55,335 nucleotides of DNA, taken from ANME-2 cluster archaeon (GTDB lineage: Archaea; Halobacteriota; Methanosarcinia; Methanosarcinales; Methanocomedenaceae). The stretch covers positions 1 through 55,335 of the forward strand of contig JAHYIS010000011.1 in assembly GCA_019429385.1 (NCBI GenBank), in the 5' to 3' direction. The translations under genes and the position numbers were made by a program. Positions 1 to 55,335 of the stretch are shown here, in pieces. The notes beneath the pieces are model-generated. The model was not told where the DNA came from, ran no database searches, and saw only the letters and a program-made list of their open reading frames with translations. Within the stretch, counting starts at the first letter, position 1. Every line of letters starts with the position of its first letter.

Positions 1-1
1 A

Positions 2-106
2 GCGACTGAAACAAAGCTGAAACTTGTTGCTCATGATATCAGAAGAATTGGCTACATTGAGATTTTAGATGGCAGAAGACCTCATTGGCAAAGGAAAGGG
101 GGTTAG
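2..106 (+). CDS. C-terminal end of an unidentified protein (partial)
   Basis: The forward frame starting at base 2 stays open for 34 codons and ends in TAG. The residues end in a basic stretch (HDIRRIGYIEI, then RRPHWQRKGG). It runs in from the left edge, so the start and most of the protein are missing. I do not recognise the family. Coding status rests only on the open frame and its protein-like composition. Confidence 0.35.
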   Translation, partial: ATETKLKLVAHDIRRIGYIEILDGRRPHWQRKGG

Positions 107-232
107 GGGAATATTGTCCCAAGGCCGAAAAAAACGAAACCTATATATACAGAAAGTATTATAATGATGATTATCATAATGCTTATGGTGATGAGCATGA
201 TGTCATCGAGTTTGAAAAATATGGTGAATAAT

Positions 233-379
233 ATGAAAATAGTGCACGTACAATCGGTTCTACCCGAAGAAGATATCATTGCACTTAAATTAAAAACAGG
301 CGAATCTTCCACCAAAGATGCCATATCAAAGGCAGTATACTACTACCTCGACTGTGATAATTTAGATACAAATCAATAA
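233..379 (+). CDS. Small archaeal protein, DUF5371-like
   Basis: A 48-residue protein beginning MKIVHVQSVLPEEDI and ending in a lysine/alanine-rich helix (STKDAISKAVYYYLDC). From memory this resembles the short DUF5371-type proteins of Methanosarcinales; function is unknown. The frame is open upstream to 164, but that stretch is methionine-rich and low in complexity, so the ATG at 233 is the more credible start. The short hydrophilic strand plus helix would fit a small ribbon-helix-helix-like DNA-binding fold, but that is inference. The next gene follows after 13 bases, so the two may be co-transcribed. Confidence 0.6.
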   Translation: MKIVHVQSVLPEEDIIALKLKTGESSTKDAISKAVYYYLDCDNLDTNQ

Positions 380-392
380 ATAGGTGATCGCA

Positions 393-680
393 ATGAACGC
401 TACAATCAGATGCATGGCTGCTGCTCCAAAAGAGATTATCGGCAGATACGATATGGAATCCATGATGCAGCTTGCTTTCAGTATCAGCAAGAACGGGAAT
501 CTAAGCCTGTGTTTCGGGGATTCTATACAGACAGATGAACCTATAGAGCACGAAAAAATGACCGAGACCGCCTATCCTAACAGTGGTGAGGTATTCTATG
601 GTAAACAAGGTCTCTGGCTTTCTATGTTTACAAGACACATGGATAACGCTTCCATGGTTGAGATTGAAATGGATGAGTAA
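393..680 (+). CDS. Hypothetical protein
   Basis: A 95-residue acidic protein of unknown function (MNATIRCMAAAPKEII near the start, ending VEIEMDE). The ATG at 393 is preceded by AGGTGA at 382-387, a good ribosome binding site, so I prefer it to the GTG at 384. There is no signal peptide, transmembrane segment or cysteine motif. It lies 13 bases after the DUF5371-like gene and probably belongs to the same transcript. The 240 bases that follow, up to the end of leuB, show nothing I can support. Confidence 0.55.
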   Translation: MNATIRCMAAAPKEIIGRYDMESMMQLAFSISKNGNLSLCFGDSIQTDEPIEHEKMTETAYPNSGEVFYGKQGLWLSMFTRHMDNASMVEIEMDE

Positions 681-920
681 TCCATTCATTAGACTCATTT
701 TTTATATTGACAGCGTAAAAGTAGTATGTCTGCAAACATCATGTTCTGTATACTCCATTTGTGCTGACATGATCGAAAGTGTTACAATTATACCCTCAGG
801 CAGAATGGTTGCACTGGGTTATTACAAAACACCCTGAACCATGAAGTAGAGCATGGAATTCAAAGGTTATCTGCACCCAATGCAACCCTGCAGGATATGA
901 TAAAGAGGTAATTCAGCGAT

Positions 921-1937
921 TTATTTTCGAAAATTCGCAATATATCGCACTACTGCGTCAGATACTTCTTTTGTAGATGCATGGCCGCCAAGATCAGCGG
1001 TCTTAATCCCCATCTCAAGTACATGGTCTACTGCTTGCTGTACCAGTCCGGCTTTTTCATATTCCCCCGCCCATTCAAGCATCATTCTTGCACTTAATAT
1101 GGCTGCCATCGGATTGGCAATACCCTTACCTGCAATATCGGGTGCAGAACCGTGTACAGGTTCAAAAAGCGCATACTTTTCCCCGATGTTGGCACTGGGA
1201 CAAAGACCGAGACTGCCGACCAGCGCTGCTGACAGGTCGCTCAGGATGTCCCCGAAAAGATTTGTTGTAACCAGTACATCATACTTGTGCGGGAAGAGGA
1301 TGAGGTTGTACGCCATGGCATCGACCAATCCTTCATTAAATGTTATATCATGCTCCTGTGCCACTTTGATACATACCCCGCGGAAAAAACTGCACGACTT
1401 CAACACATTGGCCTTGTGGACAATGGTCAGCCTGTTCTTACGTTCTTTTGCAAGGTTACATGCGATCCGTGCGATACGTTCACTGCCTTTCCGGGTAATG
1501 GTACGGATGCTAGTGGCCTGGTCTTCACCAATTTCCTCCTTCCCGCCGTAGAGTCCTTCGGTGTTCTCACGTACAATGATGAAATCAAAAGGTTCCCTTG
1601 CCATGTACGGAGTATCCACTGGAATGTTCAGTGACCGGAACGGCCTGACATTGGCATACAGGTCAAGTTCACGCCTGATGCGCAGCAAGACGCTCTGGTA
1701 ATTGGGGTCACTGGGTGTGGTGATGGCGCCAAAGAGGATGCAGTCACAATCCCGCATCACATCCAGGTCACTGTCATCCATTGCCCGGCCGGTACGTTCC
1801 CATTTACCGTATCCCACTTCCACGGAGACCGTTTCAAAATCAAGTCCCACCGCCTTCAGTACCGCCACTGCAGGAGGTATCACTTCATGACCGACACCGT
1901 CCCCTTCAATCACTGCCACTTTCATCGGGCTCACCAT
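921..1937 (-). CDS. leuB: 3-Isopropylmalate / homoisocitrate dehydrogenase family
   Basis: An NAD-dependent beta-hydroxyacid oxidative decarboxylase of about 338 residues. The N-terminus MKVAVIEGDGVGHEVIPPA is the typical IDH/IPMDH start. Substrate-arginine segments LRIRRELDLYANVRP and VRENTEGLYGG are present, as is the metal/active-site signature NLFGDILSDLSAALVGSLGL. It acts in leucine synthesis or, in methanogen relatives, in coenzyme B 2-oxosuberate synthesis (AksF); sequence alone does not separate these. The ATG at 1937 is chosen because GGAGATT sits six bases upstream. The open frame continues further upstream but overlaps the preceding gene heavily. Its start overlaps the end of that gene by 32 bases, which indicates translational coupling in an operon with the small-subunit dehydratase. 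Confidence 0.88.
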   Translation of the reverse strand: MVSPMKVAVIEGDGVGHEVIPPAVAVLKAVGLDFETVSVEVGYGKWERTGRAMDDSDLDVMRDCDCILFGAITTPSDPNYQSVLLRIRRELDLYANVRPFRSLNIPVDTPYMAREPFDFIIVRENTEGLYGGKEEIGEDQATSIRTITRKGSERIARIACNLAKERKNRLTIVHKANVLKSCSFFRGVCIKVAQEHDITFNEGLVDAMAYNLILFPHKYDVLVTTNLFGDILSDLSAALVGSLGLCPSANIGEKYALFEPVHGSAPDIAGKGIANPMAAILSARMMLEWAGEYEKAGLVQQAVDHVLEMGIKTADLGGHASTKEVSDAVVRYIANFRK

Positions 1938-2781
1938 GTAATCTCCTGACCAGCAGTCGTATGGCATCAACAATATCATATTCTGATGCTCCCCAGTGAA
2001 CCACCACACCATCGTGTCCATTGATATTGATAAGTCCTGTATTCCTTGTCTGGCAGCACCGGGTGATGAATGGCTTTGAAGGTTTGACAAGTTCGGCCTT
2101 CAGCGGACACATATTGACCTGTTTGTACGTATATTCCGGGAACCTGAGTTCAAAAATCTCCCGGGAAATATCGCAGCCCACAAGTATTGAACCGTCTTCA
2201 ATGTCATCATTCGTGTCAAGATATTTACCGTTGAGTTCAGATGCATTACAGGGGAACACCACATTCTCCCCTTCGAACTGGCGCAGGTCGATGAGTGTCT
2301 TCTCAAAGGTGATATTCAATTCACCCAGGATACCACTTTCCACCAGTCGCTGGATAGCAAAGGACAGCCAGGGAGGTTCGGGCGGGATGACATCGATTAT
2401 TTCGATTCGCATGACATCGCACATGCTGGGTTTATGCACAAAGGTCAGGTGTTTATCCCTTCCCTTGAAGATCACCGTGTTTACCGGACCTTTGCATTCC
2501 TCAAGTGCGAGCAATATCAATTTCGTCCTGTTATGGGCGTCATGTTCTGTCTTGTGTACTACTACTTGAGCTCCCTGTGCAATAACTTCAAAGGATGTGG
2601 GTTTTGTAAGCAGGGTCTTTGTGGGTTCACTTTCCACTTTTAAAATCTTTATGTTGCCATCGGGCACATAAGCGATCACGTATTTTGTTGCAAAATAGAT
2701 TGGAGCTTCGCCCAACTGTTTTTTAGTAGGGTCTTCGTGGGTTATACCCACCATCTTGTAATCATCTGGAAATATCATCAT
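1906..2781 (-). CDS. Conserved archaeal protein between leuD-type and leuB-type genes (possibly DUF7714)
   Basis: A 291-residue soluble protein of unknown function. It has scattered cysteines (MCDVMR, CNASEL, MCPLKAE, RCCQTRN) but no recognisable catalytic signature, no signal peptide and no membrane segment. From memory a protein of this kind sits between the isopropylmalate/homoaconitase small subunit and the dehydrogenase in several Methanosarcinales; I believe it corresponds to DUF7714 but cannot verify this. Its tight position, 15 bases after leuD and overlapping leuB by 32 bases, argues for a role tied to 2-oxoacid elongation, but no activity can be read from the sequence. Confidence 0.7.
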   Translation of the reverse strand: MMIFPDDYKMVGITHEDPTKKQLGEAPIYFATKYVIAYVPDGNIKILKVESEPTKTLLTKPTSFEVIAQGAQVVVHKTEHDAHNRTKLILLALEECKGPVNTVIFKGRDKHLTFVHKPSMCDVMRIEIIDVIPPEPPWLSFAIQRLVESGILGELNITFEKTLIDLRQFEGENVVFPCNASELNGKYLDTNDDIEDGSILVGCDISREIFELRFPEYTYKQVNMCPLKAELVKPSKPFITRCCQTRNTGLININGHDGVVVHWGASEYDIVDAIRLLVRRLHGEPDESGSD

Positions 2782-2796
2782 CCGGTTTATTCAGCC

Positions 2797-3282
2797 TCAC
2801 TTTGATGCCTGTTTTTTCCTGTGGGCCACGAGACCTCCGTCCAGCAGCATTTCCTGCAGGAAGCCGGGTAGTTTTGTACCTTCGTAAACCCTGTCACCAC
2901 ACTGTACCCGACCCTGCTGAAGGTCGACCGTGCATATTTCGCCTTCCTGACATCCGACATCGGCTTCGATGATGGGGAGACCCACATTGATCGCATTGCG
3001 GAAGAATATTCGTGCAAATGACCTTGCAACCACACAGGATATACCGGCATGTTTCAGTGCCAGGGGTGCCTGCTCACGTGATGACCCGCACCCGAAATTC
3101 TCACCTGCAACAATAACATCACCGGGTTTAACCTTTTTTGAAAAGTCAGGGTCAATGCCTTCCATTGCATGCTCGGCAAAGACCCGCATATCAGTGGTTC
3201 TCAGGTACTTGCCGGGAATTATCACATCAGTATCGATGTCGTCTCCGTATTTCCAGACTCTCCCTGAGATGGTCATATTCAT
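2797..3282 (-). CDS. leuD: Isopropylmalate isomerase / homoaconitase small subunit
   Basis: A 161-residue small (swivelling) subunit of the aconitase superfamily. The N-terminus [23 protein letters not shown] and the substrate-binding [14 protein letters not shown] block are diagnostic. The large Fe-S subunit is not in the window. The specificity loop reads YLRT, which in the methanogen enzymes I recall marks homoaconitase (HacB, coenzyme B pathway) or broad specificity, whereas isopropylmalate isomerases tend to have YLVY/YLMY. The gene may therefore serve 2-oxosuberate synthesis rather than, or as well as, leucine. It is the first gene of the three-gene operon running down to 921. Confidence 0.88.
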
Positions 3283-3343
3283 TGGATCACTTTTGCGGAT
3301 AGTTATAGTTACAGGACTATATACTTTTTTAATCAGGTATATG

Positions 3344-3763
3344 TCATTCTCCTGTAATCTGCACTACCAGTTCCCTGGACCGCGGCCTGGTATCCAGATC
3401 AATAAAAATTATCTGCTGCCAGGTGCCCAGTGTTAACTGGCCGTTCATAAAAGGTACGACCAGACTGGGTCCCAGCATTGATGCCCTTATATGGGAATGA
3501 CCGTTGCCGTCACCCCATTTGAGATTGTGGTCATACTCCAGCTTCCGGGGTGCGAGCCTTTCCAGTGCAGACTTCATATCAGCTACCAGGCCCGGTTCGT
3601 ATTCCATAGTGGTCACCGAACCAGTGGCTCCCGGAACGAAGACCAGCACCGAACCAGTCTTCAACCGGGAACTGCTGACTTTCTCTTTCACCTGATGGGT
3701 GATGTCAATAATATCCGAATGGCCCTTAGAGTTAATAGTGATGTCTTCGTTTATTATCTTCAC
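3344..3763 (-). CDS. YjbQ / UPF0047 family protein
   Basis: A 139-residue single-domain protein of the YjbQ/UPF0047 family, annotated elsewhere as a 'secondary thiamine-phosphate synthase' on the basis of weak in vivo activity. Family landmarks are [20 protein letters not shown], the histidine-rich [23 protein letters not shown] block that binds metal or phosphate, and the C-terminal [23 protein letters not shown]. Length matches the family. It is transcribed away from the radical SAM gene on its right; the roughly 115 bases between them are AT-rich and probably hold divergent promoters. The cellular role is uncertain. Confidence 0.85.
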
Positions 3764-3879
3764 AGGATTGCCTCTGGTCTGTACAATAATAGTCTTTATA
3801 TTTTCAATTATATAACTATTGAGATAACACTGGTTTTCAAAAGGACATAACCAGAGAACCAGGGAGGTTACACCTTATC

Positions 3880-5559
3880 ATTCGGACTCTTATAATAGAT
3901 GGATACGTGGATGAACCGGCATGTTTAGGGGTCCCTCCGTATATTTCGCCTTATCCGAGGTACATTGCTGGTGCCATGGCTGAACAGGGGATATCCCCTG
4001 ACCACATCCATTACCTGAACATAGACCAGGTACGACAGGGACTGGGGCAGGATATCCTGGGAAAAGCAGGGTTCATCGTCATTATCGCAGGCATGACCGT
4101 GCCTGGCAAGTACCTGCGTGGCACACCTATCAATCCTGGTGAGATTGGCGATATCGCCCGTGTGGCCGGGGATACACCTGTGGTACTGGGCGGTCCCATC
4201 AGGCTGGGATACGGCAGCCAGGGCGGTATGAAGGCAACAGCAATGGACATGCGGGGTATTATTCCTGCCAAGGGGGATATTGAAGCGTTTGTTTACGATA
4301 TACTGTCATCCCCTGCCGGATTGCAGGACCCGGGAACAGTAGTTCACCGGATGCGTTCGATCGGCGAAATAGCACACTGGGGTGCCAGGGGAGCCTTCAT
4401 AATCCGGCAGCATCCGGACTACCCGCATGTGATGTGCGAACTTGAGACATACCGCGGATGCGCCCGCCTGAGTCACTGTTCCTTTTGCACAGAGCCCTTT
4501 TATGGTGATGCGGATTTCAGGGAGATTCGGGATGTGGTTGCCGAAGTTGAAGCACTGTACAGCAACGGAGCCAGGTATTTCAGGATTGGGCGACAGCCAG
4601 ACCTGTTCAGTTACCTGGCCAAAGATACCGGTGGAGATATGCCGGTGCCCAGCCCCGAGGCTTTGGAGCAATTATACAGGGGGATTCGCAGTGCTGCGCC
4701 CGGCCTCCATGTGCTTCACATGGACAATGCCAATCCTGCAACCATTGCTACGCATCCTGTTGAATCAGAGGATATTGCGCGGATAATTGTTAAATATCAT
4801 ACACCAGGGGATGTGGCTGCCATGGGTATGGAATCCGCAGACCCCCGGGTGATCAGGGCCAACTGCCTGAAAGCCATGCCTGATGATGTGCTGGAGGCCG
4901 TGAGGCTGATAAACCGTGTCGGTGGTCAGCGTGGGGATAACGGGCTGCCTGAATTGCTGCCTGGCCTGAATTTCATCCACGGGCTCAAAGGTGAGTCAGA
5001 GGAGACGTTCCATCACAATTTCCAGTTCCTGAAGGGTTTGCTGGATGGCAACCTTATGGTCAGGAGGATAAATATCAGGCAGGTCATGGCATTCCCGGGC
5101 ACCCCGATATGGCAGGAAGATACCGCATACCGGTATCACAGGCAGTTTCTACAATTCAAGGACAGGGTGCGCAGGGAGATTGACCTGCCAATGCTTGAGC
5201 GCCTGGTGCCTGTGGGTACGGTGCTAAAGGATGTGATGTGTGAAGTACCTGGCAATATTACGTTTGGCAGGCAGCTGGCATCATACCCGCTGCTGGTTGG
5301 CATTCCTGCCGAGCTGCCGCCGGGGAGATTCATTGATGTCACGGTCACGGGACACGGGCACCGTTCCATTACCGGAATACCCTATCCCCTGGATATTAAT
5401 CATGCGGCCCCCAGGCTCATAGGTGAACTGCCTGGAGTGGGAAAGAAACGTGCCCGCAGTATTCTCCAGGGACGGCCCTACCGTGATAAGGATGACCTGC
5501 TCGGTAAGCTGGACAATATGGAGAATATTTTACCTTATATTGTCTTAGAAAAAGAATAG
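3880..5559 (+). CDS. Radical SAM protein with C-terminal helix-hairpin-helix
   Basis: An archaeal radical SAM protein of about 560 residues. The N-terminal part resembles a B12-binding-like Rossmann domain (LIIDGYVDEPACLGVPPY, VVLGGPIRLG). The Fe-S loop reads YRGCARLSHCSFC, that is Cx5Cx2C rather than the canonical Cx3Cx2C. The SAM core follows (YFRIGRQPD, MGMESADPRVI, LPGLNFIHGLKGE). A TRAM-like segment and a helix-hairpin-helix ending (LIGELPGVGKKRARSILQGRPY) close the protein. Protein-like sequence in frame (RTLIIDGY) precedes the GTG at 3907, so translation probably begins upstream. The only candidates there are ATT at 3880 or ATC at 3877, 10-13 bases after GGGAGGT at 3862-3868. Substrate unknown; the HhH suggests a nucleic acid. 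Confidence 0.8.
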   Translation: MRTLIIDGYVDEPACLGVPPYISPYPRYIAGAMAEQGISPDHIHYLNIDQVRQGLGQDILGKAGFIVIIAGMTVPGKYLRGTPINPGEIGDIARVAGDTPVVLGGPIRLGYGSQGGMKATAMDMRGIIPAKGDIEAFVYDILSSPAGLQDPGTVVHRMRSIGEIAHWGARGAFIIRQHPDYPHVMCELETYRGCARLSHCSFCTEPFYGDADFREIRDVVAEVEALYSNGARYFRIGRQPDLFSYLAKDTGGDMPVPSPEALEQLYRGIRSAAPGLHVLHMDNANPATIATHPVESEDIARIIVKYHTPGDVAAMGMESADPRVIRANCLKAMPDDVLEAVRLINRVGGQRGDNGLPELLPGLNFIHGLKGESEETFHHNFQFLKGLLDGNLMVRRINIRQVMAFPGTPIWQEDTAYRYHRQFLQFKDRVRREIDLPMLERLVPVGTVLKDVMCEVPGNITFGRQLASYPLLVGIPAELPPGRFIDVTVTGHGHRSITGIPYPLDINHAAPRLIGELPGVGKKRARSILQGRPYRDKDDLLGKLDNMENILPYIVLEKE

Positions 5560-5601
5560 AATATGAATATAATATGAATATAAATTGAGCAGAACACAGT
5601 T

Positions 5602-6348
5602 TTATTGCTTGATAGCACTGACAAGTTCATGTATCTTGGATTGTACGTCACTGACCTGCTCGACAATTGTACCGGTGACTATCATATCGGCGCCTGCTGT
5701 TACCAGTCTGGCTGCGGTCTCGCCGGTACGGATGCCTCCGCCCACGATGACCATTGTCTCATCGCCTACAGACTGCTTTACAGCACCCACCATGGCCGCA
5801 GGGACCGGACTATCGGCACCGGAACCGGCTTCCAGGTAGATGTAATGCATACCCAGGTATTTGCCTGCCAGGGCATAGGCCACGGCAATCGCAGGTTTTT
5901 TCTGGGGTATCAGTTTGGCATCCCCGACCCAGCCGACAGTACCGCCGGGTTCGATGATGATATAGGCCATTGAAATAGGTTCAATGCCATATTTTTTCAC
6001 CATTGGTGCGCCCATTGCCTGGTTGGTTGTGATATAGTTGACATCCCGGGAGTTGAGGAGGCTCATGAAAAATACGGCGTCTGCATGGGCACTGACCCCT
6101 CCTGCGCTGGCAGGGAACAATATTGTGGGCAGGTCGGTCTGCTCCTTGATGGCTTTTATGGTCCTGTCAAGAATGCTGCCTCCGGCCCCGGTTGAACCGC
6201 CCACCATGATGGCGTCAGTCCCGCCTTCTGCGGCCCGGGCAGCCATGCTACCCGCAGTTTCAGGGGACTGGCTGTCCGGGTCGATAAGGGTGAGGTGTAC
6301 TGCGCCCTGTGTCTTCACGATATTGTTCAGACGCTCTTCTACACTCAT
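5602..6348 (-). CDS. Geranylgeranylglyceryl phosphate synthase
   Basis: A 248-residue TIM-barrel prenyltransferase of the PcrB/GGGPS family. It joins geranylgeranyl diphosphate to glycerol-1-phosphate, the first committed step of archaeal ether-lipid synthesis. Visible motifs are HLTLIDPD, VGGSTGAGG, PTILFPASAGG, IYLEAGSGADSPVP and the phosphate-binding VGGGIRTGETAARLVTAGADMIVTGTIVE. Length and architecture match archaeal group II enzymes. It follows the L40e gene by seven bases on the same strand and is probably co-transcribed with it. It converges on the radical SAM gene across a 42-base AT-rich gap. Confidence 0.95.
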   Translation of the reverse strand: MSVEERLNNIVKTQGAVHLTLIDPDSQSPETAGSMAARAAEGGTDAIMVGGSTGAGGSILDRTIKAIKEQTDLPTILFPASAGGVSAHADAVFFMSLLNSRDVNYITTNQAMGAPMVKKYGIEPISMAYIIIEPGGTVGWVGDAKLIPQKKPAIAVAYALAGKYLGMHYIYLEAGSGADSPVPAAMVGAVKQSVGDETMVIVGGGIRTGETAARLVTAGADMIVTGTIVEQVSDVQSKIHELVSAIKQ

Positions 6349-6355
6349 GTCAGGA

Positions 6356-6505
6356 TCAGCTGCTTCTGCTTTCCTTGGATTTCATACGAAGTTGCTTGGA
6401 TTTGCATTTCCTGCATCGTGTTGCTTTAATTGGGTTTCGTGCATTGCAGTTCATGCATATCTTGGTGTGCAGGATATGTGCTTCAGCTTCAGGGAATCTT
6501 GCCAT
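6356..6505 (-). CDS. rpl40e: 50S ribosomal protein L40e
   Basis: A 49-residue basic protein starting [19 protein letters not shown]. It carries a four-cysteine zinc ribbon: C17-x2-C20 ([10 protein letters not shown]) and C31-x2-C34 (TRCRKCKSK), followed by a basic tail. Size, cysteine spacing and sequence match archaeal L40e. It is the upstream partner of the GGGP synthase gene, seven bases away, a pairing of translation and lipid genes that suggests one growth-linked transcript. The start ATG was chosen because the protein begins exactly as expected for the family. Confidence 0.9.
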
Positions 6506-6670
6506 TGATAATTACTCCGGATTACTATGAAAATGTTGATTTGATAGAGCCATACTAAGGTGATACTGGCTTTTAATGGTTTCGCCTATAACGACCCGGT
6601 TATACTACAATACTGTCAATATTATAACGATACTTTGAAATAAATTAATGTTTATCTTAGCACCCAGTGC

Positions 6671-6755
<85 letters not shown>

Positions 6756-7102
6756 CTACTCTGGCCAGTAGTAGTGATGGTAATCCTTATATCCCGACTT
6801 TTTTCCTTCTGGCTCCCATCATTAATCGGCTTTCCTGCAGCAGCTTATCTACAAAGATAAGGGGATAAAGTCCGAAGAATTTGGAAAAATCACTAGATTA
6901 TGGGATAGTACCGGATTTATTTTTTGAATATATTAATAGAAATATTCTCATAAATGAAATTGGATTTTCACTGAAACTTGGTCTATTACAGTCATTCTTC
7001 TCCAACTATTTTATTATTTTAATGACCAGTAACACTTATAAGGAGAATTCAATATATATAATGATGAGGAAAAAAAAGTTTTTTTCTATGAGGAGGAAAG
7101 TC
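6756..7102 (+). promoter_or_regulatory. Leader region of the octahaem cytochrome gene
   Basis: This 347-base stretch contains no convincing gene. A perfect 7-bp hairpin (CTTATCT/AGATAAG, 6844-6861, ACAA loop) lies in the first third. The last third is AT-rich with TATA-like sequence near 7031-7040. Two ribosome binding sites are seen: AAGGAG near 7040 and GGAGG at 7092-7096. An in-frame ATG at 7061 is an alternative start for the cytochrome, but the GGAGG site points to 7103. Confidence 0.4.
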
Positions 7103-8374
7103 ATGACAAATAAGATATCGACCAAATTGGTATTTCTCGTACTGGTGATATCCCTGCTTGTTCCATCGGCAGCTGTTGCAGAGGGATATGTTATTGGGGA
7201 TCAGAAGATGCCAGTAGAAAGAAGTGAAGGTCAGGAAGATGCTACTTATGTAGGTGCTGAAGAATGTAAGGTGTGTCATTCAGACAAATACAATGATTGG
7301 GTCACGACCGGACACAATTACAAATTGAGTACACCTGATGAGATTCTGGCTGTGCGGCCAGACCTGCCCATGCCTGAAGGATATTCAAAAGAAGACATTC
7401 TTTATGTGATAGGTGGCTGGGGCTGGAAAGCACGATTTATTGGAACTGATGGCTATATCATTACCAAGACCGGCGAGAACCGGGATATCGACGGCAAGAA
7501 CCAGTATAATATTGCTACAGGAGAATGGGTGGACTATAATGCTGGTAAGGAAAAGAAATATGATTGTACCAAATGCCACAACACCGGGTCTTCCTATGAA
7601 TCGGACCAGGACAACCTGCCCGGCATGGTGGGTTCCTGGGAGTTTCGGGGCATCCAGTGCGAAGCATGCCATGGCCCGGGCAGTGAACATGTCGCCCGGC
7701 GTGGCGGAAAGGGTGTCGCAATAGTAGTGAACAGGGAAGCTTCAATGTGCGGCCAGTGCCACAGGCGGGGTGCAGATGATGATAAGATACCTGCAAAAGG
7801 GAAATTTGTCCAGCATCATGAACAATACCTTGATTTCCTGTCATCAGGCAAGATGTCTGCCCTGAATTGTGTAGATTGTCACGATCCACATCAACCGGTC
7901 CATGTAGGTGCAACTAATACTGAAGCAGGTAAAGGTATTATATCAACCTGTGAGGAATGTCACCAAACTGAAGAAGCTGGATACAACGGTACGGTGATGC
8001 AGCTTGAAGGTGTGGAATGTATCGATTGCCACATGCCACGAGCAGCATTATCAGCCGCACCTGCATCTGAATATGTCGGCGATGTTCGGTCACATCTATT
8101 CAGGATAAATATCTCGGCAGATGCTGAGTACATATATACAGACCCTGCAGATAATATGCAATATGCTAATCCTGCACTCACCGTGGAATATGTCTGCCTG
8201 CCATGCCATGAGGAAATGGATAAAGCATGGGCAGCAGAGCATGCTCCAGAGGCCATGACCTTGATGCCGGAAGCGAAAACTCCCATGGAAGATGCGACCA
8301 AACCATCGCCTGGGTTTGGGATACTGGTAACGTCAACGGTCCTGGTGGCAATATATCTATTGAAAAGAAGGTAA
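7103..8374 (+). CDS. Octahaem c-type cytochrome with PGF-type C-terminal sorting tail
   Basis: A 423-residue exported cytochrome. The signal peptide is MTNKISTKLVFLVLVISLLVPSAAVAEG-like. Eight CXXCH motifs follow (CKVCH, CTKCH, CEACH, CGQCH, CVDCH, CEECH, CIDCH, CLPCH). The first sits in a cytochrome c554-like context (YVGAEECKVCHSDKYNDWVTTGH). The C-terminus has SPGFG, a hydrophobic helix and KRR, the layout of archaeal PGF-CTERM tails removed or anchored by an archaeosortase. The start is fixed by GGAGG six bases upstream. It probably carries electrons outside the membrane; its partner is unknown. It is monocistronic and ends in its own terminator hairpin. Confidence 0.9.
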   Translation: MTNKISTKLVFLVLVISLLVPSAAVAEGYVIGDQKMPVERSEGQEDATYVGAEECKVCHSDKYNDWVTTGHNYKLSTPDEILAVRPDLPMPEGYSKEDILYVIGGWGWKARFIGTDGYIITKTGENRDIDGKNQYNIATGEWVDYNAGKEKKYDCTKCHNTGSSYESDQDNLPGMVGSWEFRGIQCEACHGPGSEHVARRGGKGVAIVVNREASMCGQCHRRGADDDKIPAKGKFVQHHEQYLDFLSSGKMSALNCVDCHDPHQPVHVGATNTEAGKGIISTCEECHQTEEAGYNGTVMQLEGVECIDCHMPRAALSAAPASEYVGDVRSHLFRINISADAEYIYTDPADNMQYANPALTVEYVCLPCHEEMDKAWAAEHAPEAMTLMPEAKTPMEDATKPSPGFGILVTSTVLVAIYLLKRR

Positions 8375-8398
8375 CCCTGGTTACCTTTCTTCTTTTTT
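8368..8398 (+). terminator. Terminator hairpin after the octahaem cytochrome
   Basis: AAGGTAACC at 8368-8376 pairs with GGTTACCTT at 8379-8387, extended imperfectly, and is followed by a T-rich run. The stop codon of the cytochrome lies within the left arm. Confidence 0.7.
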
Positions 8399-8480
8399 AT
8401 TCGATCAGATCACCTGATAATTATATTAACGTTAAAACCGTTTATTGGTCAATTCCTTACAACTTGAAGGAGCCGTTATA

Positions 8481-9428
8481 TTGACAGAAACTAAGAAAAA
8501 GGAAAACACAATTGCAGACCTACTTCCTTTCGTTGTTATGGGAGTGTTCCTGCTCCTGGTCCAGTTGATCTCGATCATGCTTGCCCAGCCCATGATCTCA
8601 GAGGGTATGCAGTTCACAGACGACCCGGAGAATGTATGGTATTCGGTCTATTACATCGCTCTTATACTGGGATTCACCCTTGTCATTCTCATTGCTATTA
8701 AGAAAAATATCAAATGGTTGATCCATGGATTCATCCTCTTCGCAATAGCTTCAACTCTTTACTATGTATTTTTTGCAATTACCGCAGGCTTCATGGATGA
8801 ATCTACCAGCTTCTGGCTCACGCTTGCATTGTCGCTTCTGCTCACTGCACTGCTTTACATTTTCCCTGAATGGTATGTCATCGATATCATCGGTATCCTC
8901 ATAGGTGCAGGAGTGACAGCCATATTCGGAATATCTTTTGCCGTGGTACCAACACTGGTACTGCTGGTACTGCTTGCAATATATGATGCAATATCGGTCT
9001 ACCAGACCAAACATATGCTCGCTCTGGCCGAAGGCGTGATGGATATGAAGGTGCCCATCCTGTTCGTAATACCCAGGCATCTGAACTTCTCTTTCCGTCA
9101 ATACAAATATGATAAAGAAGGTGAACGCGAGGCATTCTTTATGGGCCTGGGAGACGCGGTTATGCCCACCATACTGATGGTATCAGCTAACGTTTTCATT
9201 ACCCAGGCAGATTACGTAAAACTGCTTATTTTCGAGCTACCTGGGATAGGCACAATAAATTCACCGGCCCTTGGTGCGGCTGTAGGTACCATTGTGGGCT
9301 TTGCGGCTCTGATGGCTCTAGTGGCAAAAGGAAAACCGCAGGCGGGATTGCCTTTCCTGAACACTGGGGCTATACTGGGATATGTAGCAGGTTGCCTGTG
9401 GAGCAGCATACCAATAATCCCCTTATAA
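8481..9428 (+). CDS. Presenilin-like intramembrane aspartyl protease
   Basis: A 315-residue polytopic membrane protein (about nine hydrophobic segments) of the archaeal presenilin/signal-peptide-peptidase family. The two catalytic aspartates lie in AIYDAISVY and MGLGDAVMP (YD and GLGD motifs), and the C-terminal PAL motif is in INSPALGAAVG. It would cleave transmembrane helices, for example remnant signal peptides or sorting-tail fragments, inside the membrane. A TTG start at 8481 is preferred because GAAGGAG sits eight bases upstream; the longer frame from 8445 lacks such a site. It follows a cytochrome with its own terminator, so it is likely transcribed separately. Confidence 0.85.
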   Translation: MTETKKKENTIADLLPFVVMGVFLLLVQLISIMLAQPMISEGMQFTDDPENVWYSVYYIALILGFTLVILIAIKKNIKWLIHGFILFAIASTLYYVFFAITAGFMDESTSFWLTLALSLLLTALLYIFPEWYVIDIIGILIGAGVTAIFGISFAVVPTLVLLVLLAIYDAISVYQTKHMLALAEGVMDMKVPILFVIPRHLNFSFRQYKYDKEGEREAFFMGLGDAVMPTILMVSANVFITQADYVKLLIFELPGIGTINSPALGAAVGTIVGFAALMALVAKGKPQAGLPFLNTGAILGYVAGCLWSSIPIIPL

Positions 9429-9505
9429 TCGAAGGATATTTCATACATAGAATAGCTTAAAAATATCATTCTATAAAATAACCTGAAGAACGAGGTTGCA
9501 TCCTG

Positions 9506-11875
9506 ATGCCAATAGGCGTATATACCTGCCACTGCGGCAGCAACATTGCGGGCCACCTGAATGTGGAATCAGTACGTGAATTTGCCAGTACCCTGCCTGA
9601 CGTTGTCGTATCAAAAGATATTACCTTTGCATGCGGGGACCAGGGACAGGATGAGATCAAAAAGGATATTCAGGAAATGGATCTGGACCGAATCGTGGTG
9701 GCTGCATGCTCCCCCAGGCTGCACGAAGTGACCTTCAGACGGGCGGCAAAGGCAGCCGGACTGAATCCCTATCTGGTCGAGATCGTGAATATAAGGGAGC
9801 AATGCAGCTGGGTACACAGGGATTCTTATCATTACACCACCCAGAAGGCCAAGGACCTGGTGGCTATGGGTGTAGCAAGGGCGAGACTGCTCAGTCCCCT
9901 CATGCTCGAGACTGTTCCGGCCATCAGGGACGTGCTGGTCATAGGTGGCGGAGTCACCGGTGTCCAGGCAGCACTCAACATGGCAGATAGCGGAATAAAG
10001 GTACATCTGGTCGAGCGCGAGCCTATGCTGGGAGGCTGGATGGCATGGCTCAACGAGGTGTTCCCTACCAACGACTGTTCCATGTGCGTGCTGGCTCCCA
10101 GGCTTACCGAGGTCATCGACCACCCCAATATAACCGTACATACCTATTCTGAGATAAAAGATATTACAGGACATATCGGGAATTTCCATATTAAAGTGAG
10201 ACACAAACCCAGGTACGTTGATGAATTAAAGTGCAAGGGGTGTATCGAACTGTGTGCTACCGTGTGCCCCATAGAAGTGCCACAGGAAATTGATGGTGGG
10301 TTGAGCCTGCGTAAGGCCATCTACCTGCCTCATGCCCAGGCTGTGCCCCTTGTGGCCGTGGTCGACCCTGAACACTGCGTGGGGTGTAAATTGTGCGAGA
10401 AGGCATGCGAACCCGAGGCAGTGGATTTTGACCAGAAGGAAGAAGGTGTTGAGTTCAGTGTGGGTGCCATTATCGTGGCCACCGGACACCGTCCCTTTGA
10501 TGCATCGCGCAAACCGGAATATGGTTATGGCACGATCCGCAACGTCATTACCAGCATGGAACTTGAGCAGATGCTGAATGCTTCGGGCCCTACCAGCGGG
10601 ATGGTTGTCCGTCCTTCGGATGGACAAAAGGCGAAAAGGGTGGCATTTATTCAATGCGTGGGCAGCAGGGATGAGACTGTGGGCAACCCGTATTGTTCCA
10701 GGGTGTGCTGCATGGTTGCTATAAAGAACGCCGGGCTTATCAGGGAAAGGAATCCTGAAACAACGGTCAGTGTACATTATATCGACATCAGGGCCGGCGG
10801 CGAGAACTATGAGGAGTACTATATCAGGAACCAGGAAAAAGGTGTGGAATTCATCAGGGGGAGGTTGGCGTCAGTGAAAGAGGTTGATGGTGAAGCTGTC
10901 ATCACCTATGAAGATACCATGACCGGGGAGATTGTGGACCAGACTGTGGACCTGGTAGTGCTCTCAGTAGGCCTTGAGCCAAATCCCTATTCCGGTGAAA
11001 TTGTCAATACCCTGAACCTGAGCCAGCGGCCTGATAGGTTCATCCAGGTAGCCCATCCCAAGATGCGCCCGGTAGACACCCATACCAGGGGCGTGTTCGT
11101 AGCAGGCTGTGCTTCCGGTCCCAAGGAGATACAGGTGTCCATTGCACAGGGAATTGCCGCATCAGCCAGGGCCATAAGTATATTAAGCAGTGGCAGTATC
11201 CCGAAAGATGTGATGGGGGTTGAGGTCATTGATGACCTTTGTACAGGATGCCGGCTCTGTGAGGAGGTCTGCCCTTATGACAGGATAACGGTAGTGAACG
11301 GCAAAGCTGTGGTGGACGAACTGACCTGCAGCGGATGCGGTGCCTGCGCTGCTGCCTGTCCCGGTGGTGCCCTGCAGCCCAGGCATTTCACTGACGGCCA
11401 GATACTGGCACAGGTACAAGCAGCCACTCATGACATAAAAGAAACTCCGCTCATTATCGCTTTTTTATGCCACTGGTGCAGTTATGCTGCAGCTGACCTG
11501 GCTGGTTCGCTGGGTGCGGGCTATCCAACCAATGTCAGGAACATCCGTGTGATGTGTGCGGGCAGGGTGAACCCGTCATTCGTACTGAAGGCTTTGAAAG
11601 GCGGTGCGGATGGTGTGCTTGTGGCAGGGTGCCGGTTCGGTGAATGCCATTACCTGACCGGGAATCGTAAGGCTCAGCAACGGGTGGATATCCTGAAAAG
11701 TATGCTGGCTGATAGGGGGATCGACCCCAGGCGCGTGAGAACTGCGTGGGTGGCTGCCAGTGAAGGCGGGAAGTTTGCGCAGGAGGTCCGTGATTTTGTG
11801 GATGAACTGGTTGGGATAGGTGCTATCGGAAGTGAACTTGATGCATCTGATACAGATATCAACACGGGTGAATAA
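9506..11875 (+). CDS. hdrA: HdrA-like flavoprotein fused to MvhD
   Basis: A 789-residue cytoplasmic electron-transfer protein. The HdrA N-domain has TCHCG near residues 8-11 and REQCSWVHRD. A FAD-binding Rossmann motif VIGGGVTG follows near residue 149. [4Fe-4S] motifs start near residues 242 (CKGCIELCATVCP, with one extra spacer residue), 290 (CVGCKLCEKAC), 578 (CTGCRLCEEVCP) and 607 (CSGCGACAAACP). The C-terminal 130 residues form an MvhD/FrhD-like [2Fe-2S] domain (CHWCSYAA, MCAGRV, GCRFGECHY). HdrA flavins bifurcate electrons between ferredoxin and heterodisulfide; the MvhD domain receives electrons from a hydrogenase, formate dehydrogenase or F420 module. No hdrBC lies in the window, so its partner is elsewhere. 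Confidence 0.9.
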   Translation: MPIGVYTCHCGSNIAGHLNVESVREFASTLPDVVVSKDITFACGDQGQDEIKKDIQEMDLDRIVVAACSPRLHEVTFRRAAKAAGLNPYLVEIVNIREQCSWVHRDSYHYTTQKAKDLVAMGVARARLLSPLMLETVPAIRDVLVIGGGVTGVQAALNMADSGIKVHLVEREPMLGGWMAWLNEVFPTNDCSMCVLAPRLTEVIDHPNITVHTYSEIKDITGHIGNFHIKVRHKPRYVDELKCKGCIELCATVCPIEVPQEIDGGLSLRKAIYLPHAQAVPLVAVVDPEHCVGCKLCEKACEPEAVDFDQKEEGVEFSVGAIIVATGHRPFDASRKPEYGYGTIRNVITSMELEQMLNASGPTSGMVVRPSDGQKAKRVAFIQCVGSRDETVGNPYCSRVCCMVAIKNAGLIRERNPETTVSVHYIDIRAGGENYEEYYIRNQEKGVEFIRGRLASVKEVDGEAVITYEDTMTGEIVDQTVDLVVLSVGLEPNPYSGEIVNTLNLSQRPDRFIQVAHPKMRPVDTHTRGVFVAGCASGPKEIQVSIAQGIAASARAISILSSGSIPKDVMGVEVIDDLCTGCRLCEEVCPYDRITVVNGKAVVDELTCSGCGACAAACPGGALQPRHFTDGQILAQVQAATHDIKETPLIIAFLCHWCSYAAADLAGSLGAGYPTNVRNIRVMCAGRVNPSFVLKALKGGADGVLVAGCRFGECHYLTGNRKAQQRVDILKSMLADRGIDPRRVRTAWVAASEGGKFAQEVRDFVDELVGIGAIGSELDASDTDINTGE

Positions 11876-11968
11876 GAATACTGAAGATGGAAGACCCAGC
11901 AAGACTTAAACCGCTATCATTTACCAAAGTATTTATCAGGTCCATTACCAATAAGAAATTGTTTTGTT

Positions 11969-12550
11969 ATGTCTGAGAAATTCTTTACCACAGTTTTACA
12001 CATGCTCAGGGACCGCCAGTTGTCCATCAGTGGAGTCTCACGCGAACTCAAGTCCAGCGGGTATGACCAGCACAGGCTTATCATCACAGGATACCTGAGG
12101 GCACTGTACGACGCAGGTTATCTTGAAGAACTGGATATCCCGCCTTCAAAGGTATATACCTACAATCACAAAAGGCAGGAGAAAGACTTATACCTGATGC
12201 TGGAAGACCGCCTGAAGGAGGTGGATTCTGATATCAGATTCCCCGTGGCTGTTCATATATTGACCACCCTGTTCAACCGTCCCTGTTTCAGGTATGAATT
12301 GAACCTGCTTGAGATAACTCCAAAAGATAGTCCTTATGTGAGAGAATCCAATGACGGACGGCTCAGGGAATACAGGGAGGATATTACCCGGTTCGATATA
12401 CCTGCCAGTGATAAAGCCTATGAGATGAAGGGTGCGGATGTAAATATCATTGCAAAAAGTGGTGAGGTCATTTTTGGCATTTTAAAGGACAAGGTGAACA
12501 TGACAGGATTGAGGTCAAGATACCATGCCACACGGATATCTGATTATTAA
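11969..12550 (+). CDS. Archaeal winged-helix-like protein of unknown function
   Basis: A 193-residue soluble protein. The first 70 residues (MLRDRQLSISGVSRELKSSGYDQHRLIITGYLRALYDAGYLEEL) look like a winged-helix domain with a helix-turn-helix and a final wing; the remainder is mixed alpha/beta without known motifs. Family unknown to me; transcriptional control is plausible but not shown. The C-terminal SRYHATRISDY is basic. It begins 93 bases after hdrA in the same direction and is followed after 31 bases by the SAM hydrolase, so the two may be co-transcribed. Confidence 0.65.
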   Translation: MSEKFFTTVLHMLRDRQLSISGVSRELKSSGYDQHRLIITGYLRALYDAGYLEELDIPPSKVYTYNHKRQEKDLYLMLEDRLKEVDSDIRFPVAVHILTTLFNRPCFRYELNLLEITPKDSPYVRESNDGRLREYREDITRFDIPASDKAYEMKGADVNIIAKSGEVIFGILKDKVNMTGLRSRYHATRISDY

Positions 12551-12581
12551 ATACAGCTATGCTGGCAAGGAGTGATTTCAC

Positions 12582-13370
12582 ATGGCAGTAATTTCACTGC
12601 TCTCTGATTTCGGGGACCTGTACCCGGCCCAGATGAAAGCCGTCATTTTACGTATCAATCCAACTGCTGTGCTTGTAGATATCTCACACCAGATACCTGC
12701 CCAGGACATCAGTGCCGGAGCCTTTGCCCTGATGATATCGGCACCGCATTTCCCTGAAGGTACGGTGCACCTTGCTGTGGTTGACCCTGGCGTAGGCACA
12801 TCCAGGCGCCCTATAGCAGTACAGGCCGGGGCACATTTTTTTGTAGGGCCTGACAATGGTCTGCTGATTCCAGCGGCTTGCGGGGCAGGACAGGATCTTA
12901 CGGTACGTGAGATCACCAACCCGGATCTTTTGCTTGAACCTTCATCCACGTTCCACGGACGGGATATATTTGCCCCGGTTGCAGCTCACCTGTCATCAGG
13001 AATGGCAGTGGCAGACGTAGGTGATACGATACAGAATTTTGTGGAAATGGATTTTTGTGGCTCTGGGGTAATGGATGGGAAAGTGCGGGGGCAAATCGTG
13101 TATGTGGATGGTTTTGGTAATGCCATTACAAATATCCCGGGCAAAGTTATGTTCGAGTGGTTTAAATACGGTGATGTACTGGATATTTATGGTGTGAACA
13201 TGCTTTTTGTCAAAACATACGGTAGCGTGAAAAAAGGTATGCCTCTTCTTGTTGTTGGTAGCCACGGTTATCTGGAGATATCGGTAAATTCAGGTAGTGC
13301 CGTCAAATTGTTTGGATTGGAGCTAGGGAGCCATTTTGATTTGGTCCCTCCTGGTTCATTCTTTTTGTGA
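12582..13370 (+). CDS. S-adenosyl-L-methionine hydrolase (adenosine-forming), DUF62 family
   Basis: A 262-residue SAM hydroxide adenosyltransferase, which splits SAM into adenosine and methionine using a water-derived hydroxide. Family landmarks are LLSDFGDLYPAQMKAVI, DISHQIPAQDISAGAF, HLAVVDPGVGTSRRPI, FVGPDNGLL, FHGRDIFAPVAAHLS and the C-terminal barrel VYVDGFGNAITNIPG. Length is normal. The physiological reason for SAM hydrolysis in archaea is unclear; SAM salvage or adenosine supply are possibilities. It sits downstream of the winged-helix gene and upstream of the redox region. Its stop codon overlaps the first of two TGTGAA elements. Confidence 0.9.
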   Translation: MAVISLLSDFGDLYPAQMKAVILRINPTAVLVDISHQIPAQDISAGAFALMISAPHFPEGTVHLAVVDPGVGTSRRPIAVQAGAHFFVGPDNGLLIPAACGAGQDLTVREITNPDLLLEPSSTFHGRDIFAPVAAHLSSGMAVADVGDTIQNFVEMDFCGSGVMDGKVRGQIVYVDGFGNAITNIPGKVMFEWFKYGDVLDIYGVNMLFVKTYGSVKKGMPLLVVGSHGYLEISVNSGSAVKLFGLELGSHFDLVPPGSFFL

Positions 13371-13382
13371 AGTAAATGTGAA
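13366..13382 (+). promoter_or_regulatory. Tandem TGTGAA pair, 11-bp period
   Basis: TGTGAA occurs at 13366 and 13377, one helical turn apart, upstream of the regulator/membrane-protein pair. Similar pairs recur at 15341/15352 and 16253/16263. Candidate operator; the role is inferred. Confidence 0.35.
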
Positions 13383-13466
13383 CTGATAAAATACTATATC
13401 AGGTATATTTACGTATTATTAGCTCATATAGAGATTATATATAATATCAAGCTCTAAATTATGGAC

Positions 13467-13588
13467 AATATTCTATAATAGTTATATTTCATACAATTAT
13501 TGGTAAAATAAGCTTATATACAGGGTAGATATGGTAAAATCAAAATGTTAACATTTATGGTAGTTAATGGAATTAATATTCTATAATA
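13467..13588 (+). repeat. Two 14-bp direct repeats upstream of the RHH-like regulator
   Basis: AATATTCTATAATA is found at 13467-13480 and again at 13575-13588, each followed by a TTATAT-containing stretch, in the 248-base AT-rich gap before the regulator. The second copy ends 30 bases before the start codon. This could be a duplicated promoter or an autoregulatory operator. Confidence 0.45.
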
Positions 13589-13618
13589 AAATTATATAGC
13601 AGTGGGATGAATTAGGCA

Positions 13619-14257
13619 ATGCTTCGAAAAAATGTATCAATTAGTAATAACCATTTAAAAATAATAGACCCCATTTTAAAAAAAAATAATGGCAATCTAT
13701 CAGCTACTATACGTGATATTATTGATTTCACCGGTTTTATCGTTAAAAAATTTGGAAGTATTGAGAATGCGAAAGAAGAGCTTTCAAAAGAAAATCATTC
13801 ACACGATTACTATGTTGACAGTATATATGGCATTACTATGCCCCTTTCTATGTTCAGGTGGCTTCTTGAATCCAGGGATAAATCGAACCTTCCGATAATA
13901 GAGGAAGTTACCCAGCTCTTTATGCCAGAATCTGGTGGTGCTACAGATCTCGAAAGTGTGATTAAAGATATTAATGATAAAAATTCGTTGCTAAAATGGC
14001 CTTTGTACATAAAAACCCACATTGAGGGCGAGAAATATATAATTTTGATAAGCGGTTCTGACACCCTGATAAATAAGTTCGGAGCCATGTTATTATCCAT
14101 GTATCTTGCTAATCTGGATGAACCATTAAAGTTAACGAATGTCCTCAAACTGCCATCTTCCATTCAGCTGCAGTTTATTACCAGTAAAAAAAGCGATGCT
14201 AAGGAAGCCTTTGAACGTTTTTATGGGAAAATGGCCGACCTGCCTGTTAAAAGCTGA
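13619..14257 (+). CDS. Ribbon-helix-helix-like regulator with C-terminal sensor-like domain
   Basis: A 212-residue soluble protein. The N-terminal 40 residues (MLRKNVSISNNHLKIIDPIL, then NLSATIRDIIDF) have a beta strand followed by two helices, as in Arc/MetJ-type DNA-binding proteins. The middle (GITMPLSMFRWLLESRD) and the C-terminal alpha/beta part (LLKWPLYIKT, KYIILISGSDTLINKFGAMLLSMYL) form an unrecognised domain. A paralogue lies at 27512-28153. Both are followed directly by a member of the His-rich membrane protein family, so I infer a regulator/target or sensor/membrane pair. The ATG at 13619 lacks a clear Shine-Dalgarno (weak GGGATGA upstream). Confidence 0.65.
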   Translation: MLRKNVSISNNHLKIIDPILKKNNGNLSATIRDIIDFTGFIVKKFGSIENAKEELSKENHSHDYYVDSIYGITMPLSMFRWLLESRDKSNLPIIEEVTQLFMPESGGATDLESVIKDINDKNSLLKWPLYIKTHIEGEKYIILISGSDTLINKFGAMLLSMYLANLDEPLKLTNVLKLPSSIQLQFITSKKSDAKEAFERFYGKMADLPVKS

Positions 14258-14353
14258 TTCAATTCGGGATCGTTACTACTAACAAATATATAATAGTTAA
14301 ACAATAAGAATTTTCCTTGCTATAGTATTTCCTGAAAATACGAAGGTTGAACA

Positions 14354-15241
14354 ATGAATGTGATAATTTCCAGTTTATTTGTATCTTTCAGCAGGCACAA
14401 GCGATTTATTCTCACGTTATTTTTCCTTCTTGTAATAATTCCGGTTTTCAGCCTGAACTATAAAGATATCCGTTTCAGGGACGACAACCTTGTTATCATT
14501 AACCAGTTGGAAGGACACCATGGTCTGATGGAGATGTATGTCCACATATATAGTAGTGTATTCCTGTTTATTGCCTGTATTATTTCGATCCTGGTCCTGT
14601 ACGAACAATTTAAGGATTCTTCTTTTACCTGGAGGCCTATGATGGCCGGGATATTTGTAACAGGAATGATAGGTCTTAGTGACGGGATTGACCATTTGTT
14701 CGCGGTATATGTTTCAAGTGGTTTTATTGCCCTGGCCGGGCACAATTTTTTTCATTTCATACATGAGTTCGGTGGCCCTATTGCAATCTTCTTTTTTTTC
14801 CGGGGAACGAAAGAATATTCGATGCAATTCAGGGAAGGTGGCAAGCCCATGTCAAAAACCAGGATAATCACTTTATTATCGGTACTTCCATTACTGGCTT
14901 TACTTGCAACCGTATCCTCAATTGACATACTTGATGTAGACATCGCCAATACTACCGGTTTTATAGTTACTGTGGCAACATTGATACTCGCCGGCCTTAC
15001 CATAAGAGAATCATACCGGCAGTGGGAAGTACAAAGTTTTTTAATGGGCTATATTTCTCTGCTTGCGGTTTCTGTGTCATTGCTCTTTGTCACTATCCTT
15101 GTAAGTATGAATTCTTATGTGTTGGAAAATGCTTATTTGTACGCTTTATCGTATTCATTAAAAGACATTTTTCATGTCGTAACAGCTGCTTTGATAATTC
15201 TGTTCACCGTTTCAATGCATATCATGTTGAGCGACAATTGA
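14354..15241 (+). CDS. His-rich multi-TM membrane protein, copy A of a three-member family
   Basis: A 295-residue integral membrane protein with about seven hydrophobic segments. It shares invariant features with the proteins at 23075 and 28195: HxGL (His55), TWRPMMAGI then GLSDGIDH (His114), HxxFH (His130, His134), and the cytoplasmic-looking GTKEYSMQFREGGKP after the third or fourth helix. The 59-residue spacing between the first two histidines is identical in all three. Copy A has a nine-residue insertion before the HxxFH motif. Four conserved histidines near membrane segments suggest binding of haem b or metal, or a quinone site. I do not recognise the family. It lies 96 bases after the RHH-like regulator. 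Confidence 0.75.
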   Translation: MNVIISSLFVSFSRHKRFILTLFFLLVIIPVFSLNYKDIRFRDDNLVIINQLEGHHGLMEMYVHIYSSVFLFIACIISILVLYEQFKDSSFTWRPMMAGIFVTGMIGLSDGIDHLFAVYVSSGFIALAGHNFFHFIHEFGGPIAIFFFFRGTKEYSMQFREGGKPMSKTRIITLLSVLPLLALLATVSSIDILDVDIANTTGFIVTVATLILAGLTIRESYRQWEVQSFLMGYISLLAVSVSLLFVTILVSMNSYVLENAYLYALSYSLKDIFHVVTAALIILFTVSMHIMLSDN

Positions 15242-15340
15242 GCATGATGAGCAAGTACGTTGGTTCCTGCTTATTGGTTTTAGAATACAGCTGGTAGATT
15301 TTCGGATTTGATCGAATTATGGACGTTATTACTCATATCT

Positions 15341-15357
15341 TGTGAATATCGTGTGAA
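15341..15357 (+). promoter_or_regulatory. Tandem TGTGAA pair, 11-bp period
   Basis: TGTGAA at 15341 and 15352 lies in the 377-base gap between copy A and the small membrane protein. Apart from this and the promoter at 15519-15547, the gap is AT-rich and shows no gene. Confidence 0.35.
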
Positions 15358-15518
15358 ATTTATTGAGCAAAATTTTGGATTAAAAACGTTATTGCTGTAC
15401 AGATATTAAACAAAATGAGAATATATGGCATTATATCAATAATTAATTTATGATATATCAAATATTTACCCCTAATTTAATTTAATGTTAAAATATCAAA
15501 TATATTATTTTTGGATGG

Positions 15519-15547
15519 TGTGAACAGTACCGAAAGATATATAATGG
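15519..15547 (+). promoter_or_regulatory. BRE/TATA promoter with upstream TGTGAA element
   Basis: TGTGAA (15519-15524), four bases, then the BRE-like ACCGAAA (15529-15535) and TATA-like GATATATAATGG (15536-15547). The start codon it would serve is about 70 bases downstream at 15619. The same GTGTGAA-N4-ACCGAAA-TATA order occurs at 21886-21916 before the 11-haem cytochrome. Confidence 0.5.
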
Positions 15548-15618
15548 TTTAGCATGATGTATTATTTACTAACAAATTAAGACTAATAAATTAAAACTAA
15601 TTGATAAAGGTGAAAACC

Positions 15619-15906
15619 ATGAATGAAATAAGTACCTACGATGGAATGCATGTGAGAAATCCCAGGAATAATGCCGTAGAGTACAATGTTCCTGAAGGAT
15701 TTATGAGAATATTGGTATATCTACTGTCTTTCGTTCTTCCTTTTGGAATGGTGACAGGTATTTACTATTCGATCAGGCCGGATTATCAGAGTAAAGTATT
15801 TGGAAAAAATTGTTTCATGCTTTCAATCACTCCATTGCTCGCCACAATCATCGTTCTGGTGATTGCATTACTGTCAATGGCTGTGATTTTCGCACTAAAA
15901 TACTAA
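15619..15906 (+). CDS. Small two-TM membrane protein
   Basis: A 95-residue protein with a hydrophilic N-terminus (MNEISTYDGMHVRNPRNN), a first hydrophobic helix (ILVYLLSFVLPFGMVTGIYYSI), a short basic loop and a second helix (LLATIIVLVIALLSMAVIFAL). The ATG at 15619 is preceded by AAAGGTGA at 15607-15614, which decides against the upstream in-frame start at 15601. No family recognised. It sits alone between a membrane protein and a monohaem cytochrome and has its own BRE/TATA promoter. A structural subunit of a nearby membrane redox complex is possible but unproven. Confidence 0.6.
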   Translation: MNEISTYDGMHVRNPRNNAVEYNVPEGFMRILVYLLSFVLPFGMVTGIYYSIRPDYQSKVFGKNCFMLSITPLLATIIVLVIALLSMAVIFALKY

Positions 15907-16057
15907 ATATGCATTTATGAGGTGAGGAGGCACTACCCTTGCCCGCCTTCTCATCTTCATAATACCTATATAATAAACACTACTTTTCGAACAACAACTG
16001 ATATATTCCAATAATAAGTCCATGTTATTATTGGGAAAATAGTAAATAAAAAAAGTA

Positions 16058-16171
16058 TCAGTTGAATGAAGAAAGTATTCCGAATATTTTCAATGTGATG
16101 TATATTGCAAGAACGAGTATGATAGCCACAATAATTTTGAAGTTTGGAGTATTTTCAATTAAGCCTTTCAA
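16058..16171 (-). CDS. Candidate 37-residue single-TM protein
   Basis: A short reverse-strand frame with a TTG start at 16171 preceded by GGTGA at about seven bases' spacing. The product has a short hydrophilic N-terminus (KGLIENTPNFK) and one strong hydrophobic helix (IIVAIILVLAIYITLKIF). Small single-TM peptides of this size are common accessory subunits of respiratory complexes. The evidence is only the ribosome binding site, the frame and the hydrophobic profile, so this is tentative. The flanking gaps (15907-16057, 16172-16455) are AT-rich without other genes. Confidence 0.35.
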   Translation of the reverse strand: MKGLIENTPNFKIIVAIILVLAIYITLKIFGILSSFN

Positions 16172-16252
16172 ATCATTTCACCACTTAAGTAAATTAATCT
16201 TTTTAACGTAATGATTTAATAACCTGTTCCTACTTATAGGTTTCTTTTTTGT

Positions 16253-16268
16253 TGTGAACTATTGTGAA
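16253..16268 (+). promoter_or_regulatory. Tandem TGTGAA pair, 10-bp period
   Basis: TGTGAA at 16253 and 16263 lies upstream of the monohaem cytochrome gene. A further copy at 16438-16443 lies 13 bases before that gene's start codon. Confidence 0.35.
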
Positions 16269-16455
16269 ACAGGGTTTATTGAGAAGAGTTGTAGATCCAA
16301 CATAATCTATTGCCTATTTTCAATAGCAGGTAAGCCATATTTCATCAAAACATTTAATATATTTATTATTAGTACATTTTATAGTATTGTCAATATTAGC
16401 TTCGACCGATTCTTATTTATAGTATTTAATCTTATAGTGTGAAACTGGTGATATA

Positions 16456-16848
16456 ATGAAACTTATCTACACACTTTCATTAACTTTAGTACTATTGACA
16501 GTATTGTCAGCACCGAGCAGTGCTTACCAATCCTATGCGGATGAGGTTCCAGGAGACTTGAATGGAAATTGTTTAATTTGTCATGCTGATGCCAACGGAG
16601 GCGGTGATCTAAATTCATATGGGATAGATTACAGCGCATATCAATCTTTTGAGGATATAGCGAGCCTTGATTCTGACAAAGATGGCTATACAAATCAGGA
16701 AGAACTGGACGAAATGACACTGCCGGGAGATGATACTTCATTCCCTGAGCCAGATGAGCCTGAAGGTTCACCAGGATTTGGCTTCATAGGGATGTCAATT
16801 GGGATCCTGGGAGCATTACTCCTGATAAATGGCCGGGAAAGAAGATAG
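16456..16848 (+). CDS. Monohaem cytochrome with EF-hand-like loop and PGF sorting tail
   Basis: A 130-residue exported protein. A signal peptide (MKLIYTLSLTLVLLTVLSAPSSAYQ-like) is followed by one CXXCH (CLICHADANGGG). A calcium-binding loop of dockerin/thrombospondin-3 style comes next (DSDKDGYTNQEEL), then an acidic proline linker. The tail is SPGFG, a hydrophobic helix and RERR, as in PGF-CTERM proteins. GGTGAT lies six bases before the ATG. A small surface electron carrier or docking protein is likely; the acidic linker and calcium loop suggest a cell-wall interaction. It ends in a terminator hairpin. Confidence 0.85.
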   Translation: MKLIYTLSLTLVLLTVLSAPSSAYQSYADEVPGDLNGNCLICHADANGGGDLNSYGIDYSAYQSFEDIASLDSDKDGYTNQEELDEMTLPGDDTSFPEPDEPEGSPGFGFIGMSIGILGALLLINGRERR

Positions 16849-16866
16849 TCCCGGCTTTACCTTTTT
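16832..16866 (+). terminator. Terminator hairpin after the monohaem cytochrome
   Basis: GCCGGGA (16832-16838) pairs with TCCCGGC (16849-16855), then a T-rich run. The left arm overlaps the last codons of the cytochrome. Confidence 0.65.
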
Positions 16867-17294
16867 TAGTTGCATGCATATATCCTCAAATATGTAAGGA
16901 TTTATCTGCTCCTTTTTTTCTACTACCAACTTATTGGTTACATTCTACTCTTATCGACGATTGTACCCTTACACATCCATTTTCATCTATTGTTTCAAAC
17001 CGCCCATTTTTCCCAACATTATTTCATACCCTTTTTCACACCCTTTTTCACACCATAGGAACATACCAGATAAAGAAGGTAATTCATGAAAATTCTCATT
17101 CCTTAGAATGTACTGTCGAAATTAATAATTAATGATGGGGTACAATACAGAAAGCAGATAATCGATAACTATCAACGTTGAAAAGAGACCTATCAGGTGA
17201 AAATCCACTTCAAAGCAAACATCAACATTAGAGTATACAACTCAATGTCGGATAATACTAAAAAGAAGAAAAGAATCAAGATGTAAGGGCACTG
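16867..17294. repeat. Gene-free gap with 12-bp tandem repeats
   Basis: No supported gene is seen in these 428 bases. At about 17021-17054 a 12-bp unit of the form CTTTTTCACACC is repeated about 2.5 times; each complete unit contains TTCACA, the reverse complement of the TGTGAA element (17035 and 17047). The gap is the 3' side of both flanking genes, so these are not obvious promoter elements. Confidence 0.4.
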
Positions 17295-19730
17295 TTATGC
17301 CCTGTACACCTTGACTATCATTTCATTTGCCAGGGCATTACCTGAAACGGGGTCAGCAGCAGTGTTATAGAACTGGTAATCATTGGTTCCGTTACCGTTT
17401 GCCACTTCACCCATGTTCCAGTGTCCAAACCCGTGCTGCATACCTACCACTTCAGGATGTATCCGGTCAGTGAGAAGCGCAGTACCTTTATCCTTGACAT
17501 TTTTTGTCTCGATCCATACTGGATCCCCGGTCCTGATGTTCAACCTTTCTGCAGTCTCAGGGTGAATTGCCAGGTAGTTGGAATGTTTCAATTCATCCAG
17601 CCAGATATTGTTCTGGGTTCTGACACCGGTATGAGATACTTCTTTCCAGTTTATCAGGTATAACGGATATTCATAGTCAGGTTTAATGTCTGCAGCCTTA
17701 TACTCGGGTATGGGAGGGATAGGGTCACCATTGGCGTCTTTTGTATTTCCTAATGTACCGGAATACAGTTCGAACTTACGGGTTGGGGTTTCAAAACCTG
17801 CATGATATCTGTCCCATATCATGACACCTATTGGTTTTCCATCTTTGTCATGAACAACACCATTCTCGTCCACATCTGATGAGCCTGAAAGACGGATTAT
17901 TTTGTCATACTTCTTGAATTTCGTACCTTCAGGATCGGTCCACGTGGCACCAGGCAGTTCCTTCAATTCCTCAAGAGTAATACCGGGGGCACCATTCTCA
18001 AGTTCTCTGCTAAGGTATTCCTCATAAACCAGATTATTAAAGAATAGGTTACCGTCTGTCTCACGTAATCCCAGGCGCCTGCCCAGCTCTATGATGAATT
18101 CGTATTCTACCGGCTGTCCGAACCGGGGTTCAATAACAGGCTGGCGCAGGCTTACCGACGGCCAGGTGGTCCAGTTATTGACCAGGTCATACCGTTCCAG
18201 GTAATGAGTACCGGGCAATACGAGGTCAGCCAGTTCGGCAGTTTCTGACATGTGTGTGTCCACAACAGCCAGGAATTCAAGACTCTTCATGGCTTCTATG
18301 ACATTTTCGGTCCCTGGAACTGACATCACCAGGTTCTGGTGCATAACAACACCGACCTTTGGTTGATATGGTCCGGTCCCTTTTTGCATAGTGTTCAATG
18401 TCTCAACTATGACCCCGGATTCATGAGCAAATGGATATTTGTCAGTACCGCCATCCAGCCTGGAATACTTTGATGGTGTGTACTTTACTTCCTGATGTAC
18501 ATTTCCACTCATATCAGGCAGCACAAGACCTCCCCGCACATCGAACTGACCGAGCAGACCGGTCAGGGCGACAATGGCCCTCATGGTCTGGAAACCATTC
18601 GAATGCTGGGTTACGCCAGACCATGCATCGATAATTACCGGCCTGGTATTACCCAGTTCCCGTCCCAGCCTCTCAATAGTACCTGCCGGAATACCGGTAA
18701 TCGATTCGGCCCATTCCGGGCTCTTATTCCTGACATAGTCAGCATACTCATCAAAACCAACAGTCCAGTGGTCTATGAAATCGTTATCATATAATCCCAG
18801 TTTAATGATGACATGACCCAATGCAAGGGCAAGTGCACCGTCCGTGCCTGGTTTTATGGGGACCCATTCATGGGCTTTTGAAGCAGTAAAACTGTGGTAC
18901 GGGTCTACAACCACCATCTGGGCCCCGTGCTGGATTCCGCGGATCATGGTTTGGGGCACATATCCCCATTTAACTGCAGAGAGAGGATTTGTACCAAACA
19001 GCAGAATGAACTTAGTATCCACGTTGTCTGTCAGTGGCCGCTGGTGCCCGACCATAGATTTGAATGCCGCCCTCCGGACTGCATCATACAGGTTCGACTG
19101 GTTATGGTAATTGGGAGTGCCATACAGGTTACAGAAATCCTGTTGTATATGAACAAAATTGTCATCATCACTGAACCATACCAGTTTATGGGCTTCACCG
19201 TTTTCCTTGAGTTCGGAAAGCTTCGTACTGATAAGTTCATAAGCTTCGGTCCATGTTATTTCTTTCCAGCCAGGGTCGATACCTTTCCCTTTTACAGGAT
19301 TGGTGCGTTTCATGGGTTTGGAAAGCCTGTCATGATCATACAGGTCCATAATGCTGGCGTTACCTCTGGGACATAATGCTGCTCCTTCATTTTTATGTTC
19401 TTCAAAATCTTCAGACACATTAGATACGCCCATAGGGTTATGGAGATTCGGTACTACTTTGAGGACCACTTTTTCATTCTCCACGGTCATGACATCGGCC
19501 AGTACTCCGGTCTGTCCGCCGCACATATTACAGACTGTAGGTATCCATTTGTGCGGCTGTTTCCGGGCAGGGGCGCCAGCTATCTTGTGACAGTCGATAC
19601 ACTCGCTACCCGCCATGGCAGGATCTAACAATGCACTACCAGCAACAACTGCTCCGCCTGTTGCTGCGGTAAGTTTCAGGAATCCACGACGTGTGATGTC
19701 TTTGGAAGTCACGTCCTTGAACTGTTTCAT
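17295..19730 (-). CDS. Molybdopterin oxidoreductase catalytic subunit, PsrA/PhsA-like, Tat-exported
   Basis: An 811-residue catalytic subunit of a CISM complex. The Tat signal is DITRRGFLKL (R14, R15), ending near AMAG. The mature N-terminus carries an unexpected CXXCH (C44-x2-C47-H48). The [4Fe-4S] site has C67, C70 and C120 (ALCPRGN), but the usual third cysteine is Thr74 (CNMCGGQTG). Molybdopterin-binding landmarks follow (LLFGTNPLSA, VVVDPYHSFTASKAHEWVPIKPGTDGALALAL) with a C-terminal beta-barrel (VWIETKNVKDKGTALLTDRIHPEVVGMQHGFG). The segment where formate dehydrogenases carry Cys/Sec reads NQSNLYDAVRRAA, with no cysteine. It is followed by PsrB- and PsrC-like genes on the same strand. 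The substrate, perhaps a sulfur, arsenic or other oxyanion, cannot be inferred. Confidence 0.88.
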   Translation of the reverse strand: MKQFKDVTSKDITRRGFLKLTAATGGAVVAGSALLDPAMAGSECIDCHKIAGAPARKQPHKWIPTVCNMCGGQTGVLADVMTVENEKVVLKVVPNLHNPMGVSNVSEDFEEHKNEGAALCPRGNASIMDLYDHDRLSKPMKRTNPVKGKGIDPGWKEITWTEAYELISTKLSELKENGEAHKLVWFSDDDNFVHIQQDFCNLYGTPNYHNQSNLYDAVRRAAFKSMVGHQRPLTDNVDTKFILLFGTNPLSAVKWGYVPQTMIRGIQHGAQMVVVDPYHSFTASKAHEWVPIKPGTDGALALALGHVIIKLGLYDNDFIDHWTVGFDEYADYVRNKSPEWAESITGIPAGTIERLGRELGNTRPVIIDAWSGVTQHSNGFQTMRAIVALTGLLGQFDVRGGLVLPDMSGNVHQEVKYTPSKYSRLDGGTDKYPFAHESGVIVETLNTMQKGTGPYQPKVGVVMHQNLVMSVPGTENVIEAMKSLEFLAVVDTHMSETAELADLVLPGTHYLERYDLVNNWTTWPSVSLRQPVIEPRFGQPVEYEFIIELGRRLGLRETDGNLFFNNLVYEEYLSRELENGAPGITLEELKELPGATWTDPEGTKFKKYDKIIRLSGSSDVDENGVVHDKDGKPIGVMIWDRYHAGFETPTRKFELYSGTLGNTKDANGDPIPPIPEYKAADIKPDYEYPLYLINWKEVSHTGVRTQNNIWLDELKHSNYLAIHPETAERLNIRTGDPVWIETKNVKDKGTALLTDRIHPEVVGMQHGFGHWNMGEVANGNGTNDYQFYNTAADPVSGNALANEMIVKVYRA

Positions 19731-20425
19731 CTCTTATCCTCCTCTACACGTCCCATGATACTGGAATCTGCGTCAATGTAAAATACCTTTGGTTCGGTTC
19801 CCAGTCCCGGTTTGATGAGCTGGGTAGGATAAAGGTGTATCAATTTCGATACTTCACTGTTCGGGTCGTTCATATCCCCGAATACCCTTGCTTTGGTCAT
19901 ACAGGAAAGCACGCATGCAGGCAGTGCACCATTATCCACTCTGTGAGCACAGAAAGAACACTTATCTGCTGTATCTTTATATTCTGTATGTTTTGGGTCA
20001 TGGTTGGTGAAAGGTCCTTCATTCATGAACCTGGCATTATAAGGACAGGCTGCAATACAGGCCTTGCATCCCATGCAACGATTGAAATCAATAAGCGTCA
20101 CACCGTCTTCACGTATAAACGATGCCCTGACCGGGCACACAAGAACACAGGGTGGACGGTCACAGTGATTGCATAACCTGGGCAGGTTAAAGGTCTTGAC
20201 ATTTGGATACGTCCCTTTCTCGATCTTCTTAACCCATGACCTGTAATGCTTCAGAGGTACTTCATTTTCCTGCTTACATGCAATGGAACAGGCATGACAT
20301 CCTATACATTTACGGAGGTCTATGACCATAGCGTATTTTTTTTCCGGGTCTCCGTGTCTGAATTCCGGTCTTGGGTATTTAGGACCCCAATTTTCATTTA
20401 TCCTGTCAAGTTTTTTCTTTCCCAT
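19727..20425 (-). CDS. PsrB/NrfC-like Fe-S electron-transfer subunit
   Basis: A 232-residue four-cluster ferredoxin subunit. Motifs in order are CIGCHACSIACKQEN, LCNHCDRPPCVLVCPVRA, CMGCKACIAACPYNA and KCSFCAHRV ... PACVLSCMTKARVFGD. It links the catalytic subunit to the membrane subunit in the PsrABC arrangement. It has no Tat signal of its own, so it would be exported by hitch-hiking with the RR-bearing catalytic subunit. It overlaps the catalytic gene by four bases, showing translational coupling, and is three bases from the PsrC-like gene. Confidence 0.9.
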   Translation of the reverse strand: MGKKKLDRINENWGPKYPRPEFRHGDPEKKYAMVIDLRKCIGCHACSIACKQENEVPLKHYRSWVKKIEKGTYPNVKTFNLPRLCNHCDRPPCVLVCPVRASFIREDGVTLIDFNRCMGCKACIAACPYNARFMNEGPFTNHDPKHTEYKDTADKCSFCAHRVDNGALPACVLSCMTKARVFGDMNDPNSEVSKLIHLYPTQLIKPGLGTEPKVFYIDADSSIMGRVEEDKR

Positions 20426-20428
20426 TTC

Positions 20429-21541
20429 TTATTCCTCCAGCTCCAATGGGACTTCAGTTCCTCTGTGAACAACACTCTGTCCAATAATTCCATCAATCAT
20501 TGCAACGATCTTCGGCGTGTATTTCAAAGCCAGTATATAAGTGATGGTACCGAAAATGATAATGCCGGTCAATAGCATTATTTCCTCGAAGAGGGAATAA
20601 CCGATATATCCGATCTCATTCGTATAGGGCACCAATCCGGCTTCGCTTTTCGGGATCATCTGTCCGCCAACTATCACGTTAAATCTCATTGCGAAAGTTC
20701 CGATAACCACAAGAGCTCCGGCCAGGCCCTGCCCGAGATATGTCCGGCCGGTCTTTGGATGGGACAAAAGCAGCAACGGTACAATTCCGCCTAAGAATAT
20801 TTGTATCCACAGGAATGAGAACGATAGGGGTCCATTTAACCAGAGCATTATTGCTTCGTACTCTTCAGCAGCAGAGTATAACATAGTCGTTATATCTACA
20901 ATATCAAGGAAGAATTCCAGCACAAGGAAGAAAACAAGCAGGTTTCCTATGCTGTAAACGATTTCCGGATCGATCTTCTTCTTCTCAGGGAAGTATTTTT
21001 CCTTTATGGTTACAACAACTATCAATAATGCAATTCCCGACGTCAGTGCAGAAACAAGGAACAACACCGGCATGAGAGCGGTGTGCCACAACACCATACC
21101 TTTATTGAGCCCGAACACAAATCCAGTATCTGCATGCACTCCGAGGGCAACCGGTATACAAATAATGCCCATTAGCTTTGCATATTTGTCGTTGCCGGTA
21201 AAGATGAAATATGCATATATAATACTGCATAACAGATAGGCACTGATCACAAAAGTAGCCCAACTGAACATAGAAGCTATGTTCGGGTATAAAAATGTAT
21301 AATAAGCCCGGGTAGGCTGGGTTGTATCTGCAAACAGTGTCATATTCGCCATCAATAATAGTACAATAGCCATTAATACAGCGTTCTTCGATATGACCTT
21401 ATATTCCTTTTTCCCGAATACATATGCCAGGGTCGATAGTGTGAAAGACCCTGCACTCAGTCCTGTAAAAAAGGGGAAAGCTGTAATTAGCAATCCCCAT
21501 ATCAGTCCATGTTGTACATTATATACTTCTTGGAAAACCAT
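20429..21541 (-). CDS. NrfD/PsrC-like membrane subunit
   Basis: A 370-residue polytopic protein of the NrfD family with about nine TM helices. N-terminal landmarks are WGLLITAFPFFTGLSAGSFTLSTLAYVFG and DTTQPTRAYYTFLYPN; the histidine-containing VHADTGFVFGLNKGMVLWHTALMPVLFLVSALTSG is typical of PsrC-type quinone-interacting subunits. It would anchor the PsrAB-like subunits outside the membrane and exchange electrons with the quinone or methanophenazine pool. First gene of the operon running 21541 to 17295. The 421 bases upstream separate it from a divergently transcribed 11-haem cytochrome and contain four TGTGAA elements. Confidence 0.9.
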   Translation of the reverse strand: MVFQEVYNVQHGLIWGLLITAFPFFTGLSAGSFTLSTLAYVFGKKEYKVISKNAVLMAIVLLLMANMTLFADTTQPTRAYYTFLYPNIASMFSWATFVISAYLLCSIIYAYFIFTGNDKYAKLMGIICIPVALGVHADTGFVFGLNKGMVLWHTALMPVLFLVSALTSGIALLIVVVTIKEKYFPEKKKIDPEIVYSIGNLLVFFLVLEFFLDIVDITTMLYSAAEEYEAIMLWLNGPLSFSFLWIQIFLGGIVPLLLLSHPKTGRTYLGQGLAGALVVIGTFAMRFNVIVGGQMIPKSEAGLVPYTNEIGYIGYSLFEEIMLLTGIIIFGTITYILALKYTPKIVAMIDGIIGQSVVHRGTEVPLELEE

Positions 21542-21604
21542 TTCTCCTCTACCTCATTATTGTTATTATATTAAAATCGCTGTGCTGACACCCATTTTAT
21601 TTGG

Positions 21605-21713
21605 TGTGAATGTTTGATGGGACAACATCAATTTCTCCTTTAAATGAACTTAATCATCAGTAATTTACACATTCTACTTAAATGTTTGTGAATTTTCAAT
21701 TTGTTAGTGTGAA
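21605..21713 (+). promoter_or_regulatory. Three TGTGAA elements between divergent operons
   Basis: TGTGAA occurs at 21605, 21687 and 21708; the last two are 21 bp apart (two helical turns). They sit in the 421-base AT-rich gap between the PsrC-like gene and the 11-haem cytochrome. No coding frame is supported in the gap. Confidence 0.35.
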
Positions 21714-21886
21714 ATAGAACAAATAATAATAGTAGGTACAATATGAAATAAACAGTAATTATTCACTTTACAAGTAAAAAAATACTGATTTGTGGTTATT
21801 TTCATAAAATAGTGCAAAAATGATAAACTAATATTGGATTAGTAGGAAAAACGAGAACATAATGATATCTAAAATTACTCTTAGAG

Positions 21887-21916
21887 TGTGAAAAAGACCG
21901 AAATGTTTATACATAT
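21887..21916 (+). promoter_or_regulatory. BRE/TATA promoter with TGTGAA element, 11-haem cytochrome
   Basis: TGTGAA (21887-21892), then ACCGAAA (21897-21903, BRE-like), then TTTATACATAT (21906-21916, TATA box), about 47 bases before the TTG start at 21963. The element order matches 15519-15547. Confidence 0.6.
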
Positions 21917-21962
21917 TATATGCAAAGTAATTGCTAAATAAGTAAGAACCAGGTGATATCAT

Positions 21963-22877
21963 TTGAAGGGAAAGCGACTATTCATTTCTTTATTACTGAT
22001 GACTGCCTTTTTGACCATTGTATCAATGGCCGAAAGTGATAACGTTGAACTCAATGCGTTAGATGTTAATTGCCGCAGTTGTCATACAGACCCACATCCG
22101 ATACATTCAAAAATTAATTTACAATGCCAGGAGTGCCATGGTGAAACCCTTAATGTGAGAATACCTCAATGTACAACATGCCATAAAGGACCTATCCATG
22201 AAGTCCATAAGGATAAAGTAAACAGTCAGCCCTGTTCAAGCTGCCATAAGAACATTCAGGGAAAACACAACTCCCTTTTGGGCGATTCTATCTGTGAACA
22301 CTGTCACAAAGATCTGATAACCATTCATGGTAGTGAAATTGATGCCTGTACCAAGTGCCACGGTTCTGCCGCTAAGATAACAAAACCGGTCAAAACACAA
22401 AGTATGGCGGTCATATGCGAAAATTGTCACCAGGCAGAGAGCGTGGCCACCATTCATGGTTCAAAAGATGATTCCCAAACCTGTTACCGGTGTCACCGAG
22501 AGGGTGTGGAAGAGACTGAGACAACAAAGATCCCCCATATAATACATGTGCCAAAAGTGGATTGCATGACCTGTCACTGGGACTTAAAGGAGGATACCAT
22601 CACTGTTCCTCAATGTTCCAGGTGCCACAATATTGACAAGATACATGCTTTTGGCAGTATAGGGAAAACAATGAAAGGTTCAGTGGAGTGTTCAATTTGC
22701 CATCCGGATTTATCAGTACAGAAAAATATGGGCGAAGTAACAGATATATTCGGTAAACCTTCACCTACAGAGGTACCTGATATAAACCCCACATCCACTC
22801 CACCTCTTCCGGGATTCGGTCTGCTTTCCTCATTGTTAATCCTCGGAACGTTGTTTGTTCTGAAATCCAGGAAATAA
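21963..22877 (+). CDS. 11-haem c-type cytochrome with PGF sorting tail
   Basis: A 304-residue exported cytochrome with 11 CXXCH motifs in order: CRSCH, CQECH, CTTCH, CSSCH, CEHCH, CTKCH, CENCH, CYRCH, CMTCH, CSRCH, CSICH. Extra histidines (HPIHSK, PIHEVHK, TIHGSE, TIHGSK) probably supply distal ligands. A signal peptide (KRLFISLLLMTAFLTIVSMAES) is present, and the tail LPGFG, hydrophobic helix and KSRK is PGF-CTERM-like. The start is TTG with GGTGAT upstream. The roughly 25-residue haem spacing implies a wire-like carrier. It is divergent from the PsrABC-like operon and upstream of a His-rich membrane protein, suggesting that it connects a membrane complex to the cell surface. Confidence 0.9.
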   Translation: MKGKRLFISLLLMTAFLTIVSMAESDNVELNALDVNCRSCHTDPHPIHSKINLQCQECHGETLNVRIPQCTTCHKGPIHEVHKDKVNSQPCSSCHKNIQGKHNSLLGDSICEHCHKDLITIHGSEIDACTKCHGSAAKITKPVKTQSMAVICENCHQAESVATIHGSKDDSQTCYRCHREGVEETETTKIPHIIHVPKVDCMTCHWDLKEDTITVPQCSRCHNIDKIHAFGSIGKTMKGSVECSICHPDLSVQKNMGEVTDIFGKPSPTEVPDINPTSTPPLPGFGLLSSLLILGTLFVLKSRK

Positions 22878-22898
22878 AGCGGGGAAACCCGCTTTTTT
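22876..22898 (+). terminator. Terminator hairpin after the 11-haem cytochrome
   Basis: AAAGCGGG (22876-22883) and CCCGCTTT (22888-22895) form an 8-bp stem with a GAAA loop, followed by Ts. It begins at the last bases of the stop codon. Confidence 0.8.
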
Positions 22899-23074
22899 CG
22901 ATGGTTTTTATTTATTTTCTGAAACGATATCCTCCGGGTTGTTCTGGTACACAACGAGGATTACCATAGTATGGAATATTGGTAATCTTTATTAATGTGG
23001 AATAAAGGCAAATCTTATAAGCCATTAGTATAATTACGTTTTAATTTAATTTTGTCCACGATACTGGTGAAAAA

Positions 23075-23941
23075 ATGAAACTGAAATATATATTTTTCAC
23101 ATTGCTTACTATAATGATCTATTATCCTATACTCCGGCTCGGACACGGTATCGTGGAATTCCAGGATAACGTGATGGTCAACCAGTTCATGGCCCATAAA
23201 GGACTTCACGAGATTTACGTTCACATATATTCCGGATTTTTACTTTTTCTGGTCAGTGTTATTTCAGTCATTTTACTTTATGACCACTTCAAAGATTCGA
23301 AATATACCTGGAAACCCGTTATGGCAGGTATACTATCCACCGGACTTATCGGTCTTGGGGAAGGAGCAGAACATTTATTTGCCACATTTGGTCATGAGGT
23401 ATTTCACTATACCCACATGTTGGGGTCACCAGTAGCCATGTATTTCCTGTATATCGGTACCAAAGAATATTCCATGCAGTTCAAAGAAGGCGGTAAACCC
23501 ATGGCAACAAGAAGTATCATGGCCATAATGTCATCAGTATTCATTGTGTCTGTGGTACTAGCGTCCTTTGCACGTGAGGAATGGGACCCTTATATAGAAA
23601 GACCTTTTATCTATATAATCGCTGTACCCCTGATATTGCTATCGGTTTTAACCATAAAGGAAGCCTATGACCAGTTCGAAATGCAGAAAATAGTGATGCA
23701 TAACCTTTCATTACTTGCCATTTCAGTAATGGTATTGAATATAGTAATACTGTTGGGACGTGATGCAGATATTGCCCGCAATGCTTACATTTATCTGGTA
23801 GCCCAGATCCTGCAGGTTCTTTTTCTTATTGTAACAGCAACATTTATCATGGTCTTCACGATTTCGATGTATATTATTATGAAGCAGGATGACAAAAAAT
23901 ATCGTTTACCCGATTTTGGCAAGTCCCATGCAAACTCCTGA
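23075..23941 (+). CDS. His-rich multi-TM membrane protein, copy B
   Basis: A 288-residue membrane protein homologous to copies A and C. The conserved block reads AHKGL (His41), TWKPVMAGI, GLGEGAEH (His100), HEVFH (His107, His111) and GTKEYSMQFKEGGKP. After this come about four more hydrophobic segments and a hydrophilic C-terminus (KYRLPDFGKSHANS). GGTGAAAAA lies just upstream of the ATG. Unlike copies A and C it follows a cytochrome instead of an RHH-like regulator. The family has no name I recognise. The conserved histidines and the company of cytochromes and NrfD subunits suggest a membrane haem or quinone protein, but that is inference. Confidence 0.75.
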   Translation: MKLKYIFFTLLTIMIYYPILRLGHGIVEFQDNVMVNQFMAHKGLHEIYVHIYSGFLLFLVSVISVILLYDHFKDSKYTWKPVMAGILSTGLIGLGEGAEHLFATFGHEVFHYTHMLGSPVAMYFLYIGTKEYSMQFKEGGKPMATRSIMAIMSSVFIVSVVLASFAREEWDPYIERPFIYIIAVPLILLSVLTIKEAYDQFEMQKIVMHNLSLLAISVMVLNIVILLGRDADIARNAYIYLVAQILQVLFLIVTATFIMVFTISMYIIMKQDDKKYRLPDFGKSHANS

Positions 23942-23992
23942 CCGGGATGTTCCCGTAAAAAGAAAAATGCCAGGAATACCCCTTCTCCTGGC
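23942..23992. terminator. Hairpins between convergent genes
   Basis: Two inverted repeats occupy the gap between copy B and the NrfD-like gene: CGGGA/TCCCG just after the stop codon, and GCCAGGA (23969-23975) / TCCTGGC (23986-23992). They suit bidirectional termination. Confidence 0.5.
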
Positions 23993-24013
23993 TTTCGAAA
24001 AACTCTGATTTTA

Positions 24014-25195
24014 CTAATGTTCTACCGGGTCCATGTTAAATATCCTTATCATCACTGTGAACATCAACACCGCCATTGCCCAGAACCCGACCACTACATT
24101 GAGCTCAAGTATGGTTGGAATATACACGACCAGTTCACCTAATGGCGAGATAGACATCCCGACCAGGATCAGGAATATCCTCTTAAGGAAGATCCCTCCC
24201 ACCACAAACACGGATGCAGCAGCAATCCATTTAATCGAGTTCTTGGTCCTGGGATGCAGGACAATGATAAAGGGTATCACAGCCGACAGCAGGATCTCTC
24301 CGTACAGTGAGAACGCGTAGGGTCCATTCTGTATGAAGTGGATCCCCAGGTGATGTTCGGGTTTTTGTGCATATGGCCAGACAGTAATCAGGATCTCGTT
24401 GAAAAGGAAGAATAGATCCACCGGTATTGCAATGGTCAATGCTTTTCTCAATGTCATAACAATAGCATATGGGTCACGGAACTTGATGTTCGTGTATTTT
24501 GGAAGCACAAGCGTAATAATAATTAGCAATGCCAGTCCGGAGGTAATGGCCGAAGATATGAACAACGGTGCCATGATCGCCGAGAACCAGGAAGGTCTTG
24601 ACTTGACGAGGCCAAACACCCATCCTGTGACCGAATGGACACTGATGGCCGCAGGCAATGAAACCACTGCCAGTGGAAATAGCCAGCGCATCCTCCTGGT
24701 CAGCAGAGCATACAGGTCTACACAACATAGTGCAGTATAACCGCCCAGGATCATGAAGTCAAAGAACATCATAGATGTGGTATTGGGTGACAAAAAAAAT
24801 CGGTAGAACCGTTCAGGATGGCCCAGGTCAGCGGTCACAAAGGCCATGGCCGTTACGGCACATACAAATGCCTGGATAACCCCGACCTTAAGCAGGGGTT
24901 CCAGCTTTTTCACACCGAACAGTTCCACACTGGATGCCACGATCAGGCCGCCGGCCGCCAATCCCACAAAAAATATGAAATTGATAATGTACAAACTCCA
25001 GCTGACCACGTTCCTGCTGCCTGTAACGATGAACCCTTCGGATAACTGCAAGTAGTAGGCAAAGAAACCCGATGATACCAGGAGCAGCAGGATGGCCACC
25101 CATCCATAGTACAGTTTGCTGCCTTTAAACAGCATATCCAGCTTGACCTCGGCTCCAAGAATAGTAATTGGTTTTAAGTTGAACATTTTCATCAC
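24014..25195 (-). CDS. NrfD/DsrP/HmeB-like membrane subunit
   Basis: A 393-residue polytopic NrfD-family protein with about ten TM helices. Landmarks are YYGWVAILLLLVSSGFFAYYLQLSEG, NFIFFVGLAAGGLIVASSVELFG, LGHPERFYRFFLSPNTTSMMFFDF and PAAISVHSVTGWVFGLVKSRPSWFSAIMAPLFI. The LGHPER and VHSVTGWVFG segments place it nearer DsrP/HmeB/ActC-type members than PsrC. It overlaps the upstream Fe-S gene by four bases. With the Fe-S protein and the membrane-anchored cytochrome it forms a J-O-P-like set without a catalytic Mo subunit, so it probably shuttles electrons between the quinone or methanophenazine pool and cytochromes. Confidence 0.88.
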   Translation of the reverse strand: MMKMFNLKPITILGAEVKLDMLFKGSKLYYGWVAILLLLVSSGFFAYYLQLSEGFIVTGSRNVVSWSLYIINFIFFVGLAAGGLIVASSVELFGVKKLEPLLKVGVIQAFVCAVTAMAFVTADLGHPERFYRFFLSPNTTSMMFFDFMILGGYTALCCVDLYALLTRRMRWLFPLAVVSLPAAISVHSVTGWVFGLVKSRPSWFSAIMAPLFISSAITSGLALLIIITLVLPKYTNIKFRDPYAIVMTLRKALTIAIPVDLFFLFNEILITVWPYAQKPEHHLGIHFIQNGPYAFSLYGEILLSAVIPFIIVLHPRTKNSIKWIAAASVFVVGGIFLKRIFLILVGMSISPLGELVVYIPTILELNVVVGFWAMAVLMFTVMIRIFNMDPVEH

Positions 25196-25974
25196 CCTAC
25201 ATAGTAAACTCTAGGTTTAGTTCCCAGGTCTTCCTTGAGTACCGTTACCCTCCTGGTGCGCAACAGGTATGATATCTCGCTGTCCGGGTCATTTATATCG
25301 CCAAATTTCCTTGCGCCCACCGGACACACTTCGGTACATTTCGTCGTCTTACCTTCACGGACAAGGTGGAGGCAGAAGGTACACTTCTCAACCACTCCCA
25401 CCGGTCTTATGGGCACATCAGGATTGATCTCATCTTCAGGAACTTCCGGTTTAACCCAGTTGAACTTCCTGGCCCAGTACGGGCAGTTTATCATGCACAT
25501 CCTGCATCCCAGGCACCTGTCATAGTCAACTACAACGATGCCATCAGGTTCCTTCCATGTGGCTTTTACCGGGCATGCCTGTGTGCATGGCGGGTTATCA
25601 CAATGATTGCAATGTGCCGGAAGATACCACTTGTCTTCCTTTGGTGCATCAGTATAATACTGGTCAGAGTTGAGCAGGTCAAACGAGCTCTCCTCCATCT
25701 CAAGTAACCTGATATATTGTATTCCTGATGTCCTGCCGATATTGTTCTCTTTGATGCATGCATACATACATCTTCGGCATCCGATGCACGTCTGAGTATC
25801 GATGGCCATGGCGTAATGGACCCCTTCCACAGGGGCCGGGTCATCATAATATTTTCCAACCTTTTCTACATTCCACGGTAGGTTGGACGTTATCATGGCA
25901 AGGGATTTGCCGCTCAAGGCAGCAACGCCACCCATTCCTGAAAGTTTTAAGAAATTTCGTCGTGATATATCCAT
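25192..25974 (-). CDS. DsrO/HmeA-like Tat-exported Fe-S protein
   Basis: A 260-residue protein with its own Tat signal (MDISRRNFLKLSGMGGVAALSG). Four [4Fe-4S] motif groups follow: CIGCRRCMYACIKEN, HCNHCDNPPCTQACPVKA, CLGCRMCMINCPYWA and KCTFCLHLV ... KCTEVCPVGARKFGD. The start at 25974 has GGGGTG upstream and places the RR motif correctly; the longer frame to 26004 does not. It would sit outside the membrane between the cytochrome upstream and the NrfD subunit downstream. Unlike the PsrB-like protein it carries the export signal itself, consistent with the absence of a catalytic partner. Confidence 0.9.
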   Translation of the reverse strand: MDISRRNFLKLSGMGGVAALSGKSLAMITSNLPWNVEKVGKYYDDPAPVEGVHYAMAIDTQTCIGCRRCMYACIKENNIGRTSGIQYIRLLEMEESSFDLLNSDQYYTDAPKEDKWYLPAHCNHCDNPPCTQACPVKATWKEPDGIVVVDYDRCLGCRMCMINCPYWARKFNWVKPEVPEDEINPDVPIRPVGVVEKCTFCLHLVREGKTTKCTEVCPVGARKFGDINDPDSEISYLLRTRRVTVLKEDLGTKPRVYYVG

Positions 25975-25988
25975 AGAAAACACCCCGG

Positions 25989-26708
25989 TTAATCCGGTCT
26001 CCATTTATTCCGATTCACAATCATCAATAATGAGACCAAAAAACTCAGGATCAATACTGTGATGAAAATTTTACCTGAAAAAATTACGGCTTGAGTATAT
26101 GGTTCATCATTACCTGGTTCCAGGAAATTTACTATTTCCGGCGGGTTCAGGGGAGGAGGCAGCGGGTAACCGATTCCAAGACCTACTTTGTACAGTTTCG
26201 GGTTATGCGGGTTATGACACCTGAAATCTGAACAACTGAACCGTCTACTTTCCAATTCTTCCACAGTTGCATTTTTATGTGAGGCATCAGTTACCAGGTT
26301 CAATTCTGGTTTGGATTTGCCATGGTCCCCGTATAACCACGTATCATATCGCTTCTGGTGACATTGGTAACATAATTTTGGGGACTCTTCAAATGGTATT
26401 AATTCTCCTGATAAAAGCCGCAATTTGCTTCTCTGGTCAAAATCATGGCATATAAAACAGCCAACCTGCCCTTCAAGGACTAACTTGTCATGGTATTCAA
26501 GTGATGTGCTATGGGGTATTTTCTCGTTTGTGGCAGTCCCGGGATCGTGACAAAAATCACATTGGAACGTGAATGGAAGTCTTCTGTTGATCAGTTCATC
26601 AGCTTTATTTGCTGGTTCTTCTGCAGAGGGCAGGTCTGCATAGGTCGGCCCAATGAAAACCAGGACAAGAATGATGAACGTTGACAATACAATGAATTTC
26701 TTGAACAT
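25989..26708 (-). CDS. Membrane-anchored tetrahaem-type cytochrome (one CX4CH site), DsrJ-like role
   Basis: A 239-residue protein with an N-terminal signal/anchor (MFKKFIVLSTFIILVLVFIG) and a C-terminal TM helix (VIFSGKIFITVLILSFLVSLLMIV). Between them lie three CXXCH sites (C50, C84, C113) and one CX4CH (C159-SDFR-C164-H165), an expanded haem motif known from tetrahaem cytochromes. Several free histidines (HSTSLEYH, GDHGK, SHKN) may be axial ligands. It is the first gene of the operon cytochrome / Fe-S / NrfD, 14 bases before the Fe-S gene, matching the order of DsrJOP. Assignment to that family is by context, not by homology I can test. Confidence 0.8.
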   Translation of the reverse strand: MFKKFIVLSTFIILVLVFIGPTYADLPSAEEPANKADELINRRLPFTFQCDFCHDPGTATNEKIPHSTSLEYHDKLVLEGQVGCFICHDFDQRSKLRLLSGELIPFEESPKLCYQCHQKRYDTWLYGDHGKSKPELNLVTDASHKNATVEELESRRFSCSDFRCHNPHNPKLYKVGLGIGYPLPPPLNPPEIVNFLEPGNDEPYTQAVIFSGKIFITVLILSFLVSLLMIVNRNKWRPD

Positions 26709-27039
26709 ATCAATATCGCCTCAAGTTTATTCTTATTAAATGTTCATGTATAATAAAACTTATTCATACAATATAGTCTATAATGTGATATTAATAATTA
26801 ATATATTTTTATTAAATCAAATTTTAACTATGTATATTACATTATATGTATAAAAAAGAAAATATATCTGATTAAAAATAGATTTCATCCTAATTCATGC
26901 CTTGGATTTATATAATATTATCTAAAACTGGCCTCATTTTGCAACATTGAGTGTGTGTTGATGTGCAACCGTCACATTTATAATGGTTAATAACAATGGA
27001 TGTATTACCAACGGCAATTCAAAGCACGAGGTCATGAAT
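26709..27039. promoter_or_regulatory. AT-rich divergent intergenic region
   Basis: These 331 bases separate the cytochrome operon from a small membrane protein gene transcribed the other way. The sequence is very AT-rich with many TATA-like stretches (for example around 26810-26850) but no feature I can assign with confidence. An open frame from 26983 exists, but ribosome binding evidence favours the start at 27040. Confidence 0.3.
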
Positions 27040-27234
27040 ATGAGTGAAGGATTCGGTTATAAGAAAGATAGTATGTTTGCCAGGATGAGTTTAAGATCAA
27101 AGTACAACTTTGCATATGATGCAGTAAGGTACCTGAAAATAGGTACAGTTCTTGCATCTACCATTGTTATTATCTATGTATCTTCCTGGGTGGCAACTGT
27201 AGGAATGACCTATCTGGTCAAAATGATACCTTAA
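27040..27234 (+). CDS. Small single-TM protein
   Basis: A 64-residue protein: a hydrophilic basic N-terminus (MSEGFGYKKDSMFARMSLRSKYNF) and one C-terminal TM helix (IGTVLASTIVIIYVSSWVATVGMTYLV). GAGG at 27028-27031 lies eight bases before the ATG at 27040 and only two before the ATG at 27034, so 27040 is chosen. No family recognised. It stands between the DsrJOP-like operon and the second regulator/membrane-protein pair. Like the small protein at 15619 it may be an accessory subunit. Confidence 0.55.
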   Translation: MSEGFGYKKDSMFARMSLRSKYNFAYDAVRYLKIGTVLASTIVIIYVSSWVATVGMTYLVKMIP

Positions 27235-27511
27235 ACCTGTTTCATGCACGTGGTGCGGGTTGGGGATTGGGGGCACATAATTCAATTGTGATTTCTATCC
27301 CGGGATGATGTAGTAGTACAAACCATGGGAAAAATAAACGGTGATTAATGCTTTGTATCAAAAAACCACATCATTCCTCGTGTCTGGTCCGGAAGATTGG
27401 TCATTCCATGGCACGGTTATTATAGCCAGGCCAAAGTCCTTACTATGCATAATATTAAATAATTCCTCACACTATTTATCTTTATGTCACATCAACATAT
27501 GTGAAAATGGG

Positions 27512-28153
27512 GTGCCAACCATACTTAGGAAAAACATAACAATCAGTGAAGACCATTTTGACATGCTTGACCCTATATTAAAAAAGCATAATAATAATCT
27601 TTCGGCTGCAATGCGTGATATTATCGAATATGCAGTTTTCACACTGGAAAGATATGATAGCATTGAACGAGGCAAAGAGATGCTTGAAAAGATGCTTGAA
27701 AAGGAAGATTCGGTCTATGACGTGACGATTCCCATATCAATGTTTAAATGGCTCATCACGTCCAGGGATGGGAAAATACCATCCTTGGAAGAAGTGAAAC
27801 AATTGTTCATGTCCCAGATGTTCACTGAAAAGGATATCAATAGTCTTATCAGGTCGATAAATGAACAGAACAAGACAATGCATTGGCCACTTTTTATAAA
27901 ATGCGACGTTGATAAAAGAAAATTATATATCATAATTACCGGTGTTGATAAGGCTATCAATAAATTTGAAGCTCTTTTATTGTCCCAATATCTTGCAACA
28001 ATTGAAGAACCATTTGTATTGGAAGAAATGGTCGTCCTTCCTACTTCAATCCAGATACAGTATGAGAAAGGTTCCCGGGAAAAGGCAAACGCATCTATGC
28101 TGAAACATTTTGAGGTATCATCAACAATTTCAAAAGAAATTGTTACACATTAA
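27512..28153 (+). CDS. Second RHH-like regulator, paralogue of 13619
   Basis: About 213 residues, clearly paralogous to the protein at 13619: LRKNITISEDHFDMLDPILKKHNNNLSAAMRDIIEY versus LRKNVSISNNHLKIIDPILKKNNGNLSATIRDIIDF, then PISMFKWLITSRDG, LEEVKQLFM and HWPLFIKCDV ... IITGVDKAINKFEALLLSQYLA. The N-terminal strand-helix-helix suggests DNA binding. The homologous start codon ATG of the first copy is ATA here (27521); the nearest standard start is GTG at 27512, and the frame is open further upstream. A TGTGAA element lies at 27500. It is followed 41 bases later by His-rich membrane protein copy C. Confidence 0.65.
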   Translation: MPTILRKNITISEDHFDMLDPILKKHNNNLSAAMRDIIEYAVFTLERYDSIERGKEMLEKMLEKEDSVYDVTIPISMFKWLITSRDGKIPSLEEVKQLFMSQMFTEKDINSLIRSINEQNKTMHWPLFIKCDVDKRKLYIIITGVDKAINKFEALLLSQYLATIEEPFVLEEMVVLPTSIQIQYEKGSREKANASMLKHFEVSSTISKEIVTH

Positions 28154-28194
28154 ATATATAAATAAATAGCGTACAATGTTAGTCTGGTAATATC

Positions 28195-29043
28195 ATGAAT
28201 ATTAAGGATATTTTCATAATCACCTTTGCATCTGCAATATTGATCTATTTCCTGTTTTTTTTCGTTGGTTATCAGCAGGTATCATTCAATGAAGATAATA
28301 CTGCACTTGAGAACCAGTATGGTGGCAGGGAGGGTAAAGAGGGTCATTATGGATTGGATGAACTTTATGCCACTGTTTATGCCGGTATCTTATTGTTCAT
28401 GGCCAGTATCATTTCCACAATAATCCTCTATGGCCGCTTTGGAAAATCAAGATTTACCTGGAGACCGGTCATTGGCGGTATCTTCACTGCTGGCTTTATG
28501 GGACTGGGTGAAGCTCTAGAACATAATTTCGATACTCTCTGGCACGAATTTTTCCATTATCTCGTATTGCTCGGGGGATTGGTTGCCATGTTCTTCCTGT
28601 ATATCGGGACCCAGGAATACCGGATGCAATATCGGCAAGGTGGAACACCAACATCATCCAAAGTCATTCTGGGTATAATAATAATTCTACCCATGGTTGC
28701 CTTTGCAATAGCTTTGAATGCTATCGAACCCTACGATGCCAGAGTTGAACTGCCCTTCATTTACCTGACCGCAACTCCAACCCTTTTCCTATCGGCTTTA
28801 ACCATGCTTGAATCGTATCGGCAGAAAGAGGAAAATAAGGTCTTAATGGGCTTTCTGGCAATGCTCGCAGGTACTGTAACCGGTCTTACCGTCATTATCT
28901 TCCTGGCCAGGATAGGCGATATTGGAAACCATGCCTTTATTTTTATACTGGGGCAATCCCTACAGGTTGTCTACATGTCAGCAACGGCAATGCTGATACT
29001 CGTATTTACTTTTACTATGTGGGCACTGGCAGATTCTAAATAG
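28195..29043 (+). CDS. His-rich multi-TM membrane protein, copy C
   Basis: A 282-residue membrane protein, the third copy of the family. Conserved features are GHYGL (His51), TWRPVIGGI, GLGEALEH (His110), HEFFH (His117, His121) and GTQEYRMQYRQGGTP, with spacings identical to copy B. About seven hydrophobic segments. Compared with copies A and B, the VHIY motif after HxGL is ATVY, so that histidine is not conserved and only four are invariant. CTGGTAATATC precedes the ATG. It converges on the tatC gene across 51 bases. Function unknown; pairing with an RHH-like regulator repeats that of copy A. Confidence 0.75.
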   Translation: MNIKDIFIITFASAILIYFLFFFVGYQQVSFNEDNTALENQYGGREGKEGHYGLDELYATVYAGILLFMASIISTIILYGRFGKSRFTWRPVIGGIFTAGFMGLGEALEHNFDTLWHEFFHYLVLLGGLVAMFFLYIGTQEYRMQYRQGGTPTSSKVILGIIIILPMVAFAIALNAIEPYDARVELPFIYLTATPTLFLSALTMLESYRQKEENKVLMGFLAMLAGTVTGLTVIIFLARIGDIGNHAFIFILGQSLQVVYMSATAMLILVFTFTMWALADSK

Positions 29044-29094
29044 GTAAAGAAAGAATAGAATAGCTATTCATTTTACTGTCAAGTCCATTTTAAA

Positions 29095-29808
29095 TTACTT
29101 GGCAGGCTTACCTACAAATTTTACCAATAATAGACTTATTTCAAAAAATAGTATCAATGGCGCAGCAATGATGACCTGGCTGATGACGTCTGGAGGTGTT
29201 ATCATTGCAGATATTACCAAGAGGCCAATATAAGTGTGATATCTATACATCACAAGTGTGCTCCGTTCCACCAGCCCATTACGTACCAAGATTATAATCG
29301 CTAATGGAAATTCAAATACCAGTCCGAATATGACTGTGGTAAATAACACAAAAGAGATGAATTGTGAAACAGAGTACGTGGCCATCACACCGGCTGAGGC
29401 CGCATTCTGGAACAGGTAATTGAGAAAAAAGGGGAGCATCAGGAAATATGCATAGCCTGCACCCAACATGAAAAGGATAAAGGCAATCATTCCAGCAAAC
29501 AAAATTGAGAACCACGACCTTTTAACTTCGAACCGTCCTTTTAACGCTGAATAAATGTAATATGATACCAGCGGGAGTGTGAGCAGTGCACCTGCAATGA
29601 GTGCTACTTTGACTTTCAAGAGCATAACCTCAGGAGGGGATAGGTAGATGACCCTGGCTCCCTCTGGGAGGATATTATCAATTATGTTTTTTATAAATCC
29701 GCCCGTGAATGGAAAAGATATTATGAAACCGCAAACTAGAACTAGTACAAACAGGATTAATTTCTTTTTTAGCATTACCAGGGTGATACTAATATTTTCA
29801 TAGTCCAT
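29095..29808 (-). CDS. tatC: TatC paralogue lacking the N-terminal glutamate motif
   Basis: A 237-residue six-TM protein of the TatC family, the twin-arginine signal receptor. It keeps the central features (FEVKRSWFSILF, LGAGYAYFLMLPFFLNYLF), the FGLVFEFPLAII segment with the glutamate equivalent to E. coli TatC E170, and TPPDVISQVI. The usual N-terminal HxxELRxR motif is replaced by TLVMLKKKL, so the glutamate equivalent to E15 is missing. The second TatC gene lies 100 bases upstream on the same strand and shows the opposite pattern. The window encodes three Tat substrates (17295, 25192, 34921). Confidence 0.88.
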   Translation of the reverse strand: MDYENISITLVMLKKKLILFVLVLVCGFIISFPFTGGFIKNIIDNILPEGARVIYLSPPEVMLLKVKVALIAGALLTLPLVSYYIYSALKGRFEVKRSWFSILFAGMIAFILFMLGAGYAYFLMLPFFLNYLFQNAASAGVMATYSVSQFISFVLFTTVIFGLVFEFPLAIIILVRNGLVERSTLVMYRYHTYIGLLVISAMITPPDVISQVIIAAPLILFFEISLLLVKFVGKPAK

Positions 29809-29908
29809 TGTATATCTTAAGTCCTAATATGCTGTATATTACATAAAATTATGGAATAGCTATTGATTCTCTTCATTACGGTTATATGTGTAGGGTAATA
29901 AATACTTG

Positions 29909-30643
29909 TCAAAAATACCTGCTGATGAATAAACTGAACTCAAACAGGATCACAAGGAAAAGTGCTGTTATCAATTGTGACATCCCTGTAATATCGGGTG
30001 CAACAAAAATAGCAAAACCGATGAGGATACCATAGACGATCATCCGTTTATCCTTTAATTGCTCAGCTTTTACCAGTCCTGATTTGATGGAAATTACCAT
30101 TAACAGGGGAAGCTGGAATAGCAGGCCGAACATTATCATCATCGTTGTCATAATTGAGAATGTATTTCGTACTGATATTCCTGAGGTTGCCACATCTTCT
30201 GAATAATAGAACATGTAATTGAATATCAAAGGTATGACTATGAAAAAAGCTATCCCCATACCTATAAAGAAAAGTAACATCGAAGGAGGGACTACCAATA
30301 ATGTGAATCTTTTTTCGTTGGGAAACAGTCCTTTTTGAATGAATACGAAAAATTCATACATGAATAACGGAAACACAAATGCAATAGCAATTGCCAGGGA
30401 TAGGACCAATCGTGTCAGCATCCACTCCATTGGACTGTAGATAACCATTTCTATCTCAGGAGGGAACAGGTAGGCCCACATCGTACCAATAAGGTCTCCG
30501 GTAAAGGGGAATGTACCCATAAGTACGATGATTAGAGCAGCCACAACTATGAGCATCCGCTGGCGAAGCTCTCGTACATGTTCCAACAGGGGCAATTCCT
30601 GGTCGCCTGGTACATTGTTCATGTCTAACCTATCGTTATGCAT
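29909..30643 (-). CDS. tatC: TatC paralogue with N-terminal motif but Gln in place of the second glutamate
   Basis: A 244-residue TatC protein. The N-terminus carries LLEHVRELRQRM (E25, L26, R27), matching the signal-recognition motif of canonical TatC, and FPNEKRFTLLVVPPSMLLFFIGMGIAFFIVIPLIFNYMF is typical. In the segment where E. coli has FGVSFEVP, this protein reads FGLLFQLP, so the second key glutamate is glutamine. The following paralogue has that glutamate and lacks the first motif. The two may work together as a heteromeric receptor. It is divergent from two tatA genes, forming one compact locus. Confidence 0.9.
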   Translation of the reverse strand: MHNDRLDMNNVPGDQELPLLEHVRELRQRMLIVVAALIIVLMGTFPFTGDLIGTMWAYLFPPEIEMVIYSPMEWMLTRLVLSLAIAIAFVFPLFMYEFFVFIQKGLFPNEKRFTLLVVPPSMLLFFIGMGIAFFIVIPLIFNYMFYYSEDVATSGISVRNTFSIMTTMMIMFGLLFQLPLLMVISIKSGLVKAEQLKDKRMIVYGILIGFAIFVAPDITGMSQLITALFLVILFEFSLFISRYF

Positions 30644-30804
30644 TTGATGATGGATAATTTTATAGGATTGGAGCTGCTATAATAGTATTGTTAATAATAG
30701 TATTTGAAACCGGAATTGCCTGAAAGCTATATGTATTATATTACTAATTATACTCTTGTTAAGAAAATAATTCACCAGATTAAATTAATAAGAAGACTGA
30801 TAAC

Positions 30805-31008
30805 ATGCTTGGCTCAACTGAATTGTTGCTTATTTTTGCAGCAGCGTTATTATTGTTCGGACCCGACAAATTGCCGGAGATCGCTCATTCCCTTGGACGT
30901 TTGATGGGGGATTTTAGAAAGGCGATGCGAGAGGCTGAAAACCAGTTATCGGTTTCTGAGGTAAAAGAATCAATTGAAGAAACAATTACTATGGCAAAGA
31001 TAGATTAA
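30805..31008 (+). CDS. tatA: TatA/E-type translocase component 1
   Basis: A 67-residue TatA-family protein: N-terminal TM helix (MLGSTELLLIFAAALLLF), the FGPDKLPEI hinge and an amphipathic helix (AHSLGRLMGDFRKAMREAENQ), then a short acidic tail. TatA subunits assemble at the TatC-substrate complex to allow passage of folded proteins. The gene is divergent from the tatC pair and 31 bases upstream of a second tatA. No good Shine-Dalgarno sequence is evident; the ATG fits the family N-terminus. Confidence 0.9.
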   Translation: MLGSTELLLIFAAALLLFGPDKLPEIAHSLGRLMGDFRKAMREAENQLSVSEVKESIEETITMAKID

Positions 31009-31039
31009 TTGTACAGAAAAATTTTGAGGTAAATTAAAA

Positions 31040-31324
31040 ATGATAATGCCCGGACCAATGGAATTGACACTGATAGTCGGTATAATAGTCCTGCTCTTTG
31101 GAGCTACCAAACTTCCTGAACTTGCCAACGCACTTGGCAGGTCAACGGGTGAGTTCAAGAAAGCCCAGAAGGAATCAGAATTATCCTTGAAGGAACTCGA
31201 TAACAACAAAAAACCGCAGGAAAGATCCAAGCTCCAGCAGTCAGCCGAGAACCTGGGGATTTCAATTGAAGGCAAGACTGACGACCAGCTGCTTGATGAG
31301 ATCGAAAAGGCCACTAAGAAATAG
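31040..31324 (+). CDS. tatA: TatA/E-type translocase component 2
   Basis: A 94-residue TatA-family protein: TM helix (MELTLIVGIIVLLF), FGATKLPELANALGRSTGEFKKAQKE hinge and amphipathic helix, and a longer lysine/glutamate-rich tail (LGISIEGKTDDQLLDEIEKATKK). The tail resembles that of other archaeal and bacterial TatA/B proteins; with two copies present, one may fill a TatB-like role. The first in-frame ATG is at 31040; the family motif would also allow the later ATG at MELTL. GAGGTAAA lies upstream. Likely one transcript with the preceding tatA. Confidence 0.9.
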   Translation: MIMPGPMELTLIVGIIVLLFGATKLPELANALGRSTGEFKKAQKESELSLKELDNNKKPQERSKLQQSAENLGISIEGKTDDQLLDEIEKATKK

Positions 31325-31358
31325 GGTTCCTTGTTGGCAGGGATACTATTTCACGTGA

Positions 31359-31682
31359 TCATTCTTTATCCGTTATTTTGACAGCGGTGCCGTATGCCAG
31401 TATTTCGGCTGACCCTGCCATTACCATTGCAGTCATGAACCTGACATTTACCACGGCATCGGCCCCCATCGTTTCAGCATCGTCCACCATGCGGTTCATG
31501 GCTTTTTCCCTGGCCTCTTCAAGCATTTTTGAATATTCTGTCAATTCGCCGCCTACGATGGAGCGCAGACCTGCCATAATGTCCTTGCCGATATGCTTGG
31601 CCTGAATGGTACTCCCCCGGGCCATACCAAGACTCTGGGTGATCTCTTTTCCTGCGATGGTGTCTGTATTCACGATAATCAT
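31359..31682 (-). CDS. YbjQ/UPF0145 family protein
   Basis: A 107-residue single-domain protein of the YbjQ/UPF0145 family, described as a putative heavy-metal-binding pentameric fold. Landmarks are TIAGKEITQSLGMARGSTIQAKHIGKDIMAGLRSIVGGELTEYSKMLEEAREKAMNRM and ADAVVNVRFMTAMVMAGSAEILAYGTAV. Length is normal. It lies nine bases after a small membrane protein on the same strand, probably an operon, and converges on the tatA genes. No function can be deduced from context. Confidence 0.9.
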   Translation of the reverse strand: MIIVNTDTIAGKEITQSLGMARGSTIQAKHIGKDIMAGLRSIVGGELTEYSKMLEEAREKAMNRMVDDAETMGADAVVNVRFMTAMVMAGSAEILAYGTAVKITDKE

Positions 31683-31691
31683 GTTCTTACC

Positions 31692-31913
31692 TCAGTATTT
31701 TCTTTCGATCTCTGCATCTTCTTCACCCATTTTTTCCTTTATCAACGACAATAATGCCAGTATTATTCCCAATATAATGGCTGCAAGAGATAGTTTCAGT
31801 ATCATATTACTCTCTATGGTTAAAATAGTATAGAAAGCGTATCCCACCAACATGATGATACCGATGACTACCAGTCCTATGCCGAGATTTCGCACTGCTG
31901 TGTTACTATCCAT
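31692..31913 (-). CDS. Small two-TM protein upstream of the YbjQ-like gene
   Basis: A 73-residue protein with two hydrophobic helices (LGIGLVVIGIIMLVGYAFYTIL and MILKLSLAAIILGIILALLSLI) and a charged tail (KEKMGEEDAEIERKY). No family recognised. It is nine bases upstream of the YbjQ-like gene in the same orientation, a pairing seen in other archaea as far as I recall. Confidence 0.6.
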   Translation of the reverse strand: MDSNTAVRNLGIGLVVIGIIMLVGYAFYTILTIESNMILKLSLAAIILGIILALLSLIKEKMGEEDAEIERKY

Positions 31914-31991
31914 TTCACATCATTCCGCATCTCTAAAAGTATATGGCAGCTTCTTGATTATTAATATTTGCCTATCCCCATCATAAAAATA

Positions 31992-32050
31992 AGAAGCCCC
32001 GAGGTTGGGATTTGAACCCAAGTGTACCAGAAGATACAACAGATCTTGAG
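31992..32050 (-). repeat. tRNA-Ser 3' fragment, left att-like repeat
   Basis: A 59-bp segment matching 43028-43086 with four differences, including a perfect 40-bp core (32003-32042). It corresponds to the anticodon loop, variable arm, T-arm and 3' acceptor of tRNA-Ser plus a few flanking bases, but the 5' half of a tRNA is absent. Direct orientation and 11,036-bp spacing suggest an attachment-site duplication. Confidence 0.7.
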
Positions 32051-32130
32051 ACCGGTACCCTGGACTGAAGCGAGTAAGCCCAGATCAAAAGAGGTATCTA
32101 TTTAATCTCATGCGTATAAACAAAATTACA

Positions 32131-34122
32131 ATGAAGACGGGAGTATTTTTTTGCACATGCAACAAAACATCATCCATTGCATATAACAATCTAAAGAAAG
32201 ATATCAATGTTGATATAATCGAAATCCATAACACTCTTTGTCAGAATGAAGGATTAGCATATATAATAGAAGACATCCGCAGAAAAGATCTGGATAGAAT
32301 ATTTATTGGCTGTACTTTCAAGAAACCGATATTTAACGAAATTGTTAATGAATCGGTTGACTTGGACTTTTTGAATTTGCGGGAGCACTGCGGATGGGTC
32401 CATGAACAAAAAGATGCAACCGAGAAAGCAAGACGTTTGCTGAATGTCGCGTTAAACACAGAAAAGAAATCACTTGATACGACCAGATTAAATGCAGGTA
32501 AGGATATACTGGTTACTGGAACGCGTTTTCTCGTTCCAGTTATTGAAAAATTGACCGGACTTGCCAATGTAAGTCTTTTATTAACTGAACCTGACCACAG
32601 AATGTTGCGATATAATTTACCCCTCTATGTGGGGTCCATACGAAGCATCAATGGCCAGATTGGTGATTTTACTGTGGAAATATCTGCACATCAACCTGTG
32701 AATTTTAAAAGATGCATTTTATGTGGTCGCTGTGTTCAGGTATGTCCGAAAGGTGCAATAGACTTTTCTTTAAAAATTGATAATGCATGTGACCAGTGTG
32801 GTAAATGCATTGATGCCTGTCCGGTGGAAGCTATCAATTTCCAGAAAAATGAGGCTGAGCCTTTGATATGTGGACAGATAGTGGTAACTGAACCGGGATG
32901 GGAGCATACAAAAAAATTAGGCGTGCATATCAATGAAAATGGAGATATTTCAGGGGCCCTGATTGCAGCAATGGATGCCATCATAAATATCGGAGTAGTT
33001 AAAAAATATAAGATACTGGAAGTTAATGATAGATGCGCATCCGGAAAAAGTGAGATTATCGGATGTACTTTATGTGAATTGGTCTGTCCGCATGATGCCA
33101 TTAGCCGTACAGGTGACAACATTATTTTCAACGATGTATCATGCCTGGGCTGCGGGGCTTGTACAGCTGTTTGTCCAATTTCAATTCCAAAATTACATGC
33201 GTATCCTGACAATTCGATTTATGCTCAGATAGACAGTTTGTTAACTGGAAAAGAGAGACTTTCAAATGAAATAATCATGTTCACCTGTGTCGAACAGGGA
33301 CAACAAGTATTGGATGAATTGGGGAAACAACACATAACCTATCCACCCGTACTGCCAATATTGATTCCCTGTATCAATGCTGTTCATGAAGCACACATTC
33401 TCTATGCTTTTGAATCGGGGGCAGATGGGGTAGTTCTTCTTGGATGCGAAAATTGCAAACATAAAATCAATGATAATTCTCCTATGAATGTCATCAAAAC
33501 TATTTTGAACGCAGTTGATTTTAATGAAAAATTTGCAGTCATTCAGGCTGATCCGAATCATCCGGAAGCTCTTGTGCATGAACTATACGATTTTGTCGAT
33601 AATCTCCCATCCTGCGAAAAGAGAAGGAAGATGGTAGCAGGGATCAAAGGCGATAATAAGAGATTTGTCTTACTTGATTTGATTGATAATCTGCCTGGTA
33701 AGTCCGGGGATTTTGTCCAAAGAGGTGATATTCCTTTTGGAAATGTTACCATTGATGGTGAATGTATTATGTGCAATGCATGCATGAATATGTGTCCGAC
33801 AGAGGCATTAAATAATAGAAGTGGGAAGATTTATTTTAATTATTCATTGTGCATTGCATGCGGGTTATGCGAGAAAGCATGCCCGGAACATGTTATCAGG
33901 CTTGAGAAGATACTTGATATAGCACGATTGTCTCAGCGCGAGACCATACTGGCAGAACCTGAACAGATCAATTGCCTGGCATGCAACAAACCATTTATTA
34001 CAAAAGGGGCTATAGCGCGTGTTAGTGATAAATTAGGACCCGAAAATGAAATAATAGAATTACTTTATTATTGCCAGGACTGCAGGCCGATAAAGGCGTT
34101 TGAAAAAGGATTGTTAAAATAA
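32131..34122 (+). CDS. HdrA-like polyferredoxin without flavin motif, with MvhD-like domain
   Basis: A protein of about 663 residues. The N-terminus resembles the HdrA N-domain (MKTGVFFCTCNKT, DRIFIGCTFKKPIFNEIV, LREHCGWVHEQKDA). Where HdrA has the flavin-binding GGGVTG, this protein reads LVTGTRFLVPVIEKL, so the GxGxxG fingerprint is lost and the long FAD/NAD region is missing. Fe-S motifs are CILCGRCVQVCP, CDQCGKCIDACP, CTLCELVCP (short), CLGCGACTAVCP, CIMCNACMNMCP and CIACGLCEKACP. An MvhD-like domain (FTCVEQGQQ, LLGCENCKHK) lies between the fourth and fifth. ATG 32131 gives the best alignment with HdrA; ATG 32110 is in frame. Probably an electron wire for the formate dehydrogenase encoded downstream. 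Its end overlaps the torD-like gene convergently by nine bases. Confidence 0.75.
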   Translation: MKTGVFFCTCNKTSSIAYNNLKKDINVDIIEIHNTLCQNEGLAYIIEDIRRKDLDRIFIGCTFKKPIFNEIVNESVDLDFLNLREHCGWVHEQKDATEKARRLLNVALNTEKKSLDTTRLNAGKDILVTGTRFLVPVIEKLTGLANVSLLLTEPDHRMLRYNLPLYVGSIRSINGQIGDFTVEISAHQPVNFKRCILCGRCVQVCPKGAIDFSLKIDNACDQCGKCIDACPVEAINFQKNEAEPLICGQIVVTEPGWEHTKKLGVHINENGDISGALIAAMDAIINIGVVKKYKILEVNDRCASGKSEIIGCTLCELVCPHDAISRTGDNIIFNDVSCLGCGACTAVCPISIPKLHAYPDNSIYAQIDSLLTGKERLSNEIIMFTCVEQGQQVLDELGKQHITYPPVLPILIPCINAVHEAHILYAFESGADGVVLLGCENCKHKINDNSPMNVIKTILNAVDFNEKFAVIQADPNHPEALVHELYDFVDNLPSCEKRRKMVAGIKGDNKRFVLLDLIDNLPGKSGDFVQRGDIPFGNVTIDGECIMCNACMNMCPTEALNNRSGKIYFNYSLCIACGLCEKACPEHVIRLEKILDIARLSQRETILAEPEQINCLACNKPFITKGAIARVSDKLGPENEIIELLYYCQDCRPIKAFEKGLLK

Positions 34123-34743
34123 CTCGTTTAATGTTTGCCTGTCAAATAAAAGAAAACCTTTGGTGAACTTTGCTATCCCTTGATAGAAATCAGACTTATC
34201 ACTGGCAAAAAGCTCATCACAAAAATCCGGCACCCATTTTAACAGATGTTCATCTATGAACCTTTGTTGTAACTCAAGATACGTGTTATCGTTTTCATGG
34301 AGCAATTTTTCACCAAGATAATTCATAAATCTCAATTCAAACGCGATATTGTCTTCAGGTTCGGAATAATCATTACTCTCAACACCGGCTTCGCGGTAAA
34401 ATTGCTTTAATTCCAGAAGTGATGGTCCGCGCATTTTATTATCTCTGTACATTGATTCGTAAGGTGGTGCCGGAAGTCTACCTGGTCCAATAAAAAGGGT
34501 CGTGAACTCTTCATGGAGTTTTTCATATACTGTACCCACATCTTTGCAGTTCATCATATATTCATTTAACAGGTTACCCCCCTCCTCTGTGTAAGAATTT
34601 ATATTACGTAGACCTGAAGGTATGAGAAATGTACCTTTCACCAGATCAATAGCAAGCTGTTTCGGAGGTTCTTCAAGGAACATACGATATAAGAAGGCAT
34701 AGATGTTATTCCTGAATTGCATACATCCTTTTATTTTGTCCAT
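34114..34743 (-). CDS. TorD/DmsD-family molybdoenzyme chaperone
   Basis: A 209-residue all-helical cytoplasmic protein of the TorD/NarJ/DmsD family. The signature region is FTTLFIGPGRLPAPPYESMYRD, followed by LELKQFYREAGVES and ELRFMNYLGEKLL. Such chaperones bind the twin-arginine signal of a Mo enzyme and hold it until cofactor insertion is complete. The likely client is the formate dehydrogenase subunit transcribed divergently 177 bases away. The PsrA-like enzyme at 17295 has no chaperone nearby, so this one might serve both, but that is speculation. Confidence 0.85.
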   Translation of the reverse strand: MDKIKGCMQFRNNIYAFLYRMFLEEPPKQLAIDLVKGTFLIPSGLRNINSYTEEGGNLLNEYMMNCKDVGTVYEKLHEEFTTLFIGPGRLPAPPYESMYRDNKMRGPSLLELKQFYREAGVESNDYSEPEDNIAFELRFMNYLGEKLLHENDNTYLELQQRFIDEHLLKWVPDFCDELFASDKSDFYQGIAKFTKGFLLFDRQTLNELF

Positions 34744-34823
34744 AAATAATTGGATAGTCCAATAGTATAAATATGATTGTTATTCGAAATTACAATATTA
34801 TCACATTTCAACTTAACAATAAA

Positions 34824-34869
34824 AATTAAAATTAAAATTAAAACCTTCAAAGTATAGATAGTTATAAAT
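34824..34869 (+). promoter_or_regulatory. AT repeat and TATA-like element before the formate dehydrogenase operon
   Basis: ATTAAA is repeated about three times at 34824-34843. GTTATAAAT at 34861-34869 is TATA-like, about 55 bases before the start codon. Confidence 0.35.
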
Positions 34870-34920
34870 GTAATAACAAACAATTAATAATTGAATTTAG
34901 ATATTAGGGGGTAGTTGTAT

Positions 34921-37686
34921 ATGATATCTGAAAAACAAAAGCAATTTCAATTAAAAATAACAAGACGCACATTTGCCAAAGCAACTGTTGCCCTTAGCGC
35001 CACTGCTACATTGGGTGGGTATGCAGGACACAGAGATTTTTTTAAGAACGATATAATTAGACTGGCAAGTGCTGCCAATGATACACAAGGAATTGACGAA
35101 ACACTTATCAAGACTATATGTTCACACTGTGCGGTAGGTTGCGGTGTACTTGGAAAAGTAGAAGACGGAGAACTAATCGGACTGGAACCATGGGAAGATC
35201 ATCCAATCAATCATGGCGGGATGTGTTCCAAAGGAACAGCAATAGCTGAAATGGTCAATTCTGAACGCCGTCTAAAATATCCGATGGAGAAAGTGAATGG
35301 AAAGTGGGTTCGAAAATCATGGGACGACGCTATCAATAAAATCTCCGCCAAGATGACAGAGATCAGAGATACCTACGGCCCGGACTCTGTGATGTTCATA
35401 GGGTCAGCGAAAATGACCAATGAGGAATGTTACCTGTTCAGGAAGATGGCCGCTTTCTGGGGAACCAATAACGTTGACCATCAGGCCAGGATCTGCCACT
35501 CGACAACAGTTGCAGGGCTTGGCAATACATGGGGTTTCGGTGCCCAGACCAATAATGTTAATGATATGCGTCACACAAAATGTGCATTCTTTATAGGATC
35601 TAATGCTGCCGAGGCACATCCTGTAAGTATGCAGCATTTCCTTACAGCCAAGGATAGGGGTGCCAAACTCATTGTAGTGGACCCCAGATTTACCAGAACA
35701 GCTGGAAAAGCTGATATTTATGCCAGAATGAGACCGGGAACAGATATACCAATATTGCTCGGGATAGTCAATGTCCTTGTGAATAATGGCTGGCATGATG
35801 TAGAATTTATCAAGAACAGGACAATAGGATTCGAGGATCTCTGGGAGATTGCAAAAGATTACACTCCTGAAGTTGTAGAAAATATATCATGGGTTCCTGC
35901 CGATAGCATCAGATTGATCGCAAGGACAATGTACGAGAACAAACCTTCTACTCTTGTCTGGGCCATGGGCCAGACCCAGCATAGCGTTGGGACGAATAAT
36001 ATCCGTATGGATGCTATAGTAAGTCTTGTTCTCGGTCATGCGGGTATGTCAGGTGGAGGTGTCCAGGCCCTCAGAGGACATGATAATGTTCAGGGTTCTA
36101 CAGACATGTGTATCCTTGCGCACAGTCTGCCCGGTTATTACGGTCTTTCAGATAAAGCATGGGGGCACTGGGTCGATGTTTGGAATACAAAATCCCCGGT
36201 AACAATGGATTGGATGAAAGGTAGGTTCGACCTTCAAAATGATTCAACACTCATGAACAAAAATGGATTCACCGTTGCACGGTGGTATGAAGGTGCAATA
36301 CTGCCTGAAGATCAGATCGATCAGCCCCATAATATTAAAATGGTCATTGTTTGGGGTCATTCTTTGAACTCCATTACAGAGATGAAAAGAATGAAAGAGG
36401 CGCTGGAAAAAGTTGATCTGGTAGTAAGTGTGGATCCCCACTCCACCATTGCATCAGCGCTTCCCGAACGTGATAATGGAATCATTGCACTACCGGCATC
36501 CACAGTGTTCGAAAAGGACGGCACGGTGACAACAACCGGAAGGCAGGTCCAATGGAGGAATAAACTGGTTGAACCCAGATTTGACAGCAAACCAGATGGA
36601 GAGATCATACAAATGCTGACAACAAAACTGGGCTTTGGTGAACACTTTACCTATTCCGGACCTGAGGAAATCGTAAGGGAATGGAACCTGGGCATGGGTG
36701 CCATTGCCTTGGTAGGACAGACACCTGAGAGGCTTAAAAGGCAGCAGGAACATTGTGCGGACTTTGATGTGGAAACGACCAGGGCAACGGGTGGTCCATG
36801 TAAAGGTGAATACTATGGTATGCCATGGCCTTGCTGGACACCAGACCATTGCGGAACTCCGATTTTATACGATGTCAGCAAACCAGTAAGCGATGGGGGA
36901 CACGATTTTAGAGCCAATTGGGGTACGACGGTCCCGGATAATCCAACCGGGAAGCATATAGGTGATGATCTGCTTCGAGGTGACAAACCTGTTGCTCAGG
37001 TGGGATATGCTTATGATCTTACCCTGAACACATCACGAGAGGCACTGGCCAGAGGCGATCCCCCAACGGGTCGTGCAAGGGCAAGGTTATGGGCATGGAA
37101 CCTGCCTGACCCTGTACCAATACATAGAGAACCCATTGAAAGCCCGAGACCGGATCTTATTGAGGATTATCCCACATATGATGATGTTCCCTTCCAATAT
37201 AGAGTCCCGGCACCGTATATAACCAACCAGACTGCACGAAAGCACATTGTTGATAAGTATCCTGTTGTGCTTTCTACAGGAAGACAGGTTGAGCATATGG
37301 GTGGTGGAGCCGAGACAAGAAGCTGCCCATACACGGTTGAACTCGCGCCTGAGATGTATGCGGAGATCAGTCCGGCACTGGCAGCAGACATCGGGGTCAA
37401 ACACTGGGACTTCGTCTGGGTCGAGACCTTACGGGGCAAGTGCAAAGTGAGGGCAAATGTGACTAAAGCAATGACGAAAACACCGGAGCAAAGCCATGAA
37501 GTAGCCTTCATGCCGTACCACTGGGCAGGCATCTTTGAAGGAAAATCTTATGGGGACAGGTACCCGCCCGGGACTGCAGAGCTGGCTCTTGGCGATTCGG
37601 TTAATATCATCTGTGGCGATGGCTATGACAGAAGTATGCAGATGCAGGAAACAAAGGTTTGTCAATGCAAGATATATCCGGCATAG
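34921..37686 (+). CDS. Periplasmic-type formate dehydrogenase alpha subunit (FdnG/FdoG-like), Cys variant
   Basis: A 921-residue molybdopterin/tungstopterin oxidoreductase. Tat signal ITRRTFAKATVALSATATLGG. [4Fe-4S] ligands CSHCAVGCG with a fourth Cys in GMCSKG. The active-site segment VDHQARICHSTTVAGLGNTWGFGAQTNN matches the FdnG pattern where selenocysteine precedes His; here it is Cys192-His193. Cofactor segments include FIGSNAAEAHPVSMQHFLTAKDRGAKLIVVDPRFTRTAGKAD and MGQTQHSVGTNNIRM. A C-terminal domain (STGRQVEHMGGGAETRS) completes the protein. ATG 34921 is chosen over TTG 34915 because GGGGG lies about nine bases before it. It oxidises formate or reduces CO2 on the outer face. Genes for Fe-S, membrane and cytochrome b subunits follow. 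Confidence 0.9.
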   Translation: MISEKQKQFQLKITRRTFAKATVALSATATLGGYAGHRDFFKNDIIRLASAANDTQGIDETLIKTICSHCAVGCGVLGKVEDGELIGLEPWEDHPINHGGMCSKGTAIAEMVNSERRLKYPMEKVNGKWVRKSWDDAINKISAKMTEIRDTYGPDSVMFIGSAKMTNEECYLFRKMAAFWGTNNVDHQARICHSTTVAGLGNTWGFGAQTNNVNDMRHTKCAFFIGSNAAEAHPVSMQHFLTAKDRGAKLIVVDPRFTRTAGKADIYARMRPGTDIPILLGIVNVLVNNGWHDVEFIKNRTIGFEDLWEIAKDYTPEVVENISWVPADSIRLIARTMYENKPSTLVWAMGQTQHSVGTNNIRMDAIVSLVLGHAGMSGGGVQALRGHDNVQGSTDMCILAHSLPGYYGLSDKAWGHWVDVWNTKSPVTMDWMKGRFDLQNDSTLMNKNGFTVARWYEGAILPEDQIDQPHNIKMVIVWGHSLNSITEMKRMKEALEKVDLVVSVDPHSTIASALPERDNGIIALPASTVFEKDGTVTTTGRQVQWRNKLVEPRFDSKPDGEIIQMLTTKLGFGEHFTYSGPEEIVREWNLGMGAIALVGQTPERLKRQQEHCADFDVETTRATGGPCKGEYYGMPWPCWTPDHCGTPILYDVSKPVSDGGHDFRANWGTTVPDNPTGKHIGDDLLRGDKPVAQVGYAYDLTLNTSREALARGDPPTGRARARLWAWNLPDPVPIHREPIESPRPDLIEDYPTYDDVPFQYRVPAPYITNQTARKHIVDKYPVVLSTGRQVEHMGGGAETRSCPYTVELAPEMYAEISPALAADIGVKHWDFVWVETLRGKCKVRANVTKAMTKTPEQSHEVAFMPYHWAGIFEGKSYGDRYPPGTAELALGDSVNIICGDGYDRSMQMQETKVCQCKIYPA

Positions 37687-37698
37687 GAGGTGTGAGAA

Positions 37699-38229
37699 AT
37701 GGTAACAAATAAATTCCTGGCAGATACTGACCGCTGCATAAAATGCGGTGGATGTGAGGTTGCATGTAAACAGCAGAACGATGTACCTTACGGTATGAGG
37801 CGGATAAAAGTAATAACTATCAACAAAGGCGAACCCGGTGAAAAAAATGTACCCATGCCTTGCATGCACTGTGCTGACCCTCCATGCGCTAAAGCATGTC
37901 CGGTAGATTCTATATATAAGCGGGAAGATGGTGTAGTCCTCGTCGATAAAGATAAATGCATCGGTTGCGGTTATTGTTTATTTGCTTGTCCGTTCGGAGC
38001 CCCACAGTTCGAAGCCAGTGGAATATTCGGCAGTAAAGGGAAGATGGATAAGTGTACGTTCTGTGTGGAGCCGTATCAACAGAAAGAGAATGGTCAACTG
38101 GTACAGAATGATGCAGTTGCCAGGTGCTCGAAATTCTGTTCATGCAAGGGACTGTTAGCCGGTGATGCTGAAAAGATAACAGCAGAAATGCGAGAGCGTG
38201 CAGCAACACGATTGGCCGTTGAAACTTGA
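37699..38229 (+). CDS. Formate dehydrogenase Fe-S (beta) subunit
   Basis: A 176-residue four-cluster ferredoxin. Motifs are CIKCGGCEVACKQQN, MPCMHCADPPCAKACPVDS, CIGCGYCLFACPFGAPQF and KCTFCVEPY ... RCSKFCSCKGLLAGD. It resembles the FdnH/FdhB beta subunit but ends without the C-terminal TM helix of FdnH; that role may be taken by the next small membrane protein. GGAGGTGTGAGAA precedes the ATG, 12 bases after the alpha gene. It would pass electrons from the alpha subunit to cytochrome b. Confidence 0.9.
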   Translation: MVTNKFLADTDRCIKCGGCEVACKQQNDVPYGMRRIKVITINKGEPGEKNVPMPCMHCADPPCAKACPVDSIYKREDGVVLVDKDKCIGCGYCLFACPFGAPQFEASGIFGSKGKMDKCTFCVEPYQQKENGQLVQNDAVARCSKFCSCKGLLAGDAEKITAEMRERAATRLAVET

Positions 38230-38255
38230 GATTGAAACGTTTTTGAGGCCAGACC

Positions 38256-38534
38256 ATGAGCGTGACAAAATTACAATTGGAGGCTGTTTCAGTTATCGCT
38301 GCAATTATAGTTATTGCCGTGCTGATAACATATGCTCTCGACCAATCTGTTCCAAACCAGTTATCCAGGATACCTGACGAAACAGCTTATGAACAGGGAA
38401 TGGAGATAAATTCTTGGGTTGATTTGGCAATGAAGATCATCATTGCAGTTGCAGTCATAGTGATTATAGGGCTTGAATTGTTCGAGCATATCACGATTTC
38501 CGGTTATTTCAGGAAAAAGAAGGTGAGGGAGTAA
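38256..38534 (+). CDS. Small two-TM subunit in the formate dehydrogenase operon
   Basis: A 92-residue membrane protein with helices LEAVSVIAAIIVIAVLITYAL and LAMKIIIAVAVIVIIGLELF separated by a hydrophilic loop (PNQLSRIPDETAYEQGMEINS). No family recognised. Position between the beta subunit and cytochrome b, one base before the latter, implies it belongs to the complex. It could anchor the beta subunit in place of the missing FdnH C-terminal helix. That role is inferred only from context. Confidence 0.7.
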   Translation: MSVTKLQLEAVSVIAAIIVIAVLITYALDQSVPNQLSRIPDETAYEQGMEINSWVDLAMKIIIAVAVIVIIGLELFEHITISGYFRKKKVRE

Positions 38535-38535
38535 C

Positions 38536-39231
38536 ATGGCCGGTGAAGCAGAACAGTTTATTGAGAGGTTTTCCAGAATTCAGGTTGCGGTTCATGTAAC
38601 AGGTGCACTTAGCATATTGATATTGTATATCACAGGATTCCCGATATCTTTCCCTGAGCAACTGGGCTGGATACCGGCAATACTTTTCGGTTACTCCGGG
38701 ACCATGTTCATACACAGGGTTGCTGGTATAGTATTATCATTAGCCATTTTTATTACGGTAATATACCATACTTTAAATTCGATCTTTATTCATGAACACT
38801 TCCTCAGACATGTCCTGCCTAAAAAAAAGGATTTCAGTGATGTAATCACTGACATTAAGTATACATTCGGATTTGGAGACGAGAAACCACAATACGGAAA
38901 ATATAGCTGGATGGAAAAAATTGACATTTACAGTGTTATTTTTGTCGATGGGATCATCCTGGGACTCTCAGGGGCAATATTGATGATGCCATTTCTGTTT
39001 ATGAAAATAATACCAATCCATCTGATGCTTTCATTTAAAAGCATTCATGCCGGATTTGCCATAATAAGTATGGTCGGGATTTTTTTCCATTTCTATATGG
39101 CCCATCTCAGTCCCGAACACTTCCCAATGGACTGTGGTATTTTCAGCGGAGAAATGTCAGTTAAGGAAGCTGAAGAGAAATATCCTGAATGGGTCCGTGA
39201 GATCAAAGATGAAGGAGTAGTTGTGGTATGA
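38536..39231 (+). CDS. Formate dehydrogenase cytochrome b subunit (FdnI-like)
   Basis: A 231-residue membrane cytochrome b with four main TM helices. Histidines in or near the helices (VAVHVTGA, TMFIHRVAGI, VIYHTLNS, KSIHAGFA, FFHFYMAHLSPEHFP) can provide the two haem b sites of the FdnI family. It passes electrons between the beta subunit and the membrane quinone or methanophenazine pool. The hydrophilic C-terminus (EAEEKYPEWVREIKDEG) matches the short tail of FdhC/FdnI proteins. Its stop overlaps the next gene by four bases (ATGA). Confidence 0.88.
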   Translation: MAGEAEQFIERFSRIQVAVHVTGALSILILYITGFPISFPEQLGWIPAILFGYSGTMFIHRVAGIVLSLAIFITVIYHTLNSIFIHEHFLRHVLPKKKDFSDVITDIKYTFGFGDEKPQYGKYSWMEKIDIYSVIFVDGIILGLSGAILMMPFLFMKIIPIHLMLSFKSIHAGFAIISMVGIFFHFYMAHLSPEHFPMDCGIFSGEMSVKEAEEKYPEWVREIKDEGVVVV

Positions 39232-39431
39232 AATCCCGAAATATTATCGGCATTATAATTGTCACTTCATCTAGCATTTCTTTTTTACTTGCAGGCACCA
39301 ATGTTGTTACAAGCGGGCCACTAATTGCTGCCGGACTTTCACTTGGAATGCTGTTAATAATAAGTTCGATATTTGTAATGATATACGGACTGCTCATTTC
39401 TAAACATACAATAGAACGAGTCAAATATTGA
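39228..39431 (+). CDS. Small two-TM protein, last gene of the formate dehydrogenase operon
   Basis: A 67-residue protein, two hydrophobic helices (IIGIIIVTSSSISFLLAG and LIAAGLSLGMLLIISSIFVMIYGLLIS) and a basic end (KHTIERVKY). The ATG overlaps the stop codon of the cytochrome b gene, so translation is coupled. No family recognised; probably an accessory membrane subunit. The 362-base gap that follows contains two hairpins and no gene. Confidence 0.6.
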   Translation: MKSRNIIGIIIVTSSSISFLLAGTNVVTSGPLIAAGLSLGMLLIISSIFVMIYGLLISKHTIERVKY

Positions 39432-39572
39432 ATTGTTTTTCTTCCCTGAAAAACCATAATGTTGGGCTTTAGGAATAAACATCATTATATTGTGTGACAC
39501 AATGCCAAAAATCGGTTATTCCAACGAATATATCAGATACAGATGCGACTACAAATCTGTGTAAATACATGA

Positions 39573-39643
39573 AATCCGTGTCTTTTTATATTTCCAGACA
39601 CGGATTAACATTGAATAACACCGATCTTACCTAAAGTCGGTGT
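39573..39643. terminator. Two tandem hairpins after the formate dehydrogenase operon
   Basis: An 11-bp perfect stem AATCCGTGTCT/AGACACGGATT (39573-39583, 39596-39606) is followed by a 7-bp stem ACACCGA/TCGGTGT (39618-39624, 39637-39643). Only the first has a U-run, in its loop. They could act as terminators or RNA-stabilising structures. The rest of 39432-39793 shows nothing recognisable. Confidence 0.5.
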
Positions 39644-39793
39644 AAAAAATAAATGGAAAATGGGATTGTGCTCCAAATCATATTTTTGGAATAGAGAGTA
39701 CTGTATGTCAGCAATGATCCCGTCTCTTTTATTCCAAAGATTTCAAGAGCACAACTATGGTTTCGGAAAATCTTGTCAATAATTGTCACAAAA

Positions 39794-40533
39794 TCATTTT
39801 CCCTTTGTTTCATTTTTAAGGTATTTCAGAGCTCCAACTAATAGATTCATTGTATCACTAATATCCTGTATCTCATCATTCGTTGTTATTATTGGCAACT
39901 CAGTATCTAATTCTCCGTTAGCAATTTTATTTCCAACCTCACTCATCTTATTCAAGGGTCCAGTTATCTTATTAGAAAATATATATATTATTAATCCGCC
40001 CAGTAAGATCGAAAGTAAAGATACTGCAAAGATTATTGTTCTGGTTTTATTTAATTCAACGAAGAATTCATCTGTATAAGCAGATGTTGCAACAATCCCC
40101 ATTCAGGGTAATAGGCGTATGCAACAAGACTATCTCGTGCAGTTAATTCTCCTTTGTTTTTCCAGGGATAATAAATTGTTTTTGTTTCGCCCGCTTTCAG
40201 GTTCTTTGCGTTAGTGACAATTTCTTGAATAATTTTATTTCCTTTTTCATCTTCTGCTTCCCAAATATTATCTCCATCACTTTCTCTTCCTTTTGACAAA
40301 ACATAATTTCCTTGTTCATCTAAAATAAAGATGTAACCGCTTTTTCCTATTACTTGTCTTGCCATGTTCTCCTTTAATTTTTCCTGGAATATATCTTCTT
40401 TAACACCAACATATAATATGCCTATTATCTCATTCGTATTACTATCTATGATAGGTTCGTATGCAGTTAGATACCAGGCATTCACAATAAATGCCCTGCC
40501 ATAAAATGATTCTCCATTCATTATTGTTTCATA
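39794..40533 (-). pseudogene. Cache-HAMP sensor remnant, truncated and frameshifted
   Basis: Reverse-strand remnant of a membrane sensor. The upstream part encodes a Cache-type extracellular domain (GRAFIVNAWYLTAYEPIID, IIGILYVGVKEDIFQEKLKENM, GKSGYIFILDEQGNYVLSKG, AYYPEWG). After a one-base shift in a G run near 40105 the frame continues as a TM helix and HAMP domain (IIFAVSLLSILLGGLIIYIFSNKITGPLNKMSEVGNKIANGELD), then stops. The N-terminus is cut off by the insertion sequence at 40534, and no output domain follows. The missing N-terminal part is not seen on the far side of the insertion sequence, so a rearrangement or deletion occurred as well. Confidence 0.75.
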
Positions 40534-40586
40534 CCTATTTTCCGCAACTTTAAAATTGCTAAACTCTGAATTTATTTCGGCCCTTG

Positions 40587-42245
40587 TTATTCATCCCCAG
40601 AGTATGCTTCAAGTGGCACTCCAGCCAACCTAAGTACTTCTATCTGCTTGGCCAATATCTCTGTCTGGAAGGTCTGTACCAGGGTATTCTGTGACCATAA
40701 CCGATGGAATTCGATATTATCAAAGAGAGACAATAACCTGGAAGCAGTTGGTGATTCGCAATCTCGGTCTTCAGGATAGATAGAAATGCACTCCAACCCA
40801 TCATTCTTCATTTCCAATCTGACCTCTCTTTCAATCAGGGCCTGTATAAGCATAGCAAGAAAAAATACAAACAGCAAACCTTCGATTCGAGTAACACTCT
40901 TCAATAGCACAGGTGCAACTTTATGGACGGTCTTTAATTGTTCATGCCTCTTTTCCAACCAGGGCTGATACTTGTAATTGTCCAGAATCTCAACCAACGA
41001 AAGATCCTCACAATTTGTTATTAACGGAAACATCCCATCGCTTCGTGCATCGAAATCGATATTCTTTTTCCTGGAACTCCATTTCACATGGAATCTCTTT
41101 TGTACCATACACTTAAATCTTGTATTTGAGTTTGGACGCCCACGTTTCTCCTGTTTGAAAACAGTTTCCTTTTCTTCAAGAATCTCGTAATCCACCCATC
41201 GATGTGCAAATTCACCAAGCGCCTTATCAGCAGCTTCAATTACCGCATCTCGTGACCGTAACCTGGTTCGTGGATTTCTAAGACGTGTTTCAAGTTGTTC
41301 CAGTTTCAACACGGCTTTCTCAATTAGAGCTTGACGGGAGTGTTTATCCTTATCTTCCTTTTGTGGATCCCATGTCCATAGGATACGAAAACCTTCAGAT
41401 GACCTGATCGGGGATTCAACCATTTTCATCATGTCAGGTTGTCCAGTGTCATTCAGGTTCTGATGCCTCTCAACATTTTCCCAAAGAACCTTATGAGATT
41501 GAATGTATTCCCTGAACCAGCCATCTTCTCGTCTGTTTCGAGGTAATACTGTTATGAACCGACCTTCATTTTCATGAATATACTTCATGTTCTTTCCCGT
41601 GCACAACTTTGAATCTGCAACATATATGAAATCAGATCGTCCTACAAGTTCCCTGAGTACATCCCAAGCTTCCTGATATGTCGGGCTTTCACCGGTATTT
41701 CCATCACACGCTTTGTAATGGATTGGAACTGCACCATCTGCAGTTACCGTCAAAAACCACATCAGTTGCTTGAGGTCTGGTCGATGATCTTTGTTATGAC
41801 CAAATGTTATGTTCAGGGATTCCTTCCCTCGTTTTCTCTCACCTGTTGCTTCCTCGTAGATGCCTGAGAAGGTTATGGTGGTGGAATCATTATGGAACCG
41901 GGACAGGTCCAGCTTGAATTCCTTGATGGCCCGGACAACAACTTCGGTCAAAATAGATGCCCGATCGACATCGAAAAGCATGTCAAGGTCCCGACCTACT
42001 CTGTCATCATTGAGTGAGGTTATTTGTTCTGAATCCAGACCAAAAAGTGTAGGTCGATACCGGGATGCCCAATCATGCAGGTCGTATATCGGTGTTCGAT
42101 GAAGGATGATGTTACGAAGTAGAACTCCTATACTCTTTGAGGGGCTTACTTTTCGGGTGTTGGCTGTGTTGAGATGACGTTCGAGAGTGTCATCAAGTCC
42201 TATCCTTTTGATGAAATGGTTCACAATGGGAAGTGGACCGATCAT
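40587..42245 (-). CDS. IS1634 family transposase
   Basis: A 552-residue transposase of the IS1634 group (IS4-like DDE enzymes). The N-terminus GPLPIVNHFIKRIGLDDTLERHL is of the DUF4277 type common in this family. DDE-type landmarks are FHNDSTTITFSG (first Asp), FIYVADSKLCTGKNM (second Asp) and, after a long insertion, a Glu region around HKVAPVLLKSVTRIEGLLFVFFLAMLIQALIEREV. The frame is complete, so the enzyme may be active. It fills most of the element between the inverted repeats; start at 42245, transcribed away from the accessory gene. Confidence 0.88.
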   Translation of the reverse strand: MIGPLPIVNHFIKRIGLDDTLERHLNTANTRKVSPSKSIGVLLRNIILHRTPIYDLHDWASRYRPTLFGLDSEQITSLNDDRVGRDLDMLFDVDRASILTEVVVRAIKEFKLDLSRFHNDSTTITFSGIYEEATGERKRGKESLNITFGHNKDHRPDLKQLMWFLTVTADGAVPIHYKACDGNTGESPTYQEAWDVLRELVGRSDFIYVADSKLCTGKNMKYIHENEGRFITVLPRNRREDGWFREYIQSHKVLWENVERHQNLNDTGQPDMMKMVESPIRSSEGFRILWTWDPQKEDKDKHSRQALIEKAVLKLEQLETRLRNPRTRLRSRDAVIEAADKALGEFAHRWVDYEILEEKETVFKQEKRGRPNSNTRFKCMVQKRFHVKWSSRKKNIDFDARSDGMFPLITNCEDLSLVEILDNYKYQPWLEKRHEQLKTVHKVAPVLLKSVTRIEGLLFVFFLAMLIQALIEREVRLEMKNDGLECISIYPEDRDCESPTASRLLSLFDNIEFHRLWSQNTLVQTFQTEILAKQIEVLRLAGVPLEAYSGDE

Positions 42246-42295
42246 GTGTGTTTCAAGTCTGAACGGCTCGATTTCGCTTATCTATTATATATAGT

Positions 42296-42321
42296 ACCTA
42301 CCAGTATATATACTGGTAGGT
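42296..42321. promoter_or_regulatory. 26-bp perfect palindrome in the IS divergent promoter region
   Basis: Half-site ACCTACCAGTATA is followed immediately by its exact reverse complement. It lies between the transposase start (42245) and the accessory gene start (42333), where a dimeric repressor could control both. A TATA-like run TCTATTATATATAG sits just to its left. Confidence 0.6.
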
Positions 42322-42332
42322 TTATTGTGTTT

Positions 42333-42698
42333 ATGTATAAGATGATTCCAATGAATGATGTATCTGATTCCATTCCTGGCCTTGATGAATGCCGTCGTAA
42401 GTTCGAGGCTTATCGTGATGAACTTGGTCTGATCGGTTTCATTCTGACAGGGAGCATAGCAGAACGGTTCATGCGTTGCGGTACTGCTGGATGCAAATGC
42501 CAGACGGATCCTAAAGCTCTTCATGGTCCATACTATGAATGGACACGAAAGGTTCAGGGGAAAACGGTATCTGTGAGGTTGAAAAAGAATGAAGCTGAGC
42601 AGTTAATGGAATGGATCGGGAACAAAAGACGTTTTTATGAGATTATTTCAAAGATGGAAAAAATCTCGATTGAAGCAGCGAATTTAATTCAAATTTAA
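42333..42698 (+). CDS. DUF6788-like accessory protein of the insertion sequence
   Basis: A 121-residue soluble protein. The core GFILTGSIAERFMRCGTAGCKCQTDPKALHGPYYEWTRKVQGKTVSVRLKKNEAEQLMEWIGNKRRF matches the small DUF6788-type proteins as I remember them: a GSxxxR-CGxxxCxC zinc-like knuckle followed by HGPYY. Such proteins accompany transposases in many archaea and bacteria, possibly as DNA-binding regulators. The frame is open upstream to 42174, but that part overlaps the transposase start and the palindrome, so ATG 42333 (MYKMIPMNDV) or ATG 42348 is more likely. Confidence 0.65.
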   Translation: MYKMIPMNDVSDSIPGLDECRRKFEAYRDELGLIGFILTGSIAERFMRCGTAGCKCQTDPKALHGPYYEWTRKVQGKTVSVRLKKNEAEQLMEWIGNKRRFYEIISKMEKISIEAANLIQI

Positions 42699-42724
42699 GC
42701 GATTTCAAAACTGCGGAAAATAGG

Positions 42725-43032
42725 ATTAGTGTTGGTTAGTATTGGTTAATGGCGAAGGTATTGGTATAAGAACTATATTAATATTTCTACATCCGAAAAA
42801 AAAGATATTAAATCCCAATTTTACCTTTAATAATCCAAGTTTAGCACTTTTTTTTCTTTCTTTTGGATAATGTCTTCTGTTTTGTCAGGAAAAACCATCT
42901 AAATGTATTTATTACATCAAAATTCACATAAATCAGATTTTTGACTCCATTTATTCTATAATCCATAGTAACTGTCAAAGTTATGTTAAATGTAAGCTGA
43001 AAAAAATCCATATTCAGTGGATTAATGAGAAG
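42725..43032. other. Gene-free gap between the IS and tRNA-Ser
   Basis: No coding frame is supported in these 308 AT-rich bases. The sequence just right of the IS does not continue the broken Cache gene. A reverse frame that runs through this area and the tRNA looks spurious. Confidence 0.4.
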
Positions 43033-43152
43033 CGCCGGGGTTGGGATTTGAACCCAAGTGTACCAGAAGATACAACAGGTCTCGAGCCTGCCGCATATAG
43101 ACTCCAATGAGTCACACGGCTCCGTTGGATTAGTCCGCTCTGCCACCCCGGC
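43033..43152 (-). tRNA. tRNA-Ser (anticodon CGA) with a D-arm intron
   Basis: The 5' end is at 43152. Acceptor GCCGGGG pairs with CCCCGGC before discriminator G. Anticodon stem GCAGG/CCTGT encloses CTCGAGA, anticodon CGA. Variable stem TGTA/TACA and T-arm TTGGG-TTCAAAT-CCCAA follow. About 34 bases (roughly 43095-43128) interrupt the D-arm; removing them restores D-stem GCA/TGC with an 11-base loop and a mature length near 86. Around the junctions exon GACU pairs with intron AGUC (4 bp), flanked by bulges AAU and UAU(A), next to an intron CCAA/UUGG helix, which looks like a bulge-helix-bulge splice site. The 3' half is the right-hand copy of the 59-bp repeat (43028-43086). Confidence 0.88.
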
Positions 43153-43289
43153 AAATAGGGTAGGATGGTGTATACTGTCCGTGAATAGCTTTAAACTTCT
43201 GCATAGAACAAACTGTACAGTTAAATGAACACCGAAATTGATAAATGTTGTGTGAGGAGATAAATTAATGAGTATATTATCAGGTAAAA

Positions 43290-44801
43290 ATGACCGATGG
43301 TTCTTTGAAAAAGGCACGAACAGATGTGAAAAGTAGTGTGAGAGACATCTTTCCCAATAAGCCAATAACGAACAATATTGAGAATGACAAATACCAACTT
43401 TTTTTTTAAGAAGCAAAAGATGCCATATTTCTTGCTGATGAAGCAGGAAACTTCATAGATGTCAACCGTGCCGCCTGTAAATCCCTGGGATATACCAGGG
43501 ATGAACTCTTAGAAATGAATATCAAGGATGTAGATGCTGAGCACAGAGGACATGAAGCATTTCTAAAAGTAATAAATTACATTGTTGATGATATCGATTT
43601 CGAGGTGAACCAGCGCAAGAAGGATGGGACCCTCATGCCAGTGGAGATAACAGGCAATATCATCAATATTAATGGCAGGCTAATAACGATGGCCATTGCC
43701 CGGGATATAACCCTACGAAAGCGAGCTGAAACTGAACAAAATAAACTGTTTCTGGCAATCTCCACTTTAACCGATGGTCTCGCATTGACAGACGCCAATA
43801 ACCTGTTTACTTACGTAAATGATGCTCATGCCCGGATATACGGTTATCCATCTGCAGAGCTTATCGGGATGACCTGGCGGAACCTTGTATTGCCAGAAAT
43901 GATTATTCCAACTGAAAAGGCCTTGCAGGAGACACTTATGAACAGGAATGCAGGCTCTTTCTGCAGCGAGGTCCTTGCTCTTAAAAAAAATGGCAAAACG
44001 TTACCAGCTGAGATCAGGGCCACCGGTCTCTTTGATGAGAAAGGAGATTACCAGGGACATATATGTATCGTTCGGGATATCACCCCTCAAAAAGAGGTGG
44101 AGGAATCCCTTCATAAATATGCTATGGAACTGGAAAAGTCAAACCATGTAAAGGACCTGTTCACGGATATCATTCATCACGACCTTTTAAATTCCCTGAA
44201 TATTTCGCGTAATTATATTGAAATACTTATGGATGACGAAAATGACCCTGAAAAAAAGGGCTACTTAGATGTCATTAACAGAAATATGGTCAAAAGTCTG
44301 GAGTTGATAGAAAGTGCCACTTTGCTCTCCAAACTTACGAGTCTGGAACGTATTGAATTCGAGGATCTGGATATAACGAAGGTCATTGAAAAGGTCATTG
44401 ACAACTTTGAACCTCTTGCCTCTGAATCTGGGATGAGCATTGAAAATCACATCACTCAGAGCATTCCTACCAGAGCAAATCGAATAATTGAAGAAATATT
44501 TGCAAACTATATCTCAAATGCTATAAAATACGGGCGAATGGGCAAAAAGATTACTGTAGATGTCGAGGAAAATACCGATTCATGGAAGGTAAAGGTCATA
44601 GACTTTGGAGAAGGGATAAAGGACACCGATAAGACGGGGATATTTGAAAGATTCCACTCAATGGAAAAGAAAGGAGTAAAGGGTTCAGGATTAGGCCTGA
44701 CAATTGTAAAAAAAATCGCAGCACTCCACGACTGGCGAGTATGGGTAGAAGATAATCCTGAGGGTGGGGCTATTTTTGTATTAGAGATTCCAAAATCATG
44801 A
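43290..44801 (+). pseudogene. PAS-PAS sensor histidine kinase with in-frame stop
   Basis: A frame from ATG 43290 (AGGT upstream) encodes MTDGSLKKARTDVKSS through DKYQLFF and reaches TAA at 43407-43409. It continues in the same frame with EAKDAIFLADEAGNFIDVNRAACKSLGYTRDEL, a PAS domain that clearly began upstream. A second PAS (LTDANNLFTYVNDAHARIYGY), a helical dimerisation region (FTDIIHHDLLNSLNISRNYIE) and a HATPase domain (NYISNAIKYG, DFGEGI, GSGLGLTIVKK) are intact. The first in-frame ATG after the stop is 43515, inside PAS 1, which would give 428 residues. A single G-to-T change (GAA to TAA) next to a nine-T run would explain the stop; a sequencing error is also possible. Confidence 0.7.
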
Positions 44802-44961
44802 CTCCAGGATGGTTTTTTCCGGTTCAACCTTGTTACATCATCCGTACACAGGTAATCTGTTTTCATCACAACCGGGGACGAATCACCCTGTTTCAGTGAC
44901 ACGACCGTATGTATCTGTTGTAGAAGAATAGTCTCGTAATTGAACAAATTGACAGACCAAT

Positions 44962-45591
44962 TCATTCACTAACTGCCGGACCGCCATATCCCCTTACCTT
45001 AAATTCGGCCCCGATTTCCTCTGATATCCGGCGGCATTGCTCGATATCCACGGGCGGCAGGTCAAGTACGGTAAACCTGAGCTTGATACCCTCTTTCACA
45101 ATATCCCTGGCAAAATCCTTCATCGATACGTAGGAATTCTTGTGCAATTGTGGCTGTACAAGCTGCTCATAGGTATTTTCATCATGGGTGTTCAGGCTGA
45201 CCGATATCTCGTCAACACCTGCTTTTGCCAGTTCGTGTGCAACATCCCTGTCCGGAAACTGGAGTTTGGCATGCCCGATAGTATCTATCCGCACCCTGAC
45301 CCCACGGACTTTGAGCCATTGTGTTATCTCAAGCACATCATCCAGCCGGGTCAGCGGTTCTCCCAGGCCGGTGAATACCACTTCGTTGAATTCGGACAGG
45401 TCATATTTGCCAAGTGCTTCGATCACTTCACTGACCTCAGGTTCCCTCGCCAGCACCAGGTTGTAACCGTAAACGCCATCGCCGTAATTCTTCACACAGA
45501 AGATACAGGAACAGGTACACCTATTCGTAATGTTCAGGTACATATTTCCATGTGCGGGGTAGGTAATTGTCCCCGGGTCCGGTTCATTCAT
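44962..45591 (-). CDS. TatD-associated radical SAM protein
   Basis: A 209-residue short radical SAM protein. MYLNITNRCTCSCIFCVKNYGDGVYGYNL has the canonical Cx3Cx2C cluster (C-TCS-C-IF-C). FTGLGEPLTRLDDVLEI is the SAM-binding GEP region, and KAGVDEISVSLNTHDENTYEQL follows. It resembles the small family I know as 'TatD-linked radical SAM', often beside a TatD-type DNase gene, although none is in the window. Substrate unknown. It lies 65 bases upstream of the 3' end of the geranylgeranyl reductase in the same orientation; that gene is transcribed first. Confidence 0.82.
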   Translation of the reverse strand: MNEPDPGTITYPAHGNMYLNITNRCTCSCIFCVKNYGDGVYGYNLVLAREPEVSEVIEALGKYDLSEFNEVVFTGLGEPLTRLDDVLEITQWLKVRGVRVRIDTIGHAKLQFPDRDVAHELAKAGVDEISVSLNTHDENTYEQLVQPQLHKNSYVSMKDFARDIVKEGIKLRFTVLDLPPVDIEQCRRISEEIGAEFKVRGYGGPAVSE

Positions 45592-45656
45592 TCATCTATC
45601 ACTCTGCCACTCTTGTAATCTACTATTATTAATGACCTGTAAACCCTTAAGGTTAT

Positions 45657-46847
45657 TCACCCAAACCCGGCGTTGAGGCTTTTCAACATCTTTTTCACGG
45701 GGTCAGGCAGCCGACCCCGCTGCAGGGCTTTCATCTGCTCCGGGGTTATCATTTTCATGGCCGTGCTCATCATAGGGTCAGACCTCATCAGCCCGTCCAT
45801 CAGTTTCTTGACATATACCGAGGTCCTGATCTCCAGGCCCATCTGCTCTCTCCACCCGTTCTCGTATTCTGATAACTGGCACGTACCTGAAACTGCCCCG
45901 GCAGCTGTTTCGCCAGCCACCCTGCCCCCTACCATGGCAGTGGGTATGCCGCCGCCGTTGGTGGCTATCAGGTGACCTGCCGCGTCCCCGCATATTATAA
46001 TATTGCCTTTCACGGTCTCAGGCGGAGCACCCCCCACCGGTACGATACCGCTGATAATTGCGGTTATCCTGGCATCCTCGAACATCGGTGCCGCCCTGGG
46101 ATGCTCGTACATGAACCTGTGAAGGTAATCCTGCGCAGATACACCTTTTTCGCACAGTGGCTGCCGTATTCCCACACCGATATTTGCAGTATCACCTCCC
46201 TGGCTGATGATCCAGGCATAGCCTCCTGGCGCATAATCCCGTCCGAAGAACATCTCAACCGCTTCGGTATCTATGTCAACTCCGGTAAGTTCGTATTCCA
46301 GCGCCACTGCCCTGCCCATATTGTCGCGGAGGTCGATCAGGCCTGCCGTTTTTGCAGCCAGTGAAGTGGGGCCGTCCGCACCGATAATGACTTTTGCCTT
46401 GATGGTAAATTCACCCTGTATCCCCCTGACCGACACTATATCTCCCTCGATGGAATCCGCACGGGTCCCAACCATCAACTCTGCCCCGGCCCTTGCCGCT
46501 TCCCGGGCAAGGTGTTTATCGAACCGGCTCCGGTCAAGTACATTTGCCGGGACTTCGAACTCCTTTGGGTCAAGGTTGGGAGCAATGAATCGGTGGATAC
46601 GGGTAGAGGTGTGAATACAGCTTTCCGGTATATCCTTAAGCGTATCAGGCAGGTCTGCACCGGGCAGTAATTCTTCCAGTTCTTCGTAACAGGGCAAAAA
46701 ACCGCCACACTGGATCGGGGTGCCGATGTCCTTTTTCTTATCAATGAGCAGAACGCTGGCACCGGAGCGGGCCGCATACATGGCTGCCGTTGAGCCAGCG
46801 GGTCCGGCACCGATAACGATTATATCGTAGGATTCTTCAGGGGTCAT
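45657..46847 (-). CDS. Geranylgeranyl reductase (digeranylgeranylglycerophospholipid reductase family)
   Basis: A 396-residue flavoprotein. The N-terminal Rossmann fingerprint is YDIIVIGAGPAGSTAAMYAARSGASVLLIDKK. The GGR active-site segment QCGGFLPCYEELEELLP, the arginine-bearing VLDRSRFDKHLAREAARAGAEL, a second FAD segment NIIICGDAAGHLIATNGGGIPTAMVGGRVAG and a lipid-facing C-terminal half (YGWREQMGLEIRTSVYVKKLMDGLM-like) follow. It saturates the isoprenoid chains of archaeal lipids, or menaquinone side chains, using reduced ferredoxin or F420. Together with the GGGP synthase at 5602 it supports an archaeal source. Confidence 0.9.
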   Translation of the reverse strand: MTPEESYDIIVIGAGPAGSTAAMYAARSGASVLLIDKKKDIGTPIQCGGFLPCYEELEELLPGADLPDTLKDIPESCIHTSTRIHRFIAPNLDPKEFEVPANVLDRSRFDKHLAREAARAGAELMVGTRADSIEGDIVSVRGIQGEFTIKAKVIIGADGPTSLAAKTAGLIDLRDNMGRAVALEYELTGVDIDTEAVEMFFGRDYAPGGYAWIISQGGDTANIGVGIRQPLCEKGVSAQDYLHRFMYEHPRAAPMFEDARITAIISGIVPVGGAPPETVKGNIIICGDAAGHLIATNGGGIPTAMVGGRVAGETAAGAVSGTCQLSEYENGWREQMGLEIRTSVYVKKLMDGLMRSDPMMSTAMKMITPEQMKALQRGRLPDPVKKMLKSLNAGFG

Positions 46848-46972
46848 TATTTTTTATCTCTTATCCTTTTTAATGGGATACAATAGGCAAAATAGACTTA
46901 AACGTGACTATTTCATGTGCGAAACCATACGTCAATTATAGACTTTTCTAGTCCTGATAAATCGAATATGCT

Positions 46973-48136
46973 TCAGTACATAGAATTATCATGGCTATAG
47001 CTAGAAACAGCTTCCATAAACCTGTTCTTAATCTCCACCGGAGCCAGCGGAATATCCGCCACCGCTTCATTGACCGGCCTGACCACCATATCAATGAATC
47101 CCGGCCCCGGCATCCTTTTCAAACGCTTGAATACGGCCACCAGTTCATCCCCGGTATGCGCCTTCGCAGTATACTGCAACCCGTGCCCCCTCGCCATTAG
47201 TTCCAGGTCAGTGCTTGCGCAGGCAGCAGTCTCCTGGTTCCCTGTGGACCCGTATGCCCCGTTATTAACAGCCACCACGGTCAGGTTCGGCGGTGACTGT
47301 ACCGCTATCTGGGTCAGTGCATTCGGGTTCATGAGCAGACTGCCGTCCCCGTCTATCACCACCACATGCCTGTCCTGTACCATGGCCAGGCCCAGCCCGA
47401 CGGCAGATGCCATTCCCATGGACCCCAGCATATAGAAGTTGAGGGGCCGGTCCCTGATATGGAATAATTCCTTACTTGGAACCCCAATATTTGAGACTAC
47501 TATCTCATCCTCAAACACAGATGCAAGCGAGAGTATGGCCTGGTATCTTGATATGGTGGGTGCCTGTATATGGGTGGTCAATTCCAGCTGGCAGGTCCTG
47601 GGTACTATTGTTCTGGGTGGAGGTGGAAGGGCACAGCAGGACATCTCCCACACTGATGGCTGTATCAGGGCCACATGCGGGCGCTGGTTCTCAAATGCAT
47701 CGATGATGACAGTATCCAGCAGTTCCAGGTGCGAAGGGGTTTCAATAATGGTATATTGTATATCGGCGGCATCAAGCATACCCGGCAGGGCCTGTCCAAG
47801 AGGCACCTGGGCGGAGATACCTTCTTTGTACACCCCCCGCCAGCTTGCCAGAATAGGTAATGGTATGCCATAAGTGGCATTGAGCGAGAGCAGGGCATTG
47901 AACATATTGCCCAGGCCCGTGCTCTGGATGACCATGACGGGCCGCCCGCCACCAAGATAATGACCTGCACAGATGCCTACACCGTTCTCCTCCCGGGTCA
48001 ACTGCACGGTCCTGAAATTGGCTTCAATAAGCGGCAACAGACATTTCATCCTGTCGCAAGGTAATGTTGCAGCCAGGTCTATACTATGCGTTTTTAATAT
48101 TTCAACAACCCGTTCTTCTGGAGATATATCGTTCAT
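46973..48136 (-). CDS. comDE: Sulfopyruvate decarboxylase, fused alpha and beta subunits (coenzyme M synthesis)
   Basis: A 387-residue thiamine-diphosphate enzyme that converts sulfopyruvate to sulfoacetaldehyde. Residues about 1-170 correspond to ComD (RVVEILKTHSIDLAATLPCDRMKCLLPLI, TREENGVGICAGHYLGG, STGLGNMFNALLSLNATYGIPLPILASWRG). The remainder corresponds to ComE, with the ThDP-binding motif VVIDGDGSLLMNPNALTQIA ... VAVNNGAYGSTGNQ (GDG-x-N pattern). In some methanogens these are separate genes; Methanosarcinales have a fused form, as here. It lies 21 bases after the cysteate synthase gene in the same operon, and their pairing assigns both to the phosphoserine/cysteate route of coenzyme M. 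Confidence 0.92.
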   Translation of the reverse strand: MNDISPEERVVEILKTHSIDLAATLPCDRMKCLLPLIEANFRTVQLTREENGVGICAGHYLGGGRPVMVIQSTGLGNMFNALLSLNATYGIPLPILASWRGVYKEGISAQVPLGQALPGMLDAADIQYTIIETPSHLELLDTVIIDAFENQRPHVALIQPSVWEMSCCALPPPPRTIVPRTCQLELTTHIQAPTISRYQAILSLASVFEDEIVVSNIGVPSKELFHIRDRPLNFYMLGSMGMASAVGLGLAMVQDRHVVVIDGDGSLLMNPNALTQIAVQSPPNLTVVAVNNGAYGSTGNQETAACASTDLELMARGHGLQYTAKAHTGDELVAVFKRLKRMPGPGFIDMVVRPVNEAVADIPLAPVEIKNRFMEAVSSYSHDNSMY

Positions 48137-48157
48137 TCTATCAACAGGCTGACACGG

Positions 48158-49450
48158 TCAGCGTAAAAAAAGTCCCATATCAATATTCGGTGAAGTAAGT
48201 TTGAACTCTGGCTGTAAATGGTGAAGCGTGAAATCCTCTTTCAACCGTTCAACCCCACCGCCAGTTATATTGAGGAGTATGAGATCATCCCTGTTCAGCG
48301 CATCTTCTTCCACGGCCTTAACCAGCCCGGCCACACCGACAGCGGCCGGTGCTACAATATCGATGCCTTCAGATTCCTCGAATAGTGCTTTCGCCTGCAG
48401 GGCTTCAGGAGTGGATATCCCGTACAGAGCACCATTCGTATCGGTAAGAGCGTCATAAACACCACCTGGCATCGAATAGGGGGGTTGTCTGTTGGACAGC
48501 ACATCTGCATACATCCGGTCAATGAGCTTCTTTGCACCCGGCATATCAATGTCTTCCACGATATCCCTCCGGCCAAGCTCCCATGCATGTAACATTGGTG
48601 CGAAGGGCAGGTTCTGTACCAGGTGTAACCTGGGCAGGGTTTCGCCGAACCGGCCGTCTCCCCTCAACCGCAAGGATGCCTCCCACGCGGCAATACCACC
48701 GGTTCCACTGCCAATGGCCTGGAAATAGTGGTCGGGCATCCGGCCTATGGTCACGGCGCCATCCAGCATCACGGTACCCATGCCATCCCGCCTGGCCACA
48801 TTACGGGCGCCGCCTTCTGATGTCATGCCTGGCAAGGTTGCGATCTTCCCTGCCATCTGGATGGCATCAGCATAATCGCATGTACCTGCCATGCTGATAA
48901 AGTGGATATTATCTGTGGGCTCTTCGGGTAACCATATCTTGGACATACCGGATTCAGGCACTACAATATATACATCTATATCTGTGCCCACGGCAGCATG
49001 GGCAAATGCCCTGGCCGTATTCCCGGCAGAGGCAAGGACAAGGTTGTGGTTCCCCGATTCCTGCATCAGTTGCATGGTGGGATAGGCTTCAAGTTCTTTA
49101 AAACTGCAGGTCTGAATATGTGCGCCCTGCTCGGGCCAGTAACCATTGAATCCTATGTACAGGTTGGTAAGGCCCAGTTCCCTGGCAAGTGCAGTGCTTT
49201 TGTAGGTCACGGGTCCGGCGCGGGTAGGCAAAGGGGCGCTGACGGGTAGCCAGTCCAGGAACTTTCCCATGCCAGGGAGGTCGTGTACGTGGAGGCGGCT
49301 GGAGGTATAATTGCTTCTGAGCAGACCGGTATCATGGGTGCATGACATCTCATGGTGCTGGTACTGGCTACCACAATGGACACAATCTAACGTGTATTTT
49401 GGATGTTCTGTGCCCATATATTGCAGGGATGGGGTGATTGTAATGTTCAT
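48158..49450 (-). CDS. Cysteate synthase (coenzyme M synthesis)
   Basis: A 430-residue PLP enzyme related to threonine synthase. It converts O-phosphoserine and sulfite to cysteate, the Methanosarcinales/Methanomicrobiales entry to coenzyme M. It has an N-terminal zinc-knuckle-like YTLDCVHCGSQYQHHEMSC, the PLP-lysine region GPVTYKSTALARELGL or adjacent lysine in QTCSFKELEAYP, the phosphate-binding ASAGNTARAFAHAAVG and the PLP-contacting IGSGTGGIAAWEA. The ATG at 49450 has no Shine-Dalgarno sequence. First gene of the operon, with a 9-bp inverted repeat 10 bases upstream that could be an operator or 5'-end hairpin. Confidence 0.88.
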   Translation of the reverse strand: MNITITPSLQYMGTEHPKYTLDCVHCGSQYQHHEMSCTHDTGLLRSNYTSSRLHVHDLPGMGKFLDWLPVSAPLPTRAGPVTYKSTALARELGLTNLYIGFNGYWPEQGAHIQTCSFKELEAYPTMQLMQESGNHNLVLASAGNTARAFAHAAVGTDIDVYIVVPESGMSKIWLPEEPTDNIHFISMAGTCDYADAIQMAGKIATLPGMTSEGGARNVARRDGMGTVMLDGAVTIGRMPDHYFQAIGSGTGGIAAWEASLRLRGDGRFGETLPRLHLVQNLPFAPMLHAWELGRRDIVEDIDMPGAKKLIDRMYADVLSNRQPPYSMPGGVYDALTDTNGALYGISTPEALQAKALFEESEGIDIVAPAAVGVAGLVKAVEEDALNRDDLILLNITGGGVERLKEDFTLHHLQPEFKLTSPNIDMGLFLR

Positions 49451-49760
49451 TAATTAAAAATCGGAAAATCAAATATTTAATGTTTTCCGATATCCAGAAA
49501 ATATTGTCCATATTAGGCGAGTAATCGTTGAAGATTGTATTTTAAGGATAATTCTCGCCGTATCGTGTATTATATTATCATCCAGATAAATATCCGGAAA
49601 ACATTCCTGAAGTCTTCAGAAAAACTTTTATGCAAAACATCATTTAGTTATAAAATAGTATTTATAAAGAACCGGCTTGAAAAAGATTAAGGAAAACAAC
49701 CTGGCATGAGAACTGCTGATTAATCACTGTTAACCAGGGCAGGGAGCACATGGGAATAGT
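49451..49760. promoter_or_regulatory. Divergent intergenic region with 9-bp inverted repeat
   Basis: The 310 bases between cysteate synthase and the M48-like gene hold no gene. ATCGGAAAA (49460-49468) and TTTTCCGAT (49483-49491) form an inverted repeat with a 14-base spacer, close to the cysteate synthase start. AT-rich TATA-like sequence (around 49655-49670) may drive the surface locus. Confidence 0.45.
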
Positions 49761-50663
49761 ATGAAAGATACATCGAAAATATATCTGGTCTTTATTGGAG
49801 CATCTGTGGTAATTTGTACCATAACTGCAGCAGCCGGATATTTTTTATCCAAATCTCAAGGGATACTATATGGTGGTGCAGCAGGCCTTATTATTTCCGG
49901 GATGGCTGCAGGAAGTTTGTATTATCTGCCCTCTTTCATTATGGTAAGAATCTACGGTGGCAAGGAATTGTTGAAAGACGATTCTCCTGAGTTTATCGAA
50001 ACCGTCAAAGAATTTGCAGGAATAGTTGATATTCCTGTCCCCCGATTCTATCTGTCAGATAAAGATATTCCACTGATATTCACGGTTGGGCGGGACTGTA
50101 ATTCAGCCTCCATTGTATTGACTCACGCGTTCATGGATATACTATCCTCAGAGGAACTGACCTGTGCGATAATCCATGAGATGTCACGTATCAAACTGAA
50201 CCAGATATACAGGCGAACCCTGGTGGCATTTACCGCAGGCATATTGACCATGTGCTCGACAATGTTCTTTTGGGGTGCACTGCTCACAGGCTTTGGCCAG
50301 GAAGATGACCCTGCGCCCCGCATCATACAATTTCTTGCCAGGGCACTCGTCGCCCCTCCGGCAGCCGCATTCATATTATTGACATTACCTGCGGATGGGG
50401 AATATAGTGTAGACAAAATGGCAGTAGAATTTTGTAAAGGGCCGAGAGTCTATGTCCGGATGCTTGCGAAGATGGGGAGACATTTCATGGAGAACAGGCA
50501 TGAGGGAATAAATCCTTCCCATGGATTGCTGAACATTGTCAATCCTCTGCCCCAGAGTAATGATATTGAAGATGATTTTTATGCGCTTTTTAAAACACAT
50601 CCGGAACTGAGTGAGCGAATAAAAACGGTACAGACCGAATGGGCGGAGAGTGGGCTCGTATGA
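49761..50663 (+). CDS. M48-like membrane protein with degraded zinc site
   Basis: A 300-residue membrane protein homologous to HtpX/M48 metalloproteases: two N-terminal TM helices, then VDIPVPRFYLSDKDIPLIFTVGRD (HtpX-like), VLTHAFMDILSSEELTCAIIHEMSRIKLN, two further TM helices, and ADGEYSVDKMAVEF. M48 enzymes need HExxH plus a downstream Glu. Here the motif reads H139-E140-M-S-R143, so the second zinc histidine is arginine, while the downstream ExxxD is kept. Probably a non-proteolytic relative, perhaps a scaffold or regulator. It is the first gene of an operon with a small membrane protein (ATGA overlap) and a giant surface protein. No strong ribosome binding site. Confidence 0.75.
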   Translation: MKDTSKIYLVFIGASVVICTITAAAGYFLSKSQGILYGGAAGLIISGMAAGSLYYLPSFIMVRIYGGKELLKDDSPEFIETVKEFAGIVDIPVPRFYLSDKDIPLIFTVGRDCNSASIVLTHAFMDILSSEELTCAIIHEMSRIKLNQIYRRTLVAFTAGILTMCSTMFFWGALLTGFGQEDDPAPRIIQFLARALVAPPAAAFILLTLPADGEYSVDKMAVEFCKGPRVYVRMLAKMGRHFMENRHEGINPSHGLLNIVNPLPQSNDIEDDFYALFKTHPELSERIKTVQTEWAESGLV

Positions 50664-50917
50664 AGGTACTGGAATATGTGATTGTAACACAAGAAAAGAT
50701 CAATGATGCATATATGAGCATCCCGCGATGGAAAAAAACACTGCTGTACAGCCTGATATCCCATTCCATGATACTGTTTGGCATTATTGTCGTCTATACG
50801 TTCGCAAATAAAGATTTCAAGGTGCAGGATTCCCTTATTATTACCGGTGTCTATCTTGGTGTGCTGGCCACAACTCACAGTATCATGTACCTGGTGTTTA
50901 GGAACAGGTTACGATGA
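50660..50917 (+). CDS. Small two-TM membrane protein
   Basis: An 85-residue protein with an N-terminal amphipathic stretch (MKVLEYVIVTQEKINDAYMSIPRWKK) and two hydrophobic helices (TLLYSLISHSMILFGIIVVYTF and SLIITGVYLGVLATTHSIMYLVF). The ATG overlaps the stop of the M48-like gene, so translation is coupled. No family recognised. It precedes the DUF1616/S-layer fusion by 42 bases and is presumably part of the same surface-assembly unit. Confidence 0.65.
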   Translation: MKVLEYVIVTQEKINDAYMSIPRWKKTLLYSLISHSMILFGIIVVYTFANKDFKVQDSLIITGVYLGVLATTHSIMYLVFRNRLR

Positions 50918-50959
50918 GGTTTTCAATGAGGATAATTGTTATAACGAGGTTGTAATCAC

Positions 50960-53900
50960 ATGAAAAGACAACTGCTTCAATCACCATGGATCGACCTGTA
51001 TCTGGTACTTGCTACGAATGCACTGGCCATCCTTTTCATACTTATCCCACCGTTCAATGAGACGCCGCTCCGTATCCCCCTGGCCCTGGTACTCTTACTG
51101 TTCCTCCCCGGATACGTGTTCATTGCAGCACTGTTCCCGGGACGCGATATCAGCGGGATAGAACGGTTCACCCTGAGCGTGGGGCTGAGCATTGCCATAA
51201 CGGTCTTTGACGGTTTTGCGATTAGTGTCACAGTCTGGCGTTTCAGGCCGACATCCATCGTGGTCTCGCTTACGCTCATAATCCTGTTCTTTATGCTTAT
51301 TACCTATTTTATGAGAAGGCGGCTGCCTCCTGAGCAGCGTTTTGTTCCCGATGCCCGGCCGTTCATTGAATCCCTGAAGACGAAAGAAGAGATGACCGAT
51401 ATTGAGAAGGCATTGATTATTGCAATGGTCGGGTCCATCATCATTGCCAGCGGTATGCTCATCTATGCAAAGCTTACTTTTGAACCGGAGCAGTTCACGG
51501 CCCTGTATATCCTTGGCCCGGGCGGGAAAGCGGAAGGATACCAGACAAACCTTTCTTTTGGCGAGACGACGACCACCCTTGTCGGGATAGAGAATTACGA
51601 ACATGCACGAGTGAACTATACTTTGCAGGTGGTGCTTGGAGGTGTGGTCCTGACCGAAAGGGAGGTTCGCCTGGGTCATAATGAGAAATGGGTTGAGAAT
51701 GTGACATATATCCCTTATGTTATAGGTGAGAAGATAAAACTCGAATTTTTATTATTTAAAGAAGGAACCGGGGGGACCTATCGTTCAGTACATCTCTGGG
51801 TCAATTCACAGATCGATAAAAATAATTCCGGTGGTATTGAGAGTTACCTTGTATCCGTACCACAGGTTATCAACGGAAATATGGAGGATAATAGCGGCTG
51901 GATGTTTTCAGGGAGTCCGGTCTTTACAGGAAATTATTCGAATAAGACCTGGATTTCGAAATCACGTTCATACCAGGTCAATATCCTTAAAGGTGAGAAT
52001 GGACAGACTGTTAGGCAAGGGTATTTCGGTGCAGTTTACCAGGATATCAACGCGTCGAGGGAAGGGCCGGCAGTCTTAGCATTCAATGTAAAGGATTCGG
52101 ATACTTCCAGGACCGAAGGGAATTACCTGAAGCAGGTGCTGTTCAATAACAAAGTTATCTGGGAGGAGGATACTGCGGGTGATGAAGGGTGGCAGCATGT
52201 TGAATCCCTGGTCAGGTTGTCTGGAACCAACCGCATTATGCTGCGGGTAAATGCGCTAAAGAGCCTTCAGAACCAGAGTATGAGTGTCTGGTGGGATGAT
52301 ATCCAGTTGAAGACACTTACCAACCTGAACATCCAAAACTGGAATTCCAATGTGACCCTCGGGGTCCCGACGACTATCACCGTGGCAGTGGAAAATTATG
52401 AGACTGATTTTACAGACTACACCCTTGAGATTAGGCTGGACGGTGTCCCTGTCAGCAGTCAGAGGTTCTGGCTTGCCGGCCGGGAAGACCGGGTAGAGGA
52501 CATATCATTCATTCCCGAGGCGGTCGGTCCTGATATTAAACTGGAGGCCGTGTTGTATCGGGGAGATGATGAAGAGCCTTACCGTATTGACGGGGTGTTG
52601 ATAGTATCTTCCATTGACTATGACGATCTTGCTGGTGTGCTTCACTATGCGATAACGCCACCTGAACTTCTCAACGGCAATATGGAATATTCATCCATCT
52701 GGCAATTTACCGGGGTCAACTTTAGCGGGAATTATACTGACGTTACGTCCCGTTCGCCGGTGCTCTCGTATGAGATGAAGCAGGGGCCGGGTAATTACTC
52801 AGGTACTGGCGATTTTGGAGCAGCCTACCAGTATGTCAATGGTTCACCGAAAGGTCTGGCATTGCTCGTATTTGATGTGAAGGATTCTATTACTTCGAAC
52901 AGGCCGGGTTATCATACTAAGCAGGTGTTGTTGAACGACAGGGTTGTGTGGGAAGATGACGCTGCGGGCAATGAGGGCTGGGAACATGTTGAGGTCCCGG
53001 TCATGCTGCTGAGGAATAACCGGATCGAACTGAAGGTACGGGAACTGCAGGGAAATCCTGACAGGGTACAGGTATGGTGGGATGATGTGGCGTTTGCGTC
53101 TTTCTTTGACCGGAATTTAAGTGGTGTCAAAACAGGGGGCTCCGGCAGCGAGCTTGAGATCCGGGGGAATGTGCTTTCTACAAAGGCGGGTCAAACGGTC
53201 ACAATATCGAGCGGGGATTATACTGACCTTTATTCAACCGAAGACCTTTCCTTCCATTTCACCAGTGATGGCGCTGTGGGCGTGGGAGATGCTATCTATA
53301 ATACTACCCGTGCCAGTTCCGGTAGTATCTGGTATAAGGGTGAGAAATACTATTCTGTCAATCCCTTGAAAGCTGATACGTTGACCGACATTATCATAAA
53401 CAGCGCGTCGAAGACCATGAAAACAGGTGATACCTGGGCACTTGAGAATGGTTACAATATAACGATATTATCTATCAATGGTTTTGATGGTTCTGCTGTC
53501 CTGGAGTTGCGGAGAAATGGTCTTGTGATCACTACGGAAACACTGTCGTTCGATGAGATATTCGAATACAGGACAACAGCAGCAGGGATAAACAATTACA
53601 AAATGCTTACCTTTAAGGTAGGGAGTGTATCACCTGAAAGTGTCAGGATAACAAACCTGTATCTCTATTCAGATGCTCCCCGCCAGGTCAGTATCGGTGA
53701 CAGGTATGGTGAATTCCAGGTGGACGACATCCAGGCCGACCGCATTATCTTTACAAACCCGGCCACTATTGAGTTCACGAATCCCACCAGTCTTCTGGAC
53801 AACAGGGTTCGGTTCAAGGTTGCAGATGATAGGGAGAGGGCGTATGCCTATACTATTAAGACAAAACCAGGGACGTACAGGGTGAAAGGTTCGTCATACA

Positions 53901-54598
53901 ATGTCGGAGCGGGACATTGGATGAACCTGAGTGGTGAGAACTTCAGGCCTTTTGGGTATGACCTGGATTCAGGAACATCCTATGAAGCTTTGAACATGTA
54001 CTTTACCAATGATAACTATGTCAAGATAGGCGATGCTACGTACCGGGCGACCCTCAGCAGTGGAGAGATTGGATTTTTAGGAGGGGTATATGCACCGGTC
54101 GGCAAAAACAAGGTCGATCTGCTGAGCCGGATATTGGTACATGATGACGAGAAGTCGCTACGGCTCAGGGAACCTTATTTGTTAAAGGATGGGTATATCC
54201 TGACATTCTGGGATATCACCAATGATGGTGCGCTGCTGGAACTTACCAAAAACGGGGTGATGGTTGATTCGAACATCTTTCCACAAGGGCGAACGGTTGC
54301 ATTTACGAGTGTGTTTGGTAATGAAAAAATTACCTTCTTTGAATGCAAGATAGAATCAATTATCGGGGAGAGGATATTATTGAAGGACATCAGGCAATAT
54401 TCACAAACTCCGGTGCAGCTTTCTCTTGGGAAACGTTACGGTGATTTTAAGGTAACTGAGATGACCGGGAATGGGGTCGTTATGGAGAATGCCGAGCCAA
54501 TAACCATTGATGATGAATATACGTTACTGGATAACTGGATACGGTTCGATGTGAGCGGGACCAGTGCAACTCCTTATGTGGAAGTCATACTGCAATGA
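50960..54598 (+). CDS. Giant DUF1616 / CARDB-like / S-layer-domain surface protein
   Basis: A 1212-residue protein. Residues about 1-170 hold four or five TM helices of a DUF1616-type membrane domain (LLFLPGYVFIAALFPGRDISGIERFTLSVGLSIAIT). After the last helix comes a large outside part. This has two copies of a CARDB/NEW3-like module (GIENYEHARVNYTLQVVLGGV and AVENYETDFTDYTLEIRLDGV), each followed by a carbohydrate-binding-like module (NGNMEDNSGWMFSG and NGNMEYSSIWQFTG ... VWWDDI). The C-terminus has two repeats resembling the Methanosarcina S-layer duplication domain (WALENGYNITILSINGFDGSAVLELRRNGL and YLLKDGYILTFWDITNDGALLELTKNGV). No PGF tail is present; the TM domain anchors it. It is convergent with the archaeosortase gene. 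Confidence 0.75.
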   Translation: MKRQLLQSPWIDLYLVLATNALAILFILIPPFNETPLRIPLALVLLLFLPGYVFIAALFPGRDISGIERFTLSVGLSIAITVFDGFAISVTVWRFRPTSIVVSLTLIILFFMLITYFMRRRLPPEQRFVPDARPFIESLKTKEEMTDIEKALIIAMVGSIIIASGMLIYAKLTFEPEQFTALYILGPGGKAEGYQTNLSFGETTTTLVGIENYEHARVNYTLQVVLGGVVLTEREVRLGHNEKWVENVTYIPYVIGEKIKLEFLLFKEGTGGTYRSVHLWVNSQIDKNNSGGIESYLVSVPQVINGNMEDNSGWMFSGSPVFTGNYSNKTWISKSRSYQVNILKGENGQTVRQGYFGAVYQDINASREGPAVLAFNVKDSDTSRTEGNYLKQVLFNNKVIWEEDTAGDEGWQHVESLVRLSGTNRIMLRVNALKSLQNQSMSVWWDDIQLKTLTNLNIQNWNSNVTLGVPTTITVAVENYETDFTDYTLEIRLDGVPVSSQRFWLAGREDRVEDISFIPEAVGPDIKLEAVLYRGDDEEPYRIDGVLIVSSIDYDDLAGVLHYAITPPELLNGNMEYSSIWQFTGVNFSGNYTDVTSRSPVLSYEMKQGPGNYSGTGDFGAAYQYVNGSPKGLALLVFDVKDSITSNRPGYHTKQVLLNDRVVWEDDAAGNEGWEHVEVPVMLLRNNRIELKVRELQGNPDRVQVWWDDVAFASFFDRNLSGVKTGGSGSELEIRGNVLSTKAGQTVTISSGDYTDLYSTEDLSFHFTSDGAVGVGDAIYNTTRASSGSIWYKGEKYYSVNPLKADTLTDIIINSASKTMKTGDTWALENGYNITILSINGFDGSAVLELRRNGLVITTETLSFDEIFEYRTTAAGINNYKMLTFKVGSVSPESVRITNLYLYSDAPRQVSIGDRYGEFQVDDIQADRIIFTNPATIEFTNPTSLLDNRVRFKVADDRERAYAYTIKTKPGTYRVKGSSYNVGAGHWMNLSGENFRPFGYDLDSGTSYEALNMYFTNDNYVKIGDATYRATLSSGEIGFLGGVYAPVGKNKVDLLSRILVHDDEKSLRLREPYLLKDGYILTFWDITNDGALLELTKNGVMVDSNIFPQGRTVAFTSVFGNEKITFFECKIESIIGERILLKDIRQYSQTPVQLSLGKRYGDFKVTEMTGNGVVMENAEPITIDDEYTLLDNWIRFDVSGTSATPYVEVILQ

Positions 54599-54606
54599 AA
54601 GATAGA

Positions 54607-55335
54607 TTATGTATTTTTTATTCCCTTACGTCGTGTCATTTCATTTAATATATACAACAATATTCCGGCAACGATGGTAAAGATGATCCAGCCCAGGTGG
54701 GTATGGACGAACATCATGGTCTCACTCCCATACGAAAATCCTACTAAGTAGAGTACGAGGATCCTGAATATGTTGGAAGTGTATGCAACGATTGCCGTGA
54801 TGAAAAGAATTATATAGATGTGGCTGTTGTTGAACTTCTCCAGTTTTGTGTAACCCATAATGATGCCGATGAGCATGAACATGGAATAGAGGCCGGAACA
54901 GGGGCCTCCGATGACAACGCTCATCTCTTCCACGCCTGCCATGCGGACGGTCTCGGTGCCGATAACCTCGATGGGGACTTGCAGGATGTGCAGGATGGAT
55001 ACAACCGGGAGCAGGACGAAATAGTGGTCGAAGATATGGGTGAAATTGATGTTGAGACGACCGAACAGGCTGAAGAATACCAGGAATAGTACGAGGAAGG
55101 TGGCTGACATGTATGCAGTGAAGGTTCCCATTCTGCGCAGTTCATTATTATTGGTGCCGTAAGCTATCAGGGAGCCGCCAAAGAGGAATGTCATGATGTC
55201 GAGGGTGCCCAGCCGGCTTTGGGATGATATGTTAAAGACGATATCGCTCAGTACGATGCCCAGGCCGAGCAACATGAGCATTTTGTGGTCACTTTTAACC
55301 TCATCATCCAAATTGCCGAGTTTGATCTTTGAAAT
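54607..55335 (-). CDS. Archaeosortase/exosortase family transpeptidase (5' end may lie outside the window)
   Basis: A polytopic protein of about eight TM helices. The catalytic triad is visible: Cys in GGPCSGLYSMFMLIGII, Arg in SNIFRILVLYLVG and His in HTHLGWIIFTIVAG, as in exosortase/archaeosortase enzymes that cut and anchor PGF/PEF-type C-terminal tails. A TTG at 55311 could start translation (LDDEVKSDHK), but the frame stays open to the right edge (ISKIKLGNLDDEV), so the true start may be outside. The subtype cannot be assigned by eye. Likely clients in the window are the PGF-tailed cytochromes at 7103, 16456 and 21963. Confidence 0.85.
   Translation of the reverse strand: MSKIKLGNLDDEVKSDHKMLMLLGLGIVLSDIVFNISSQSRLGTLDIMTFLFGGSLIAYGTNNNELRRMGTFTAYMSATFLVLFLVFFSLFGRLNINFTHIFDHYFVLLPVVSILHILQVPIEVIGTETVRMAGVEEMSVVIGGPCSGLYSMFMLIGIIMGYTKLEKFNNSHIYIILFITAIVAYTSNIFRILVLYLVGFSYGSETMMFVHTHLGWIIFTIVAGILLYILNEMTRRKGIKNT

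Follow-up and report, generated by a model that had tools for sequence, protein, structure and literature searches.

The window, by which we mean the whole 55,335-nucleotide stretch of ANME-2 cluster archaeon DNA analysed here, carries two tatC genes, both on the minus strand: tatC-A (29909..30643, 244 aa) and tatC-B (29095..29808, 237 aa). This locus raises the question of why the tatC genes of Halobacteriota come in pairs, which would be explained if the two proteins were the parts of a divided receptor for twin-arginine signal peptides. The question touches on two issues that are open in the field, namely the number of signal sites needed by a Tat core and whether its asymmetry is essential. 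The original prediction was that the two paralogues had undergone complementary loss of two signal-binding glutamates and would act together.

Both open reading frames match the Pfam profile PF00902 above its cut-off (146 bits for TatC-A, 139 bits for TatC-B), and a search with this profile found them to be the sole TatC proteins of the 2.4 Mb genome, encoded separately and with no two-domain fusion like the haloarchaeal TatCt. TatC-A also exceeds the cut-off of NCBIfam TIGR00945 (150.8 bits); the top NCBIfam match of TatC-B is TIGR01912 TatC-Arch, with a score of 180.4 bits that lies slightly below the cut-off of 192.6. The closest named relative of TatC-B is a protein from an ANME-2 cluster archaeon (85% identity). 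Single-chain AlphaFold (AF2) models of the two proteins (pLDDT 79.6 for TatC-A and 85.8 for TatC-B) have solved TatC structures as their best matches, and the query-normalised TM-scores to Aquifex aeolicus TatC (4b4a) are 0.75 and 0.81, respectively. TatC-B is a TatC by homology and fold, yet, judging from its residues, it is not a complete signal receptor.

The residues concerned are numbered here as in E. coli TatC; the reference used differs from MG1655 at three residues, none of them at a site on which the typing of A and B depends. TatC-A carries the motifs LLEHVRELRQR and FGLLFQLP, and in the alignment it retains H12, E15, R19, F94, L99, E103 and an aromatic residue at Y100, that is, the full twin-arginine signal-peptide site, with Gln (its own Q177) in place of E170. 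TatC-B carries the motifs ISITLVMLKKKL and FGLVFEFP; it is without H12, E15, R19, F94, L99, Y100 and E103 and keeps E170, T208, D211 and Q215. The paralogues and their motifs were as predicted, and the division is wider than had been claimed, since F94, L99, E103 and the aromatic residue at position 100, all lost in TatC-B, belong to it as well.

The TatBC-MdoD structure from E. coli shows distinct contacts for the two signal arginines: the first reaches E15 via water and is stacked under F94, and the second is held by a salt bridge to E103 and lies against Y100. The pocket for the consensus Phe consists of F94, L9, H12 and L13 (PMC13323110). F94A/E103A abolishes signal binding; E170A is transport-inactive and traps assembled TatA, so that the translocon is locked in the assembled state, and E170 was judged to lie outside initial signal binding (PMC10092561). 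The earlier view of both glutamates as signal-binding was therefore too simple, because the arginines are contacted by E15/F94 and by E103, and E170 is not needed for initial binding. T208 and Q215, both kept by TatC-B, are part of the polar cluster that seats TatB E8 in E. coli. It should be noted that B-type TatC proteins of Methanosarcinales have an invariant Glu about eight residues ahead of the lost HxxELR motif (MDYENIS; residue 4 of TatC-B), which is a possible replacement contact.

The division was followed in 217 extracted TatC domains (98 A, 92 single-domain B, 13 TatCt domain 1 and 14 TatCt domain 2). H12, E15, R19, E103 and Q170 are present in 98/98 A types, and position 94 is Phe in 97 of them and Tyr in one. 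H12 is absent from all 92 single-domain B types, in which F94 or Y94 and E103 never occur together. Residue 170 of these B types is Glu in 79, Asp in one and Gln in 12 (mostly from Archaeoglobales), so that retention of E170 by B fails as a universal rule, and residue 15 is still Glu in 13/92. Complementary glutamate loss thus holds for the pair in the window, and the A half of it (E15 with Q170) for every A type, but it is not universal in B, and the more stable mark of B is the absence of H12 and of a joint F94/E103. T208, Q215 and P221 are more conserved in B (0.98, 0.96 and 0.98) than in A, where position 208 is Ser or Thr in 85/98, position 215 is Gln at 0.71, and Pro is not the commonest residue at 221. 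The second domain of TatCt has diverged (E170 to D, N, L or M, and Q215 to M), and the scaffold residues thus vary in some B domains. An apparent loss of D211 in A turned out to be an alignment shift: the PDxT loop of A, with its Asp present in 97/98 sequences, is one residue longer, so that the D211 region is not comparable between A and B. In B types at four loci of Methanoperedens relatives, the first external loop is enlarged by an insert of about 50-70 residues; this insert contains many Ile, Ser and Asn residues and is missing from other B types.

A and B co-occur obligately in the phylum. In a survey of 246 Halobacteriota genomes, each at least 90% complete, 140 had a TatC above the cut-off, and 138 of these contained at least two TatC domains; the two exceptions (G199 and G250) are drafts, and no closed genome in the survey had a single TatC type. 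Together with two genomes from a comparison of nearer relatives (G044 and G028), four genomes have only one type (A in G044, G028 and G250; B in G199), all of them multi-contig drafts in which a targeted profile search did not find the partner. Genomes that would do with one type are thus essentially absent, in agreement with the prediction of two specialised, mutually dependent TatC types, and the survey rules out chance or a single-lineage oddity as the source of the division, which spans methanogens, ANME archaea, Archaeoglobales and haloarchaea. In the 96 records with both A and B in which both partners were read, residue 170 pairs Gln with Glu or Asp in 77 and Gln with Gln in six, and 13 are TatCo with TatCt; in some Archaeoglobales no TatC carries E170. 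In Archaeoglobaceae the two genes are not linked, and in Methanoperedens they are found on separate contigs, so that neither group gives evidence of co-regulation. One genome of the same order as the window (G054) has two full A+B pairs, with Asp at position 170 of one B.

How are these proteins related to the TatCo and TatCt of haloarchaea? An unrooted tree of 74 rows was calculated under the C20 mixture model and again with the 16 diagnostic columns removed. A and TatCo lie on one side of a branch with support 100/98, and B and both TatCt domains form a group (100/99, and 100/97 without the diagnostic columns). The state of the signal site changes once on the tree; residue 170 is constant within A and has changed three times among single-domain B. 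On this phylogeny, TatCo belongs to A, and TatCt consists of two fused B domains that arose by internal duplication and fusion within B. The original prediction had likened the pair to a TatCt split into separate genes; this analogy does not survive, because both TatCt domains group with B, and TatCo falls in A. The placement of both domains in the B clade likewise rejects the reading of TatCt as an A+B fusion, and an AU test of a grouping of A with the TatCt domains gave p = 0.017. Each TatCo and TatCt set of haloarchaea has one A and two B, three TatC domains of which one has the signal site. The tatC cluster of halophilic archaea was reportedly found to be essential for viability in earlier work. 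In Haloferax volcanii, TatCt is listed as essential (PMC7305310). In most haloarchaea read, the TatCt linker contains two predicted transmembrane segments; in one family (f27), a short charged linker without a predicted transmembrane segment joins the two B domains. Haloarchaeal TatCt linkers (L118-L129) share a conserved, cytoplasmic-looking sequence (DPTAIDxxxLDAAGVRAAPPEAF...MDDGDxxKAQAILDRFD).

The two tatA genes that had been noticed alongside are indeed present, both on the plus strand, divergent and upstream of tatC-A. The first (30805..31008, 67 aa; PF02416, 60.7 bits) has an FGPDKLPE hinge resembling LGPQRLP of E. coli TatB, and the second (31040..31324, 94 aa; PF02416, 57.7 bits) has an FGATKLPE hinge resembling TatA. 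In both, Glu occupies the equivalent of TatA/B position 8, as in almost all TatA proteins read, which leaves no variation to correlate with residue 170. Types with an FGP hinge and an FGA hinge recur as a pair in many relatives. Archaea are not known to have a TatB; the FGP type might act as one.

The observed division of residues, the joint occurrence of A and B, their separate clades and the composition of TatCt from two B domains lead us to infer that the Tat system of Halobacteriota probably uses an obligate asymmetric TatC assembly, most plausibly with one A and two B (A1B2) and a single signal-binding protomer; the physical heteromer, its stoichiometry and the absence of signal binding by B are the conjectural elements of this proposal. 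A (TatCo in haloarchaea) would be the sole subunit with a cytoplasmic pocket for recognition of the twin-arginine motif. B would be a scaffold protomer, blind to the motif, that seats TatA/TatB helices on the polar-cluster face of TMH5 and usually also supplies the membrane glutamate E170. The binding residues are deduced from bacterial TatC, however, and B could bind a signal in some other way. One A and two B would form an asymmetric TatC trimer with a single signal site at a fixed position, in which the two B protomers complete the cup around A and hold the TatA-family helices. The ratio of 1:2 is suggested by the two domains of TatCt and by the trimeric bacterial core, and the reading, if true, would explain the odd two-domain TatCt of haloarchaea. 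Published work describes TatC as an obligate oligomer and shows that a covalently linked TatC dimer has activity (PMC5102672). A stricter version of the proposal, which we hold only tentatively and with slightly less than even confidence, is that the A1B2 trimer is hard-wired throughout the phylum with exactly one protomer reading the twin arginines, and that TatCt is a fused B2 that fixes the ratio, the whole serving the purpose proposed for the exchange of TatA and TatB in bacteria.

Another oligomer size or A:B ratio is possible, and a heteromer of different composition (an AB dimer, A2B or a mixture), with Q170/E170 rather than the lost pocket as the key asymmetry, must be weighed. The constancy of Q170, which is invariant in A and never changes within that clade, speaks for it. 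The three changes of residue 170 in single-domain B speak against it, as the pocket asymmetry never breaks, and so do the two B per A that haloarchaea obtain through gene fusion; we regard it as unlikely. That A and B form two independent homomeric translocases specialised for different substrates, as in Bacillus, with B reading a different signal, would fit the presence of two tatC and two tatA genes, the unlinked loci of Archaeoglobaceae, and the 12 B types that have Gln at position 170 as A does. Nevertheless, B lacks the residues through which E. coli TatC touches the RR motif in the solved structure, separate loss of the two systems would be expected and yet no closed genome has only one type, and both tatA genes adjoin A, in the window as well as at most of the Methanosarcina loci that were read, instead of there being one for each TatC. 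Two independent translocases are quite improbable.

A similarly low probability is assigned to the reading in which A is a complete TatC by itself and B is an accessory or regulatory protein, such as an assembly or quality control factor, outside the translocation core. A holds the whole signal site and scores above the TatC cut-off, and those Archaeoglobales without E170 in any TatC can evidently dispense with that residue of B. However, the strong constraint on the face of B that would bind TatA/B (T208 and Q215) is what would be expected of a core protomer, and the nearly perfect co-occurrence and the listing of TatCt as essential in Haloferax also speak against this reading.

Parts of this picture were already known, namely the TatCo/TatCt pair of haloarchaea and the separation of B-like from A-like proteins by NCBIfam TIGR01912 (TatC-Arch) and TIGR00945 (tatC), whose names are plain TatC and mention neither paired use nor the loss of the signal site. 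Among the open-access papers searched, a set with few subscription journals and without the key Haloferax papers, none was found to describe one TatC partner as having lost the signal site throughout a phylum. TatCo/TatCt is the orthologous pair: TatCo belongs to the A clade and has both the signal site and Q170; TatCt has two B domains per chain, whereas the ANME-2 B is a single-domain protein and the orthologue of both halves. Bacillus likewise has two TatC genes per genome, and its TatAdCd and TatAyCy are functionally distinct isoforms with selective secretion (PMC3827258). Unlike these isoforms, B appears from its sequence to have no signal site, and the A/B pair is not lost independently.

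A further comparison is with the bacterial core. A cryo-EM study (2026) has shown three TatC in the bacterial core complex, with one inferred signal site, and the native E. coli core is likely TatA1B2C3 with one usable site (PMC13323110). Its asymmetry was proposed to result from one TatA and two TatB placed in a symmetric TatC trimer, a single-site model for which its own authors state that further work is needed (PMC13323110). The archaeal proteins have the TatC fold in common with this core (E. coli, Nitratifractor; PMC13323110), and they would work in a similar way provided that a TatC trimer has, as a rule, a single signal site. In bacteria, one TatC carries all sites and the asymmetry comes from TatA versus TatB, whereas in Halobacteriota two tatC genes would encode it. 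The A/B division looks like a natural experiment, in which the site has been kept in one TatC and removed from the other.

The expectation of Tat clients nearby is in line with three probable clients, open reading frames of the window with twin-arginine leaders. One on the minus strand (17295..19730, 811 aa) is recognised by its leader motif TRRGFLK. A second, a 4Fe-4S protein (25192..26004, minus strand; PF13247 and TAT_signal PF10518), has the leader SRRNFLK. The third is a molybdopterin oxidoreductase (34915..37686, plus strand; PF00384, PF01568 and PF04879) with the leader TRRTFAK, and it adjoins the gene for a NarJ/TorD-type chaperone (34114..34743, minus strand; PF02613, 113.9 bits).
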